A DNA stretch of 64,000 nt, taken from the NCBI GenBank assembly GCA_006503475.1, contig RSEH01000049.1, forward strand, positions 1-64,000, written 5' to 3'. Shown here piece by piece: positions 1-64,000 of the stretch. The stretch is from Stentor roeselii (lineage: Eukaryota; Ciliophora; Heterotrichea; Heterotrichida; Stentoridae). The notes below the pieces were generated by a model that made no database searches, was not told where the DNA came from, and was given only the letters and a program-made list of their open reading frames with translations. Each line of letters begins with the position of its first letter. The first letter of the stretch is position 1. A program made the position numbers and the translations under genes.

Positions 1-297
1 GTTTCTTTTACTCTCTTCATTTTTAATACCTTCGTTTCTTTTACGCTCTTCATTTTTAATACCTTCGTTTCTTTTACGCTCTTCATTTTTAATACCTTTG
101 TTTCTTTTACATTCTTCATTTTTAATACCTTCGTTTCTTTTACTCTCTTCATTTTTAATACCTTTGTTTCTTTTACTCTCTTCATTTTTAATACCTTTGT
201 TTCTTTTACGGTCTTCATTTTTAATACCTTTATTTTTTTAACAAACTTTGCTTCTCTTACTCTTGTTTATTTTACTCGCTTTATTTTGATTACCTTT
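1..297 (-). repeat. 33-bp minisatellite, about nine units
   Basis: Seven near-identical 33-bp units start at 1, 34, 67, 100, 133, 166 and 199, followed by two more degenerate units (232-264 and 265-297). Read on the minus strand each unit is an 18-bp half beginning GTATTAAAAATGAAG and a 15-bp half beginning GTAAAAGAAACAAAG. The three bases between the two 15-mers are the most variable (AGA, AGC, AAT, ACC). Because 33 is a multiple of three, the minus strand stays open through the perfect units, in the same register as the B-box-like reading frame to its right, as a repeating Lys-rich 11-residue peptide (VKETKVLKMKR). The array reaches the window edge, so its true length is unknown. It may be a coding repeat of a decayed gene tail or a non-coding minisatellite. 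Confidence 0.9.
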
Positions 298-401
298 TCA
301 TTTATACCTCAATAAACACTTACAATCTCTTTAACTCAACGATCTTCTTTTTATTACTTTCTTGTTTTTTTTTCACCATCTTATTCTTTTTCACCTGAAT
401 T

Positions 402-968
402 TTATTCAACAGTCTTATTAGCCTTACATAAAAACGCCAGTTTTTTATCAGTTGTTAATGTAATCAGAGTTGGTTTACCAAGGTTAAAATGTGTTAATTG
501 TATGAGTATAATATCAGCTGTTTCAGAATCTAAAGCAATCCCTACAGGATCAACAAGTTCGTTAGGCTCTTCTTTTAGATTACCAGGAATATTAAATAAT
601 GATCTCACTGAATCAATAATTTTACAAACTCTATTCTCGTTTTTTTCAAAAGATTTGAATTGATTGATGGAAGTTATCTGCTTGCTTAAATTCTTAAGTA
701 TTTTAAGTGCATTTTGTGAGGCAGACTTTATTTCTTTAATCAGTCTACTGGCTTCACTCGATATCAAAAGTTTTTGAGTCTTAAGCATTCCTTTAATGAT
801 GTCAAATCGTAATTTCAATACTTCATCAGGATTGATCCTTATAAGGTTATGGCCTGTAAAGCTTAAGTGTTCTCCAGCATGAAGTTGGCAATAATAACTT
901 ACTTAGTTGCACTCTATGCACTTTGCTTTAAGCTCTGTTTGAGAGCAATTTTCTTTAGCACAACTCAT
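402..968 (-). pseudogene. B-box zinc-finger-like protein, interrupted by a stop
   Basis: From an ATG at 966-968, preceded by CTATAAATA, the frame reads a Cys/His-rich start: Cys at residues 3, 8, 17 and 20, then a TAA as codon 22 (903-905), then YYCQLHAGEH, matching the C-C-C-C-C-H-H layout of a B-box zinc finger. After that comes an alpha-helical, Lys/Ser-rich stretch and a C-terminal part with no recognised domain, ending at TAA 402. The frame is the same on both sides of codon 22. A 15-mer with GT and AG ends (898-912, GTGCAACTAAGTAAG, A at -6) would remove the stop but also one zinc-binding Cys, and its AAG acceptor differs from the YAG of the other introns here. A 16-nt candidate (395-410, GTTGAATAAAATTCAG) would extend the C terminus. 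The gene is either decayed or spliced with unusual sites. Confidence 0.5.
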
Positions 969-1240
969 TATTTATAGCCATTTAAAAAATTTAAATCAAT
1001 CATACCCAAAACCCAAATTTTAGATTCTTAGCAAGCCTAAGAATAGTCTTGTTTTATTTCAGATCCCTGGAAAATTGTAAAAGTCTGTCTTCAAGTTCGA
1101 GTCTTTCTGGCTCAATTTTTAGAATTTTCCTTTGAGGTAGGTTGAGATTGTTTAGATGCAAAGATTGAATATAAAATTTACCTAAAAATTGGATTTTGAT
1201 CGATATTTTCCGTCTCATAGCTGTATTCATGCTTGTTTAA

Positions 1241-1350
1241 AATTTATGTACCAAAATTCTTCTATCACTGAGTATCAAAGGCTTTTTTAATGCTTTTTTA
1301 GCATTTAATTACCAAATTCTTCTATCACTAAGTATCTAAAGAATAATCCC
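1241..1350. repeat. Two-copy tandem duplication, 60-bp period
   Basis: A stretch around 1250-1281 (ACCAAAATTCTTCTATCACT and following bases) recurs with few differences at 1311-1341, exactly 60 bases later. It lies in non-coding DNA between the B-box-like and RING-like remnants. Confidence 0.6.
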
Positions 1351-1356
1351 GTCAAG

Positions 1357-1793
1357 ATACTCAAAAATAACACATTTCACAGTATTCGCGTCAAAATCAG
1401 AAAACACATGCTTCAAACGATAAGTTCAGCGAATCAATATCAAATAATTCAAGCAGTCCTCTTTGTTGCACTATCTGTCTTTGTAAGCCGCAGGTTCTTA
1501 CATCGTATTGTAAAGGGCACTTATTCTGCGGAGAGTGCATTTAAGCTAATATTTTTGCCAAGGGTTCAGAGAAAAGCAGATTCTGTGCAACTAATAATTG
1601 TGCATAATAAAGTCTTGAATCAAGGCCCTAGACAAAATCTTATTCCACAAAAAACTCTACTTAGACCTCGATAATCTGAAAATTTGAAGCAATATTTTGA
1701 AAAGTTAGACCAAGACAAGGACTTCTCTGAAAATAATAGCAAGAAAATTCTATTGAATCAGAAAATTCTTAAAAAGGCTACTGGAGGCTAGAA
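1357..1793 (+). pseudogene. RING-finger protein remnant
   Basis: In the frame of TGT 1464-1466 the sequence encodes CTICLCKPQV, then YCKGHLFCGECI. This fits the first part of a RING finger (C-x2-C-x10-C-x2-H-x2-C-x2-C), the zinc-binding core of E3 ubiquitin ligases. A stop follows directly after the last Cys. The same frame then continues KGSEKSRFCATNNC, which could be the last Cys pair. A second frame at 1675-1793 encodes a Lys/Glu-rich helix (LKQYFEKLDQDKDF) that probably belonged to the same protein. Frame changes and stops mark it as decayed. The 88-codon open frame over 1408-1674 is a shadow of this remnant. No full-length parent is visible in the window. Confidence 0.5.
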
Positions 1794-3360
1794 TCACTCC
1801 TGCTAATCAAGAGAATCATTTTAAAGCTCAAAGAAAATCACTGCGACTATTGAGTAGAGGTAAAAATTTTTGTTTTTTTCTCTATGGTTTGGGCTGAGAA
1901 GAAATTGAAGAGAATTGGGAGGAACTCAAATTTTTTGTTATTTCAATTGATAAGGTTTCAAAGAGTTTTATTTGGAAGGAGGGAATATTGATAGAAGAGA
2001 TTGATTCAATGAATTAATCTTCTCATTTGATTAAAGGATACTTCGAAAATTATTAATCATAAAACATTAGTTTTAAAACCTTAGAATATATACAAAAGTC
2101 TAGTCTAATTTCAATAAAAATATTTACATCATAATAAAAAATCCTTTAATTCTTAAATCATGCATCACATAATGGAAGCTTTCTCATACAAAAAACTTTA
2201 AGTTGTGAATAAAACTTCTGAAGGAAAATCTGAATCACCTGCACATCCAAGTTTTAATGATAAAGTTAATCAAGGTAAAAAGGTTAAATTTCTGGATTTA
2301 AGCTTTTTATAGAAAATTTTTCTTATAAAAATAGAAATTGGATGGACCAAAACAAGAATTTCAACTCTATAAATTCTAAAACCGCAACAAAAAAGTGTTT
2401 AAAATGATTCATAACAAAGAAAATCACAAATCCTTCATTAAGTTCAAGCCAAATGATTAGCACCTAAGTAACTGCAGCCAAAGTGAAGAACTGTCGGGTC
2501 TCGAAGAACATTTCTGACAAAGTAGAAATAACATTAAGAAAGTCACCAGGAGAAAGATGAAGCAAGATAATGGAAAGATCGCTGCAGTGAGTACATAAAT
2601 CAAGAATGGGACTATTAGTTTAGGTGATAAGTTAAGTATTTGAAAAATTTTTGTGATTCTTTTTTTCTCTTAAGCATAGACTAGATATTTTATTCATTGT
2701 AATATCATTAAAGAAAACTGGAATAAAGAAGGAAAACAAGAATTTCAATTTATCAGTATTTCTTGAGGATATGCGTGGAACGCTTAAAACTAAGAAGAAA
2801 CCTTTCTGAAATATTGAGATGGCAGGGTGATTAAACAAACAACGAATTCTCGAAGATAAATCACTCTTAGAACAAAACTGAAAATTTTTTACAAATATTA
2901 GGTAAAATGAATTCTTGCAACTTTTCACTACTGAGAAGGCTGTTAGAATCAACATATTTGAAGTGTATTACTATTTTCGAAAATCTTCCTTTGTGATATA
3001 TTCGTTTTCAAGTTCTACAACATAATTGAAAAGTATTAAATCAAGATATCGGTATTTTAAATAAAATCGGTAAATCAAATTCTTTTCTCGAAGAAGCTTG
3101 ATTAACTTAAAGTGATCTAACCTTTTCTCTTTTAAATTCAGCTTTCAAGGCCTACTAAAAAGATTATTAAAGTAAATTTGTAACAAGAATTAAATAATCC
3201 TTATTATAATCATAAAGATTAATCCTTTGAAGTTTTCCTTCAAAACTCAAAATTTTACTAGTTTTATACTAAAGCATGCCAGCTTAAAATTTAGATGCCC
3301 TATATATCAACCAGAATTTTTATGATAAGACCTTAATTGAATTTAGGGCTCGGAATGCTT
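1794..3360. other. Gene-poor stretch with coding-like scraps
   Basis: AT-rich DNA without a usable gene. Short plus-strand stretches look like eroded coding sequence, for example 2200-2310 (VNKTSEGKSESPAHPSF) and 2410-2600, each broken by stops and frame changes. They may continue the RING remnant, but no domain is recognisable. Nothing else was seen. Confidence 0.4.
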
Positions 3361-3369
3361 TTTTGTATT

Positions 3370-4420
3370 GATTTTTATGAATAAGTCCTAAAGACTGTCA
3401 AGTGTGCAAGGTTGGTTTTTTTTGGAATGAAGAAGCTTTGGCATGTTATAAGTGCTCTTATATGTGCTTTGATTGTGATAAGTTTCAATGCTTCACATGT
3501 TATCAAGGATTCTTTCTGAGTTCAAGTGGATCGTTTCTTTTCTGCTTCTCTGGGTATTTTCTTGCAATTCTCTTGAAACATGCCTTAAATGTGATTATGG
3601 GTATTATCTTGATTTAAATAGAACTTGTAAAAAGTGTAGAGCCCATTATGAAAGTTGTTTAGATTCTATGACTTGATAGGGTGTGAGACTGGCTTCTATA
3701 TTGCTAATAAAACTTGCTAACAATACTTAATTCATTGTAGAGACTGCCAAGTAAAAATATTTGCTTTTTATGCGAGTCAGGGTTTTTCTAGGAGAGTGGA
3801 ATTTGTATTTTGTGTATGGCATGATGTAAAAGCTGTGATTCTTTACAAATTTGTACAAGTTGCAATATCGGCTATTTTCTTAACGTTTATAAATGTGATA
3901 GTTGTATCCAAGACTGTAATTTATGCTTGAATTCCTATACTTGCAAAACTTACATTAGATTATACAGTTTAATGCTCAATTCTCCATCTGGAGATCTATA
4001 ACAATTTTGCTTGAAATGTGATGATGGGTGTTCTGATTGTGAAGGAAATATATGCTATCAGTGTTTAGATGGTTTTATGATAAATGATTTATTGAGAATT
4101 TCAGAATCGTCCAACTTTGAAATTTTTCCAATTAACGCAAATCTATCAACTATTGACATGGGGCCCGAACTTCGATATGATTCACTTTCAAACATGAAAG
4201 CAGTTGCCTGGATAATTCTTAGAAAATTTTTTTCCGTTCTTCATAAGATTTAAAAGTTTTTACCGGTGAATGCTACCTCAATCGAAATAACCAAGTTGAT
4301 AATTGTGAAATTGTGAATAAACATTTTTAAATTTGAACGAATTGAAGGCATGATGAAGAAATTACCTGCACTTGACTATTAGAGTTGTTTTCAGATCTGT
4401 TGTAGCTAGCATCTGAGTAA
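3370..4420 (+). pseudogene. Cysteine-rich (furin/GF-receptor-like) repeat protein, decayed
   Basis: Three shifting plus-strand frames together carry a run of closely spaced CxxC units: KDCQVCKVGFFW, ACYKCSYMCFDCDKFQCFTC, ETCLKCDYGYYLDLNRTCKKC, CDSCIQDCNLCLNSYTC and CLKCDDGCSDCEGNICYQC. This is the pattern of furin-like or growth-factor-receptor cysteine-rich repeats that ciliates carry in large surface proteins. The longest open pieces are 3402-3617, 3488-3676 and 4011-4253. Frame changes at roughly every 100-250 bases and several stops make a working gene unlikely. No single set of 15-nt introns repairs it by eye. No transmembrane segment or signal peptide was found. Confidence 0.6.
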
Positions 4421-6773
4421 AAAGTAAGTAAAGGGGAACTATGATGGGATCATATTTTGCAGCACTGATACTTTACTGAAATCATCCTCTTCAATAATTT
4501 TTTATAATATATTATCTATCTACTTTTTGAGAACCAGATTTCGCCATTTATAGACCTCAATTTTTAACCCAAAATAAAAATAGAATTTTTAAATACTAAA
4601 AACCTTAGAAAAATACTAATTATTTATCTTGTCATTTAAATAGTTTTTCCTCTGTTTAAAATCAATAAAAAAATCTTCACAAAGTTCTTTGACTAGCCAT
4701 ACGCTTTATATATAAACTTGATGGCCTTAAAATCAAGTAAAAATTAATCGTGAGAAAATAATTTGAAAATATTCAAAGATCTAATCCATACATAATTAGT
4801 TTCTTCGGCTTTCTGCGAAGACTGGAATATACATTAAAATATAATTTTTGATAATAAATAGGAATAATTATTCATAAAATTGTTTAGATAAAGATATAAT
4901 TTTTTTTGGAAATAAATGCATTTATAACATAGTGATTTGGAAATGCTTAACTGAATGCATATATTTTCGGATGATAAGAAGTTTTTTAATTCTCTCTGCA
5001 TTCTATCAGATTAATTTATGGTCAGATTTATCAGTTTCTATATTGTTAGAGTGAAAAATAGTTCTGGCTCCTTACATAATTGATGATTTTAAGATAATTT
5101 CGCAAAGTTTATAAATTAGAAATATAATTGATGGAGTAGATTATCAGGTTTTATAAATGATTGATTTTTTACTTCTTTTAGAATTTATAACGGTAGTTTA
5201 AGTTCAAAAAAGTGGTTCAAAAATGATTGAAAATATTCTAGCTGCATCTAATTATAGTAAACTTCACTTATCAAATAAATTATCTTCTAACTATTTATGA
5301 GATTATATCTTATCAGTGAATAAGTATGCATTGATGCACAAAAACAAAAGATTTTTAATTTTTAAAAACTAAATTTAAATATCTGACATTTTAGCCTAAC
5401 TTGTGAGAAACTACAACTAACCTATTTTCGAAAAAGTATATTTTACCAATTAGTTCGTATTTATTTGAAAATTGACCATATCTTGTGTTTTAAATTTTAC
5501 AAAATATTTAAAATAACTTACAAAATTCCAAAAATTGATTATTGTTTCACCAGTAGAAATACCTAATAAATTACTTTTACTAAATATTGGATATGCTCTG
5601 ATTTTAAACTTTGATTATGTATTTTCTGGTTAAGCTGATAAATTGATTGATTTTATTTACTTGAAAAAACTCAAAGTTGTATTCTTAAATTTTTGCATAG
5701 TATTTTCCAGCTTACTGCGTAGAGGTACAAGTACAATTATAATACCTTGCTGGGCTTAACTAGATATCAAACATTTGAAAGTTAATTTAAATGAATAAAA
5801 AATAGTATTTCATAGGCATACTATATTTTTAAAAGTTTCAGGAATTTAGGACTTAAGAACATCAGGAGGGATATTTGGTGACTAAGAACTATATCAACTC
5901 AAAAGTCGTTGAGATAATCATTATTGATAAATTATCATAATGTTAAGGAAACTAAAATTATTTCCATAAAATGTTATATTTTTACCTTAAGAATTATATA
6001 TAATTCACTCTTTCATATAATAAAAAATATAGCATTTAACTTTGATTATCTTTTCATTATATCTATTAATCAACTTAATAATTTTTGGGAATAAACTATT
6101 AAGCTTTTTATTCAATTTGTTCAAAATTAAACTAATTTAACCGAATACCTAAAAGAAAGACAAATTTCACATGAAGATAGTTTTTATGATTTGCATGATT
6201 CAGCTTCTTTGTACGATTTTCATGTTTAAGCTTCGTAAAAATCAAATTTGATGATTGAATCAAATATGTTTAAAAAATGCATCGAAGTAGATGGCCAAAT
6301 TAGATTTCTAATTAACCTTGTATATAAGGTGATCAGTGCTGATTAATCCTCCTAATTCATAAAATTAACTGATAAAACCCAGGCAAATATTAACTAAAGC
6401 TTAAACTTTTTTAACTCTACAACCCAAATCTATTCCGTCAATATAATCATAAAATTGATAATCAATTCATAGACCAAGCCTATTAAAACTAAAATATTTG
6501 ACCAAATCAAGCATCCAGCCTTATCTAATAAAATTTTTATTTCTAAAACAAATGATCATATTGTAAAAGTTTTAATCTAAGGAAGACGTTAGAGTTAAAT
6601 CTTGAATGAATCCATCAAATCATTCAGAAAACACTTAAGACACTTAAAAAAAAATAAACCGAAAAATTTTAACCAAATCGAGCATCCAAAAATCACTTTA
6701 TTAAAAAAATTATATACAAAATTGAAAAATTTTAAATCAAAACAAAGACATTTTCTCACCATTGAATATATAA
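4421..6773. other. Long AT-rich intergenic stretch
   Basis: More than 2 kb of AT-rich DNA with dense stops in all frames. No gene, RNA or repeat family could be supported. The last bases (6760-6773) contain the ATATATAA that precedes the channel gene. Confidence 0.6.
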
Positions 6774-9700
6774 ATGTCTGAGTGGTCGAATAGCCTTCAA
6801 AAGCCTTTAATTGACGACTCGAACGGAAAAAATGCGAATTCTGTGGATCCAAAAGGGGTCGATCCACCTAATTTCGACATAGAAGAGCTGAAAAACCTAA
6901 AAAATGTTGGTGTAAGCAATGAGAATATGTCAAGTTTCACACATGAGACTGACCACAAAAACCCTTTTCCCCAGTTTAGCTATAAAGATATAACAGCCAT
7001 TGCTATAAATTCTGAAGGAAGCATCGCTTACTACGGCACAATTGATGGGGAAATCTGGATCCATGAAATCGATTCTCATGAAAAAGGCTCTTACCCTAGA
7101 AAGCATGAGATGGCCAAGTCTTCTCAAGGAAAGATGGAAGGTGACTTTGAGAAGGATGCTCAGGGCGATCTTGACGCGCAGAAAAAAGGAAGAAAAAATT
7201 CTAAAATAAATGATCTAGTCTTTTCGAAGAATGAGAAATATTTATACTGTGCAAATGATAAAGGAAAGCTATTTCGAGTAGGTGTCCATGATAAGGATTG
7301 GGAATTTGAAGACATTGACCAGAGTCTTAAAGGAATAAACCAGATCGCCATCAGCAATGATGACAAGATGCTGTTGACCTGCTCTGATGATACTTCGATG
7401 AAACTTTACGACTTACTTAAAGAAAAAGAGTATGAAGAAAATTCTAAAGTGAAAATTCCGAAGTTTGACTTTAAGTTCTTCATCGGATATACCCTAGAAA
7501 TCAAGTCAGTGACTTTTACTAAAGACTCTTCCAGGTTTATCTCTGCCTCAAGTGACTGTTATATTAAAATTTGGGATGTGACAAAAAACAGTAGTCCTTT
7601 GAATACTTACTTGACGAAAACTGGACCAATTAAAAAGATACTCTTGACAGATAATGATACTTATTTGGTATTAGGCACAGATGAAGGGTTTGTAAGTGTG
7701 TGGTTGTTCGAAGACATGACTGAATATCATAACTTTTATGCGCATTCCCATCCAATCATCTCATTATTAAGTGTATCAAACAGCGCCTATGTGATTTCAA
7801 CTTCAGAAGACAAAACCTTAAAAATTCTCAATCTGAGGGACAAATTCGAAGAAAGTTCAATTGACTACGCTGATCACGGTAGGACTCAAAACGCAGAAGA
7901 CAACCAGGATTCTAATAATCACAACTACCTGCCAGCCATACACCAAGCCGACCAAAATAACGAATTTTCTCCACAAGCCAATAAGATTTCCGAGCTCGAC
8001 AGTTATCAAGTCATAGTTCCTAGCAAAGAAAATTGCATAAGGAGGGCAAGTGTAAGTCTAAAGGACGACAAGCACGGAAGTCTTGTGCAGATCTCTAAAG
8101 ACTCCAGCTTCATCTTAGTCTCATTTGCAAATGAAATGAAAAAACTAAACATTTGGAATCACGATTCGAAAAACATCGTCACAGGTAACATAAAATATTT
8201 CTTCGACAAGAAGTCATTCACTCTAAGAGGCCATGATTCCCACGTCTCAACATTATTAAGCAGTCCAAAAGAGCAAAGGATTATTTCAGGATCTGACGAT
8301 AATTCTATTATTATCTGGCATCTGAATAAAATAGAAAAGCGGCTAACAGGTCATAAAGACAGAGTTCGATGTTTAGTTCTAAGTAAAGATGAGAAAGTTC
8401 TTTATTCCGGTTCTCATGATAGAGACATCTTGTCCTGGCAACTCAATAAAAACTACGCAATGGACAAGATCGGGTCACACGAATCTTATGTCTGGTGCTT
8501 GAGTCTCTTTAATGATGACAGCTACTTAGCCTCGGGATCTGCTGACAAAAGCATCTCGATATGGAAGATTGAAACTCGTGAAAAAATAATGGGATATATC
8601 AATTCTCACAAACTGCCTTTAACAAGTTTACTAGTTTCTGAAAATTACAACTGCATGATCACCACTGCCTTAGACGGAAGACTGAAGATCTGGGATTTAA
8701 GTGAACTTGACAATCCAAATTACTCATCTAATGAAAGACTTCCTTCAAGTATTCTCAAACTTGCTGAAATTGAAGCAGAACATCTGAAAGTGAACACTCT
8801 TGTAAAAATATCGAAATACTTCAAAAAAGAAGGAATTGAAAAAAAAAGTTTAAAAAATCCTGAACCTCAATGCGCTGATTTCAACTCAGATAAGACCAAA
8901 ATAGTGATTGGATGCAGAAATGCTTCTATTTATGTGATGAGTATGAAACAAATCGCAGGTAAAGATAAAGCAATTCAGTGTCTAGTTCTGTTGGGGCATA
9001 TTTCTTGGGTGCGCGCAGTGAGATTCATTGACAACATGCCTGGGGGAGTCTTTTACCTTGTTTCTGTTTCTTATGATAAAACTCTGAGAATTTGGAAGAT
9101 TGAAAATAACAAACTCGTTGAAAAAAGTGTCACTGAAGCTCATGATGAGCATATTTTCGATGTTTGTATCGCTGAGTGCGCTGTCGCTGAATCGAAAACG
9201 AATCAAAAGGTTTCTGTTTGTGCCATCACCTGCTCGGCTTCCAGCATTATTAAAGGTTGGGAACTGGCTTTAGAAAAGAAAAAAAATGAAGAAGATGAAG
9301 AACAGGAGCATAAATCAGATTTTTCTCATTCAACACCTATTAAATGTTTGAGAATTCTTGAAAATCATTCAAAAGTTGCCACTGGAAGTGAAGATGGAAG
9401 TTTGAAGTTCTGGAGTATTAATGAACAACAAGGGACTAAAGTCACTTTTTGTAAAGAGTATCACAAGTTTGATCATAGTGTGACTCATATTGATGTTTTG
9501 AATAATGATACTTTGATAGTTGCTTTGAAAAATGGGGATATTTATAGTCTTGATATTAAGTCTTGTGGGGAAGAGAATTATGAAGCTAATCCTTTTTTTG
9601 AACTTGATTCTGAAGTAGGGGCCTTGCTATGCGTGAATGAGAATTTAATATTATGCTCGAAGATTGACCTTAATGAGATTTATTTATATCAGCAAAAATC

Positions 9701-11963
9701 GTCTAGAGCCAGTCTTATTTCAACTTATATGGTTGGAATTACTTCAATTGTTAAAGACAACACGCAGATGAAATTCTTGGCTTCCGCAAATGATAAAGGA
9801 ATTTACAGATTCGAAATACTTTCAACAAAAGCAAACTCATTTATGATTTTCAGTGAAAGGGACAAATTTGCAGAAGACCTTGAAGGAATCACAAAAATTT
9901 GCATCGTTTTCGAAAATTTGCTAGCATGTGTCTTAAGAGACAATACGATAGCTTTATGGAGACTAGACCGAAACTACAAATATCGTTCATTCAAAGGTCA
10001 CACTGAACGTGTAATAGGAATATGCTCTTTAGATCAATCCTCCTACAAAAACGAATTTGTTTCCTGTTCTCAAGATATGACTATCAGAAGATGGAACATT
10101 GAGCAGAGAAGACAAGTATATGAATACACTGGCCACAAGAATATCATTAATGACGTTGCGAGTTTTGGAGAAAACATTTTTTCCATTTCTAATGATAAAA
10201 CTCTTAGATATTGGAATAATGGACATAATGATTCTAAGTCTATTTCAAAGTTTTCTAGCACTATTGAGAACTTTTTGTTCTTTTCAAGAATGCAAAAATG
10301 TAAACTTCCTGATGTTAAGCTTATCAATGCGAAGTTTGGAAAATCTAATCATACTCCTTTGCATTATTATATGTTTCATGGATATGATAAACTTGTTGAA
10401 GAAGCACTCAATGCGGGAGCTGAAGTTTTTAAAAATACTAAAGGAAGGTCTCCTTTATTTTATGCTTTGAAGGATGAGAGTGAACTTGAATCTAGCCCAG
10501 GAAATACAGAAGCAGTTCAAACAATTAAAGATGATACCGATAAAAATATAAACATCTCTCAAGGAAACCACGAGAAATGCATGGACACATTTCTCTCTTT
10601 TATGATAAATCTTCGTAACACAGATGAAGAAAAGTTCCTTATAAACTGTTGCGCACTTGAAGACGATTTTGTTGAGTTAATTCTGCACACTTCTCCTTAT
10701 GTGCCAGAATTTTTCGAACAATTGTTGGTAACAACGATAGACACAGACCTTCCTGTCCGAACTCATTCAAAGTTTTTCCCGATGGTAGACATAAACTACG
10801 AAGACCTAATAACCCGAGCTAATATCGAAACACTCACTCCCGATAACACAGCAAGGGGAAGTCTAGTAGCAATCGAATTAAAGCAACTTCCATTCAAACT
10901 TCCAATGAAAGTGGGTACAGAACAAAGTGTGGAAATGTTGCGAAATTTACTAAATACCGAGAACACAGCGATTTACCGAACTCCAATAGTCCAGATGATA
11001 ATCAATGAGAAGTGGAACTCACTCTGGTGGTATATCTTCATAATGTGCATGCTTCATTGGGTTAACTTTTCCACAATGTGCATGCTGCTCTTCAATAAAA
11101 CTTCAATGACATGGGCTGTGCTGTTCTTCTCCAGTACTTCAATTTTATTCCTAATTGAATTTCTTCAGATGATTCGTGGGTGTAAAGAGTACTTTTCGAA
11201 ATTTTTAAATTTGATTGACTTGATTCGAGCCGGTTTTTCTTACTCGTGGCTTGTTTTACTCATGACTTATGGAGTAGATAATTACCAGGAGATCACTTGG
11301 CTCATGGTTTTAATGAACATCATTCGTGCTATTTCTGGCTTTAAGTGCTTTGGAGCTTTCAGGTATTATATCAAGTTACTTTCTGGAGCTTTTCGTGATA
11401 CTTTATCGTTTATCGTGCTTTTCTCGTTTTCGACTCTTGCTTTTGGGATTCTTTATCTTGAGTCTTCATCTGAAAATCATACAAAGGGACTTTTCGAAGT
11501 AGTTTGGCGAACACCTTATGAACTGAGTATGGGAAGTTTCAGTACTGAATTAGAAGCACTTCCTTATATCACCTTCATGTTCGCTTCGTTAATCAATGTC
11601 GTAATCATGCTTAATCTTCTCATTTCGATTCTTGGAGACTCTTATGATAAGTTCCAAGCAAATGCTGCAGAAGTTGATGCGAATGCCATGATTGAAATGA
11701 TCTTGGAACTTGAAGAAATCGCTTTGACTTCGAGTAATTCTGATGAAAAAATGTTTATTAATATCATTGATTTGATGAACATTGGTCATATTAAAGGATG
11801 GGATGGCAGCTTTAAGGAAATAGAGAAAAATATTAAGGATAGTGCCAAAAACTTTGATAGTAAAATTATCAAGATTGAAGGACAGATTTCAGATATTCAT
11901 AAGATATTGAAAGATATTCAAGCTAGGCTGCCTTCTAGTAGTCCTGCCTTGCCCAGTAGTTAG
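6774..11963 (+). CDS. WD40-ankyrin-6TM ion channel (TRP-like)
   Basis: A single open frame of 1729 residues. Residues about 70-1150 are many WD40 repeats, seen as GH...S-D-x(1-3)-I-x-W endings (for example SGSDDNSIIIWHL, ASGSADKSISIWKI, VSVSYDKTLRIWKI), enough for two or three beta-propellers. Residues about 1190-1235 look like ankyrin repeats (TPLHYYMFHGYDKLVEEALN). From about 1415 there are six hydrophobic segments; the last, ending NLLISILGDSYDKF, matches the S6 end of TRP-type Ion_trans channels, with a pore-loop-like stretch before it (about 1560-1580). A short helix closes the protein. It is expected in the plasma or an internal membrane with both ends cytosolic. The ion passed cannot be told. 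ATATATAA abuts the ATG. Confidence is high in the domains, moderate in channel function. Confidence 0.85.
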   Translation: MSEWSNSLQKPLIDDSNGKNANSVDPKGVDPPNFDIEELKNLKNVGVSNENMSSFTHETDHKNPFPQFSYKDITAIAINSEGSIAYYGTIDGEIWIHEIDSHEKGSYPRKHEMAKSSQGKMEGDFEKDAQGDLDAQKKGRKNSKINDLVFSKNEKYLYCANDKGKLFRVGVHDKDWEFEDIDQSLKGINQIAISNDDKMLLTCSDDTSMKLYDLLKEKEYEENSKVKIPKFDFKFFIGYTLEIKSVTFTKDSSRFISASSDCYIKIWDVTKNSSPLNTYLTKTGPIKKILLTDNDTYLVLGTDEGFVSVWLFEDMTEYHNFYAHSHPIISLLSVSNSAYVISTSEDKTLKILNLRDKFEESSIDYADHGRTQNAEDNQDSNNHNYLPAIHQADQNNEFSPQANKISELDSYQVIVPSKENCIRRASVSLKDDKHGSLVQISKDSSFILVSFANEMKKLNIWNHDSKNIVTGNIKYFFDKKSFTLRGHDSHVSTLLSSPKEQRIISGSDDNSIIIWHLNKIEKRLTGHKDRVRCLVLSKDEKVLYSGSHDRDILSWQLNKNYAMDKIGSHESYVWCLSLFNDDSYLASGSADKSISIWKIETREKIMGYINSHKLPLTSLLVSENYNCMITTALDGRLKIWDLSELDNPNYSSNERLPSSILKLAEIEAEHLKVNTLVKISKYFKKEGIEKKSLKNPEPQCADFNSDKTKIVIGCRNASIYVMSMKQIAGKDKAIQCLVLLGHISWVRAVRFIDNMPGGVFYLVSVSYDKTLRIWKIENNKLVEKSVTEAHDEHIFDVCIAECAVAESKTNQKVSVCAITCSASSIIKGWELALEKKKNEEDEEQEHKSDFSHSTPIKCLRILENHSKVATGSEDGSLKFWSINEQQGTKVTFCKEYHKFDHSVTHIDVLNNDTLIVALKNGDIYSLDIKSCGEENYEANPFFELDSEVGALLCVNENLILCSKIDLNEIYLYQQKSSRASLISTYMVGITSIVKDNTQMKFLASANDKGIYRFEILSTKANSFMIFSERDKFAEDLEGITKICIVFENLLACVLRDNTIALWRLDRNYKYRSFKGHTERVIGICSLDQSSYKNEFVSCSQDMTIRRWNIEQRRQVYEYTGHKNIINDVASFGENIFSISNDKTLRYWNNGHNDSKSISKFSSTIENFLFFSRMQKCKLPDVKLINAKFGKSNHTPLHYYMFHGYDKLVEEALNAGAEVFKNTKGRSPLFYALKDESELESSPGNTEAVQTIKDDTDKNINISQGNHEKCMDTFLSFMINLRNTDEEKFLINCCALEDDFVELILHTSPYVPEFFEQLLVTTIDTDLPVRTHSKFFPMVDINYEDLITRANIETLTPDNTARGSLVAIELKQLPFKLPMKVGTEQSVEMLRNLLNTENTAIYRTPIVQMIINEKWNSLWWYIFIMCMLHWVNFSTMCMLLFNKTSMTWAVLFFSSTSILFLIEFLQMIRGCKEYFSKFLNLIDLIRAGFSYSWLVLLMTYGVDNYQEITWLMVLMNIIRAISGFKCFGAFRYYIKLLSGAFRDTLSFIVLFSFSTLAFGILYLESSSENHTKGLFEVVWRTPYELSMGSFSTELEALPYITFMFASLINVVIMLNLLISILGDSYDKFQANAAEVDANAMIEMILELEEIALTSSNSDEKMFINIIDLMNIGHIKGWDGSFKEIEKNIKDSAKNFDSKIIKIEGQISDIHKILKDIQARLPSSSPALPSS

Positions 11964-12552
11964 AAATAGTAAGTTAGAGTTTAGTAGAAGTATGTTGACT
12001 TGAATCTTAAGTTTTTTAGGAATGGGTTAAAAGTTCAAATAGTTGATTTACAGTTGGTTTATCAACTCGCTTTCGATCTCATTTTATATATAGTTGATGG
12101 ATTTAAGTATTATTTTTTGTTGTATTGATTAATGATTCAATACATTCAAATCATCTTCATAGTAAAATTTGTTCATTATGTTAATTAAGTCTTCTTCTAT
12201 TCTTTAGACTTTGATCATGTTTCTGTTTTTAGTATTTATTCTTTGATATAGTTCTTTGTTCTGATTCTTTACATATCAAATTATTTCTTCATTTTGATTA
12301 GCTATTCTTTGCTTCCAACGACAATAGCATTTTTTATATTACAAATTTTAATCATTGTTTTTATATAAATAATTATATTAATCGCTTCCTATTATAACTT
12401 TTGAGATATATAGAAAGAAATACATTCTGGATTTTTGCACCGATTTCGTAAATTAATTATTCTAAGAGTTATCCTTATCTCACCTGAATTCCTCCTTACA
12501 CCATAACCACTCCAATCCACGCTTCAACCACCAAATCCAATCCTCCTAAAAA
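11964..12552. other. Intergenic region containing a dispersed repeat copy
   Basis: AT-rich spacer between the channel gene and the palmitoyltransferase gene. About half of it (12222-12475) is one copy of an inverted dispersed repeat, listed separately. No gene is visible. Confidence 0.6.
12222..12475 (-). repeat. Dispersed repeat, copy A (inverted relative to 27497-27748)
   Basis: The reverse complement of this stretch aligns over about 250 bases with 27497-27748. Shared landmarks in order are AACTCTTAGAATAATTAATT, GGAAGCGATTAATATA, ATTATTTATATAAAAAC, AATCAAAATGAAGAAATAAT and AAAGAATAAATA, with scattered substitutions and small indels between them. No terminal repeats, tRNA-like boxes or intact reading frame were seen, so the class of element is unknown. 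Confidence 0.75.
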
Positions 12553-14184
12553 ATGTCGGAAATGCACGACATTCAAGCAGACCTAGTAATAGCTCTACAA
12601 ACCTTAGACATCTCAGGTTTCAAAGAAGTCTTCCAGAAGTCAAACATAGACCTATCGCACCTCCAAGACCACAACAAGACGACAATATTCCACGAGTTAG
12701 GAAAATCATGCATAAAAGAATCAATGCTTCTCGAGTTTTTAGAGATCACAATATCCTTCTTTTACCGTCTGTACAACGAAAAAGCATGTGAAAAGATTGA
12801 TTTATTACTTAACCAGCTTACAAACGACGAGAACCTGAGCGCTCTTCACCTGGCAGTTCGAAATGGAAAACTGGTAACTTCGAATTAGAAACTCGTGAAA
12901 GAGTACATCCGTTTGGGAGCTGACCCGAAAGTGAAGACTGAAAAAGGCCATTCTTTGATTCACCTCGCTTGCATTCAAGGCTCGATGCCCGTCATCGCTT
13001 ACTTGAAGTACGAAGTAGGAATCGACTTGAATCAAAGAGACCAGTCAGGAGTTAACTGTCTTCATCTTGCAGCGAAAGCAGGAAATGAATTCGTAGTTCT
13101 CTCGTTGATTGCTTGGGGCTGCGACTGTGACACAGTTGATTCTAATAATAATTCTCCGCTGCACTACGCTGCTTTAAACGGGAACTACAAGGTAGTAAGA
13201 GCGCTGTTGCAAGCAGGTGCTAAGCGTGGCACGAAGAACTCTGATGGTGAGACTGCTCTTCAGATTGCTTTCAAAAATGGGAATTTGGACCTGTTGCCTA
13301 TTTTGGTGAGTTTCACTTAGAAAAACCCGAGTTTGCTTTCAAGGATCAACCCGTTCAAGCACCCGATAAAGCCTGTGAAGAACTCTTATCGTTTGTTCTC
13401 GGTTTACGTGATTCTTTTTATTTTCAGGTATATGTTGGTGCTTTTGTACATTGTGCCTCATCTTGACTTTCCATTTGAAGTGGCTTCTTTGGTTATCTTT
13501 GTGATCAGCATGATCACGTTCATGATGGTCAGTCACAGTGACCCGGGGTACATCAAGCATAAAAATCAAGAGCCCATGCTTTTTTTGTATCAAACTTTTC
13601 AAGCTGAGTTCATTTGTCCCTTCTGTGAATGTAAAAAACCTCCGAAAGCTCGTCATTGTCACTACTGCAACCGTTGTGTGAAAGTAAGACTTAAACAGAA
13701 CTACGACCATCACTGTCCTTGGATCAGAAACTGTGTAGGTAAAAGAAACCATCGACTTTTCATTGTTTTCATTGTTTCACTCTGTGTGGACCTGCTTTAC
13801 AATGCAGTGATTGGAATTCTCGACTATTTCAACGTGATTACTCATAAAAACGTGCATCTTTTCAAGGTAAATGACTATATCCCTGAAGCCGCTCTGACAA
13901 TCAGCGGAATTTGTCTCGTCAGTTTTTTAATCGCTTTTCCTGTCTGCTTCATCCAGATAACCAACTTAATAAAAAAACAGACAACTCATGAAAGATTCGC
14001 TTTTGTGAAAAGCGGAAGCCACCTGGGAACCTCGACATCGATGCCGTCCATGACACTCATCAGAGGCTCTGAAGAAAGCATGGAAAACATCAGAAATCAA
14101 GAAAACCCGATAAAAAAAAGACACAAAAGCAAAAGATGCTGCTTTGACTCTACACCTGTCGAGCAGGAAATGTTGATAGCTTAA
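12553..14184 (+). CDS. Ankyrin-repeat DHHC protein S-palmitoyltransferase
   Basis: Three 15-nt introns (12874-12888, 13306-13320, 13684-13698) join the pieces in frame into about 528 residues. Residues about 90-250 are ankyrin repeats (for example SPLHYAALNGNYKVVRALLQ). Then come hydrophobic segments and the DHHC cysteine-rich domain: CPFCECKKPPKARHCHYCNRC, then DHHCPWIRNCVG. The DHHC Cys takes the acyl group from acyl-CoA and passes it to protein Cys residues; this architecture is that of the ZDHHC13/17 (HIP14, Akr1) group, which acts on Golgi and other membranes. The third intron is silent in the reading frame, but splicing it restores the usual DHHC spacing (CVK-NYDHHC instead of five extra residues). 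The next gene starts 2 bp after the stop. Confidence 0.92.
12874..12888 (+). other. 15-nt intron 1 of the ankyrin-DHHC gene
   Basis: GTAACTTCGAATTAG. Its TAG would otherwise stop the frame; removal gives the ankyrin-like run AVRNGKLKLVKEYIRLGADP. Confidence 0.93.
13306..13320 (+). other. 15-nt intron 2 of the ankyrin-DHHC gene
   Basis: GTGAGTTTCACTTAG. Removal of its in-frame TAG joins the ankyrin part to the DHHC part in the same frame. Confidence 0.93.
13684..13698 (+). other. 15-nt intron 3 of the ankyrin-DHHC gene, without a stop
   Basis: GTAAGACTTAAACAG. It reads through as five residues (VRLKQ), but these sit where DHHC proteins have no insertion, so it is most likely spliced. Confidence 0.85.
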
Positions 14185-14186
14185 TA

Positions 14187-14735
14187 ATGTTTAAAGTACT
14201 GGTTAAACACTTCAACCAACTCGCTATTCTTGAGACTTTTCCTGCGATTGAAAGGGTTGAAAACATCGCTGCTATTAAATCATTCACGTTGCAAGACTGC
14301 AAAAACGAAATAGTTTTCAACTGGACCAACAAAAAGCTCAGCTTTTTGAATGGCATTAAAGTCAGAGAAGAAGAACTTGAGATGTTGCTGAAGGTTGCAG
14401 ATTGTTTAACCACTGATGAACTTCAAGAGGAAACGATTCCTATTCCGGCAAGAAAAGAGATTTGTAGAGTACTTGGATGTGACATGGAACAAGTCAATAA
14501 GTTTATCATTTTGCATAAGACTCATCGCAGAATGCATGAGTATCTCATTGCCAGACTGCTTAGAAAGGAGAACTTGCCTCGAAATGAAGAAGAAATAAAA
14601 AAAATGATGCTGCAGGACCCCTTGCCTCGAACGAAAACTTCTCTTTTCATTTCAAAAAGACGGGTGAAGATCTCAGGAAAACAGAAGAAGTTTACTTATA
14701 ACTTGAAGCCAGGAGGTTACGCAAGAATCAATTAA
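14187..14735 (+). CDS. Small probable mitochondrial protein, weak SRP54 M-domain resemblance
   Basis: 182 residues. The start MFKVLVKHFNQLAI is basic and amphipathic, as in mitochondrial presequences. Residues about 88-130 (PARKEICRVLGCDMEQVNKF and following) resemble the signal-sequence-binding M domain of SRP54/Ffh, where R-I-A-x-G-(S/T)-x(4)-E-V-N-x-L is followed by a Met-rich helix; the C-terminal part is strongly basic. This is a hand comparison, not a firm family call. The ATG lies 2 bp after the stop of the DHHC gene and in another frame, so its leader must lie inside that gene unless a later ATG is used or both are made from one transcript. Confidence 0.6.
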   Translation: MFKVLVKHFNQLAILETFPAIERVENIAAIKSFTLQDCKNEIVFNWTNKKLSFLNGIKVREEELEMLLKVADCLTTDELQEETIPIPARKEICRVLGCDMEQVNKFIILHKTHRRMHEYLIARLLRKENLPRNEEEIKKMMLQDPLPRTKTSLFISKRRVKISGKQKKFTYNLKPGGYARIN

Positions 14736-14858
14736 TTATTTGATTATCACAGTTTTTATAAAGATTTGAATTGTTGAAAAATATCACACTTCTGAAAAAA
14801 TCCACAAAAAATCCGCCCATTTAAAAAAACGTTAAACATTTGTTATAAAGATACACTT

Positions 14859-15557
14859 ATGAAACCTAAGCCACATATCGAAAGACTTTTAGAAGCTTTT
14901 AATAAGTTACCTTCTAGTGAAAGAAAAGCTTATAGCATCTTGTCTGCTATTAATGAAGTTCATACTACTAAAGAAAATGCTGACCCCAAGCCTGTTGTTC
15001 GAGAGTTCAAACGAGCTCATACTCATTCTTTGGATTTGTTACACACAGTCACATTCGACGAACCCTTAAGCGGTTCAGACGTATTCGGGGAAATGAGCGA
15101 AATCAACTTAAGTTCATTCGACGATTCGCTGGGTTTTAACAACATCCTGTTCATCTCCGACATTCAAGCAGCGAACGACATGGGTCTGCTAAGAAAGAAC
15201 CAAATAAACTCAATCCTAACGCTAGGCCAAAGCAACAAGCCGATGACTTACCCGTCAGTGAGAGGCGGGTACCGTTGTGTTCCACTCGAAGATTCAGACA
15301 AGGCAGATCTTTTGAAACACATGGACAACATTTTCAGCTTTATCGACTCACAACTTGCCAGAGGAAACGTTTTGGTTCATTGCATGAGAGGCAAGAATAG
15401 AAGCTGTGCCGCTGTCATCGCGTTTATTATGAAGAAGTTCTTCGTCAGCTATGAAGAAGCTGAACGAGCTGTTAAAGAGGCAAGACCGATGTGCGTCGTT
15501 CAGAGTAATTTTGTGAAGCAGCTTAATAGCTCAAGGTGGAAAAATACTTATATGTAG
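14859..15557 (+). CDS. Dual-specificity protein phosphatase
   Basis: 232 residues. The C-terminal half (about 90-225) is a DUSP catalytic domain with the cysteine-phosphatase loop HCMRGKNRS (HCx5RS), in which the Cys attacks phosphate and the Arg binds it. ILFISDIQAA, ILTLGQ and VPLEDSDKADLL match the usual DUSP strands, and an Asp in the last of these is the probable general acid. It removes phosphate from Tyr and Ser/Thr of target proteins, classically MAP kinases, though the substrate here is unknown. The N-terminal 85 residues are unassigned. No membrane segment is present. Confidence 0.9.
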   Translation: MKPKPHIERLLEAFNKLPSSERKAYSILSAINEVHTTKENADPKPVVREFKRAHTHSLDLLHTVTFDEPLSGSDVFGEMSEINLSSFDDSLGFNNILFISDIQAANDMGLLRKNQINSILTLGQSNKPMTYPSVRGGYRCVPLEDSDKADLLKHMDNIFSFIDSQLARGNVLVHCMRGKNRSCAAVIAFIMKKFFVSYEEAERAVKEARPMCVVQSNFVKQLNSSRWKNTYM

Positions 15558-16903
15558 TTTAATGAGGAATTTTAGAGGTCATTGGATTTAGGGTCTTTGG
15601 GGGGTTTTAGGGGTTTGGAGATGGGAAATTTAGGTATTTTGGAAATTTTATTAGTTTATAAGGAAAAAATAATGATTGGGATATTCTTTTATGTGAACGA
15701 ATATGTTATAGGATAAATACAAAATTGAATTATTTAGTGAATCTTGTTAAATCAAAAATTATTGAGATTATTAACTAATTAAGTTATTCTTATTTGGTTC
15801 AGAAATCTATTTAAAATTCCTTTACCTATCGATTAAAGTGTAGAAATCCCTAGATCATTCCTATTCTATTAGTGACCTTATCAGGCAAAAATTATTTTCA
15901 TAATTACAACGTTCTTTTCTTACATATTTTCAGGGTTTACCTAGAGAGAAGAAATTTCGCTGATCATTTTCAGATTAGGCTAACTGAATCGTGTCTGGAA
16001 CAATGAGTTTGTAGCTCAATTGCTTTTAGTTCAGTTTCTGACAAGAACACAAGGAAAAATGCTTGATTTAGTTTGACTTTCAATAATCATCGATTCCCTC
16101 CAAGTCACGAGGTCTGCCTCTTATGAAGTGGTGTCTGGATTCACGACAGAATATATGCATAAGTCCTAGTTCAAGACTTCAGCTACAAAACAATCAGCTT
16201 AATAGAAATTATCATTCTGCTCATCAAGCAGAAACATGCTACGAAAAAGTAAACCAAGTTAGAACTCTGTGTCAATGACCTTGTCAACAACAAGAACTGA
16301 TTAATGGGAGTCTTTGTAATGATCAACTCGTTCATTTTGGATACAGAATATCATGGCTTGCTAGGTAAGTCGTACAGAAGAAGGATGTCCCAGCTTAAAA
16401 GATCTCTTATTAGAAAAATCAATTCTTTGAGCGGAATTGTCGTAATACTTTACCCTTTATGGAATTCCCATTAGTGAAAGAACTTCTGAATGATGATGAT
16501 CCAGAATTCATCATCAACTTTCAGGTAGTAATAGAATTGTTGATAATTGGTTCTTCAACTAGTTCATTTTTTATATTCTTTTCTGAACAGTGATTTCTAA
16601 CTTATTCCTGACATTTTCGGCCTGACAACAAGGCCAATTAAATCATCTTCCATTCGATAAGTGTAAATCACTAACTTACAGATCATTTTTCAACTTTTCA
16701 AAGACGCAGACTTTCTTTCCCTCTAAACCTTCACTTTTCGTCATTTCTTTCTATCAGTCAGTGGAATCTTCACCCCAACCAAGAATTATCCAAAGAATTA
16801 AAAAACAACTCATAATAGATAAAATCGATCCTTCCCTAAAAATCTATAAAAACCTTATAAGAAATCTTATAAAACCCTTCTTTATACTCCCATAAAATAT
16901 ATA
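15558..16903. other. 1.3-kb spacer with coding-like relics
   Basis: The first 350 bases are AT-rich non-coding DNA. From about 15940 to 16530 the base composition becomes less AT-rich, and long but stop-interrupted plus-strand readings appear, for example FILDTEYHGLLGKSYRRRMS (about 16330-16390) and KELLNDDDPEFIINFQ (about 16479-16526). No family was recognised and no intron pattern restores a frame, so it is best viewed as a decayed gene. 16600-16903 leads to the PI3-kinase start, with ATATATA touching its ATG. Confidence 0.45.
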
Positions 16904-19336
16904 ATGTCGATGAAATATTACCGTCACGAAGACATCCCCCAGCCCTTCTACATAAAAATAAACCGAATTATCGACCCAAAGCGTTTACTATCAATATACG
17001 ACGACAAGTCATCAAACATCTCGACCTTCGTTTCAACAGTTTCGATCCGTACAAAAAAACGTTCGATTTTCGAGTCTCCTCAACTTCTAGTATCAATTCC
17101 AAGCGACAGTCAAATCGGTACCTTTTCAACTCCTCTGACAGTTCAAGACCTGGACCTAAGCATGACTCTTCATTTAGACATCTTCAGTACGACATCCTCT
17201 CCATCGACGCCAGTGAGCAGTACAAGTCTTCCTCTCTTCGGAGAAAGTTCAAACAAATACAACAAGTCCTCCTGCCCTCAGTCATGGCACCTTCTGCGTC
17301 AAGGTCGATACAACCTTGTCCTAAGCAGCGCTTCAGGACTACTTGACGAGGCTTTTTACTCAGAGGTCTTCAGTCTGACTACAAATTTAGAAAAATATGA
17401 AAATAAAGAATTCGAGAAAATTGACTGGATCGATGAAAAGTCCATCTCGATGGTCAACAAAAGAATCGTCGAGATCTGCTCCGAGTGCGACCTTTCTCTC
17501 ATTGAAATCGAACTTCCTAAGTTTTCCTTGCCAGTCAGATATGAGGAAATTCCTTATAATGAAGAAGCAAGAGAATTGAATAACTTGTCAGCTTCAGGGT
17601 TTAAGATTTGGATTGTTCCTGACTTTGAAGTGCTTAATCAAAGACCTAATCCTATGGTTGAGCAGTTTTCAAGACTTGATAGAGTTGAAGCTATTGATAG
17701 CAAAGAACTACGCCCGGATGAGGAGACGAAGGAAGCTTTGAGTAAGATTATTGCCTTGCCTGATCATAAACCTTTGGAGGAGTCTCATGGGTCGACTATT
17801 TGGAGATATCGGTATTCACTGGTGCAGGATAAACATGCGCTTACTAAGTTCTTGCAGGCTATTAGGTGGCAGAATAGTGATGAAGAAGAAATTGCTATTA
17901 ATCTTATGAAAAGCTGGGAACGAATTGATAAGGAAGATGCTTTGCACCTGCTGTCTAATAAGTTTGCTGCGAATAGACATTATTCCAATCAGAATAGCAG
18001 AGGGATCAGTGAAGTGAGGAAATATGCAGTCGACGTGCTATCCAAGTGCAGTCCGAACGAAATTTCAAGCATTCTGCTTCAGCTAGTCCAAGCCTTGCGA
18101 TATGAAGACTTTTTCGACTCACCTCTAAAGAAACTTCTCATAAATTACGCAGTCGAGAACCAAGAAATCGCGATATCTCTTTATTGGTACCTAAACGTCG
18201 AGCTAGAAGGGACTTCACAGCCGACAGTAACCGAGGAATACCAAAAGATATTCAACGAGCTAGTAGAAAACCTGAAGCAACACAGCAAAAACACGTTCAA
18301 AACAATAGAAAGTCAGAAAAAACTCAAAAATGAATTATTAGAAATTTCATCTCAAATAAAAAAATCAAAACGTGACACATCAAACATCGAGAAAAAAAAG
18401 CAGAAACTTCGAAGTCTAATCGAAACATCTGGACTTGTGAACTTCAACGAAAAAGTCCCGAATTTCCTTGATTCTTCAATGATGTTGACGGGGATCCTTC
18501 CTGAGCAAAGTACAGTTTTCATGAGCAAGCAATATCCAATTAAACTCGGCTTTAAACTTGAAGGCCTTTCTGCAGACTACGGACTTATCTTCAAGAACGG
18601 AGACGACCTGCGTCAAGACCAGTTGATAATTCAAATAATCCGTCTTATGGACAAACTTTTAAAAGACGTTAATCTCGACATGTGCCTGAAGCCTTACAAC
18701 GTCCTCGCCACGAGTATGAAAGACGGTTTCGTTGAATTTGTGCAAAACTCATCAACTATTTATGACAGGATTCAGAAAAAACAGTCCTTAGGCAACTACC
18801 TGAAGGAAAATCAATCAAATAACTCAGAGATCATTGACACGTTTATTAAAAGTTGTGCTGGGTACTGTGTCATCACTTATTTGCTAGGTATCGGCGATAG
18901 ACATTTGGAAAACTTGATGGTTGATAACAAAGGGCATCTTTTTCATATTGACTTCGGGTTTATTTTAGGAAAAGACCCGAAACCTAAACCTCCTCCAATG
19001 AAACTTTGCAAGGAAATGGTCGAAGCTATGGGAGGTGAAGGGAGTCCTGGGTATAATACTTTTAAAACTAAGTGTGTTGAGGTTTTTTTACAGTTGAGGA
19101 AACATTGCAAACTTATTGTTAACTTGTTTTATTTGATGATTCATTCGAATTTGTCTGGAATGCAGGGAGATGCTATTAAAGTCATTGATAAACTTTATGA
19201 TCGATTTTCTTTCAATCAGTCAAGTGAAGAAGCGGAGAAGTTCTTTTTGGAATTGATTAATGAAAGTGTTAGTGCACTCATGCCGCAGATTATGGAGAAG
19301 ATACATGTTTGGGCTAATTATTGGAAAAGGATTTAA
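16904..19336 (+). CDS. VPS34: Class III phosphatidylinositol 3-kinase (Vps34)
   Basis: 810 residues in one frame. An N-terminal C2-like region (about 1-230) is followed by a PIK helical domain (WRYRYSLVQDKHALTKFLQA, about 300) and a kinase domain (about 540-810). Diagnostic motifs are GDDLRQDQLIIQ, the catalytic loop GIGDRHLENLM and the activation segment HIDFGFILGKDPKPKPPPMK; the last with its Lys/Pro run is typical of Vps34 rather than class I or II. The enzyme makes PI3P from phosphatidylinositol on endosomes and phagosomes and drives endosomal sorting and autophagy. The length is slightly shorter than human PIK3C3, mainly in the C2 region. It ends 37 bp from the stop of a convergent gene. 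Confidence 0.95.
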   Translation: MSMKYYRHEDIPQPFYIKINRIIDPKRLLSIYDDKSSNISTFVSTVSIRTKKRSIFESPQLLVSIPSDSQIGTFSTPLTVQDLDLSMTLHLDIFSTTSSPSTPVSSTSLPLFGESSNKYNKSSCPQSWHLLRQGRYNLVLSSASGLLDEAFYSEVFSLTTNLEKYENKEFEKIDWIDEKSISMVNKRIVEICSECDLSLIEIELPKFSLPVRYEEIPYNEEARELNNLSASGFKIWIVPDFEVLNQRPNPMVEQFSRLDRVEAIDSKELRPDEETKEALSKIIALPDHKPLEESHGSTIWRYRYSLVQDKHALTKFLQAIRWQNSDEEEIAINLMKSWERIDKEDALHLLSNKFAANRHYSNQNSRGISEVRKYAVDVLSKCSPNEISSILLQLVQALRYEDFFDSPLKKLLINYAVENQEIAISLYWYLNVELEGTSQPTVTEEYQKIFNELVENLKQHSKNTFKTIESQKKLKNELLEISSQIKKSKRDTSNIEKKKQKLRSLIETSGLVNFNEKVPNFLDSSMMLTGILPEQSTVFMSKQYPIKLGFKLEGLSADYGLIFKNGDDLRQDQLIIQIIRLMDKLLKDVNLDMCLKPYNVLATSMKDGFVEFVQNSSTIYDRIQKKQSLGNYLKENQSNNSEIIDTFIKSCAGYCVITYLLGIGDRHLENLMVDNKGHLFHIDFGFILGKDPKPKPPPMKLCKEMVEAMGGEGSPGYNTFKTKCVEVFLQLRKHCKLIVNLFYLMIHSNLSGMQGDAIKVIDKLYDRFSFNQSSEEAEKFFLELINESVSALMPQIMEKIHVWANYWKRI

Positions 19337-19373
19337 GTAGGTTATTTTTGGATTAAGAATGGTTTTAAGGGAT

Positions 19374-19841
19374 TCACGACTTAAGTAAATTAAAATCATT
19401 TTCAGACAACGAGTCCAAACACCTAAAAGTCCTAAACCCAACAAAAAAAACAAACCCTTCAAAACAAACACAAAAACTCTCCAAGACAATAAAAGCAGTC
19501 CCCTTGACCAAAGCCATTAAAACAACCTGACAAATTCCTAAAACCACAAGATAAACACAAAAAACCTTCAAAAGATAGCTACTAAGTTTAAAAGCCGCTG
19601 CAAGTCCCAAAAAACACCCCGCAAAATTAATTAAAAGCGGGTAAGCCCCAGGCAAGACATACAAAATCTGAGTCAAAGCAAGAGGTCCCAAAGAAACCTT
19701 AAAAACCTTTAAAAGCTTCTGAGTCCTAACCAAAGGACTTTCCTTAATCTCAGTCCTTGGATAATTAGGAATATTTACAGTGGCAGGCTCATGAGGTTCT
19801 TCCGCATTGATCACAAAGTCGCCTTTGGACTCAATAGCCAT
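19374..19841 (-). CDS. Small multi-pass membrane protein, unknown family
   Basis: 155 residues from the ATG at 19839-19841; an upstream in-frame start would overlap the divergent V-ATPase gene. The first 60 residues are polar. Residues about 61-145 hold about four hydrophobic segments (for example LALTQILYVLPGAYPLLINF and VFCVYLVVLGICQVVLMALV). I do not recognise the family. The start codon is only 26 bp from the start of the V-ATPase subunit F gene on the other strand, so both probably share one promoter. Confidence 0.7.
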   Translation of the reverse strand: MAIESKGDFVINAEEPHEPATVNIPNYPRTEIKESPLVRTQKLLKVFKVSLGPLALTQILYVLPGAYPLLINFAGCFLGLAAAFKLSSYLLKVFCVYLVVLGICQVVLMALVKGTAFIVLESFCVCFEGFVFFVGFRTFRCLDSLSENDFNLLKS

Positions 19842-19867
19842 TCTAAATAATAACCAAACTCGTATAA
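19842..19867. promoter_or_regulatory. 26-bp shared divergent promoter region
   Basis: These 26 bases are all that separate two divergent ATGs. TATAA directly precedes the plus-strand ATG, and TTATTTAGA lies before the minus-strand ATG. Shared promoter use is inferred from the distance. Confidence 0.6.
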
Positions 19868-20317
19868 ATGGCAACAAGGGCTAAACTCTTGAAAGAAGCT
19901 GAAACCAGGAACCTGATCGCTGTAGTCGCTGATGAAGACACTGTCACTGGCTACCTCCTCACAGGCATCGGTGAAAGGAATCACAAGGGCGAGACAAACT
20001 TCATCATCGTTGATGAGACCACCACTCAAAAGGCCATCGAGGAAGCCTTTGAAAAGCTGTTGAATAGAAATGATATTGCATTGATTTTAGTATCACAGAA
20101 CATCGCGGATAAGGAAATCAGGCATATCATCAGTGCTCATGTCGACTTAATGCCTGTCATTCTTGAAATTCCAAGCAAGGATACACCTTATTTACCTGAA
20201 AATGACCCTGAACTTATCAGGGCTGCTAAACAGTTGTATGGAGCGGATCGAGCTGTTTCAATGCTGAAAAATACTGGAGAGGTTGAAGCTGTTCCGGTTA
20301 TTAGAAAGAAAAAATAA
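19868..20317 (+). CDS. VMA7: V-type proton ATPase subunit F
   Basis: 149 residues. The sequence follows the V-ATPase F family closely: LIAVVADEDTVTGYLLTGIG near the N terminus, NFIIVDETTT, an alpha/beta core ending LILVSQNIADKEIRHII, and the signature VILEIPSKDTPY. Subunit F is part of the central stalk of V1 and couples ATP hydrolysis to rotation, acidifying food vacuoles and contractile-vacuole membranes in ciliates. It is a little longer than the usual 115-130 residues because of a short Lys-rich tail. TATAA abuts the ATG. Confidence 0.95.
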   Translation: MATRAKLLKEAETRNLIAVVADEDTVTGYLLTGIGERNHKGETNFIIVDETTTQKAIEEAFEKLLNRNDIALILVSQNIADKEIRHIISAHVDLMPVILEIPSKDTPYLPENDPELIRAAKQLYGADRAVSMLKNTGEVEAVPVIRKKK

Positions 20318-20494
20318 GTAGGATTAGAATATTGCAGGATTTTTTTGTTTTTGGAGGAGTTTTTTAAGGTTTTATTAGGTTTTTTAGGAATAAGGATGGA
20401 TTTTTGTTGAGGGTTTTAAAGTTTGAATTATTTTTTTAGAGGTAATGGTTTTAGACTTAAGGTTTGGGTTTATTGATTGGATTGATCAAAATTA
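20318..20494. other. GT-rich spacer
   Basis: Short non-coding DNA between convergent genes, rich in T and G on the plus strand. No feature seen. Confidence 0.5.
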
Positions 20495-20689
20495 TTACAA
20501 ATTTTTTTTGTTTTGGTTGAGTTTTGGGTTAAAGTCGTAAGGATTTTCACTACGTTCCATTTCGCTTATTTCTTCTCTGATCGTGAAAAGTAAATTGTCT
20601 TGATGGTTGTAATATAGGGATTGAGAATACCCAGAGATGTCTTGAACAAAATTTATTTCTGTGCTTTTTCTTATCGGTAAGCAGCCCAT
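20495..20689 (-). CDS. Micro-protein with probable N-myristoylation signal
   Basis: 64 residues beginning MGCLPIRKSTEI. Gly2 with Cys3 and a downstream basic/Ser pair is the classical pattern for N-myristoylation plus palmitoylation, so the protein probably sits on the inner face of a membrane. The rest is acidic and polar (TIREEISEMERSENPYDF). TTTATAATT directly precedes the ATG, as at well-supported genes in this window, which argues for a real gene despite its small size. I know no named family for it. Confidence 0.6.
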   Translation of the reverse strand: MGCLPIRKSTEINFVQDISGYSQSLYYNHQDNLLFTIREEISEMERSENPYDFNPKLNQNKKNL

Positions 20690-20960
20690 AATTATAAAGA
20701 TTATCCTCTAATCAAAGTGATATAAAAGATACCTAAAAGTAAATAATATCATTATTAGCTAATCTTCAATTTGCATAACCAAAACCTAATTATCTCAATA
20801 GAGAGATGATTTATCCTCATTCTTTAAAAACTATTGTAACGCGATCAATGAAAAATTATAAATGGAAACATATTTTATCATTAACCTTTACCCTATTAAT
20901 AAAATTTTCATATTTCCCATCAAACAACAATCATCACATAACTCCCCCTAATAAATCAAA
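20690..20960. promoter_or_regulatory. Divergent upstream region of the micro-protein and ORC5 genes
   Basis: AT-rich 271-bp region between two divergent starts. TTTATAATT abuts the minus-strand ATG. No clear TATAA touches the ORC5 ATG. Nothing else seen. Confidence 0.4.
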
Positions 20961-22178
20961 ATGAACTTAGATATAAGTGAAGACTGGAAAGTAAGAGAAT
21001 CCACCTGGAAAACCCTATCAGAAGCCTTAAAAAACAACAAAAACATCTACATCTGGGGCTCATCAGGTACAGGAAAAACCCATTTATCAAAATCCCTCCT
21101 CTCCCACTACTCCTTAAACTACCTCTACCTAAACCTAATCGAGTTCTTCACATTCAAAAGTCTATTCAAAGCAATAAAATCATCAATCTTCAGTACAAAT
21201 CCTTCAGAAGAGCCAAAGTCATCCGAGCCTTTAAAAGTAGCTTTTCACCTGTCCACCCAAAAGCAATTCCAAAATTTTTACGTGATTCTTGACAAAGCTG
21301 ACAAACTTCTAGAAATCGACAACCTCTTCATTCACAAACTTGAAGAATTCGGTCGTCTTTCTAAACTTTCTCTTCATTTGACTATAATTACAGAATCCTA
21401 CCAAGAAGACTTATTTATCAGTCCAGATACAATCGATCGAGACTTCGAAGCAATAAAAGTCTTTCTTCCTGAGTACTCCGCAGAGCAACTACGAACAATC
21501 CTTCGTAAACAATTCGACTACGGGGATGAAGCCTTATTCAACCAGTTCTTCGAGCATCTTCATTCAATCTTATCGCGTTACACAAGTAAAATCTTTCATT
21601 ACCAGCAAGGTTTTCACACTTGTTACAGAAATTATTTAAACCTTGACCCTTGCCTTGCGAATGGAGTGAAGACCAACATCATCACTCGAGAATTAGGCAA
21701 CATTGAAAACTCGTTTTTCCAGAAATCAAAAATTTATAAAGAGTATCAACATCGACTCACTAATGATGCAAAGTTGATGGTCGTTTGTGGATTCATCTTG
21801 TCGAAAAATCCACCAAAACTCGATGCTATTCTTCTCAAAGGAAGGAAAATGAATGAAAAAAGAAAAGTTCGAAGAGAATTCGTTGAACAAGTCCCTCCTG
21901 AAAAATTCAGTCTTCAGAGACTTCAGGCGATTTTCTCGATATTTTACAATATTACTAGAAAAGAAAGTTGTAAAGATTTGAAGTTTAATGATCTTGAAAC
22001 TCCTTCGTTTTGCTCTTTGTTTAATACTTTGACACAGAAGAAACTTTTTGTGAAAGTCTCGAAGAAGGATCCGCTTGGAAGTGAAAAATTTATGTGCACT
22101 GCTGATTTTCAGTTTTGTAATAACCTTGCAAATGAACTTGATATCAGACTTGGAGAGTATGTCATTGATTTGAGTTAG
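20961..22178 (+). CDS. ORC5: Origin recognition complex subunit 5
   Basis: 405 residues. An AAA+ domain opens with Walker A GSSGTGKTH (about 33-41) and has a Walker B-like FYVILDKADKL (about 106). The C-terminal third matches ORC5: KLMVVCGFILSKNPPKLD, a linker, then a winged-helix part FSLQRLQAIFSIFYNI and a closing NELDIRLGEYVIDL. ORC5 is an ATP-binding subunit of the six-protein complex that marks replication origins and loads MCM helicase. The length fits the family (about 430). It is intronless here. Alternatives such as ORC4 or Cdc6 fit the C-terminal motifs less well. Confidence 0.8.
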   Translation: MNLDISEDWKVRESTWKTLSEALKNNKNIYIWGSSGTGKTHLSKSLLSHYSLNYLYLNLIEFFTFKSLFKAIKSSIFSTNPSEEPKSSEPLKVAFHLSTQKQFQNFYVILDKADKLLEIDNLFIHKLEEFGRLSKLSLHLTIITESYQEDLFISPDTIDRDFEAIKVFLPEYSAEQLRTILRKQFDYGDEALFNQFFEHLHSILSRYTSKIFHYQQGFHTCYRNYLNLDPCLANGVKTNIITRELGNIENSFFQKSKIYKEYQHRLTNDAKLMVVCGFILSKNPPKLDAILLKGRKMNEKRKVRREFVEQVPPEKFSLQRLQAIFSIFYNITRKESCKDLKFNDLETPSFCSLFNTLTQKKLFVKVSKKDPLGSEKFMCTADFQFCNNLANELDIRLGEYVIDLS

Positions 22179-22563
22179 TTAATTCATAGATAAGAAGGGA
22201 AGTGTTTCGTAAATTTTTCTTGATTTAGCAGTTTTGATTGTTTTGAATGGAAAAGATTTTCAGATTTCTCAATGGTTTCAAATGTTGATTAGAGAAACTG
22301 GATAAATTGTAAATTTTTATTGATTTTTGTGAAGATTTTAGTGAATATCAGGAAATATTTGATTAACTGAAAATTTTCAACGATGTAAACACTGTGAGAT
22401 AGATCAGATAATTCAGAATTATTGAAATCATTCAGATCCTGCTCCAGTTTGGTGAAAAGCCGAAGTAAAATCGAATCAGTACATTTTGTGTTAATCAACT
22501 CAGCTCAAATTGTCCTCAGATATCTGACACTGACTTCAAACTGCCCTGATTATTTTAGTTAGT
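22179..22563 (-). other. Spacer with a short coding-like relic
   Basis: The minus strand of 22289-22535 reads QFEVSVRYLRTI, a TGA, then a further 70 codons (INTKCTDSILLRLFTKLEQD and on) in the same frame, ending at TAA 22289. There is no ATG and no 15-nt intron removes the TGA. It lies just past the 3' end of the SR-protein gene and may be an eroded gene fragment. No family recognised. Confidence 0.35.
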
Positions 22564-23121
22564 TCAACTATTGCTAGGATAATCGTACCTCCTAGGACTT
22601 CTGTTCCTTCTAGGGCTATTCCTTCTTGGGCTATCATATCTGCGTCTAGGACTGTCTCTTCTCCTAGGACTATCATATCGTCTTCTTGGACTATCATATC
22701 TTCTCCTGGGACTATCATATCTTCTCCTGGGACTAGACCGTCTAGGACTTCCATAGTTTCCATTTTTCTTATACTTTGGGTTTCCCAGGTAGTTCCCTGG
22801 AGTAGGCGAATACGCCCTAGACCTTTTCGCAATTTCAATCCGAAGCTCACGGCCATCAAGGTCAGACCCATTCAAGTTGTTTTTCGCGTCTGCAGCATCT
22901 TCTGAACTTTCAAAAGTCACAAAACCGAAACCGCGAGATTTTCCTGTGTAAGGGTCTTTGATTACTTTGCAGTTTTTTATCTTCCCATATGCAGAAAACT
23001 TGTCGTGTAGGTCTTGCTCTTGAGTTTTGTAGCTGAGGTTAGAGATGTAGAGGTTGTTTCCTGATTTTTTGTTACCTTCATTGCTAGGAGAGCGAGATCT
23101 GCGTTTAGGAGATTCGGACAT
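22564..23121 (-). CDS. Tra2-like SR splicing factor (one RRM plus RS tail)
   Basis: 185 residues from the ATG at 23119-23121; the longer open frame upstream runs into the promoter and divergent gene. Residues 1-15 form a short RS region, about 22-98 an RRM with RNP2 LYISNLS and RNP1 SRGFGFVTF, and about 125-180 a tail of SPRRRYD repeats made by 24-bp-scale duplication. The RS-RRM-RS order is that of Transformer-2 proteins, which bind exonic enhancers and promote splicing. Phosphorylation of the Ser/Arg repeats by SR kinases is expected. It ends with TGA. It reads divergently from an HMG-box gene across 52 bp. Confidence 0.88.
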   Translation of the reverse strand: MSESPKRRSRSPSNEGNKKSGNNLYISNLSYKTQEQDLHDKFSAYGKIKNCKVIKDPYTGKSRGFGFVTFESSEDAADAKNNLNGSDLDGRELRIEIAKRSRAYSPTPGNYLGNPKYKKNGNYGSPRRSSPRRRYDSPRRRYDSPRRRYDSPRRRDSPRRRYDSPRRNSPRRNRSPRRYDYPSNS

Positions 23122-23173
23122 ATTTATAATCAAGGACTTTTGGATTTTATTATTTTTGACCAGCCCCTTATAA
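23122..23173. promoter_or_regulatory. 52-bp shared divergent promoter region
   Basis: Lies between the starts of the SR-protein and HMG-box genes. Each ATG has its own TATAA close by: CTTATAA touching the plus ATG and TTATAAAT touching the minus ATG. Confidence 0.6.
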
Positions 23174-23527
23174 ATGGTAAAACATGAAAAAAGCAAGAAA
23201 AGCAAAAAGACCAAAGAAAGTAAAAAGGTCAAAAAAACTCAGAAAGAAAAAGGACCGAAAAGGCCCTTGTCTGCTTTTTTTTTCTTTGCTAATGAAAGAA
23301 GGAAGAGTCTTAAGTTGCAGCAGCCGGATTTGAAAGTGACGGAAATTTCGAAGGTTATTGGGGTGGAGTGGAATAAACTTCCTGAGTCTGAGAAAGAACC
23401 TTTTGTTAAACTTGCTCTTGATGACCGCAGCAGATATGAAAATGAAAAAATCGCGATTTTGAAGGAGAAGAAAAAACCTCTGGACGATGAAAGCGATGTT
23501 GAAGAAATCGAGATTGAAAGCGACTAG
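23174..23527 (+). CDS. HMG-box protein (NHP6/HMGB type)
   Basis: 117 residues. A Lys-rich start (about 1-30) leads into one HMG box (about 33-100) with the hallmark KRPLSAFFFFANERR, a central W in GVEWNKLPESEK and closing basic helix. An acidic tail follows (DDESDVEEIEIESD). Such proteins bend DNA without strong sequence preference and help nucleosome remodelling. Length and layout fit NHP6 or a single-box HMGB. Its stop is 12 bp from the stop of the convergent ankyrin-SAM gene. Confidence 0.92.
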   Translation: MVKHEKSKKSKKTKESKKVKKTQKEKGPKRPLSAFFFFANERRKSLKLQQPDLKVTEISKVIGVEWNKLPESEKEPFVKLALDDRSRYENEKIAILKEKKKPLDDESDVEEIEIESD

Positions 23528-23539
23528 TTATTAACTTTT

Positions 23540-24766
23540 TTATTGATTAACGTGAAAAATGCTCTTAAATGCTGAACAGAACCCGCAGTCTAAAAAGTTC
23601 CTTTTTTCTATTTTGCTTAAAGTTGAATCGATGAACCTTTCTGAGCTTTCTCCTTCGTATCTTAATAAAACCACTCCTAATCTAAAAACTTCTTTTTCAG
23701 TGATTTCGAGAAGACTCAGTTCTTCAGCTAGTCTTTTTTTGCTTTGTAGAATTAGAAGGTCTTCGATGTAGAAAATTCCTGAATTTGATAGTTTTGATGA
23801 AATTTGTCCTAAATTGTTAATTTTCAGCCAGTCTGATAAATCTGGGTATTTTTTTTGTGATCTTTGTCGTACTTGGCTTTGTTTCATGTTTTCTTCGTCG
23901 ATTTTTTGGAGAAGTCGTAGACGTAAACCGACTTTTTTTATTTTCATGTTGATTAAGTCTTTTTCGGTTAGCATTGATTTTGTTAGCGATGAGATTTCGT
24001 TTATTCCGTTTTTTACTAGAACTGAGAATAGCTCTTCAAGTTTTGAAAGTTTTAACCATTGATAGAGAAAGTCTGAATCGTGGTAGGATTCTAGAGAGTA
24101 AACTTCTTGGGCTTTTGCGGGTTCATCGTCTGAACTGTCGTCATTGCCACTAGCTTCTTCTTCAATCCTCGGCATCTTCCCCATAACATCCTGAGCATGA
24201 AGGTCACTTCCAGCCTGCACTAAAATTTCAAAAATCTTGCAATTTTTAATCTCCGCTGCAATATGCAAAGGAGTTTTGCCAAACTAGATAAACAATACCA
24301 AGAACTCTTGTAAATTAGTATCAGCTCCTCTTTCAACAAGTATCCTAACAATCTCATAATTTCCTTTTCTAACAGCATTATGCAAAGCAGAAGTTCCATC
24401 AGTTTGAATTGCGTTGATATCAGCTCCATGTTGCAACAAAAGCTCAGTAATTTCCAAATGATTATTTTCACAGGACTGGTGAAGAGGAGTCTCGCCCAAG
24501 TTGTTGCCGATGTTGGGGTCTGCCCCTGATTCAAGCAAAAACTTGGAAATCTCAAGTGAACCGTTCATTACTGAGCGGAATAAAGGCGTCCAGCCAAGCT
24601 GCTTTTTTAATACTTTGCTTTCTTTTTGATTTAAAGTTGAAGGGGTTGAATCGAAAATCAATTTTAGCGCTGCAAGGTTTGAGGTTCGGAAATAATGATC
24701 GAGAGAATCTGGGTCTGAGTTGTAAATGCTGGAACTTGGACTGAATCTTGATAAAGAAATTTTCAT
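23540..24766 (-). CDS. Ankyrin-repeat protein with two SAM domains
   Basis: Splicing a 15-nt intron (24284-24298) joins two frames into 403 residues. Residues about 20-190 are ankyrin repeats (GWTPLFRSVMNGSLEISKFL, GETPLHQSCENNHLEITELL, GTSALHNAVRKGNYEIVRIL, GKTPLHIAAEIKNCKIFEIL). An acidic linker follows. Two SAM-like helical bundles come next: DFLYQWLKLSKLEELFSVLV and DLSDWLKINNLGQISSKLSN. Both domain types mediate protein-protein contacts, so this is probably a scaffold; no enzyme domain is seen. Its ATG is 51 bp from that of the divergent SAXO-like gene. Confidence 0.88.
24284..24298 (-). other. 15-nt intron of the ankyrin-SAM gene
   Basis: Minus-strand GTATTGTTTATCTAG. Its TAG splits the frame; removal gives the perfect ankyrin run FGKTPLHIAAE. 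Confidence 0.93.
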
Positions 24767-24817
24767 TATTGTGGAGGATTAGTTTAGGGAATTTAGGAAT
24801 TCATTAGTGGGATTATA
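24767..24817. promoter_or_regulatory. 51-bp shared divergent promoter region
   Basis: Separates the ankyrin-SAM and SAXO-like start codons. GATTATA touches the plus-strand ATG. The minus-strand ATG is preceded by CACAATA. Confidence 0.55.
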
Positions 24818-25471
24818 ATGGAGTTAAACGACCCTTTTCCTAGAGAAAATTTCAAAACGAAGTATATGCAGGAGTTTAAAGATAGAGATCTTTACTCACC
24901 AGTAAAGCCAGAACCAAAGCTTTATCGGAAAAACCGTAACCCGATGGACTTAACAACATCCAACAAAGAAGATTACTTGAAACATTCCGTAAATCCTGAA
25001 AACCCAATCTACCCGATAGACCACAAGACCCCAAACCAGCCAGCAATCTCCTCAACAACCGTAAATACTTATAACTTCCCTCACTGGGGTACTCATTCAG
25101 TGTACTATGAAAAACGTTTTCATCCTCCAGTCCGATCAACTGAACTACCTTTCAAGGGCCATTCATCATACTACAAGAGTTACAGCCCAGTAACTAAAAA
25201 AGACGCTGAAGCCTTTTCAACAGATTACACGAAGTCAACAGCATTCGGAAGTTCTTTTGCCCTTGGGCCAAGAATGAGATTTGATGATAGAACAACATAC
25301 AGTGATAAGATGTGTAACTATTCAGGGTCAGGATTAAACTCTAGAATCAAAGTAAAACCTCAAAAAGTACTTAAAATTCAAGCATCACCATCGAACTTCA
25401 GAACTACTAGTAACTTTTTCTATGCTTCGAATATAACCCCAAGTAAAAAAGATATAAAAAAGCATCATTAA
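24818..25471 (+). CDS. SAXO-like axonemal microtubule protein
   Basis: 217 residues, basic, rich in Tyr, Phe, Pro and Ser. Several spaced units have an aromatic residue, a short polar run, T/S-x-Y and a following aromatic: LPFKGHSSYYKSYSP, FSTDYTKSTAF, MRFDDRTTYSDKM, TSNKEDYLKHSV. This resembles the Mn modules of STOP/MAP6 and SAXO (FAM154) proteins that bind inside or along ciliary doublets and cortical microtubules. In a heavily ciliated cell that role is plausible. The call is by motif pattern only. Confidence 0.6.
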   Translation: MELNDPFPRENFKTKYMQEFKDRDLYSPVKPEPKLYRKNRNPMDLTTSNKEDYLKHSVNPENPIYPIDHKTPNQPAISSTTVNTYNFPHWGTHSVYYEKRFHPPVRSTELPFKGHSSYYKSYSPVTKKDAEAFSTDYTKSTAFGSSFALGPRMRFDDRTTYSDKMCNYSGSGLNSRIKVKPQKVLKIQASPSNFRTTSNFFYASNITPSKKDIKKHH

Positions 25472-26259
25472 TCTAACCTAATCCTCTAGACTAAAATGGG
25501 TAAAGTGATATTTTTCAGTGATTATTTTCTGAGTTTTCAAACTTTTCAATTTTTATTTTAATACTTCAAAAATTCAGAGTTAAATCATTCTTTAAATAAA
25601 TCAATAAAGAATATGAATTTGAAGTAGAGAGATTGTTTTTAAATAATATGATTTTTTTAGTTATTATATTCAATCTATATTTAATATCAAGAGAAATTGA
25701 GAAATGATGGATTATTGAAAAGATTTTTTAAATTATATATATTCAAATTCAAGTTTCAGAAGTTACTGCTTTATTCAAAGATTTAATTTTAGCAGAAAAT
25801 ATTTCCTAGCGATATTGATTTAACCTATATAAAATAAATTTATATTTCAAACTCAACAATAAAGTAAAACAATTAATCATTACTTTAGTAAGTTAATTTA
25901 TTAACTAGATTCTCAATTGAATAGTAAGAAGTTATCACTCAGTTCAAATAGATAATCACTCTAATGGATAAAAATTTCGATATTTACTCGATTAGAATAT
26001 TTAAAATAGTAATAAAATAACAACAGAAATAATCAACACTCCAATAAGATCAAGAATCAACAATAAACTCTTTGTTATCCACTATTATTCAAGAGAAACG
26101 AAAATATATCATTTATAAGCATACAAAATCTCTTAATCTTTAATTTCAACCAGAAAATCATATGTTCACTTTTTTAAATATTCTGAGAACATATAGAGAT
26201 TTTTTCAAAGTCAGCTCAATCAAATCAAACTCAGACTTATCATCTTTAATAATGATTTC
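25472..26259. other. AT-rich intergenic stretch
   Basis: Nearly 800 bases with dense stops on both strands. No gene, repeat or RNA was seen. It leads into the carboxypeptidase pseudogene. Confidence 0.55.
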
Positions 26260-26815
26260 CTGTAACAACAAACTTCCAAAGCTGAAGCGTTTTGAAATAA
26301 TCACACTAATCCATAAGCACCAACTTAGTGAATATATAAAAAAAGGAGATAATCGAAACCAATAGACACTTAACTCGACCATCAATAAATCTAAGAAAAA
26401 GCACTTAATTTAATTAGTAGATACTTTTTCTTCAAGCCGCATATCTCGGTTTCATCCTGGATCACTAATGAAAGCAAAACTGAACAATATCTTTATAGAA
26501 AAGATGAAGTTAAGGAAATCACAAGTCTTAATAAATTATAATGCATGACTACTTTTTAGGAAATATTAGTATGAGAAGGTTGATTGATGACCAGGTTTTC
26601 GTCTCTTAGGCTTTTGAGAAAGGAACTAATGCTGAATTGAAGCCGAACTGTTGCCTTGAATATACTTCATCCTAATGAAACACTTGGGAAATGATGCTGC
26701 TAAGGTTATTGCTTTACATATCGAATGTTTATTCGTCAAGGCGGAGATATGAAAGGACTAGGTCATCATCTCATTGAGATTAGACTTGATGAATGATTCT
26801 ATTTTGATTAGAAAG
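26260..26815 (+). pseudogene. Decayed copy of the D-Ala-D-Ala carboxypeptidase gene
   Basis: This stretch aligns by eye with the gene at 30635-31669. Shared landmarks in the same order are CTTCCAAAGCTGAAGCGTTTT (intact gene CCTCCAAAACTAAAGCGTTTT), TTTTCTTCAAGCCGCAT, GAAAGCAAAACTG, AAGATGAAG...GTTA(A/G)GGAAAT and CATCAAGGCGG/CGTCAAGGCGG. Many substitutions, small deletions and several stops break it. It covers about the first 60 percent of the gene and stops before the KTG motif region. It is a partial, old duplicate. Confidence 0.8.
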
Positions 26816-28007
26816 GTCAAATCTTTTTCATCTAACATATTATATATATTTTTAATTAATCCATCCTTTGAAACCTTTTCTATTTCTTTTTGGATACTCT
26901 CTGTGATAGAATCTTATTTCGTTAGTATTTTTTAATACAAGTTATGTCTCATTTGACACCGCTTAAGGTTCGTCGAATATAACTGTAAATTAAGTATTTA
27001 GAATTGATGAAGAGTAACTTTTAATTTGATTCAGATAATATTGATAAGATTTGGTTTAATTAAATTTTGAATTGTTCAAATAGCATATTGCATGGATTTT
27101 CTATTAATATGGATAATTATTTGTGTTTCGTGATAGTAATTAAAGAAATAATCTCTAAAAGATAAGCATTTTTCTGTTTCACTAACAATAATTTCTAATC
27201 ATTACTATTACTTGATTCTTTTCTAATTCTAATTAAATCTACAATATATACCTTAAATTATGATTCCCTAATATTTCATTCTGCATAAATATCATTACTA
27301 ATTGATCCTATTTAAATAGACTTTTAGTAGTAATTATATATTCAAAAACTGTTTGTAACAAATCCAAAGAATGAATATGAGCTCGTTTGAACTCTCGAAC
27401 AACAGACTTCGAATTATATACTTTAAGCCAATCAATAATAAATATATATCTATATTAAAATGATATGAAATTGCTAAGTAAAGCTTAAGACAACTTGGGT
27501 AACTCTTAGAATAATTAATTTATAAAAATCGGTGCAAACAACAAGAAAATATTTCTTTCTATAAGACCTTAAAAGTTTTAAAAGGAAGCGATTAATATAG
27601 TTATTTATATAAAAACTATGATTAAAATTGAAAATATAACAAAAGATGCTGTAGTCATTGAAAGAAAGATAGTTAATCAAAATGAAGAAATAATTTGATA
27701 TTTAAAAAATCATAACAAAGAACAACATCAAAGAATAAATAATAAAAATGCATGAAGATTGTGTTTATCTCAATATCTTGAATCGGGGAGTTATATTTAA
27801 TCCTTTAATTATCACAAGAATACTTAAAATAAAATTTCATTACTTTTTGTTGATTACCTTAGAAGCTATGAATCACTTAAAAATACATTCTTTTTACTTA
27901 TCAAATCGAATTAAAAGTTTAATTTTTCAAATAACTAAAATTTTTAACTAGAAATACTAACTAGACCTCAATATCAAAGCGACTCAATAACATTTTTAAT
28001 CCTCTCT
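26816..28007. other. AT-rich spacer with dispersed repeat copy
   Basis: AT-rich DNA holding dispersed repeat copy B (27497-27748). An open frame at 27748-27951 has no recognisable content and is probably chance. Nothing else could be supported. Confidence 0.5.
27497..27748 (+). repeat. Dispersed repeat, copy B
   Basis: Aligns in inverted orientation with 12222-12475 (landmarks given there). One plus-strand reading, IKIENITKDAVVIERKIVNQ then NEEII, a stop, and YLKNHNKEQHQRIN, loosely resembles the C-terminal coiled coil of the gene at 28008-28907 (QQDEIIEILNEQGDKQEKRW), so the repeat might derive from an eroded coding sequence. That link is speculative. Confidence 0.7.
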
Positions 28008-28907
28008 TTAAAGGTGCATCTTCCGCTTGATTTTTCTATAATCATCTAGAAAGGTGAAAATTTTACCCCATCGTTTTTCCTGTTTATCCCATCGTTTTTC
28101 TTGTTTATCCCCTTGTTCATTTAATATTTCTATAATTTCATCTTGTTGCTCTTTTAGTTGATCCTGATATCTTCTTTGTTCATTTAATATGTCTACAACC
28201 TTTATTTGTTGAACTTTAAGTTGATCATGATTATCCCGTAGTTGATCCTGATTATCCTTCATTTGATCGTAAAACTCTACAACCCTTTCGTTTTGGGTTT
28301 TTAGTTGATTCTGTATTATTTTCAAAGTTTCAATATCTTCATCAAATTTTTCTTGAACTCTTTCAATTTTTCTCACTTGTTCGCCTAGACCTCTTACTTC
28401 TCCTTTAAGAGTTTCTCGCCCAAGATCTTCTTGCTTTTCTGTGCCGACAGCTGGATTTAATCTTTCAAAATCCATCTTTATTTGTTTTGTAAAACTTTGC
28501 AATTCTACATCATGTTTTTCAAGTTTATAATCCAAATTTTTTAGTTCATTTCTATGCTTTTCTTTGAGTTCTTCGATTTCTTTTGTTAAGTTCGAATGGT
28601 CTTTTTCAATTCTTTTTTGCCGTTTATCTAGTCTGCTTTCCAATCCTTTTGCTTCCTTTGATAAATTTTCTATTTCTTTTTGCATAGTATCTATATTCGA
28701 AAGCATTTTGAAGACTATTTCTTTAAGTTCAGTGATGGTATTATTCGACTCTCTCGATGTATCAGTCCATGATTTTATCATCCTTTTTAGACTTTCAACC
28801 TCGTTAAACACTAATTCCTTATCTCTTTTATACCGATTTTCAATCTCATCTAATCGGTTTGTGATCTGTCTGATTGCAGTTATCGACGATGTATCTGATG
28901 GTTCCAT
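28008..28907 (-). CDS. Coiled-coil protein, unknown
   Basis: 299 residues, nearly all predicted coiled coil by heptad pattern, rich in Lys, Glu, Gln and Asp. The C-terminal third holds short internal repeats, such as YDQMKDNQDQLRDNHDQLK and ILNEQRRYQDQLKEQQDEII, then a doubled KQEKRWDKQEKRWG. There is no signal peptide or membrane segment. TATAAATGG spans the start codon, as at well-supported genes here. It may be a structural or cytoskeletal protein, but no family can be named. Confidence 0.7.
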   Translation of the reverse strand: MEPSDTSSITAIRQITNRLDEIENRYKRDKELVFNEVESLKRMIKSWTDTSRESNNTITELKEIVFKMLSNIDTMQKEIENLSKEAKGLESRLDKRQKRIEKDHSNLTKEIEELKEKHRNELKNLDYKLEKHDVELQSFTKQIKMDFERLNPAVGTEKQEDLGRETLKGEVRGLGEQVRKIERVQEKFDEDIETLKIIQNQLKTQNERVVEFYDQMKDNQDQLRDNHDQLKVQQIKVVDILNEQRRYQDQLKEQQDEIIEILNEQGDKQEKRWDKQEKRWGKIFTFLDDYRKIKRKMHL

Positions 28908-28949
28908 TTATAGATCTTTTAGGTACATTTTAAACACCTAATCAAAACC

Positions 28950-29570
28950 ATGTTCGACTCAAATCGAAAACCCTTCATAGTCGACCTCCAACACCCAAAG
29001 GCAACTCACGTGACTTTCTGTCTTCTTTTAAAGAATTTCATAGTTCTTGACCAGGTTCCAGCAGAAGAGAAAATTAGAAGTCTCTGATAAACTTATTAAA
29101 CTTCGGAGTTCAAAGCGCGAAGACCTTATTTGGCAGGTCTTTAACATGAAGACCCTTTTCTTGCACTTTCCAGGGCCAAATAATAACCGAGTGGTCCCAA
29201 ATGATGCCTTGAGGAAATCGAATTTAATATTCTTCGGATACTGGAAAGGTTTATTTGAATTATATTCAGAAGGAATTTACCTTAGATGAATTTATTGGGA
29301 ATTATAGAAATACTGTCAGGAAATTGAAGTTTGTGCAACTTGTTAAGAAAGCGATGAACATAGTTAGTTGTATTAAGTGAATTTGTGCTAGAGATACCGC
29401 CAGGGCAATGATAGTTTACCTGCTGATGTTTGGACTTTGATTGTTTTGATTTTTACTAGCCCTGAGTATAAATGGTATATCTATGGAGAACTTCAAGTAA
29501 TTCTTACTCAAGATTTTATGATAATTGACAGTGGCTTGCAATTCTGGTTAGATCGACATTACCTTCACTT
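28950..29570 (+). pseudogene. Frame-broken gene of unknown family
   Basis: An ATG at 28950 opens a frame (MFDSNRKPFIVDLQHPKATH, 45 codons). Coding sense then passes to a second frame (29090-29260, KRKLEVSDKLIKLRSSKRED ... FFGYWKGLFELYS), a third (29264-29370, IQKEFTLDEFIGNYRNTVRK) and a fourth (29410-29572, SLPADVWTLIVLIFTSPEYK ... LQFWLDRHYLHL). Each change needs +1 and no 16-nt GT...AG segment provides it. The pieces read like one continuous cytosolic protein, so it is probably a recently broken gene. It stands divergent to the coiled-coil gene, 42 bp away. Confidence 0.55.
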
Positions 29571-30634
29571 ATAATTATACAAGAAAGATATGTACAGATT
29601 TTTCATTTAAAATTAGCTGATAGAAGACAGTTCAAGAAAATGATGGTTCTAATAAGTCATAAGATAAGAAATATGATATTCTGATCATTTCAGTTCAAAG
29701 AATCATGAAAATCTTTAATCATTAATCTTTTTCTTTTGATTGTTATAAGAAAAGTGAAGCAAATTAAGAGTATTTCAAAAACATCTCTTGAATAATAAAA
29801 TGAAAGAAACCATGAAAAGTTATGAGTTTTTTTACCGAATACTTTGGTTATCATAGAAATTTATAGACTCAATATTACGAATATGTTTATCAATGTTTGA
29901 TATACTGAACTATAATTGTGAATTTATAAATTATTTAAATAGGAATTCAAATAATTTTTTAGCTGATTGAACTTATTTCACAAAAACTAGAAATATCTGA
30001 AGTAAAACGATTAGTTATCTAACTGTCTAAATACCTATTCCTTGAAAACGCATTCAAGGTATTCGTCTTTCCATCTTCGAGCATACTTCATGTTATTTAA
30101 ATTGAGTTGATATATAATTAATCATAAATTAGTGATCTAACAATTAATTATAATATATTTACTAAATCACCTTTCTAATTGTTTTTAAAAGTAGAATTTA
30201 TCTTTTGAAAAGTATCAAAGTCCTGAATTTTCGGGGTGATAATCATTATTTAAAACAAATTGAACAATTACAGTAATTTTGAAGATATTAAGATTAAAAG
30301 CGACTATTAGTAACTCCTTTATCAATAAGGCTATTCAATAAGCACACTTTAAACTCTAAGCGAAACCTGAATCTTTAATCTTTATTCCTCCTTCACTCAA
30401 AGCTACCTCAACTAACCTTTCCAAACATTCCAATATCCTTCCAAACCACTTTTTCGCATTAATACCCCCAACTCTTATCTCCCTTTCTCCCTAAACCTAA
30501 AAAAATCGCTAAAATCCATCCAGCCAAAAAACCCTGCACAAAAAAAAACCATTTTCTCCTCATCCACCCAATCCAAACCAAAACCCCTAAAAAAAACCAC
30601 CATTAATCCCTAATCTCCCATCCACAAGACTAAC
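29571..30634. other. Intergenic stretch, AT-rich then C-rich/A-rich
   Basis: AT-rich to about 30340, then strongly biased to A and C with almost no G on the plus strand up to the carboxypeptidase start at 30635. No gene or repeat was seen. Confidence 0.5.
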
Positions 30635-31669
30635 ATGAGAAACCTAAAAATGGAAATGAACAATTCCAACTCCGACTCAACTCTTCCAAAAATAAAGAAT
30701 TCCCGTCACAGCAAGCCTCCAAAACTAAAGCGTTTTTTCAATAATCGAAACCAGGCAAGAAACACTTACTCAAAAAGAATTTTAGAAAAATCCAAAAGGT
30801 ACTACTCGAAACCAGTCGATACTTTAGCGACGACGATCAATAAATCAAAGGAAAAGCACCCGAATCTCGTTAATCGATATCTTTTCTTCAAGCCGCATGT
30901 ATCGGCTTCATCGTGGATCGCTATTGAAAGCAAAACTGGACGTTATCTTGATGGCAAAGATGAAGACGAAGTTAGGGAAATTGCAAGTCTTACTAAAATT
31001 ATGACTTGCATCACTGCGATTCAGGAAATCGCTTTTTTGAGAAGGTCGTTTGAGGAACAGGTAAGGGTCTCGGATGTCGCTGCTACTATGGAAGGTACTA
31101 CTGCTGAATTACAGCCTGGAGATGAACTGTCGCTTTGGGATTTACTTCATGCTTTGATGCTACCTTCGGGTAATGATGCTGCTATGGCGGTTGCTGAACA
31201 TATTGGGAAATTCATTCATCAAGGCGGCGATGCTGTCGCCGCCTTTGTAGAAAAGATGAATTTCAATGCTATGAGTCTGGATTTAAAACAAATGAAGTTT
31301 ACTAATCCGCATGGCATGTCTACAAGTCTCAACCTAAGCACAGCTCGAAACGTGGCCTTACTAGCTTCTCACTGCATGAAAGTTCCTCCATTCCGTAAAA
31401 TCGTTTCAACAAAATCCCACGAATGCAGTATTTTCAACCCTTCAGGAATCCGTAAAGTCGAATGGTTCAACACAAACGCCCTTCTCGAGAAAGGTTTCTG
31501 CGGAGTGAAAACAGGAATAACTCCAGCAGCAGGTCCCTGCCTGTGTTTTTGCATGGAAAGAAAGAAAAAGAAGCTATTAGTAGTATTATTGAATTCAAAA
31601 AGCATGGAATCCCGATGGCGAGAAGCTCTAAAGTTATGGAAATACGCAAGTCTTCACCTTTTACATTAA
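30635..31669 (+). CDS. D-Ala-D-Ala carboxypeptidase (peptidase S11, bacterial type)
   Basis: 344 residues. All three active-site motifs of the penicillin-binding/beta-lactamase fold are intact: S118-L-T-K121 (nucleophile and general base), S178-G-N180 and K292-T-G294. WIAIESKTGRYL before the first motif and FTNPHGM between the others are typical of the DacA/S11 family. In bacteria this enzyme trims the terminal D-Ala from peptidoglycan peptides; a ciliate has no peptidoglycan, so digestion of bacterial prey walls or another amide substrate is possible. The first 85 residues are basic and polar with no signal peptide, odd for an enzyme that is normally exported. No intron is seen. Its stop lies 10 bp from that of a convergent gene. 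Confidence 0.92.
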   Translation: MRNLKMEMNNSNSDSTLPKIKNSRHSKPPKLKRFFNNRNQARNTYSKRILEKSKRYYSKPVDTLATTINKSKEKHPNLVNRYLFFKPHVSASSWIAIESKTGRYLDGKDEDEVREIASLTKIMTCITAIQEIAFLRRSFEEQVRVSDVAATMEGTTAELQPGDELSLWDLLHALMLPSGNDAAMAVAEHIGKFIHQGGDAVAAFVEKMNFNAMSLDLKQMKFTNPHGMSTSLNLSTARNVALLASHCMKVPPFRKIVSTKSHECSIFNPSGIRKVEWFNTNALLEKGFCGVKTGITPAAGPCLCFCMERKKKKLLVVLLNSKSMESRWREALKLWKYASLHLLH

Positions 31670-31679
31670 TAAAGTAAAA

Positions 31680-32225
31680 CTATTTATACTTCCCGTTGAC
31701 AATCGAGAAATGATTCTCTTTGAACTGAATAAACTTCTGCAAAATACTATTTAACTTCAGTTCTGACATCTCAGAAAAAAGCTGCCGGGGCAGCTTCGGA
31801 GTTTGAATCGTTTTCGACTTTTCCGCCAGTTTTCCCCTTGATGAAGCTTGTCTTGATTCTGTTGTAAAACTCGGGTTGCGTTGAGAGGACTTCGGAGATC
31901 TTCGAAGGGTTTGACTCAAAGTTTTTGAATGTTTTGAGTCGAAATTTTCTTTTGTTGCTTGAGATCTTTGAGTTGAACCTACTGAATGTTTTAAAAGCTT
32001 TTTGTGGGATTTTAAATCGGAGGATAACTTCTTTCGTAATAACTTGATTCGAGTCACTTGAGGAGGACTGGATTCTAATGGGCTTATTTGAATTGAGGGA
32101 TTTCGAGGGATTTGAAGTTTACCGGATTTTGTTGAGTTTGGAGGCTTTAGTTGAGTGTTGCTCATGCTTCGAGGTTTTGACGGCTTGCTTAGTTTTGATG
32201 TGCTGTTTAATCTTTTGGATTTCAT
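31680..32225 (-). CDS. Ser/Lys-rich basic protein, unknown
   Basis: 181 residues, strongly basic and rich in Ser, Lys, Pro and Gln (SKRLNSTSKLSKPSKPRSMS; SPPQVTRIKLLRKKLSSDLK). It looks disordered except for a short C-terminal helix (MSELKLNSILQKFIQFKENH). No domain is recognised. A divergent 142-bp region separates it from the RasGAP/VPS9 gene. Confidence 0.65.
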   Translation of the reverse strand: MKSKRLNSTSKLSKPSKPRSMSNTQLKPPNSTKSGKLQIPRNPSIQISPLESSPPQVTRIKLLRKKLSSDLKSHKKLLKHSVGSTQRSQATKENFDSKHSKTLSQTLRRSPKSSQRNPSFTTESRQASSRGKLAEKSKTIQTPKLPRQLFSEMSELKLNSILQKFIQFKENHFSIVNGKYK

Positions 32226-32367
32226 ATTTGGAATATTAGAATCTTTTCAAATTTTGTTGAATTCGGGAGGGTTTGGTAACTTTTCATCCAAAGATAATAT
32301 AAAACCTAAAAACTATCCAAATAAAATCATTAATTTTCACCTACCTGAGCTTCTCCAACTCATAAAT

Positions 32368-35300
32368 ATGGAATCGCAGGAAAAAATTACTTTTGAAGAT
32401 TGGATTTATTTGCAAAAATGCTTTAAATATGAAAAACTCCGACTGACTCACGGTAATTCCGATTCAGACGAGGACGAAAAGCGCGAGCTTTTAAAAAGAA
32501 TCGAAGACCTTCACAAGGACTTCTACGAGAACCAGTTGAAGATCCGTTCATATCACGAAAACGTAAGAATCACTTAGTCCAAAGCGAAAAAAGTTCTAAT
32601 TCTCGATTCCCACGCTTTCTTCGGAGACACTTTCAGATACATCGAAAGTTTCCTTCTTCACGTGAGGTCCAACCCTGAGATTTTCACTTTTTTAGCCTCT
32701 TCACTGAAGCAAAGTCGAGATTCAGTCGAGTCCTGCACCGAGTCCTTCGCTTACAGTTTTTTTCTTGACTTGATCCACCCAGAGAACTTCGAGTCTGACT
32801 TGTTAAACATGATAAAAACTCTGATAAGAGCTGAGTTGATGTCACTTCGAACAAGTCAAAACACTGGCCATGTCAGTTCTTTGTTGCAGGAAAGTCCTGT
32901 TCTGAGAAGTATGTTGAGGCATTATTTGAAGAAGAAAACTCAGAGAAAGTATATGAAAATGATATTTAAGGATGGACTTAGAGAAATTATTCATAATCAG
33001 GATATTATCAGGACGAATAAATTGGACCCGAAGCTTATTTATTTTGAATTGTTTAAAAAAGAGACTGTTTTGCAGAGAAATTCTGTTGGACCTGCTGTTA
33101 AGGATAAAAGGACTTCGACTTCTAGGTCGTCGAAAAGAGTTGAAATCCCGGATAAGAACCCTTTTGATACGATTACTACGGAAGATGCTATGCATAATGA
33201 AGAGGTTTATCGAATTTTAGTTGAAAGAAGTAGTCAAATGGCTAGTCATTGTCGACTTCTGCTGCAAGGGATTTATAATAATGTTGAGACCATGCCTTTT
33301 GGACTTAGGTGGATTTGTAAACAAATGATTATTTCTATTGAGGAAATTGTCCCTAACGTGAATGAAGAAGAAAAACATACGTTTTTAGGGAATTTTTTGT
33401 TTAGTCATTGGTGGATCCCTGCTTTGTTTGATCCGATTAAAAATGGACTGCTTAACAATGTCATCATACAGGCTCCGACCCTTTCTTATTTCAAGGTCAT
33501 CGCTAGTATCTTCAAAAATATCATCAAGTCTAGCTTTTTTGAAGAGTTTCAGTACTTTAAAATCAATGAGTTTATTGCTGATGAAGGCGCCAAGATGAGA
33601 AAGTACTTAAAAGATATCTATTCTTTTGATGAAAGTCTTTATAACCGCCAACGAATTAAAACTTTTGAGTCTAGTGTGGCTGACATTCCCTATGAAGGTG
33701 ATCGCAAAACAATGCTTTTTTACTACCAAACCAAGTTAAACCAGCCAGTAATATCCAACTCTGACATGTTAACCAAGAGCAAAAACCACCTAGAAGACGA
33801 AAAAGACATGAAAGAGTTCAAAATCGTTACATTCGTGGTAACTCTAAACGACATTCGCCTTCTCGCCAAGGTGATCAAAGAAAAAGAAGACCAAGTAGTC
33901 GAAAAAGGCTGGAGCGACCTTCTACGATACGCGAAAACAATCCGAAACTCAGAAGAATTCGGGAATTTATACCAAGTGAACTACTTAAAAGACCGTGGAA
34001 TGAGCGAACAAGACGAAATTCACTGTTTTTTCATGAAAAAGGACTTCGGCGAGTTCACAGCTGACATCGAAAACAGCTACACGAGTAACATGCGCAAGTC
34101 AAAAATCATTCCAGGCGACAACGAGAGTTTAAAACTTCTAATAAAAGTCCAAGACGCCATCCGAAACCTTTTAATTTCTCTCGACATGTCTCTTTTCTTC
34201 GACCCAAACAAAGAGTGGTCCTTATCAGAAGTAGTCGAGTTCATCATCCAGTTTTCTTACCTCTTCGACAACAAAAAGGCAGAGCAAGACAAGATCCCTT
34301 TAAAGTTACTTGCACAGTTTTTATCAACTTACTTAAAAGAAATCCCTCCGGAGTACACCTCGAACTCATACCGAAAGCTTTACAAAACACTTTTAAAAGA
34401 CTATGAAGATCGATATGAACACATGAGGACTATAGCGACTCGGAATAAGAAATTACTGCTGCTTTCAATTAACTTCACAGAAAAACACATAACTGACTTG
34501 AAACAGGAAGTCAGAGTTTATGAGTCTCTCAAGCAAAAAAGCTTCGGATTGGACTTCATTCGTTTAAAAAAAGTGCCGGTTTGCCTTTTGACCATCAATG
34601 AAAAAAGCACTCAGACAACGCAGGTCTTTCCTCAAAGTATCTGTCCTCACTCGAAACTCGCTTCAGTCAACGAATTCGTCCTAGGCTCGAAAAAGACCAG
34701 CAAAGGTCTGACAAACATGGACGAGACTCACCTGAACACAATTGAAGACTTTTACGATCGATTCATGAAACTTCCTCAAGTTTCCATGTGTTTGAAAGAA
34801 GAAAACGACGTTTATAATGTAAGCGGCGCGTTTTTTGAGTACCTCGACATCGTCAAGGACATCATCCGGAAAGATCTTCAAAATGAGGAAGACTGTGAAG
34901 TAGCGATTGAAGAGATAGAAAAACATATCACTTCCAGCATGTTTCAAAGAGTTTTCCCTTTCGTCGCCTCTGCAAATGACTTAAAACTTTACAACCGGGC
35001 CCGTGAGCATGAGTGGATTAAACCTGAACATCTCGATATTATTCCAGCAAATCGAAATGAATCGATGTGGAAATTCGCGATTGAAGCTTTGAGAAATATT
35101 GATAATTATCGATCACCTGCTGAAAAACTAAGCTGCTTTGTGTCGTGCATGTCAATCATCGTCAATGTCTTGAGTCTTATGAGCTCTGGAGGAGGAGTCG
35201 GCACTGATGATAGTCTTCCTTTGATCATTTATATTGTACTTAAAGCTCAACCGAAAAGAATGTACTCAAACTTGAATTATATCTCGAAGTTTAGACATCA

Positions 35301-35457
35301 GTCCAAAATGATTGGACTTAATGGCTTCGTTTTTCAGCAATTCCAAAGCGCAGCTTCTTTCATTGAAGACTTGGAACCGGCTCGACTCACTATCTCGGAT
35401 GATGAGTATTGGAAGATGGTTCAAGAGTACAGAGAAAAGTACAGGATTAGTAGTTAG
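32368..35457 (+). CDS. RasGAP-VPS9 protein (GAPVD1/GAPex-5-like)
   Basis: A 15-nt intron (32563-32577) joins the 5' exon (ATG 32368, preceded by ATAAAT) to the long frame, giving about 1024 residues. Residues about 85-430 resemble a RasGAP domain (VSSLLQESPVLRSMLRHYLK; TMPFGLRWICKQM). The C-terminal end (about 870-1010) is a VPS9 domain: GGVGTDDSLPLIIYIVLKAQ, SNLNYISKF, AASFIEDLE. This pair is the hallmark of GAPVD1, which acts on Rab5-type GTPases at endocytic membranes. Where RasGAPs carry the Arg finger this protein appears to have Gln, and the VPS9 Tyr and Thr of the Y-x-x-T turn are replaced (GFVFQQF). The domains are clear; activity is uncertain. Confidence 0.85.
32563..32577 (+). other. 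15-nt intron of the RasGAP-VPS9 gene
   Basis: GTAAGAATCACTTAG. Removing its TAG joins YHEN to SKAKKVLILD in one frame. Confidence 0.92.
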
Positions 35458-35496
35458 TTTCAATAAATTTGGGAAAATTGACTCAAATGATAAGAG

Positions 35497-35880
35497 TTAA
35501 GATATGAGAACTCCTCCTGATTTCTCTTGGGGAGCTGTCGGCTTGATATCAGTCCTGACGCCCAAAGCTTGTTCCAATGTTCTCAACTCAGTCTCGATTT
35601 CTTTAAGTCTTTTATAAAGAGCCTCGAGCAGCTGGTCCATTTTTCCACTTTGAGTCTCCAGCTCTGGGATCACCTCAGATACGGTCTTTTGGACGAGGAC
35701 TCCCCCGACCAGTCGCCAGGCTCTTCGGCTCATTTCAACTTTTCTCAGAGTTTCAAGTACGATCCTGACTGAGACTTACAAGTGTTCACGTTTTTCACTC
35801 TCGATGTCTGTGATTTTCGTGATAATTGCGCTGTAGTCTTGACGGAGTTGGTTGAATCTTTGAACTGCTTGCTCGGACAT
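35497..35880 (-). CDS. PFDN2: Prefoldin subunit 2
   Basis: A 15-nt intron (35765-35779) joins an N-terminal exon, ATG at 35878-35880 with ATATATA directly before it, to the rest, giving 122 residues. The spliced sequence follows PFDN2 throughout: FNQLRQDYSAIITKITDIES, EHLIVLETL across the junction, then RLVGGVLVQKTVSEVIPEL and a C-terminal coiled coil. It is a beta-class prefoldin subunit with two helices joined by a beta hairpin, part of the hexamer that delivers unfolded actin and tubulin to the CCT chaperonin. Without splicing the N-terminal helix is lost. It is convergent with the RasGAP-VPS9 gene (39 bp between stops). Confidence 0.95.
35765..35779 (-). other. 15-nt intron of the prefoldin 2 gene
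   Basis: Minus-strand GTAAGTCTCAGTCAG, splitting a codon after its second base (CAC TT/G). Removal gives the conserved EHLIVLETLRKVE. Confidence 0.95.
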
Positions 35881-36272
35881 TATATATGGATAGATTTTTT
35901 ATTTTAATGCGGTAGGATGATTGTTAAGTGAAATGGGAATTGAGGAATATTGGGATTGGTTTAGGGTTTAAAATGATTTGGATTAGAAAAAACTCTTTTC
36001 TGGAGAAGAGAAAGATTTTATTGATTTTTTGTTCAAGGAATGAGGAGGCTGTCAAAATGAATTTCTGGAATTTTCAATAGTTTTTAACCAGTTAAAAAAT
36101 CCTGTATTTCACTATTTTTTCAACTATCGTTAGAAAATTTCAACAGAGACTTTTCAGGTCAAACCAGGATAAAACATTAAAGAAAAACAAAGAACTCTAT
36201 TTTTAACTATCCGTATTTTGATATTCATCTCAAAAGTAAAAAAAAGTAATAAAACAAACTATTATAATAATT
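35881..36272. other. Divergent intergenic region
   Basis: 392 bp between the prefoldin start and the next plus-strand start. AT-rich, with ATTATAATAATT just before the plus ATG. No other feature seen. Confidence 0.5.
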
Positions 36273-36623
36273 ATGAGTGAATCTCTTAAAAAAAGACTAT
36301 GCCCTCCACTGATTTCGCCAACACCTCGCAGGGCCGGTCAAGTATTAGGAGCGCTCATTAAAAGAAACCCATTCTCCGAACTTCCTCCGTTAAAGCAACC
36401 AGGACTACCCGAGCAAGACTCAGCAACAAGAGAACTTCACCAAATCCTGTCAAAGCCGTTGACTCTTCCACCGATGAAGAAATCCTCTCCAAATTTTTTC
36501 AACAGAAACGAAAAAATCCCAGTAAGACAAAAAAACAACCCATTAATATTCGACGAGAAGTTCATTGAACTAAACAGTTCTTTAAGCACCTGCCAGAGTT
36601 GGACTGAAGCTGTACCATTATAA
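36273..36623 (+). CDS. Small Pro/Leu-rich protein, unknown
   Basis: 116 residues, basic, rich in Pro, Leu and Ser (LCPPLISPTPRRAGQVLGAL; PLTLPPMKKSSPNFF). No domain, membrane segment or signal peptide is seen. Coding-like composition and the A/T-rich start context support a real gene. It ends 34 bp from the stop of the convergent ABCG gene. Confidence 0.6.
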   Translation: MSESLKKRLCPPLISPTPRRAGQVLGALIKRNPFSELPPLKQPGLPEQDSATRELHQILSKPLTLPPMKKSSPNFFNRNEKIPVRQKNNPLIFDEKFIELNSSLSTCQSWTEAVPL

Positions 36624-36657
36624 ATATTATGATCTCTTCCTTTAATGCATAATCAAC

Positions 36658-38451
36658 TTAATTTACTCTATACTTCTTAGAGATTTTACAAAGGTACAGA
36701 AATGCAAGAAAGTGAGTGATGATCGCAATGCAGGATAAAGCGAGAACGTTCTGCCATTTAGAAATTTGAATATTGTAAAAATCAAGCGGGTCACAAAGTT
36801 CTATCTTCTCATCTAAGCCATTTTTGCATTCTTCCCAGTAGTCGTTGTCGTAATGTTCTAGTTCATTTATCATGCAAGCACTCCAGGAGTACTTGAACAT
36901 TGAAGAGTACTCTAACCATATCAGGTAATTCGGAATACTGTCGTAGTTAACAAAAAGTCCAGCGAATAGTAACTGAATCATTATCGTGAAAGGAGTCGCT
37001 ATTGAAGCCGCTTCGATATTTGGAAGAAAAATCAACAAAAAGTTTCCATATCCGCGACTTGTGAAGTCAAGAAGAAGGATAATGAAGACAAAGAAAAATA
37101 TCTGAGGAACGTGGTCGAGACTTAAACCCACTGCCAGGTATAACAGGAAAGAAATGCAAAAAGTTATGATCTGGTCGAAGGGGATGTCGAAAATAAGCTT
37201 GCTAAGGTAAAAAGCTCCTGGACTGTACATCTTACTCGCCTGCTCTCTGATAAATATCGCTTTGTCTGTCGATAAGGACGTGGTACTGTTCGCTCCGATG
37301 AAGGCCATGTAAATGTGAAGAATGAAAATTATCCCTGCCCTGTCCCTTAAAGATGTAAAGTCATCTCCACTACAAGCGTCAAAATAAGCAGCCATCACAA
37401 TCAACAAGAACATAACATTCGCTGATACTTTATAAATAATCGACATTAAATTCCTAGTCCCGTTTAAAGATGATCTTTTAATAAGTAGTTGCAGTTCTTT
37501 AAAGAAACCTGCTGATTCTCGTTGAAAAAGTTCAGGTAACTGACTTTTGACTATAATTAATTCTTTTTTTTCAACAGCGGCTTTAATTTTTTCGATGTTT
37601 TCTTTGTAGTCATCGTCTATTTCAGTGACTAGTTCAAGTAAAAATTCAGAAGGGTTGCTGAACTCAGGGTAAAAAAACCCGAGTTTCTGAAAATAGTCCA
37701 TCGCAGTGACTGCTTCTCCGTGATACACAATTTCATTCCCTCCAAAAAGCAACACCTTATCAAAAAGACTATAAATAAACGAGTTCGGCTGGTGAATCGT
37801 CGCAACAACAGTGACTCCACTGCCGGACAACTTCCTCATCAACTCAATCAAACTTTCCGCATTGAAACTATCAAGACCCGTGGTAGGTTCATCAAGAAAA
37901 AGAATAGAAGGGTCAGTTAAAAGTTCAACGCCAATAGAAACTCTTTTCTTTTCCCCTCCAGAGATTCCTTTTTTGAGGAACCCTCCAATAAAGCTTTCTT
38001 CACAGGACTTCAAACCGAGTTGTTCAATGATTTCATCAACTCTGCCTTTCACTTGTCTTCGAGACATTTTGAATGAGGCACTGAATTCAAGAGTTTCTCT
38101 TACTTTTAAATGCTCCAGCAAGACTTCGTCTTGCATCACGTAACCTGCAACTGAATTAAAATCTAAAGATTCTCGATGATGACCGTTGATGAAAACAGAT
38201 CCTGTGTATTCAAGACCTGATAAATAGTGACGACGGTTTGATAGGAAATTTAAAAAAGTCGTCTTTCCTGAACCTGATGCTCCGAGGATTGTTGTGAATG
38301 AACCGCGATGGATGCATCCGGAGATCTTGTTTACTACTGGGATTGGAGATAAGGATTCGGAGTTACGGATTCGTGAACGCTTTTCGGATTTGGAGAGAGG
38401 ACGGACTACGGAAAAGTCTTGCCATGATATGTCTACTCCTTTTTCAACCAT
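36658..38451 (-). CDS. ABCG-type half-transporter 1
   Basis: 597 residues with the ABCG order: nucleotide-binding domain first (Walker A GASGSGKTT about 57-65, signature ISGGEKKR 163-170, Walker B ILFLDEPTTGLDS about 183-195), then six membrane segments from about residue 345. It contains the typical stretch DRAGIIFILHIYM and a loop before the last helix rich in Cys and acidic residues. Half-transporters of the White/ABCG group work as dimers and export lipids, sterols or pigments. Stentor makes the pigment stentorin, but no link can be read from the sequence. It is the last of three tandem paralogs on this strand. Confidence 0.93.
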   Translation of the reverse strand: MVEKGVDISWQDFSVVRPLSKSEKRSRIRNSESLSPIPVVNKISGCIHRGSFTTILGASGSGKTTFLNFLSNRRHYLSGLEYTGSVFINGHHRESLDFNSVAGYVMQDEVLLEHLKVRETLEFSASFKMSRRQVKGRVDEIIEQLGLKSCEESFIGGFLKKGISGGEKKRVSIGVELLTDPSILFLDEPTTGLDSFNAESLIELMRKLSGSGVTVVATIHQPNSFIYSLFDKVLLFGGNEIVYHGEAVTAMDYFQKLGFFYPEFSNPSEFLLELVTEIDDDYKENIEKIKAAVEKKELIIVKSQLPELFQRESAGFFKELQLLIKRSSLNGTRNLMSIIYKVSANVMFLLIVMAAYFDACSGDDFTSLRDRAGIIFILHIYMAFIGANSTTSLSTDKAIFIREQASKMYSPGAFYLSKLIFDIPFDQIITFCISFLLYLAVGLSLDHVPQIFFFVFIILLLDFTSRGYGNFLLIFLPNIEAASIATPFTIMIQLLFAGLFVNYDSIPNYLIWLEYSSMFKYSWSACMINELEHYDNDYWEECKNGLDEKIELCDPLDFYNIQISKWQNVLALSCIAIITHFLAFLYLCKISKKYRVN

Positions 38452-39035
38452 TGTTTTTATTTTGGAGTTTTGGAGGATTTGAAAGGTGAAGGTGGAAATT
38501 AAGATTTTTTTTTTTTGTTGGGGTTTTGGGATTTTATGGATTTTTTTAGGTTTGGAAGAGATTTGGATTTTTTTTAGATTTTTTTGGACTTTTAGCGGGT
38601 TTTAAGATAAAATCGATATAAGAATTGTAAGGAATTAACATTTATAAATTGATTTTTTTATTTGATTTGCCTATAATGATTGAATTTATAAGACCTATGG
38701 AAAGATTAATATATTAAATAAGAGGTTATTCTTATTTTCAAAGTCTATCAAAAAAGCACTAAAAAATGAATGTTGAAATAAAAAGTAATTAAAAAATTTT
38801 TAGTCCTTGAAATCCATTAAGTTAAATCATCTTTATTTTTAATATCATTTAAAAAATGCACAAATATATATAATTAATAATCATATAAATAAGATTCACT
38901 TTGTTATCATGTAGAAAATAATCTAAACTCAGCCACAAGTACAAAAGTCAACCCACTCCAACGAACTTCCCTCCTAATCTCTAAAAAATCTCCCTTCTTA
39001 TAACTAACTTCTCTAAATTCTAAATATCTACCCTA
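38452..39035. other. Spacer between ABCG copies
   Basis: 584 bp of AT-rich DNA between ABCG genes 1 and 2, with a G/T-rich start (38480-38620). No gene or repeat seen. It is much longer than the 17 bp between copies 2 and 3. Confidence 0.5.
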
Positions 39036-40841
39036 CTAATTGACTCGATACTTCTTAGCAATAAGATTCAAAAACAAGAAAGCAAGCGAGTGAGTGATAA
39101 TAGCAATACAAGACAAAGCAAGTATATTATGCCATTTGGGTATAGTGATACTATAAAAATCAAGAGGATCACACATATCCAAATTAATCTTTTTACTTCC
39201 CGTATATTTCCCATCACATTCCTGCCAATAGTCATCGTCATGCCCTTCAAGTTCATTATACATGCAAGCGCTCCAAGAGTACTTAAACATCGACATATAT
39301 TCAAGCCAAATCAAGTAATTAGGAATATTTTCATAATTGATAAACAACCCCGCAAACAGCAACTGCAAAATAACCACAAACGGTGTAGCAGATGAAGCAG
39401 CTTCAATATTCGGCATCGCAATAAGAATAAAATTCCCCCATCCACGACTGGTCAAATCAAGTAAGTACAAAACAAAAACAAAGAAAAAGATATGATCAGC
39501 AGTGTCAAGTCTCAGTCCAATCGCCAGGTAAAGCAAGAAGCCCATAATGATTAAAATGATCTGGTCAAAAGGAATATCAAAAACCAACTTGCTCATATAA
39601 AACGCGCCAGGACTATATAACTTACTTGACTGTTCCCTCATGAATATTGCCTTGTCAGTCGACAGCGTAGTTGTGCTGTTTACTGAAATAAAAGACATAA
39701 AAACAAGGATAATGAAAATAATCCCTGCCCTGTCTGAAACTGAAACTAAAGTATCGTCGTCACATGCTTGGTAGTAAGCTGCCAGGATCAGAAGTAAAAA
39801 GAAAATATTCGCTACTGCTTTGATCAGGATTGAAATATAACCTCTTAAGATGTTAGTGGAAGACCTGGATACCAAGAGTCTCAGTGAGTTGAAGAATCCG
39901 GAATGTTCTCTTTGGAATAATTCAGGAAGTTCTTTTTCTTCTATCAAAAGGTCATTTTTTACTATCGCTTTTTTCAGTTTTTCGATGTTTTTCGGGTAGT
40001 TTTCATGAGATTCAGTTATAAGTTCGAGTAGGTATTCCGAAGGATTATAAAACTCCGGGCATGTCAGTCCTAAAGTGTCAAAATGGTTTAAAGAGTTTTC
40101 AGCACTTCCATGGTAAATCACCTCATTCGCACCTAGAAGCATGATTTGGTCAAATAATGCGAAAATATAAGAATTAGGCTGATGAATCGTCGCTATAACT
40201 GTCACACCCGTCTTCGAAAGTTGCCCAAGTAACTCCACCAAACTTTCCGCATTAAATGAATCTAAACCAGTCGTCGGTTCATCCAAGAACAGAACAGAAG
40301 GGTCAGTTAACAATTCGACTCCAATAGAAACTCTTTTCTTTTCCCCTCCAGAAATCCCTTTCCTTACAAATCCTCCAACGAAACTATCTTCACAAGCTTT
40401 AAGTCCAAGTTGTTCAATAATATCTTGAACCCTTTTTCTTGCCTGATGTTTCGACATCTTAAAACTTGCACTGAAATTCAAAGTTTCCTTAACCGTCAAA
40501 TTTTCAAGTAAAACTTCCTCTTGCATCACATAGCCAGCGACTGAGTTGAAATCCAATTTTTTTCGATGATATCCATTGATAAAAACATCGCCTGAAAACT
40601 CAAGTCCAGCTAAAAAATGCAGCCTATTCGAGAGAAAATTCAAAAAAGTGGTCTTTCCGCAGCCGGAAGGTCCTAAAATCGTGGTCATCGTTCCTTTCTC
40701 AATAACTCCTGAAATTTGATTGATTACAGGAATTGGTTCCACACTTAGGCCACTTTTACTTCTTATTTTTTTCTCTGATTTCGACAGAGGCCGAACTACT
40801 GAAAAGTTCTGCCAAGCGATATCTACACCTTTACCAGCCAT
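39036..40841 (-). CDS. ABCG-type half-transporter 2
   Basis: 601 residues, closely similar to its two neighbours. Walker A is GPSGCGKTT, signature ISGGEKKR, Walker B VLFLDEPTTGLDS; six membrane segments follow, with DRAGIIFIILVFM in the membrane domain and an extended acidic loop (YWQECDGKYTGSKKINLDMC) near the end. Start context is TTATATTAATG. The upstream ABCG gene ends only 17 bp before this start. Confidence 0.93.
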   Translation of the reverse strand: MAGKGVDIAWQNFSVVRPLSKSEKKIRSKSGLSVEPIPVINQISGVIEKGTMTTILGPSGCGKTTFLNFLSNRLHFLAGLEFSGDVFINGYHRKKLDFNSVAGYVMQEEVLLENLTVKETLNFSASFKMSKHQARKRVQDIIEQLGLKACEDSFVGGFVRKGISGGEKKRVSIGVELLTDPSVLFLDEPTTGLDSFNAESLVELLGQLSKTGVTVIATIHQPNSYIFALFDQIMLLGANEVIYHGSAENSLNHFDTLGLTCPEFYNPSEYLLELITESHENYPKNIEKLKKAIVKNDLLIEEKELPELFQREHSGFFNSLRLLVSRSSTNILRGYISILIKAVANIFFLLLILAAYYQACDDDTLVSVSDRAGIIFIILVFMSFISVNSTTTLSTDKAIFMREQSSKLYSPGAFYMSKLVFDIPFDQIILIIMGFLLYLAIGLRLDTADHIFFFVFVLYLLDLTSRGWGNFILIAMPNIEAASSATPFVVILQLLFAGLFINYENIPNYLIWLEYMSMFKYSWSACMYNELEGHDDDYWQECDGKYTGSKKINLDMCDPLDFYSITIPKWHNILALSCIAIITHSLAFLFLNLIAKKYRVN

Positions 40842-40858
40842 TAATATAAGAAGCCATT

Positions 40859-42655
40859 CTAATTAACTCTAAATTTTTTAGCGAGTTTTCTGAGTGATAA
40901 ATAAGCTAAAAAGTGCATAATGATTGTAATCATGAATAAAGCGAGAACATTATGCCACTTGGGAATGTCAATGTTAAAAAAATCGACAGGATCGCAAAGA
41001 ACCAGCTGCTGAGTATGAGGCTTTTTTTCACATCCATTGAAATGGTCATCATCGAATATTTCAAACTCGTTGATCATGGCGCCGCCCCAGGAGTATTTAA
41101 ACATTGACATGTACTCCAACCAGATCAGGTAATTCGGAATACTTTTAAAGTTAATGAAAAGTCCTGAAAACAAGAGCTGCATGATAATCGCAAAAGGAAT
41201 CGCTGCATTCGCAGCTTCTAAATTAGGAAGAACGATCATCAACACTGCACTGTAGCCTCTTGAAATCCAGTCGACTAATAAAAGTAAAAGAACGAAGAAA
41301 AAGATCTGATTTGGGTCATCTAGACTTAAGCCAACGGCAAGGTAAAGTAAAAAGGCTGAGACAAAAGTGAATAACTGGTTGAAGGGAATGTCGAAGAAGA
41401 TTTTTGAGAGGTAAAAAGCGGCAGGACTGTAGATTTTATTTGCTTGTTCTCTTGAAAATAACACCTTGTCCTTTGCGAAGGAATTCATGCTGTTCGCGAC
41501 GGTGAAAGACGTGAAAACTTGAATGATGAAGATGATTCCTGCTCTATCACTAACTGAGTCTAAAGAGTCACTATCACATGCCTGGTAAAATGCAGCCATA
41601 ACAAGTAAAATAAAAACAGTCAATGAAATCCCTTTATACACAAACATCATCTTATTCCTGATCATATTCATAGCACTTCTCTTTACTAAAATCTTGATTT
41701 CATTAAAAAAACCTGCAAAGTTCTTCTCAAAAATCCTCGGAAGTTCTTCTTCAACAAGTTGAATTTCAGTCCTTGCAACTTTTTCAGTTAAAACTTTGAT
41801 GTCCTGTTCATAGTTAATCGAAGTGCGAGTCACAAGTTCTAAAAAATATTCAGCAGGATTACTGAACTTAGGACATTTAAACCCGATATTTTCGAAGTAA
41901 TCCAAAGAGTCCTTCGCCGGTCCATGAAAAATGATTTCTTTTCCTCCAATGATCATCATCTTATCAAATAATTCAAAAATATAAGCATTTGGCTGATGAA
42001 TAGTCGCAATCACCGTCACTCCAGTGCCCGACAACTTTTTCAACAACTCGATCAGACTTTCTGAAGTGAACGAGTCCAGCCCAGTGGTTGGCTCATCCAG
42101 AAAAAGAACTGACGGGTCGGTCAGAAGTTCCACGCCGATTGAAACTCGTTTTTTTTCACCTCCTGAGATGCCTTTCGCCATGTATCCCCCGATTAAGTTG
42201 TTTTCACAGCTTAAAAGACCCAACTGAGAAATCACCTCATCGACTCTTTGCTCTGCCACTGATGATGACATTTCGAAAAGCGCTGTAAACATCAGAGTTT
42301 CACGAGTTGTAAGGTGTTCTAATAGCACTTCTTCTTGCATCACGTAACCGGCAAGAGAGTTGAAATCGACTGAGCTTCGAGGGTAGCCGTTTATGTAAAC
42401 TTCGCCTTGAAACTCAAGCCCTGCCAGGAAGTGGAGACGATTGGAGAGAAAATTCAGAAGAGTTGTCTTACCCGAACCTGAAGGACCGAGAATAGTTGTA
42501 AGAGTACCTTTTTCTATTGTACCTGAGACTTTGTTTAAAATCTCGACTGGGTCGAGAGACTTTCCTTGTTTGAAGTTGATTTTTTTCTCTGTTCTTGATA
42601 AGGGACGAATGACTCTGAAATCTTTCCAACTGATTCTTACTCCTTTGTCAGACAT
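40859..42655 (-). CDS. ABCG-type half-transporter 3
   Basis: 598 residues. Walker A GPSGSGKTT, signature ISGGEKKR and Walker B VLFLDEPTTGLDS are intact, followed by the six-segment ABC2 membrane domain (DRAGIIFIIQVFTSF; PFAIIMQLLFSGLF). It is the most diverged of the three. It is first in transcription order, and its stop is 17 bp from the start of copy 2, so the pair may share a transcript or use overlapping untranslated regions. The substrate is unknown. Confidence 0.93.
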   Translation of the reverse strand: MSDKGVRISWKDFRVIRPLSRTEKKINFKQGKSLDPVEILNKVSGTIEKGTLTTILGPSGSGKTTLLNFLSNRLHFLAGLEFQGEVYINGYPRSSVDFNSLAGYVMQEEVLLEHLTTRETLMFTALFEMSSSVAEQRVDEVISQLGLLSCENNLIGGYMAKGISGGEKKRVSIGVELLTDPSVLFLDEPTTGLDSFTSESLIELLKKLSGTGVTVIATIHQPNAYIFELFDKMMIIGGKEIIFHGPAKDSLDYFENIGFKCPKFSNPAEYFLELVTRTSINYEQDIKVLTEKVARTEIQLVEEELPRIFEKNFAGFFNEIKILVKRSAMNMIRNKMMFVYKGISLTVFILLVMAAFYQACDSDSLDSVSDRAGIIFIIQVFTSFTVANSMNSFAKDKVLFSREQANKIYSPAAFYLSKIFFDIPFNQLFTFVSAFLLYLAVGLSLDDPNQIFFFVLLLLLVDWISRGYSAVLMIVLPNLEAANAAIPFAIIMQLLFSGLFINFKSIPNYLIWLEYMSMFKYSWGGAMINEFEIFDDDHFNGCEKKPHTQQLVLCDPVDFFNIDIPKWHNVLALFMITIIMHFLAYLSLRKLAKKFRVN

Positions 42656-42752
42656 TGAAATTACTGATGGAAAAATGGAAAGTAAGTATCAGTAAGATAA
42701 AATTTATAATTTTTATCATTGATGATTAACAGTCCTAATCCACATTAACTAT

Positions 42753-43673
42753 CTATAAAAAGTACTCAGGGGCTGGCTTTTTTGCTGGGATATGTCGTTC
42801 ATCGTGAGGAGCGGCGTTGAATACTTTGAATTCGTATTTCAGGTTTTCATCGAGTTTCATTATGGCAGCTACGTTTCCACAGCGATAACAATAGTTTGGA
42901 GCGCTCCAGACTGTTACGAGTTTATTGTCGAACATGCACTTGTAGCCTTCCATTACAAGCTGATGAGCACGGGCAATCATGGTTATGCTGTTCGTATGGC
43001 AAAAGTCTTTCACAATGTCACCGCCGAATACATATCCAGCCCCCCTAGGCGACAATCCCCATCCCGTCATTTCTTCCGGGTCAGACCAAAGCAAGTCACA
43101 CATAGCTCCATCATGAGGCACTTCTTGTTTCCTATCAATAGCGCGTATCTCATCCAGCGAAGACAACGACGGAGAAAGCCCGCCATGAACACAAAAAATC
43201 TTCCCATCAACCAATGATCCCAAAGCCAAATAATCAAACACTTCAGTGCAGTACCTCCAAACATTCGCTCCTCCATATTTCCTTATACATTCATCATAAA
43301 ACCCATAAACCTGCGTGATTTGACGTGATTCATGATTTCCTCTTATCAAAGTTATTTGCTCCGGGTATCTTACTTTATAAGCAAGCAGTAAAAGCCAGGT
43401 TTCTACGGAAAAATACCCTCGATCAACAAAGTCCCCAAGAAAAATATAGTTCGTTTCAGGTGGGTCTCCTCCAACTTTAAACAATTCAATCAAATCATAG
43501 AACTGTCCATGTATATCTCCACAGATAGTGACAGGTGATGATACCTTAGTAACATTGCTTTCATCAATCAAGATTTCCTTAGCTTGTCGGCAGAGTTCTT
43601 TGACTTCTGACTCTTTTATGTACTCACATTTTTTTAGCTGTTCGATTTGTCTGTCTAGGTCTGAATGATCCAT
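42753..43673 (-). CDS. PPP4C: Serine/threonine protein phosphatase 4 catalytic subunit
   Basis: 306 residues, close to human PP4C in length and almost co-linear. Metal-binding motifs are [21 protein letters not shown] and [20 protein letters not shown]; later VHGGLSPS and the ending PAPEYFL match the conserved C-terminal tail whose last Leu is methylated. The run [20 protein letters not shown] at the start is diagnostic for PP4 over PP2A or PP6. It acts in the nucleus and at centrosomes or basal bodies with R2/R3 subunits. Its ATG is 12 bp from the divergent eIF3i ATG. Confidence 0.95.
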
Positions 43674-43685
43674 GGTTTATAATAA
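43674..43685. promoter_or_regulatory. 12-bp interval between divergent start codons
   Basis: GGTTTATAATAA is the whole sequence between the PP4C and eIF3i ATGs. It contains TATAAT on the plus strand and TTATTATAAA on the minus strand. Core promoter and leaders of both genes must overlap each other or the opposite coding region. Confidence 0.65.
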
Positions 43686-44684
43686 ATGAGGCCAATTATT
43701 ATTAGCTGTCACTCTCGACCTGTGTGCATCGTCAAGTTCAACAGAGATGGAGACTTGTTCTTCACTGGGTCTCTTGACGGCACCGTGACTGCCTTTTGGA
43801 CTGACCCGGTTGAAAGACTTGGGACTTACAAGTCGGAAGGAGCAGTGAAAGCGTTTAGTGTGTCAGAAGACTCGAAGGTAATAATAATTGGCTCAGCTAT
43901 TAACGGTATCTTCGTGTTTGAAGTAGAAACTGGAGTCCTTTTAACGACTCTTCCAGCACTTCAATTGAAACAACTGGATTTCGCTGCAGGAAGTAAGAGT
44001 TTTTTCCTTATTCACAACAGAAGTAAACATACCATTGTGGATATCATTAAAAGCTCGGTGTTTGGGAAGAAATATGAAGACTTGGACTATGCTTCTTATA
44101 AAGAAAATGAGAAAATAACTCTAGTTGATTCAGAAACGACTTACACCAGAGGTGCCTGGGGATATTTGAATAGAACTTTAGTACTTGGGACAAATCAAGG
44201 CTTCATAGAAATCTTTGATACCAGCAATAAGCAGAAGGTGTTGTCGATTCATCCTCATACTAATATCATCACTGATATCAGGTTCACACTTGACTTCAGT
44301 CTTATGATCACTGCTTCTAGGGACTCTTATTGCAATGTTTTTGACCCTTCGGAGTTTCAAGTAGTGAGAGTTTATAACGCGCAAAGACCTTTGAACTCAG
44401 CAGCTATCTCGCCTTTGGTACTCACTGATAATAAGTATCATGCGGTTATTGGGGGAGGGCAGGAAACTAGAGATGTTACTACGACGAAAGCGGAACAAGG
44501 AGGATTTGAAATCACTGTGTTTAATATGATGTTTGGAAATGAAGTTGGAGCACTTAAAGGACATTTCGGACCTGTTCACTCAGTTGATATTCATCCTAAG
44601 GGAACTATTATTATTTCAGGGTCAGAAGATGGACATGCCAGGTATCACAAGTTGGATAATGATTATTTCACTAATAAGAACTAG
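43686..44684 (+). CDS. EIF3I: Translation initiation factor eIF3 subunit I
   Basis: 332 residues forming a single seven-bladed WD40 propeller. Family-specific runs are MRPIIISCHSRPVCIVKFNR at the start, NRDGDLFFTGS, PLNSAAISPLV, the GGGQETRDVTTT loop and KGHFGPVHSVDIHPKG near the end; length matches eIF3i (about 325). The subunit belongs to the eIF3 b-g-i module that binds the 40S ribosome and assists scanning. It is divergent from PP4C and ends 44 bp from the stop of a convergent coiled-coil gene. Confidence 0.95.
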   Translation: MRPIIISCHSRPVCIVKFNRDGDLFFTGSLDGTVTAFWTDPVERLGTYKSEGAVKAFSVSEDSKVIIIGSAINGIFVFEVETGVLLTTLPALQLKQLDFAAGSKSFFLIHNRSKHTIVDIIKSSVFGKKYEDLDYASYKENEKITLVDSETTYTRGAWGYLNRTLVLGTNQGFIEIFDTSNKQKVLSIHPHTNIITDIRFTLDFSLMITASRDSYCNVFDPSEFQVVRVYNAQRPLNSAAISPLVLTDNKYHAVIGGGQETRDVTTTKAEQGGFEITVFNMMFGNEVGALKGHFGPVHSVDIHPKGTIIISGSEDGHARYHKLDNDYFTNKN

Positions 44685-44728
44685 TTAAGAATAATACCAA
44701 AATGTTAAGTTATTTTAAAAGAACAGTT

Positions 44729-45985
44729 TCACCTCTCAATCAATTCTTCAATTGCAGTTGCCATACACGACGTGAAACTAATAAAATCCTGATACCCCGG
44801 CCCTCTCTTTTCATTGCGTTTTTTAGGGTTTCTCAGATGATAAGTTTGCGTAGAAGACTCACTCATTCTCGCAGTTTTAGACATCGTAGACAGACTTTCT
44901 TTATCTCTCGTGCTTTTTAAAGTTGATTCCTGCCGAGCATTTTTCAGTTTTTCTTTAAGTTCATCAATAGTTTTAATATAAATTTCATTTGACTTGTTAG
45001 ACTGTGCCAAGTCATTAACAAGTCTTGAATTTTCAGTCTTGATCATAATGACTTCATAGTTCTTTTCTTCCAGTTCAGCCTCAATTTTAACCAAAACGTC
45101 GAAATCCAGTGATTTGATGTCTCCAAATCGACTCCCTTCATTTTTTTCCCCTAATTTCTTGATTTCTTCCTCCTTTTCCGCCAAAATCCCTTGCATTTCT
45201 TTCATTTGTTCTTCAAACTTAACCAAATTCTTAACTTTCCTCTTCAATTTTGCTTCAATTTCCACAAGTTGTTTATTAAGCTTATCATTTTGTTGACTTA
45301 AATCAAGTAAACTTTGGCTTCTTTGATATTCTTCAAACATTTCTTCAATTTGGGTAATTTTCGAGGTAATAGCAGCGAAGGACAGTTTAATTGATTTGAA
45401 AGGGACTGAATCAGGTTGACTACAAATCCATTCAAAGATATTTTTCAATTCCTGAAGCGGGTTATTTACCAGGTCCTCACTTACTTTTTTCAAGTAACTC
45501 TTCGCCTTCCAATGCTCAAGCTGCGACTTATAAAAATTCGCAGGGTTGACCTAAGTATTTTTTACATTTTCCAAAGCTTTTTTATACGTCCTTCTTTCTT
45601 TATCCCAGACATTTGCTCTTTCTTTCCAAAGTTCTTGTTTTTTTTCTAAGTTTTCAACTTTTTTCACCAGTTTTGATTGAGAACTAGTTTTTTGAGAACT
45701 TGAACGAAAAGTTGATTTTGGAATAACTCTTTCAGAGTTTATTCTTGAAGTCATTTTACTTCGATTTCCGTTTGGAGTACTGCTTCGAAGGCCTTTTGGC
45801 GTTGCGGTATTCAAGACTTGGGAATTTCGAGGTTGTAAACTGAATCTTCTTGTGTCAAAAATATCATTTTGGTTCGGTTCTAAGTAGTTGGAAAACAAGT
45901 CCTGGTCAAATGAAAGGTGAATGTGAGAAATACTTGACTCGTTCATGTTGTTTTCGATTTGGCTCAGCCCGACTAGTTGAGACAT
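44729..45985 (-). CDS. Coiled-coil protein with basic disordered head
   Basis: A 15-nt intron (45551-45565) joins two frames into 413 residues. The first 100 residues are polar and basic (TPKGLRSSTPNGNRSKMTSR); a long coiled coil follows (about 100-340, for example KLVKKVENLEKKQELWKERA and IKKLGEKNEG), then a basic tail (RNPKKRNEKRGPG). No enzyme domain is seen. It could be a basal-body or cortical structural protein, but no family is named. Its ATG lies 5 bp after the stop of the upstream DENN gene on the same strand. Confidence 0.8.
45551..45565 (-). other. 15-nt intron of the coiled-coil gene
   Basis: Minus-strand GTAAAAAATACTTAG. Removal of its TAG joins ALEN to VNPANFYKSQ. Confidence 0.9.
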
Positions 45986-45990
45986 GAGAA

Positions 45991-48233
45991 TTATTTATTA
46001 GAAGAATTATCAGGAGTAAGAAGAAGGGTTTTCTTGCTTGTTTTGAAAGAGATGATTTTTGAATGTTTTTGAATTTTTTTTAAAATTTTTAACAAGTGGC
46101 CGCCTTTTAGTTGAAGATTTTCTGATGAAGGGATTTCGGAGGAGATGAGACTTTGAAGAATAAGATTTGCTTGGAAGGAGGGAAAGGATGGAAGGATTGA
46201 AGGGTTTTCTATGGAAAGCTCGTTGAGTTTCGTTAGAAGTGAGAAGGTTTTGACGGGGTCTGAAGAATGTTTTAAGTGAAGGTAAAGTTTTAAGATTGTT
46301 TTGTAGGGCTCGGGTAGTTTTACTTTGTAAAGACGGTATTTTTCGTAGTGAGGAGAAAAGTCATTTTTTTCAATACCCTGGAAAAAAAGTTTAGAAAGAC
46401 GAAAGAAACCATGTTTTCCGTAGAGTAGTTGGAAGTTTGATTGAGATTCTGAAAGGGATGGGCTTAGAGCTGTTATCAAGTTGTTTGAACATTCTTCGAA
46501 TAATGAACTGTTCTTCAAGACCTCAAAGTTTCCTTTATAGACACTTGAATCGAAATAATCTTTGTCAGTCAAAAGAAGTTCTTTAATCTCATTATAAAGA
46601 ATTAGAAAAGACTCTGATTCAAAAGTAAAGCGATTTATGTGAATTTTAAAAAGATTTTCTAGTAAAGCTAAAGAATGCATTTGTTGTTTTAGGACTATTC
46701 GCTGAGGTTTACTTTTTGATGAAGGATTTTCTTGGGACTTAAGGATTCTTTTAAATCGGGTCAAGTTGTTTTCGTCTATTTTCTTGAAATTTAATAAAAA
46801 GTTCTCAAATGTCTGAGTTTCGAGGAAAGACTTGTAAAAATCAAGCATTGAACAAGGAAAATCTCTGCAAAGTTTAATTGAAGATAAAAAATTACTTTTG
46901 TTGAATGGATGAGCCTTTTCAACTTTTTCTAAAAATTCTTCTAAATTTTTCAAGTCTTGAAAAAAGTTTAAGAAAGACTTTCGAATTATTTTCAAGAATT
47001 TTTTTTCTTTTTTATGGAAATCTTTACATATTTTCATTTTTCTGATTTTTTCTAAACATTTTTGGTCTTCGATGAGGGTTTCTAGATAGTTTAAATAAGC
47101 AAGATTGAAAGTGGAATTATTTACCCTGAAATAAATCTTTGCAAGTGTTAATTCATTAAAAATTTTTTTCTTGCGACATTGACAGAGGCGCAGGTTTTCG
47201 ATTATTTGAAAGTTTCCAGTGTCCAAATCGAGAAAATTTATATTTTTAGACCATCTCTTAAATATTTCATCTTTAACCTTTCTTTTATTAACCCCAGCAA
47301 TGAAAGGAGTAACACATCCTAAAAAATCAACACTTTTTGCATCTATCAAATGAAAAACATTCAAATTCCACTCCAACGGAAAAATGAGCTGCTTGATGGC
47401 CTCAATCATTTCAAAAATCAAAACCTGATCAGTTCCATAAAAAACCATCTGCCCATTCAACAAAGCCACTTCCCAAGCACTTAAAACATTTTCTAAACTG
47501 ACATTTTCTAACAACAAAACAATTCCTCTATCAAATCTTCCTATTTTTCCAGTCCTTTCAACAGGAGATGAAAAGCGGCACTTGCTGATTTCGCATAAAA
47601 CTTTGACATCATAAGGAGGATTTATCAAATTTTCTTGAATATGAATAATTGACTTGAGCAGTTCAAGAGAACTTACAAGTTGATTTGAAATGCTTAAGTT
47701 AGTGAAATGTTTGTAAAGCAACAAAAGCATATCATGAAAAAAAGTGACATGACTTGTGTAAGAGTAAATCACGAAAATAACTGGAACAAAAAAAAAGTCC
47801 TCGAAATCATCTGGAATTCCTTCGAACATTGAAAGTGACTCTAAAAGACGATCTCTTGAAAGTTCTAATGTAGATGGAACTATTTTTTCGTAAAAGACTA
47901 AAGAGTGAATGTAAAGAAAACGACCAGTCCTTGCTTCAGTTATCGAATTGGATAGCAGCTGGTGATCTTTTAGATTGGGTGTTATTTCTTCGAAATCGCA
48001 TAAAGGCAGAACCTGGGTGAAAGTTACTTTGTATAGATCTAGAAGATCTGATCCGCTTAGAGGGTAGCTGAATGTTCTCTTGAGTTTTTTCTTGAAATTT
48101 TCTTCAATCAGCATCACTATTTAAATTTACTTCTGAGTTCTGAAACTGGAAATCCGTAAATGTCAAACCGTTCAACTAACCCGAGAGGTGGACTGAAATC
48201 TTCAAAAAAATGAGAAAATGATTTTTCTGACAT
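45991..48233 (-). CDS. DENN-domain protein (probable Rab GEF)
   Basis: About 742 residues if a 14-nt intron (48117-48130) is removed, joining a 5' exon (ATG 48231-48233; residues FDIYGFPVSELR just before the splice) to the long frame. The N-terminal 300 residues show the DENN order: an upstream part (FLYIHSLVFYEKI; FFVPVIFVIYSYTSHVTFFH), then the core with NVLSAWEVALLNGQMVFYGT, FPLEWNLNVFHLI and DFLGCVTPFIAGV. The rest is helical and Lys-rich. DENN proteins exchange GDP for GTP on Rab GTPases. TATAAAT lies 10 bp before the ATG. Without splicing, translation would have to start at 48114 and miss the first strand. Confidence 0.82.
48117..48130 (-). other. Probable 14-nt intron of the DENN gene
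   Basis: Minus-strand GTAAATTTAAATAG, with A at -6 and TAG acceptor as in the 15-nt introns. Removal is the only GT...AG cut of this size that joins the two frames without a stop. Confidence 0.7.
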
Positions 48234-48512
48234 TGATTTTATTTATACTTAAAATATTGGAATATAGATTATAGGAGATTTGACATAACTGAATTTTTGT
48301 TCAAATAATGAAAGTCTTTAAGTTTTGATAGTTTTCATGCATCTAAACTGATGAAAATAAGATTAAAATATGCATATTGACTTGATTTGAAGATAACTTG
48401 TTCTGATTCTCTGCTTAAAACAACAAATTATCCAGGTCCTAAGATTAAACTAAAACATTTAAATTTCTGTAGAAATTATTCCTAAAATCTAAATTAATTC
48501 TAAATGATCTAC
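48234..48512. other. AT-rich spacer
   Basis: Lies between the DENN start and the end of a GH1 gene on the same strand. It holds TATAAAT 10 bp before the DENN ATG. Nothing else seen. Confidence 0.5.
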
Positions 48513-50078
48513 CTAATTTTCTTCTGATCTAATTCTCTTAATCAAATCATTAGCTGAAGGCATAGTCATGCGATTATAATGATTAGATCCCAAATATCCA
48601 ATCAAGCTTTGATACAAATAATAACTTTCCTTAGGATACCTAGTCAAATTATTTGTATAATCAACATAAGTGATCCCAAACCTAACATTAAACCCATCAG
48701 CCCATTCAAAGTTATCCATCAAGCTCCACAAAAAGTACCCTTTAACATTGACCCCATCATCAACAATACTATCCAAAACATTCATAACATGATGATACAC
48801 ATAGTTAACTCTAAAAGTATCATTTAAAACTTGAGGTAAAGGAGTTTGAGTTTCATCAGGACAACTGCATCCATTCTCAAAAATATAAACATGAGGATTC
48901 GAGTACCTTTTTTTAATCCAAGTCAAAATAGACCTAAGTCCTTCAGGATAAACATAAAGCCAAGTCGATTCAGCTCTCGGTCCAATAACATGTCCAGAGG
49001 CATTGAAAGGTGTTCTTTCAACTCTTGAGTCATTCACATAGTTCGACCCAGGATTTCCAGTATATCTCGCATAACTACTTGTATAATAATTGAGACCTAA
49101 AAAATCATAAGACCCTTTCAACAATGCTGAAGTAGTACTGTTAAAAGTAGGAAGTCTTCCATCCTCAATCACACTGGTCATCTCAGGAGGGTACCTGCCG
49201 AAAGTCAATGGGTCAGCGAACCAGGCATACCCGAAGGCCACTACCGTATTAACAGCATTCACATCATTTTGAACTGAAGTATTAAACGGCAAGGCATAGT
49301 CACAGTTGATGGTCATTCCAATCTTTCCTTTATGCTGGGGCTGATACTTAGTCCTATAAGTTTGAACAGCAAGGCCATGAGCCAGCAGGGCATTATGCGC
49401 TGCTATATAAGGTTCAGTGCTTGAATCTCCACCTCCTCCCACACTTTCACACCAGTCTCCAAAGCCAGGACTACATCTTCCAGGAGCATGAATGCCACTT
49501 CCATACCCAATCCAACTAAAAGTCTGAATTTCATTCATTGTAAGCCACCTTTTTACCAGATGTCCGAATCTACTAAAGCAAAAATCAGCGTAAGCGTTAA
49601 ACTTGTTGGGAATGTCAGGGTCAAGCCAAGTACTCACTGATGAAAAGTTGTTGAAAGATTGGGGAAGGTCCCAATGGAATAAAGTGACGTAAGGCTCGAG
49701 ACCTGCATTTTTTATGGATTTTAGAAGGTTGAGGTAGAAGTTTACTCCGTCTTCGTTTATGTTGTTGACGTCACCTGAAGGGAGTAGCCGTGACCAGGAC
49801 AGTGAAAGTCGGAAGGCTTTAACTCCGAGGTTCTGCATTAAGACTAGGTCTTGCTGGTAACGATGGTAAAAATCATCGGCGATTTCGGCTGTGTCACCAT
49901 TTGCGATACGGCCTGCTTGGCTTTGGAAGTAGTCCCAGATTGATGGACCTCTTCCTGAGATGTTCCAAGCGCCTTCGACTTGGAAGGCTGCTGTCGCTGT
50001 TCCCCACGCGAAGTCTGCGGGAAGCACTTGTCCTAGTATTAAGGGGATTATGCAGAGCGATATAAATAATTTCGCCAT
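48513..50078 (-). CDS. Secreted GH1 beta-glucosidase, copy 1
   Basis: 521 residues with an N-terminal signal peptide (MAKLFISLCIIPLILG). The rest is a full glycoside hydrolase family 1 barrel: DFAWGTATAAFQVEGAW opens it, E183 in WLTMNEIQTF is the acid/base and E401 in YIFENGCS is the nucleophile. The usual NEP motif is NEI here. FLWSLMDNFEWADGFNVRFG closes the active site. The enzyme cleaves beta-glucosides, probably in food vacuoles, to digest plant or algal sugars. It is closely similar to the copy at 52889-54454 and both read the same way. No ER-retention signal is present. Confidence 0.95.
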   Translation of the reverse strand: MAKLFISLCIIPLILGQVLPADFAWGTATAAFQVEGAWNISGRGPSIWDYFQSQAGRIANGDTAEIADDFYHRYQQDLVLMQNLGVKAFRLSLSWSRLLPSGDVNNINEDGVNFYLNLLKSIKNAGLEPYVTLFHWDLPQSFNNFSSVSTWLDPDIPNKFNAYADFCFSRFGHLVKRWLTMNEIQTFSWIGYGSGIHAPGRCSPGFGDWCESVGGGGDSSTEPYIAAHNALLAHGLAVQTYRTKYQPQHKGKIGMTINCDYALPFNTSVQNDVNAVNTVVAFGYAWFADPLTFGRYPPEMTSVIEDGRLPTFNSTTSALLKGSYDFLGLNYYTSSYARYTGNPGSNYVNDSRVERTPFNASGHVIGPRAESTWLYVYPEGLRSILTWIKKRYSNPHVYIFENGCSCPDETQTPLPQVLNDTFRVNYVYHHVMNVLDSIVDDGVNVKGYFLWSLMDNFEWADGFNVRFGITYVDYTNNLTRYPKESYYLYQSLIGYLGSNHYNRMTMPSANDLIKRIRSEEN

Positions 50079-51127
50079 TTATTTGGATTTTGGCTTGGTT
50101 TGTATATATTAATAGATTTATAAATATAGAGATTTTTGGAATTATATTTAAGTTTTCTTGTAGAATGAATTTTTTAGAATATATATTATTTCACTTTTAG
50201 GGATACCTTGTTTTATTTAGAATTTTTCAGTGAGTCTTTAATTTTGGAGGGTTTGAAGGGTTTTTTAAACAAATTCTCAGAATTTTAGTACTTTGATGAG
50301 ATTTAGAGTTTTTTAAAAAAGGTTAGAGATGGATCTGAATAAAATCGAATTGGTAAGGAAGAAAAAGAAAAATTTTGTGAGACATGTAGAAAAACTTAAG
50401 AGTGCAAACAAAAATTGAAGTTAGGTTAAATTTATTAGATTAGGGTATAAAATCTTTAAAACAATGAAAAATAAACTATCAGAGATACTTGGCTAGCATG
50501 TCTAAGACCATTCATGAAATGTTTTTATTGTTTATATAACTCATTTTATCAGTGATAATTGTTATGATGTCTTTCTTTATCTGTATTAAGTCTTGATTAA
50601 AATTAAAGATCTTGCTTGAAGAACTCACTTAAAAAGCTGGAGCACGAAGATTAAATTTTGAATCACATTATAAAATTATAATGAATATATATGAATGAAC
50701 TGTTGATATTTATATGATATAACTATACTGTTCTGAATATCTAAGAAGTGTAATCTCTATCAATTAATTGTTAAAACTTATATAAACATCAACTATAGTG
50801 TCCTTTCATATACAACAGACAATCATCCCTAAAATTATTCTAAATTTTTTTTGAAAAAAATTGTAGGCCTATTAAAAATAAAATAGACAGTCCAAGGTCA
50901 TAAATAAACAACAAATTTTTTTAGACAAGAAAATTAAAGTCTAATGAATAGTTTACTTAAATATTGGCAATAAAGGCCTTATGGATAAAAAATTCTATTA
51001 CTGATTTTACACAATTTACTTAAAAAGTATCTAATGTAAGCATTTTGCAATTTTTAGATTTAACTTTTGACTAAAAATATAGACATATTTCAGATTTACT
51101 ATTTAATAATAATTCTCTTATAAATAA
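50079..51127. other. AT-rich intergenic stretch
   Basis: About 1 kb between the GH1 copy 1 start and the protease gene. Many stops in all frames; no repeat or RNA seen. CTTATAAATAA lies just before the ATG at 51128. Confidence 0.5.
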
Positions 51128-52542
51128 ATGTCAACAAGTTCTAGCATGTCTGAACAGAAAGAGAATCAAATAATTCGCCAAAATGCACCAGATATTCTTA
51201 AAAAATCTGAATGGATGCTTTTTTTCCGGTTTACCTTTAGAATAATTACATTAACTTTCAGAGCAGCTGTAACAGTTTTGCAAGTAAAAAAAAATCTTGA
51301 ACCTATAATTTTATATCGCATCAAAATATTCGACTTTCTATCGGTCCAAGTATATTAACAGATGAAACAATTTTAAAAAAGAGAGATTATACAGATATAA
51401 TAAATATTGAAGTTAAATTGATGGGAGGCATGATTGAGGATATATATTTTAAACCAATCAATAGCTTTGAAGCGTTATTGGTTGATTGCGATTCTCATAA
51501 ATTAGTTACAGGTCTGCCATTTAATCCTTTAAATAACCCAAAAAATTTACCACAGAATTTCACTTGCAGAATTATTGTTGAGAAGATTTATAACAACGGA
51601 AATAGGCAACTAGAAATAGGAACCGGTTTCATTTTTAAGTCGAAAAACGGAAGATTATTTATTATAACAGTAGCTCATCTTTCTAAATCACCCCTCAGCT
51701 TTTCTACTTTAAAAAGTTCATATGCAATCTTTGATATAGACCAAAATCATTTAAACTATTCAGAAATACTGGAAAAAAGAATTATTTGCAATCATAATAT
51801 TTATAGAATTATTGACTCAAATCTTAAAATAATTAACTCGTTCCAAAATATCGATGGTATAACAAAAAGTGCTTATTCTTTGAATAATGACATAATGGCC
51901 TTTGAAATAGATGATCATTGTATTTGTGGTCTTGATCTAAGATTAGAAAATTTTACCTTTGTTGACTTTCAAGATATTCCTGATGAAAATATAGATACAA
52001 TTCTTATAGGATTCCCTGGAATAGTTGAACCAAGTAATATTACATTAAAAGATCAAGTAGATGACTTTGAAATAACAAATGCAATTAATACTATTCAAAA
52101 AAATGTATTGTTCGTAACTGAAGGAAAGGTGAAAAATAAATCAAATTTATTATGCATTTCTAATTCGAGTATACCTGGCATGAGTGGCAGCCCACTTTTA
52201 TGGAATGATCAGGGAACATGGAAAATTTGTGGAATTTTACTTGGTGGGCCTGCAGTTTTAGGTCATCGTGAGCTCTGTGACTTTGCTATGGTTTATAAAA
52301 ATAATGGAAGTGATTGTGCTTTACAATTCTTAAAAGGATTCCCACCAGAAATGAAAAATAGTAAAAGAGTATTAAAAATTTATATGCAAAGAGATTTTAA
52401 TATTGAAGGAATAGTGAGACTTGAGTACTCATTGTTTATTTCAAATTTTAGTAGTAGTCTAACTACTGAAGAAAGAGTGAGAATTCTAAATCATAACTTG
52501 GCATATCCAGTATCTGAGTTTTTAGAATCCTTAAACAATTAG
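51128..52542 (+). CDS. Trypsin-like serine protease domain protein, frame uncertain near 5' end
   Basis: The main frame from about 51300 to 52542 encodes a PA-clan (trypsin-like) fold: GTGFIFKSKNGRLFIITVAH with the catalytic His, NNDIMAFEID with a probable Asp, and SIPGMSGSPLLW with the catalytic Ser. A short upstream frame from ATG 51128 (SEQKENQIIRQNAPDILKKS) ends at 51358 in another register. A length change of 2 mod 3 is needed to join them, and no 14-nt GT...AG segment does it, so either the N terminus is damaged or translation starts at 51418. The gene is AT-richer than its neighbours and sits, on the opposite strand, between two GH1 copies. No signal peptide is seen. Confidence 0.65.
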
Positions 52543-52888
52543 ATAATTTTTTTTATAATTATATGTTATTATTAAATTTCAACAATTTTCTCATCACCTA
52601 ATTCTAAAACTAGAAAAGATTTTTCCTGATAATTTTACAGAATCATTTTTTTATATATTTAAAGCAATTAGTGGAAAGATTCCGAGAGGATTCCAGATTA
52701 ATAATCACGATTAATCGTTTATAGTATAGAGATCCTATAACAGATCTTTATAGAATATAAGATAATATAAATAGAAGCTTTTATTAAATTGGGATTGATA
52801 TATTTAGATAAATCTGATGATTAAATTCTGCTTTCAATAATATTGCATAAGATCATATTTATCATAAATTTCTCAACACAAATTAAAT
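52543..52888. other. AT-rich spacer
   Basis: Lies between the ends of the convergent protease and GH1 copy 2 genes. No feature seen. Confidence 0.5.
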
Positions 52889-54454
52889 CTATTGGTCTAT
52901 TAATCTAATTCTTCTAATTAAGTCTTGAGCTGAAGGCATCGTAAATCGACTATAATGGCTTGATCCTAGATAGTTTATCAAGCTTTGGTATAAATAGTAG
53001 CTCTGTTTTGGATACCTTGTCAAGTTGTTATTATAGTCAACGTAAGTTATTCCGAATCTTACATTAAAACCATCTGCCCATTCAAAGTTATCCATCAAGC
53101 TCCATAAAAAGTAACCCTTGACATTAACCCCGTCATCAACAATGCTATCCAAAACATTCATGACATGATTATAAACATAATCAACTCTAAAAGTATCATT
53201 TAAGACTTGAGGTAAAGGAGTTTGAGTTTCATCCGGACAACTACATCCATTCTCAAAAATATAAACATGAGGATTCGAGTACCTTTTTTTAATCCAAGTC
53301 AAGATAGACCTAAGTCCTTCAGGATAAACATAAAGCCAAGTAGATTCAGCTCTCGGTCCAATGACATGTCCAGAGGCATTAGAAGGTGACCCTTGAACTC
53401 TCGAATCATCTCCATAGTTCGATCCAGTTTCCCCTGTATACTTGACATAATTACTCGAATAATAATTCAATCCCAAGAAATCAAAAGACCCTTTCATCAA
53501 AGCAGAGGCACTCGCATTAAACGTAGGAAGTCTTCCTCCAGTGATAACACTCGTCATCTCATCAGGGTACTTCCCAAACACAATCGGATCAGCGAACCAT
53601 CCGAATCCAAAAGCGACGGCAGTATTCACAGCATTCACATCATCCTGAACAGAAGTATTAAAAGGTAAAGCATATCCACTATTAATAGTCATTCCAATTT
53701 TACCTCCATGTTTCTTCTGATACTTATTCCTATAAGTTTGAACAGCAAGTCCATGAGCAAGTAAAGCATTATGAGCAGCGATATAAGGTTCAGTGCCTGA
53801 ATTTCCTCCTCCTCCAACACTTTGACACCAGCTTCCAAACCCTGGACTACATCTTCCAGGAGCATGAGTCCCGACGCCATACCCGATCCAAGCGAAAGTA
53901 GAGATTTCATTCATTGTAAGCCACTTTTTGACGAGATGTCCGAATTTATCAAAGCAAAAATCAGCGTAAGCATTGAACTTGTTGGGAACGTCAGGGTCCA
54001 GCCAGGTGCTGACTGATGTGAAGTTGTTGTAAGCTTGAGGCAAGTCCCAATGAAAAAGAGTCACGTAAGGCTCGATTCCTGCTTGTTTAAGGGCTGTTAA
54101 GAGGTTTAGGTAAAAATTCACTCCTTCTTGATTCACGTTGTTTATGTCGCCTGTTGGAAGGAGACGAGTCCAGGATAAGGACAGTCGGAATGCTTTCACT
54201 CCGAGGGTCTGCATTGAAACGATGTCTTGCTGGTAACGATGGTAAAAATCGTCGGCTACGTCGGCTTTGTCACCGTTCGCGATACGCCCTGGCTGGTCTT
54301 GGAAGTAGTCCCAGATTGATGGACCTCTTCCGAGTATGTCTGAAGCACCTTCGACTTGGAAGGCTGCTGTCGCTGTTCCCCAGGCAAAGTCTGGAGGAAG
54401 TACTTGTCCTAGTATTAGTGGGATGAGTGAAAGAACTATAAGATTCTTTGACAT
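52889..54454 (-). CDS. Secreted GH1 beta-glucosidase, copy 2
   Basis: 521 residues, the same length as copy 1, with signal peptide MSKNLIVLSLIPLILG. Catalytic residues are in WLTMNEISTF (E183) and YIFENGCS (E401). Between about residue 359 and 475 it is almost identical to copy 1 (identical from NASGHVIGPRAE through VLNDTFRV), while the N-terminal half differs at many positions. This points to gene conversion or strong selection on the C-terminal half. Role as for copy 1. Confidence 0.95.
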   Translation of the reverse strand: MSKNLIVLSLIPLILGQVLPPDFAWGTATAAFQVEGASDILGRGPSIWDYFQDQPGRIANGDKADVADDFYHRYQQDIVSMQTLGVKAFRLSLSWTRLLPTGDINNVNQEGVNFYLNLLTALKQAGIEPYVTLFHWDLPQAYNNFTSVSTWLDPDVPNKFNAYADFCFDKFGHLVKKWLTMNEISTFAWIGYGVGTHAPGRCSPGFGSWCQSVGGGGNSGTEPYIAAHNALLAHGLAVQTYRNKYQKKHGGKIGMTINSGYALPFNTSVQDDVNAVNTAVAFGFGWFADPIVFGKYPDEMTSVITGGRLPTFNASASALMKGSFDFLGLNYYSSNYVKYTGETGSNYGDDSRVQGSPSNASGHVIGPRAESTWLYVYPEGLRSILTWIKKRYSNPHVYIFENGCSCPDETQTPLPQVLNDTFRVDYVYNHVMNVLDSIVDDGVNVKGYFLWSLMDNFEWADGFNVRFGITYVDYNNNLTRYPKQSYYLYQSLINYLGSSHYSRFTMPSAQDLIRRIRLIDQ

Positions 54455-54716
54455 TTTTTACTGGGGGTATTTTGTCAACAGATTAGTCAGTAATTTTAAA
54501 TTGATTTTTTATTGGGTGATGAGACTTATATGGTATTTTTGGTTAAATGCTTATCTTCGAAGATAAATCTAAAAATATTCATTACTTTATATTTCATCAA
54601 GATGACTTGTATACTGTCACAAATCACTTACTCTTCATTACTAATCAAAATGATTCATATTGCAAATACTCAATAGTCCAAACCTCAATCTAATAACTAA
54701 CCTAAAACGAAAAACA
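54455..54716. other. Intergenic spacer
   Basis: 262 bp upstream of GH1 copy 2 and downstream of the next minus-strand gene. AT-rich; nothing seen. Confidence 0.45.
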
Positions 54717-56669
54717 TTAAAAATGATATTTCTCAACAGAATGCACAGCACTTTTAGCTAAAAACCTGCTCCTTTTTCCACTTCTATTCCTAAGCGATCC
54801 TAAATTCAACGAAGGTAAATCTCTTTCCCCAACATCAAATCGACTAATCTCTCTAGTAGTACTTCCCTTAGAATTTTTAGTAATTTCATTAAAAAACCCA
54901 GAAAAATCCTGATCACTGCAAGGAACTTTCCCTTTTTTAATACCATCAATAACCTTTCCCTTGATCATAATGAGTTCAGGTCTAGAAAACGCTTTATCGC
55001 GATACACAACAGGACTAGGATGATAAACAACAGAAGTTCTAACCCCAGCGAGCATAGAAGTGGTTTGTCCACAAGCCAAACAATTTTTTTTCAACAAAAA
55101 ATTCGCAGAAGGTAAGACCGAGCTATAATGATCTTTTCCTTCAATCGACAAAATAAGTTCATTTTGCAGGTCTTTATCAATATTTTGCCCTAAAGAATGT
55201 CGGTCGTCCTCATCCTGTGCATCTAAAACTTGCTGCATTTGAAAAGCTTCAACTAAAAAAGAAACATTTTTCTTTATTTTATTTGTTTTTTTTTCAAGGT
55301 TTTCAATTAAAATTCTTAATTCTTGGATTTTTCCATTCACAGATAAAAGTTCTTTATCAATGTTTAGCTTCTCTCGAGATCTGTCTTCGGAGTGCTCAGA
55401 CATTTCGTAGAGGACTTGCTTCATTAGAAGAGTGTTGTTGTCGGCAGAGCTTCGGAGGTTGTTGGTCATGTTGTCTATCTGCCCGCTTAGCTCGTTTCGG
55501 ATTTTAGTTACTTCGAAGTTTAACTTTACGATTAGCTTTTCGATTACGCCTTCTTCGAATGCGTCACCTGTGGGAATTGTGTTTACTGCATCTACTGGTT
55601 TGACTGGAGGTGACCTAGCTTCTTCAATTTCATTTAAGTCTATCATAAGTTTTAAGGTGTTTCTTTTGTTTTTTGAGTTTCGCATTTGTCCAGTTCTTGC
55701 TAGTTTTGACTTTCTTTCTTCAACTTTACGAATATGGTCTAAAATCTTCTGCACCTGGACATCCCTCGTATAAGTAACATTATTAAGAATCTCAGTATTA
55801 AGTTCCATCAAAATAAAGCTTTCATAATCAACTAACTTGCTAAGCTGTTCAGCTTCCAAAGAATGATAAAAATAATCCGAAACAATAGAAACAACCTTCA
55901 TAGGAAAAAACTTATCCAAAAACAAGTCCCTATGAAAAAACTCATCTTTAATCTTCATAACATGATCCGAGACTTCCTTAAACTTTTCCATGACTCTTTC
56001 CTTATACTCAGAAAACTCATCAATCTCAAGTTTATTCGCCTTCGAGTCCCTAGCCAAATGTACCATTTCATTATGACTCTTCCAAATAGTCTCAAGTTCC
56101 CTTTTATACATCCCGATCTCTAAACTAATCGATTTCGCCTTATCACTAGCAGCCATCGCTTTTTCCTCAGCCCTCAAAGAAATATTCGTATAAGTCGCAT
56201 TTAAATCTCTAAAGTTTCTTCCAATATTTTCCATTTCCTTGATCATAGATTCCTTATTATGTTCAACAACAAGTTCCAATTTACTTATTTCCTCTTCATT
56301 TTTCATCAATCTTTTCGTGACACTCTGCAAAGAATCATTAGTTTCCATAAGAGTGAAATTAACAGTTTTGATTTTTTCGTTAATAAAAGAAATTTCTTGT
56401 TCAATTCGAATATTTTCTCTTTTTCTGTTCCCTTCAGCTTCAGCGAATTTCGCAAAAATTTCTTGCATGACTGTTTCTTGGTCCTTATCGCCGAAGACCA
56501 TCGTTTCGAGTTGTTTGATGCGGGTTTCAAGTTTTGAACAATGAGAACGAGTCATGCTGAGTTGGTCGCGGTCTTCTTTTGCTCGGGTGATGACGGGGAT
56601 AAGCTGGAGATGAAGGATTTCTCGCATTCGAGTCTCTAAGTCGAACCATTCGAGTTCTCGTGAAGCCAT
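54717..56669 (-). CDS. Long coiled-coil protein, unknown
   Basis: 650 residues from MASRELEWFDLETRM (ATG 56667-56669). The open frame runs further upstream but there it overlaps the coding region of the PAP2 gene. Most of residues 10-300 and 370-480 is coiled coil (SKLELVVEHNKESMIKEMEN; TKIRNELSGQIDNMTNNLRS). The C-terminal 170 residues are basic and polar, with a lone Cys pair (NCLACGQTT), ending in RNRSGKRSRFLAKSAVHSVE. It is probably a structural protein of cilia or cortex. Start lies 20 bp after the stop of the PAP2 gene. Confidence 0.8.
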   Translation of the reverse strand: MASRELEWFDLETRMREILHLQLIPVITRAKEDRDQLSMTRSHCSKLETRIKQLETMVFGDKDQETVMQEIFAKFAEAEGNRKRENIRIEQEISFINEKIKTVNFTLMETNDSLQSVTKRLMKNEEEISKLELVVEHNKESMIKEMENIGRNFRDLNATYTNISLRAEEKAMAASDKAKSISLEIGMYKRELETIWKSHNEMVHLARDSKANKLEIDEFSEYKERVMEKFKEVSDHVMKIKDEFFHRDLFLDKFFPMKVVSIVSDYFYHSLEAEQLSKLVDYESFILMELNTEILNNVTYTRDVQVQKILDHIRKVEERKSKLARTGQMRNSKNKRNTLKLMIDLNEIEEARSPPVKPVDAVNTIPTGDAFEEGVIEKLIVKLNFEVTKIRNELSGQIDNMTNNLRSSADNNTLLMKQVLYEMSEHSEDRSREKLNIDKELLSVNGKIQELRILIENLEKKTNKIKKNVSFLVEAFQMQQVLDAQDEDDRHSLGQNIDKDLQNELILSIEGKDHYSSVLPSANFLLKKNCLACGQTTSMLAGVRTSVVYHPSPVVYRDKAFSRPELIMIKGKVIDGIKKGKVPCSDQDFSGFFNEITKNSKGSTTREISRFDVGERDLPSLNLGSLRNRSGKRSRFLAKSAVHSVEKYHF

Positions 56670-56689
56670 TAGGATTATGAAGAGGATTT

Positions 56690-57787
56690 TTAGATTTTTA
56701 TTAGAGGAATTGTTGACTCTTCGGAAAGACTCTCGTTTGAGATGTGAGGAGATATTTTTGATAGAATAAAGGGAATGAGAATTGTTATGTAAAGACCTGT
56801 AAGGTAACGAACCAGGCAAAGGAGGAGGAAGGTTATCGGCCGGGAAAGGCGCTTTATGAAAAGTTCTGATACTTGCTCGAGACCTGCACCGATTAAGAGG
56901 ATTAAAAGGGAAAGGAGAAGGGTTTTTATACCTCTTCGGGGTTGGAGTTGTTTTAGGTAGAGACCTAGACTGAAACTTGCACAGATCACTAGACATGATC
57001 CTTCTGAAAGGGATTTAAATAAAGCCTTTGAGGAATTTAATGAACCTGAACAGTCGGATTTGAAGTTGGACTTCCAGTCTTCTTTTAACTCAGGGTCTCT
57101 TATAAAGTAAACTAGAACTCCGGATAGAAGTAGAACTATGACTACAATATGAAAAGCAACAAGATCTCTAAGATTCTCTGAAGTCCTTCTAATCCACAAC
57201 CTAATCTGAGGTAAAAAACAGCAAATAGATGCTAAAAAAGCAAGAGCAAATCCTAAAACAACCTGAAAGTAAAAATGAACTCCAAGGTAATTTCTATCAA
57301 ATCCAAGAATCCCAAGTGCAACAGCGGCAACCAAAGTACTTAAAACTCTATTCTTCTGAAAGTTCAAAAAGAAAAAAAACATAATAACAGATCCAACAAC
57401 AGTGGCATGTCCAGAGGGTGACCCATAGTCCGAAGCGCAGCTGAAGCCTTTGACATCAGAACTGTACCAGAAGGGTCGAGGATGCGCGATGACCATTTTA
57501 AGGAAGTCTCCAAACCAAGTGACTGCAAAGGTAAGATGAATGCACATCAGTGAGTTCTGAGAGCCGGAGACTACGTAATAAATAAACCCGATTCCCATCA
57601 CGAGTGACTCGGCCCCAACTGAAATGACCATGAAAAATATTTTAGAGGATTCTGTCCAGTCCTTTTGAATGGCACGAATGTAAGACGTGCTTGAATCTTG
57701 AAGTGGACTTTTTGCGAGAATTTCAATGAAGAGGCATAGGACAAAAATGAGAAGTGAAAAAATAAACAATTTGTTTATTTGCTCCAT
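56690..57787 (-). CDS. PAP2-family membrane phosphatase (glucose-6-phosphatase-like)
   Basis: 365 residues with about nine membrane segments. The three phosphatase motifs are present: KMVIAHPRP (Kx6RP), GSPSGHAT (PSGH) and DRNYLGVHFYFQ (SRx5Hx3D, with Gln at the last place as in glucose-6-phosphatase). The His of the last motif forms the phospho-enzyme and that of PSGH is the acid. Length and topology fit ER G6Pase (about 357), which frees glucose from glucose-6-phosphate; a sphingosine-phosphate phosphatase is the other option. TATAAATGG spans the start. Confidence 0.85.
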   Translation of the reverse strand: MEQINKLFIFSLLIFVLCLFIEILAKSPLQDSSTSYIRAIQKDWTESSKIFFMVISVGAESLVMGIGFIYYVVSGSQNSLMCIHLTFAVTWFGDFLKMVIAHPRPFWYSSDVKGFSCASDYGSPSGHATVVGSVIMFFFFLNFQKNRVLSTLVAAVALGILGFDRNYLGVHFYFQVVLGFALAFLASICCFLPQIRLWIRRTSENLRDLVAFHIVVIVLLLSGVLVYFIRDPELKEDWKSNFKSDCSGSLNSSKALFKSLSEGSCLVICASFSLGLYLKQLQPRRGIKTLLLSLLILLIGAGLEQVSELFIKRLSRPITFLLLCLVRYLTGLYITILIPFILSKISPHISNESLSEESTIPLIKI

Positions 57788-57902
57788 TTATATGGTTTTG
57801 TTTTAAGAGTGATTTAAGTGGTTTGTTGATATGGAAAAAAGATGCTTGGGAGGATTTTATTAAAGTTTAGGTGTGGTTAAGGCTAATTAAAAACCATTTA
57901 CA

Positions 57903-58928
57903 TTATAACTCGTTCGGCTTTGATAGTATATCCGACATTGACAAGTCATCAAAGCTGATCTGGCTTATCAGCTGTTTCAAGCTTTTATCAAAATCGTTAC
58001 TAGCTTCAATACTCTGCTCAAAAGGATTAATTGACAAGTTTTCATGAATGCTAAGTTCTTCAATGATTTGAAGGTCCAAAAGACTATCCTGTTGTTTTTT
58101 TTCTTGTTCAATTTCTAAAGCAGTGCTAATTTCACTGTCGCCAGTCCCATCCTTAGTATCGAATTCCCTGAGTAAGTCCTTCGTATTCCTAACTTGTTGA
58201 TAATACCTGCAGTGAATCTCCTGAATTTCAATGAAAAACTTGTTTTTCATTTCATCAATAACATCAATAAACTGGTTTTTCAAATTTTCTACAATAAAAG
58301 CGTGTTCATTTTCCTTAAATCTCAGTTTTTTCTCGTATTGTTCTGTCAAATACAAAATATTTTCATTGAATTTTCGCTGCTGGTTTTGCATTTCTAAGTC
58401 TTTTTCTGCAACAATTTTTTGAAGTTGAAGGTTTTTCACTTGGAGTTCAGAGTTCGCTAAGACTAACTTTGACTCATTTTGAAGGTCGTTTAGCTTCTTC
58501 TGGTTGTTTTCATGAATTTTCTGAACCTGGATTGAATGTTTTCGGTTAAGTTCGTTTATTTGAAAAGTCAGGTCGTTTATTTGGTCGTAGGCTAGTTCAA
58601 GTTGATGGTTCATGATTTGAATTTCCTCATTGAGACGAGAAACGTTGGATAAGTACTTGGAGTTCTTTTCTGGTTGACATGTTGAAGATTGTTGAAGGGC
58701 AGTTGATTGAGATTTGTAGTTTTTTCTGAATGTAAGAAAATTTAAAGAGTTTATCGGCGAATTCGCTCGGATCTCTGTGAAAACTGAATCTTTTTCTTTA
58801 AGTTCTCGAGAACTAGCCTCTGTTCCTTTGCTCATGCTTTCGATCGAGAGGTTGATCGAAGTTGAACTTCGAGTCACTTTATGACGGGAGAATAGAGAAA
58901 GTTTTGGACTTTTGGATGAACTGTTCAT
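57903..58928 (-). CDS. Coiled-coil protein, unknown
   Basis: 341 residues. A Ser-rich basic head (SSSKSPKLSLFSRHKVTRSS) precedes a coiled coil over about 90-250 (QLELAYDQINDLTFQINELN; KLVLANSELQVKNLQLQKIV). The tail is acidic (FDDLSMSDILSKPNEL). No named domain. Composition and the Ser-rich head resemble other coiled-coil proteins in this window. Confidence 0.75.
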   Translation of the reverse strand: MNSSSKSPKLSLFSRHKVTRSSTSINLSIESMSKGTEASSRELKEKDSVFTEIRANSPINSLNFLTFRKNYKSQSTALQQSSTCQPEKNSKYLSNVSRLNEEIQIMNHQLELAYDQINDLTFQINELNRKHSIQVQKIHENNQKKLNDLQNESKLVLANSELQVKNLQLQKIVAEKDLEMQNQQRKFNENILYLTEQYEKKLRFKENEHAFIVENLKNQFIDVIDEMKNKFFIEIQEIHCRYYQQVRNTKDLLREFDTKDGTGDSEISTALEIEQEKKQQDSLLDLQIIEELSIHENLSINPFEQSIEASNDFDKSLKQLISQISFDDLSMSDILSKPNEL

Positions 58929-59230
58929 TTATTGAATTATGGAAGGATGAGTCGTGGAAACATGATTTTAGTTAATAAGCTGTAATTTCTGTTGGGTTTA
59001 TAGATTTATGGTGCAGTGGGTTGGTTTTGATTTTTTTGATTTATTATAGATAACAAATGGGAGAATTTTCACATGTTTGTAAGGAATTTAAGAAAAGAAT
59101 TAAATTTTAAAGGCTTTAGGTTCGATTGAAACTTGAAAAAATCTATTTCAAAGCAGTTTATTTTAAGATAAATCCCTAAAATGCAATCACTTAAAAACTA
59201 TTTAAAAAATATCTAATTAACACAAAATCA
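58929..59230. other. Intergenic spacer
   Basis: 302 bp of AT-rich DNA between two genes on the minus strand. No feature seen. Confidence 0.45.
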
Positions 59231-60043
59231 TTACTCTAAAAGATCCCCAATCAACATCTTTTCTTCATTCTCTGTAAACTGCATATTTTTCCCCACAACC
59301 TGTTCTCCAAGCGGCATAACCATAGACCGATTAAGCATATCCCTAGAAAACACCTTAAAGCTAAAAGCCGGTTTTTCCTTTTTGCACTCATTTTTCCCTG
59401 AAAGCACATCCCCAGCGATTTCCCCACTAACCGAAAACCACTCCACCCTAAACTTCTCAAAATCAACAAATCCCTCTAAAGTTTTCCTAGCAGCCGAATG
59501 ACTAGCAAACCTGACAATAGCAAAAACGACATCTTTTTCAAATCTAACTTCAACATCATTAATCCTCTCAGGTTTCGCAAATAGTTTCACAACAAAATTT
59601 CTATCAGATCCTTTAGGTATTCCTGAAATTTTCAAGTTTTTATTAAGTCGATTTCCTCTCTGAACGATTTGTCTTCTCAAGTTCATCAAAAGGTTCTCAT
59701 ATTTGACAGTATCACTGAAAAGACTTGAATGAGACTTCAAAAATTCAATGGCTTCAATAGTCTTGCCCTGCTGATGCATGACGCCTGCCAAGTCCTTAAT
59801 CGCGCTTTCTGCTCGGTCACCTTGTCCAATTGCTAACTTGTAAAGATGTTCTGCTAGTTTCAGGTTCTTGTCGATGTACTCAGCTCGCTTTGCTTGGCTG
59901 TAGGCGGAGTCGCCTTTCGGGATTGGGTAAAGTTGTTTTAAGTCTTTTTTGCAAAGAGGAAGATTCGGGTCTAGACGACGAAGAACGTTTTCAACTGACC
60001 TGAACTGAAGTTTTTTGAAGGTGAATCCGTCGTGAGTTGTCAT
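59231..60043 (-). CDS. TPR-like protein with degenerate RRM
   Basis: 270 residues. Residues about 55-110 (AEHLYKLAIGQGDRAESAIK then DLAGVMHQQGKTIEAIEFLK) are TPR-like and resemble the helical repeats of plant MS5/SDI1 proteins and related eukaryotic TPR proteins. Residues about 130-200 (KNLKISGIPKGSDRNFVVKL; VVFAIVRFASHSAARKTLEG) have the length and strand order of an RRM, but RNP1 lacks its usual Gly/aromatic pattern. It may bind RNA or an RNA-binding partner. Start context is GGCTTATAATG. Confidence 0.6.
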   Translation of the reverse strand: MTTHDGFTFKKLQFRSVENVLRRLDPNLPLCKKDLKQLYPIPKGDSAYSQAKRAEYIDKNLKLAEHLYKLAIGQGDRAESAIKDLAGVMHQQGKTIEAIEFLKSHSSLFSDTVKYENLLMNLRRQIVQRGNRLNKNLKISGIPKGSDRNFVVKLFAKPERINDVEVRFEKDVVFAIVRFASHSAARKTLEGFVDFEKFRVEWFSVSGEIAGDVLSGKNECKKEKPAFSFKVFSRDMLNRSMVMPLGEQVVGKNMQFTENEEKMLIGDLLE

Positions 60044-60203
60044 TATAAGCCTCTTTCGGTGTATCTTACAGGGAAAGATATGAATCTTTGATTAGGATTG
60101 AAAGGAAGGAAAAATGGACTTTATTGGAAAATTTTTAGTTTTAGTTGAATTTTAGGGTTTTTTAAAGGTTTTTGGATTTTTTTATTATATTTTTTGAGCT
60201 GAA
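60044..60203. promoter_or_regulatory. 160-bp divergent promoter region
   Basis: Lies between the TPR/RRM-like gene and the next plus-strand gene. CTTATA touches the minus-strand ATG; TTATTATATTTTTT lies about 10 bp before the plus-strand ATG. Confidence 0.5.
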
Positions 60204-61007
60204 ATGGAAAATGCCCAAATCACTCGAAACTCGTTTATGGATAGTAAACTCATCGCTTCTCTTATTAATGAAGATGAAATTCTAGACAAAAAATCTGAAT
60301 TTCCTGAATTCTTTGAATTGGGTAGCTGGAACGAGTCTATCAAAAACAGCCAGAACAGTTCACCTGATAAATTTTTTTCTAGTCCTGTTGCATTGAAACA
60401 GTTAAATCAGTCGGAAAAGGTAAGACTACCGAAACTTAAACTTCCTGATATTCAGAAAGGGGTTAAAGAAACAAAACAGTCTTCTATTTCTAATTCGCTT
60501 CGGTCAAACAAAGTAGATAGAGTTATAAAGATTGCTGAGCTTGTGGCTATTGATACTTCTGGTGCAAGGGCTTCAGATATTCCTTTTAGAACTAAGTTTA
60601 GGTTTAGTCGGCCTCAGAATTTGAAACCTTTAAAGGCCAAGGAAAGGTCGAATTGTCCTTTTCCGCTAGGGGCTGACTTGCCGAACCCAGTAGACTACTT
60701 AAGTCAATATTCCCAACAAAATCTGAGATACCGAAAAGTATCCAGCATCGGTTACCCCTCAGTTTTCTACGACAAATTTTTCATAAAATCCACTTCAATA
60801 AAACACTTAAAAAGCAAATCAACCCTTCCTGAAAGAATCCAAAAAAAGTACAACATGAGCAGATTCGAAGACTCCTCACGAAAAGATCTAAAATTTTCTC
60901 TAGTAAAGACCCGAGCAAAAAGTTTAGAAAACGAAACAAAAAGTAAAAAAAAGATACTAAGTCCTATTTATACGAATATATGTAACTATCATTTGGAATT
61001 AAATTAA
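60204..61007 (+). CDS. Basic protein, unknown
   Basis: 267 residues. The first 60 are acidic, the rest basic and Ser/Lys/Pro-rich (KVRLPKLKLPDIQKGVKETK; KAKERSNCPFPLGADLPNPV; KSTSIKHLKSKSTLPERIQK). Probably disordered; no domain, signal or membrane segment. It has the look of ciliate cytoskeleton-associated proteins, which is only an impression. Confidence 0.7.
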   Translation: MENAQITRNSFMDSKLIASLINEDEILDKKSEFPEFFELGSWNESIKNSQNSSPDKFFSSPVALKQLNQSEKVRLPKLKLPDIQKGVKETKQSSISNSLRSNKVDRVIKIAELVAIDTSGARASDIPFRTKFRFSRPQNLKPLKAKERSNCPFPLGADLPNPVDYLSQYSQQNLRYRKVSSIGYPSVFYDKFFIKSTSIKHLKSKSTLPERIQKKYNMSRFEDSSRKDLKFSLVKTRAKSLENETKSKKKILSPIYTNICNYHLELN

Positions 61008-61071
61008 AAAACTTTCAATAATTCACTAAAATCCTTAAAACTTCCATGCTCAGTTCAATAAACCTCTATAA

Positions 61072-64000
61072 ATGGAAAACGTCGAACTTGACCGGGTAAA
61101 AAGCCTCGAAATGCTTCGAGAGCTACAAGTCGAGCACAAAAGCATAAAAAACAACCCAGAACTCGTTGAAATCCAACAAAAAGTCTTCCGTCACAAAAAA
61201 AAAGAAGAAAATCATCGATACAAACAAATTCAAGACCAAGACCAGATCCAAGAACTTCGACAAAAATTCCAAAATGCATTAAACAAGTTAAACAGCATCG
61301 ATACTCGTCAGGTGGCTTTAAAAGAAGCGCAAAATTTGATAAAATCTCGAAATTCACTTGAAAGTTTAAAGATTTATATTAGTTCTTTGACAGATCACCG
61401 TAAATCGAAAGACTCTTCAGCAAGGGAAATGGAAGTTTCACTTTTGGGGTACTTGTCGGAGGTTTATAAGGAAAATTTAGTGGAAGAAGGGAATTCTTTA
61501 AAGTTGCTTATTAGACTTGCAGAAGTTGTGCAATCTTACTTTAAAGACCTGAATCGGGGAGTCCATAGAGCTGCTGGGACTGCTTTGTGTGATATGTATA
61601 GATATAGTCTTCCGAAAAGTACCCAGGCTGTTATTTTTAGCTTTATGTTTGACCCGCTTCAGAGTATATTGACTACTGGTATCGATGTCCAGGTTCAACA
61701 AGCTGCTGCTTTGACTCTGTTCATTTGGATTGAGTACCTGAAGGAAGACAACGACCAGGGTAACCTAGTCCTAGTCTACTCAAAGCTTGTCCCGCTCTTC
61801 CTAAAGCTAAGAGCTGAGTTCGTCGACCTTCTAAACGCAATCGGTCTTTTAAGTGAAACCTGCGGTTTTCAAATCTTAATAGAAAACCTTTCTAGTTTCT
61901 TATCAAAAATGAACCTATACCTGAACCACCCTTCGAATAACGCATATCCTTTAAAAACAGCAGCTTGTCAGCTTTTAGGACATGTAGGAAAATTTTTATT
62001 TGACACAAACTACAAACTTGATCCTTTTCCAAGTGAAATATTATCTTCACTTCGAGTAGTAAAAACTGAAAAAGTCCCTGTTCTGCAAAATAAAGCAAGA
62101 GAAACTCTAAAAATATGGGAAATTTTAAAAGCTTCTCTTTTAGAAATGCCTGTTGAAATTGCACCAACACCGAAAATCGTGAAGAGAATAGAACCTGAAA
62201 ATCATTTTCGCTCCATTCGTAACTTGGTCAAGTTGCAGAAGGAAAAAATGAAGGCTGCCGAAGAAAAAAAACCGGAAAATATCTGGGGAATGCAAAAAGC
62301 TGGATTTTTAAAGAAAGGAACTGGGAATTATTTTAATGCTGTTGGACAGAATAATGTTAGCTATTCGAGAGCACTTGAAAGAAGAAAGGATTTTGTGACG
62401 GAGATTAAGAAAAAACAGTTTTCGCCTGAAGGGGTGAAGATACTTTATAAGGAGAATAACAGAGTGATGCAGTATGAAAATGAACCTTTTGCCCCTCAGA
62501 TGTTCCACCACGAGAGTTTTAATCCTGACTTTCAAATCAACCGAGAAAATCATGGAATGTTTAAAGCAAGTCAAAGAGTTCTTCAGCACCGACAGGGTGA
62601 ACAGCAAAACTCAAAATTTTCTGAAAAAGATGAAAAATTTTTAGATATTGATAAAAGAGAAGAGAGTGAAAATGAGAAAAATCAAGAAAAATATGAAAAT
62701 CAAGACTTTCCCAGTTTTCATTTCGAAAGAAGTCACCTTCCAAGTGAATCTATAAATTTTAAAGAACAAAACAAACCAGAAAACAATTCTGAAGAATTAA
62801 AAAATCCTGAAAATAACTTCCAGGACCTAAACAAACTCGAAAAAAACATTCAAGATCTAAAAAGAATGCACAAAAAATCCCTGGATGATAAGTCAAGCTG
62901 CAAAGAAACAGACAGCACTGAAATTCCAGGAAAGTTCCCAGAAAGGTTCGAAAAACTAGAAAAACTAATTCAAAAAAATCCAGAAAATTCTTCAAATTTC
63001 GTCGAAGACCCTTCAAAAAAAGCAGAACTTCAAAACCCAATTTTAAAATCAAGCCGAATTCAAGACGACCCCATCACCAAAGTCCAATCCAATGACCATC
63101 CAATAGAATCGTTAAAAATCTCCCCTTCTGAAAATTATTCAATATCAGAGCCTTTAAACCCTGACTTCACTTTAAACCCAAGTAATCAAAAAGTTTCTTC
63201 ATTAAGTCAAAAGTCCAAAGAAACAATATCAAGACCTCAAAACGAGATCCAAACAATGAAATCCCAAACAATTGAAATCAAGCCTCTAAAGCGTCGTTCA
63301 ATAATCCGCGACCTGAGCATTCAGAACCAGGAGCCATTCAAAGTGAGTAAAAAACAAAAAAGCCCAGAACCGATTAAAAAGGCGAGTTTAAAGCTTGAAA
63401 AACAATCAGACCATCAAATAAAAGGAATCCTTTCAAAAGAAGTGCAAACATCTAACAACTTTCAAGACACTCCTCGTTTTTCCCCTAGTCTTCAATCAGA
63501 ACATCTTGAAACTCACAACACGACTGAACTTTTAGAACCAATTATCGTAAACCTGGAAGAAATCCAAGAAGAATTCGAGGAAAAATTCTTTAACATTGAA
63601 AATTCTCTGAAAATGATGGAAGAAAGGATTTCTTGGGTTGATGAGTCATGTAAATGTGTGAAAAATTACAGAAAAATCAAGAAAAGTCTTACCCAGGGTG
63701 TTAAAACTTCTTGCAAGTTGCAGCAAACTGACCCTGAAGTGAAAAATAAAGATTTTAAAGAACCTGTTGATCGACTTACCCTGACCTGGGCTGGAGTCTT
63801 GGAGATGACTGATCAACGGAATGTTCAAAAAGCTTATTCAACGATACTTGACACTGCTGATGACCTTTACCTGCTTCGCTTGATGATCAAGACTCAACCT
63901 TGTTTTGATGAACTTGGACAAAGCTTGGCTTGCAAAATCGTTTCTAAGCTTTTAGGTACTCTTGAGTCTAGGTTCGTTGAAAATATTGGGATTCAGTGGA
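61072..64000 (+). CDS. TORTIFOLIA1/SPIRAL2-like microtubule-associated protein, 5' part
   Basis: An open frame of 976 codons from ATG 61072 (TATAA directly before it) to the window edge, without a stop. Residues about 1-120 are coiled coil. Residues about 155-355 are HEAT/ARM-like repeats (FKDLNRGVHRAAGTALCDMY; QVQQAAALTLFIWIEYLKED) ending KARETLKIWEIL, as in the N-terminal domain of TORTIFOLIA1/SPR2. A long polar linker and a short coiled coil (about 820-860) follow. From about 905 the frame reads QKAYSTILDTADDLYLLRLM, like the plant C-terminal domain, which in that family comes before the end. Such proteins bind microtubules and stabilise or guide growing ends. The 3' end lies outside the window. 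Confidence 0.8.
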   Translation, partial: MENVELDRVKSLEMLRELQVEHKSIKNNPELVEIQQKVFRHKKKEENHRYKQIQDQDQIQELRQKFQNALNKLNSIDTRQVALKEAQNLIKSRNSLESLKIYISSLTDHRKSKDSSAREMEVSLLGYLSEVYKENLVEEGNSLKLLIRLAEVVQSYFKDLNRGVHRAAGTALCDMYRYSLPKSTQAVIFSFMFDPLQSILTTGIDVQVQQAAALTLFIWIEYLKEDNDQGNLVLVYSKLVPLFLKLRAEFVDLLNAIGLLSETCGFQILIENLSSFLSKMNLYLNHPSNNAYPLKTAACQLLGHVGKFLFDTNYKLDPFPSEILSSLRVVKTEKVPVLQNKARETLKIWEILKASLLEMPVEIAPTPKIVKRIEPENHFRSIRNLVKLQKEKMKAAEEKKPENIWGMQKAGFLKKGTGNYFNAVGQNNVSYSRALERRKDFVTEIKKKQFSPEGVKILYKENNRVMQYENEPFAPQMFHHESFNPDFQINRENHGMFKASQRVLQHRQGEQQNSKFSEKDEKFLDIDKREESENEKNQEKYENQDFPSFHFERSHLPSESINFKEQNKPENNSEELKNPENNFQDLNKLEKNIQDLKRMHKKSLDDKSSCKETDSTEIPGKFPERFEKLEKLIQKNPENSSNFVEDPSKKAELQNPILKSSRIQDDPITKVQSNDHPIESLKISPSENYSISEPLNPDFTLNPSNQKVSSLSQKSKETISRPQNEIQTMKSQTIEIKPLKRRSIIRDLSIQNQEPFKVSKKQKSPEPIKKASLKLEKQSDHQIKGILSKEVQTSNNFQDTPRFSPSLQSEHLETHNTTELLEPIIVNLEEIQEEFEEKFFNIENSLKMMEERISWVDESCKCVKNYRKIKKSLTQGVKTSCKLQQTDPEVKNKDFKEPVDRLTLTWAGVLEMTDQRNVQKAYSTILDTADDLYLLRLMIKTQPCFDELGQSLACKIVSKLLGTLESRFVENIGIQW

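What the first reader, a model, noticed from the sequence alone, without database searches (positions are those of the whole stretch)
43674..43685. Two housekeeping genes with start codons only 12 bp apart, read in opposite directions
PP4C and eIF3i are both confidently identified and both start exactly at conserved N termini. Only GGTTTATAATAA lies between. A normal TATA box 25-30 bp upstream of transcription start would lie inside the opposite gene. This implies near-leaderless mRNAs or a very compact two-way promoter.
Basis: seen in the sequence. Interest (0 to 1): 0.7.

Follow-up and report, generated by a model that had tools for sequence, protein, structure and literature searches.

The report
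Back-to-back genes in compact ciliate genome
Two essential genes that start 12 bases apart and point in opposite directions are really there, but in this very tightly packed ciliate genome similar pairs are common; the more telling feature is a short TATAA-like word placed directly against the start codon of many genes.

Summary
A PP4C-type phosphatase gene (42753-43673, -) and eIF3i (43686-44684, +) start 12 bp apart (43674-43685, GGTTTATAATAA); both starts are supported by homology. The genome is a 44.39-Mb heterotrich-type ciliate macronuclear genome (CCCTAACA telomere, 15-nt introns, standard code). There the pair is ordinary: my gene calls over 34 sequences give 26 divergent pairs, the ten tightest with gaps of 11, 12, 13, 21, 26, 43, 43, 43, 51 and 52 bp; convergent and tandem gaps are as small. 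TATAA sits directly against many start codons (starting at -5 in 19 of 113 starts versus 21 of 3029 other intergenic ATGs). A weaker TATA bump at -45..-41 may be a conventional box in some genes, but neither gene of this pair has it. Genome-wide, divergent CATTTATA-N0-30-TATAAATG occurs 23 times versus 3 for the converse. The gap is centred on a palindrome TTATAA, putting TATAA at -8 of both genes. Most likely both mRNAs have very short leaders starting in the gap or a few bases inside the neighbour; without RNA data this is inferred. A new instance of a known kind; the ATG-abutting word is the part worth testing.

The parts
42753..43673 (-). PP4C-type serine/threonine phosphatase catalytic subunit gene, single exon, 306 aa
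   Evidence: Metallophos 2.4e-46; PP2A-C chains, about 6e-143; paralogue aligned from residue 1
43686..44684 (+). eIF3 subunit i gene, single exon, 332 aa; the other matches in the genome are weak WD40-level ones
43674..43685 (.). 12-bp start-to-start gap GGTTTATAATAA
43677..43682 (.). Palindrome TTATAA exactly centred in the gap; gives TATAA at -8..-4 of both start codons
   Evidence: read from the sequence; both start contexts listed
43681..43685 (+). AATAA directly against the eIF3i ATG (in-frame TAA at -3), the second commonest TAA context after TATAA
43672..43674 (+). Out-of-frame ATG 14 nt upstream of the eIF3i ATG, created because the PP4C start context CCATGG is palindromic; a long eIF3i leader would carry it
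43665..43667 (+). In-frame ATG 21 nt upstream of eIF3i, closed by TAA TAA before the real start (inside PP4C coding DNA)
44729..45985 (-). Next gene, convergent to eIF3i at 44 bp, with a 15-nt intron GTAAAAAATACTTAG at 45551-45565: marks the heterotrich-type gene structure

Best explanation
An ordinary tight divergent gene pair of a gene-dense heterotrich-type ciliate macronuclear genome. Transcription of each gene most likely starts at, or within roughly 20 bp upstream of, an AT-rich TATAA-like element that lies against or close to the start codon. The two mRNAs therefore have extremely short leaders, and their core promoters share the same 12 bp plus the first bases of each other's coding region. 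The single centred palindrome TTATAA can serve either direction. Two initiation complexes could hardly sit on 12 bp at once, so I infer that one macronuclear copy fires one way at a time; the many copies of the macronucleus (recalled) make this tolerable. Shown here: gene identities, the gap, the pair statistics, the TATAA-at-ATG enrichment. Inferred: start sites, leader lengths, the use of the palindrome by both genes, and alternate firing.
For: Divergent gaps in 34 sequences (26 pairs): 10 of 26 <=60 bp, three of 11-13 bp; convergent 13 of 24 and tandem 10 of 50 <=60 bp. Without the 15 loci drawn by similarity: 6 of 19 divergent <=60 bp. In 6 of the 10 tightest divergent pairs both partners have a Pfam match over the curated cut-off. 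TATAA starting at -5: 19 of 113 gene starts versus 21 of 3029 other intergenic ATGs; the nine other orderings of the same letters at -5 score 0-5. Among starts that already have the in-frame TAA at -3, TA precedes it in 19 of 33 versus 21 of 129 controls (P 4.5e-6); without that TAA, TATAA lies in -10..-1 in 7 of 80 versus 78 of 2900 (P 0.007). TATAAATGG 1848 genome-wide versus 555 for the word read backwards. CATTTATA-N0-30-TATAAATG 23 places versus 3 for its backward control and 3 for the converse arrangement; of 6 of the 23 places read, 2 are clear divergent ORF pairs with 16-bp gaps. Upstream ATGs: 3 seen versus 9.1 expected at -3..-10 (P 0.02), 17 versus 13.6 at -11..-20 and 13 versus 15.1 at -21..-30. 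The C-over-G skew of upstream DNA runs to about -10 with no clear earlier step. Published: heterotrich 3'UTRs 21-23 nt median (PMC4967479, passages); Blepharisma gene-dense with short intergenic and untranslated regions (PMC9942806, passages).
Against: No RNA evidence of any kind. TATAA in this pair starts at -8, not at the modal -5, and PP4C has ACC next to its ATG. Only 28 of 113 starts have TATAA within -10..-1, so the word is common, not universal; among 11 starts near a homologous N-terminus (9 phosphatase loci plus this pair) it is in -10..-1 in 3 and at -5 in 1. A second TATA bump at -45..-41 (8 words from 7 of 80 roomy genes versus 2.5 per bin, P 0.004 before correction for about 19 bins) hints at conventional TATA boxes in some genes. 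The one TBP gene found has the usual wording, so TATAA might be expected to act 25-30 bp upstream of a start site, which would fall inside the coding region if it touches the ATG. Upstream ATGs also dip at -41..-50 (5 versus 16.1), so the depletion test is noisy. 4 of the 6 genome-wide pattern hits that I read are not divergent pairs.
Confidence: 0.58

Rival explanations
1. The start sites lie 15-40 nt upstream of each ATG, inside the opposite coding region, so the two mRNAs overlap head to head. The AT-rich word at the ATG is then mainly a leader or translation-start context, not a promoter element, and real promoter elements, where present, lie around -45.
For: 5'UTRs have a median of 19 nt in Paramecium (PMC5485702, passages), about 18 nt on average in one group of Halteria chromosomes (PMC7858049, passages) and 8-44 nt in 14 Nyctotherus chromosomes (PMC2633312, passages). 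In Pseudokeronopsis the AT-rich element lies between the start site and the start codon (PMC8899921, passages), and in Halteria the chromosomes whose start site lies upstream of the motif were the most expressed. A at -1 and -2 is favoured here, as in translation contexts. The TATA bump at -45..-41 would suit start sites near -15.
Against: The context is T at -5, A at -4, A or T at -3, not a strong A at -3. Upstream ATGs are not depleted at -11..-30. A long eIF3i leader would carry ATGs at -14 (out of frame) and -21. Neither gene of this pair has a TATA at -45..-41.
Confidence: 0.33
2. A specially kept bidirectional promoter that couples PP4C to eIF3i expression.
For: Both are housekeeping-type genes and share one palindrome.
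Against: The PP4C paralogue (75%) has a different divergent partner, a Cdc20/Fizzy-type WD40 gene at 43 bp, and eIF3i has one strong match in the genome. Unrelated genes are paired as tightly in the sample. Conservation of the pair in other heterotrichs could not be tested.
Confidence: 0.06
3. Artefact of assembly or start-codon choice (real starts lie further inside, so the gap is larger).
For: The starts are predictions; pair statistics for genes without homologues depend on my gene finder.
Against: eIF3i aligns to PDB chains from residue 1; the phosphatase aligns to its paralogue from residue 1 and to PP2A from residue 4.
Confidence: 0.02

Closest known systems
Compact heterotrich macronuclear genomes (Blepharisma stoltei, Stentor coeruleus)
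   Same: AT richness, 15-16-nt introns, short intergenic regions, 41 Mb in Blepharisma (PMC9942806, passages); 15 bp introns in Stentor (PMC7858049, passage); CCCTAACA telomere (recalled as heterotrich type)
   Different: 44.39 Mb in 522 contigs; TGA is a stop in 11 of 95 complete gene calls and not tryptophan as in Blepharisma; species not identified
TATA-box-like motif near start sites of Halteria nanochromosomes
   Same: AT/TATA-like word close to start site and start codon, very short 5'UTR
   Different: In the analysed group of 3,876 Halteria chromosomes the start site lies on average 17 bp downstream of the motif and the ATG 18 bp further (PMC7858049, passages); here the word abuts the ATG and lies between genes, not at a telomere
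AT-rich 5' element of Pseudokeronopsis nanochromosomes
   Same: AT-rich element just upstream of the start codon, tied to expression (PMC8899921, passages)
   Different: Different consensus (WnAWTWn), mostly single-gene chromosomes, and an inferred start site upstream of the element
AT-rich initiator of Giardia
   Same: AT-rich word at the start site, start sites 1-27 nt upstream of ATG in histone genes (PMC1872034, passages)
   Different: Unrelated lineage; Giardia TBP is highly divergent (same passages, and the PMC12209930 listing), whereas here TBP has the usual wording

Membership tests
Heterotrich ciliate macronuclear genome | Telomere repeat of CCCTAACA type (recalled) | tested here: met
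   L034 (contig C330 start) begins with (CCCTAACA)n; 1 of the 20 contig starts fetched shows it, one other reads N
Heterotrich ciliate macronuclear genome | 15-nt introns | tested here: met
   36 introns in well-scored complete calls: 27 of 15 nt, 6 of 16, 3 of 17 (only 15-18 nt were allowed and 15 was favoured a priori); one checked by hand
Heterotrich ciliate macronuclear genome | rRNA phylogeny | not tested
   The 18S search failed and was not repeated
Bidirectional gene pair | Two starts in opposite directions at short distance | tested here: met
Bidirectional gene pair | Both directions transcribed from the shared region | not testable with these tools
   no RNA data
Leaderless or near-leaderless mRNA | 5' end at, or within a few nt of, the ATG | tested here: inconclusive
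   Indirect only: upstream-ATG depletion at -3..-10 (3 versus 9.1, P 0.02) with a second unexplained dip at -41..-50
Canonical TATA-box promoter | TATA peak 25-35 bp upstream of the start site | tested here: inconclusive
   Start sites are unknown. Measured from the ATG the main peak is at -5; a weak bump at -45..-41 in roomy genes (8 versus 2.5, P 0.004 uncorrected) could be such a box; this pair lacks it
eIF3i | Full-length EIF3I profile over the cut-off | tested here: met
   267.8 bits versus 200
PP4C | Closer to PP4C than to PP2A or PP6 | not tested
   PPP/PP2A-group membership shown; the PP4C name rests on recall

The most novel reading that the evidence does not exclude
[quoted passage not shown] A TATAA word touching the ATG acts as the initiator, read by an ordinary TBP, so that one 6-bp palindrome can launch two near-leaderless mRNAs in opposite directions.
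Probability: 0.22. Interest if true: 0.65.

Novelty: new member of a known kind. Interest (0 to 1): 0.35.

Why it matters
It gives a clean minimal case for asking how little DNA two eukaryotic promoters need, and it points to a TATAA word at the start codon of many genes that cap-selected methods could test. In ten paper searches and the passages I read of 13 papers I saw no description of such a word in heterotrichs; most listed papers I did not open.

Tried and rejected
Blepharisma-type code (TGA = W) was considered because none of 15 well-supported window genes ends in TGA. Rejected: reading TGA as W does not lengthen the main genes; of the 35 best phosphatase-family matches in the genome (E <= 1.9e-51) 34 have no stop inside and one has a single TGA (8 weaker matches, most with several stops, left aside); 11 of 95 complete calls end in TGA.

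A raw count of GTA..TAG words by length gave no clear intron signal; the gene finder with in-frame splicing did.

My first reading that there is no TATA peak at all upstream was wrong: on rechecking there is a bump at -45..-41 (12 words in 113 starts). 4 of these 12 come from genes with a neighbour within 60 bp, 3 of them in the 43-bp pairs, where the mate's own start word falls there; the rest remain.

Upstream-ATG depletion as a ruler for leader length gave a suggestive but noisy answer. Apart from the words at the ATG, A-tracts at about -70..-55 stood out in roomy genes.

Possible bias of the start word: TATAA at -5 contains an in-frame TAA, and a gene finder may favour an ATG after a stop. 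The conditional test answers this in part.

Conservation of the pair in other heterotrichs could not be tested: I had no collection holding such genomes. Direct numbers on heterotrich 5' ends were sought in the ten paper searches and not found beyond 'short'. In PMC13291615 the terms UTR/untranslated gave nothing.

Weak points of the pair statistics: my gene finder forbids overlapping genes, so gaps below 0 cannot appear; complete genes scoring 15 or less were dropped; 15 of the 34 sequences were loci drawn by similarity to the two proteins and 18 were contig starts; L030 (nearly all N), L035 (same as the window) and loci overlapping others were left out.

Full report
WHAT IS THERE. The window holds a PP4C-type phosphatase gene on the minus strand (42753-43673, 306 aa) and an eIF3i gene on the plus strand (43686-44684, 332 aa), each a single open frame. 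The 12 bases between the start codons are GGTTTATAATAA, as reported. eIF3i is sure: 267.8 bits against a cut-off of 200, covering the profile from position 1, and the PDB eIF3i alignments shown run from residue 1. The phosphatase belongs to the PP2A group; its 75% identical paralogue on contig C391 aligns from residue 1 to the end without gaps. So both starts are supported by homology. The label PP4C itself is recalled, not tested.

WHOSE GENOME. The window is part of an unnamed 44.39-Mb, 522-contig assembly. One of the 20 contig starts read begins with repeats of CCCTAACA, a heterotrich ciliate telomere by recall. The neighbouring gene at 44729-45985 needs a 15-nt intron GTAAAAAATACTTAG to stay open, and 27 of 36 introns in the well-scored complete gene calls are 15 nt (only 15-18 nt were allowed and 15 was favoured a priori). 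Published heterotrich introns are 15-16 nt (PMC9942806 and PMC11441545, passages). Stops are TAA 47, TAG 37, TGA 11 of 95 complete calls. I conclude: heterotrich-type macronuclear genome with the standard code; species unknown.

HOW UNUSUAL IS 12 BP. I wrote a small gene finder (codon model, 15-18-nt introns, no overlaps) and ran it on 34 sequences: the window, 15 loci fetched by similarity and 18 contig starts. Of 134 genes, counting those cut at an edge and the complete ones scoring over 15, neighbours form 26 divergent, 24 convergent and 50 tandem pairs. The ten tightest divergent gaps are 11, 12, 13, 21, 26, 43, 43, 43, 51 and 52 bp; the median is 236. Convergent gaps go down to 3 bp and tandem gaps to 2 bp. 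Leaving out the loci drawn by similarity, 6 of 19 divergent gaps are <=60 bp. In 6 of the 10 tightest divergent pairs both partners match a Pfam family over its cut-off, for example a Cdc20/Fizzy-type gene with the PP4C paralogue (43 bp) and an RRM gene with an HMG-box gene (52 bp). The reported gap is therefore the low end of an ordinary spread.

THE START-CODON WORD. Aligned on 113 start codons, the last five bases upstream are strongly A+T (71 of 113 with no G or C, against 602 of 3029 other intergenic ATGs), with T favoured at -5 and A at -4, -2 and -1. TATAA begins at -5 in 19 of 113 starts against 21 of 3029 control ATGs; the nine other orderings of the same letters reach 0 to 5 there. 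This word contains an in-frame TAA, which a gene finder might favour; among starts that have TAA at -3, TA precedes it in 19 of 33, against 21 of 129 control ATGs with TAA at -3 (P 4.5e-6), and among starts without it TATAA still lies in -10..-1 in 7 of 80 against 78 of 2900 (P 0.007). The word is found in tight and roomy settings: TATAA within -10..-1 in 9 of 33 starts with a neighbour within 100 bp, 15 of 64 with more room and 4 of 16 with no neighbour in the piece. For 11 starts near a homologous N-terminus (9 single-domain phosphatase loci plus this pair; the longer paralogue in L004 was left out), TAA stands directly before the ATG in 6, TATAA is within -10..-1 in 3 and at -5 in 1, so there the looser AT context is clearer than TATAA itself.

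A SECOND, WEAKER TATA BUMP. TATA also rises at -45..-41: 12 words in 113 starts, where other 5-nt bins from -100 to -11 hold 0-6. Four of the 12 come from genes with a neighbour within 60 bp, three of them in 43-bp divergent pairs, where the mate's start word falls at that place. In 80 roomy genes there are 8 words from 7 genes, against 2.5 on average (P 0.004, before correction for about 19 bins). Neither PP4C nor eIF3i has it.

GENOME-WIDE CHECKS. TATAAATGG occurs 1848 times on both strands, the word read backwards 555 times. The divergent arrangement CATTTATA-N0-30-TATAAATG occurs at 23 places and its backward control at 3; the converse arrangement occurs at 3, its control at 2. I read six of the 23 places: two (L046, L047) are clear pairs of diverging open frames 16 bp apart; L045 has one open frame only; the three 10-bp cases are not divergent pairs. 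So the pattern count is enriched but not pure.

WHAT THE GAP LOOKS LIKE. Read directly: TTATAA at 43677-43682 is a palindrome exactly centred in the gap, giving TATAA at -8 to each gene. eIF3i has in addition AATAA against its ATG; PP4C has ACC there. In the 16-bp pairs L046 and L047 each start has its own word; here there is room for only one. Because the PP4C start context is CCATGG, the plus strand carries an ATG 14 nt upstream of eIF3i, out of frame, and another in-frame one at 21 nt that is closed by TAA TAA. A long eIF3i leader would have to pass both. PP4C has no upstream ATG nearer than 56 nt.

HOW LONG ARE THE LEADERS. There is no RNA evidence. Indirectly, upstream ATGs are scarce at -3..-10 (3 seen, 9.1 expected from column composition, P 0.02) and at expected levels at -11..-20 (17 versus 13.6) and -21..-30 (13 versus 15.1); but they also dip at -41..-50 (5 versus 16.1) and, less, further upstream, so the ruler is noisy. 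AUGs very near a cap are often skipped (recalled), so leaders up to about 20 nt remain compatible. The C-over-G skew of upstream DNA in roomy genes reaches to about -10 with no clear earlier step. Published ciliate values: 19 nt median in Paramecium and 88 in Tetrahymena (PMC5485702, passages), about 18 nt in one group of Halteria chromosomes (PMC7858049, passages), 8-44 nt in 14 Nyctotherus chromosomes (PMC2633312, passages). Heterotrich 3'UTRs have a median of 21-23 nt (PMC4967479, passages). The Pfam search found one TBP gene, with the wording RFAAVIMRI/LIFSSGK and FPGLIYRM/LLIFVSGK, which by recall contains the phenylalanines that kink TATA DNA.

MECHANISM. Most likely each gene's initiation region is collapsed onto its start codon: the polymerase starts at or just upstream of the AT word, leaders are 0 to about 20 nt, and in this pair the two core promoters share 12 bp and spill into each other's first codons. 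One macronuclear copy probably fires in one direction at a time (inference). The main rival places the start sites 15-40 nt upstream inside the opposite gene and makes the AT word a leader or translation context, as the position of the AT element in Pseudokeronopsis would suggest (PMC8899921, passages) and as the -45 bump would allow. The pair does not look specially kept: the PP4C paralogue has another partner, and eIF3i has one strong match.

VERDICT. Observation confirmed; interpretation partly supported; ordinary for this genome. The start-codon TATAA word is the better lead.

Noticed in passing
L048 1932-1986 (contig C77, between the TBP gene and a divergent methyltransferase-like gene): Degenerate interstitial telomere-like repeats (CCCTAACA / CCTTAACA) between two genes, ending about 15 bp before a start codon preceded by TATAATA; possibly an old or alternative telomere-addition site. 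The name methyltransferase-like is a reading of the translation, not a search result.
   Followed up: no
window 48513-50078 and 52889-54454: Two family-1 glycosyl hydrolase genes, 83% identical over 517 residues, with a stretch of more than 60 identical residues from about 361 on: looks like local gene conversion. My gene finder put a 15-nt intron in each, which the full-length open frames do not need.
   Followed up: no
window 30635-31669: D-Ala-D-Ala carboxypeptidase family (Peptidase_S11) gene in a ciliate genome; candidate for transfer from bacteria.
   Followed up: no
window 36658-42655: Three consecutive ABC transporter genes with ABC2 membrane domains in tandem, two of them 17 bp apart.
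   Followed up: no
window 1-297: 33-bp tandem repeat array at the contig start.
   Followed up: no
upstream of roomy genes in the sample: Upstream DNA is C-rich and G-poor on the coding strand over about 150 bp, with A-tracts enriched at -70..-55, a TATA bump at -45..-41 and ATGs scarce at -41..-50; could mark nucleosome or promoter structure.
   Followed up: partly
genome-wide phosphatase family: 35 strong PPP-family matches in G000, 34 of them with no stop inside the match, i.e. no sign of introns there.
   Followed up: no
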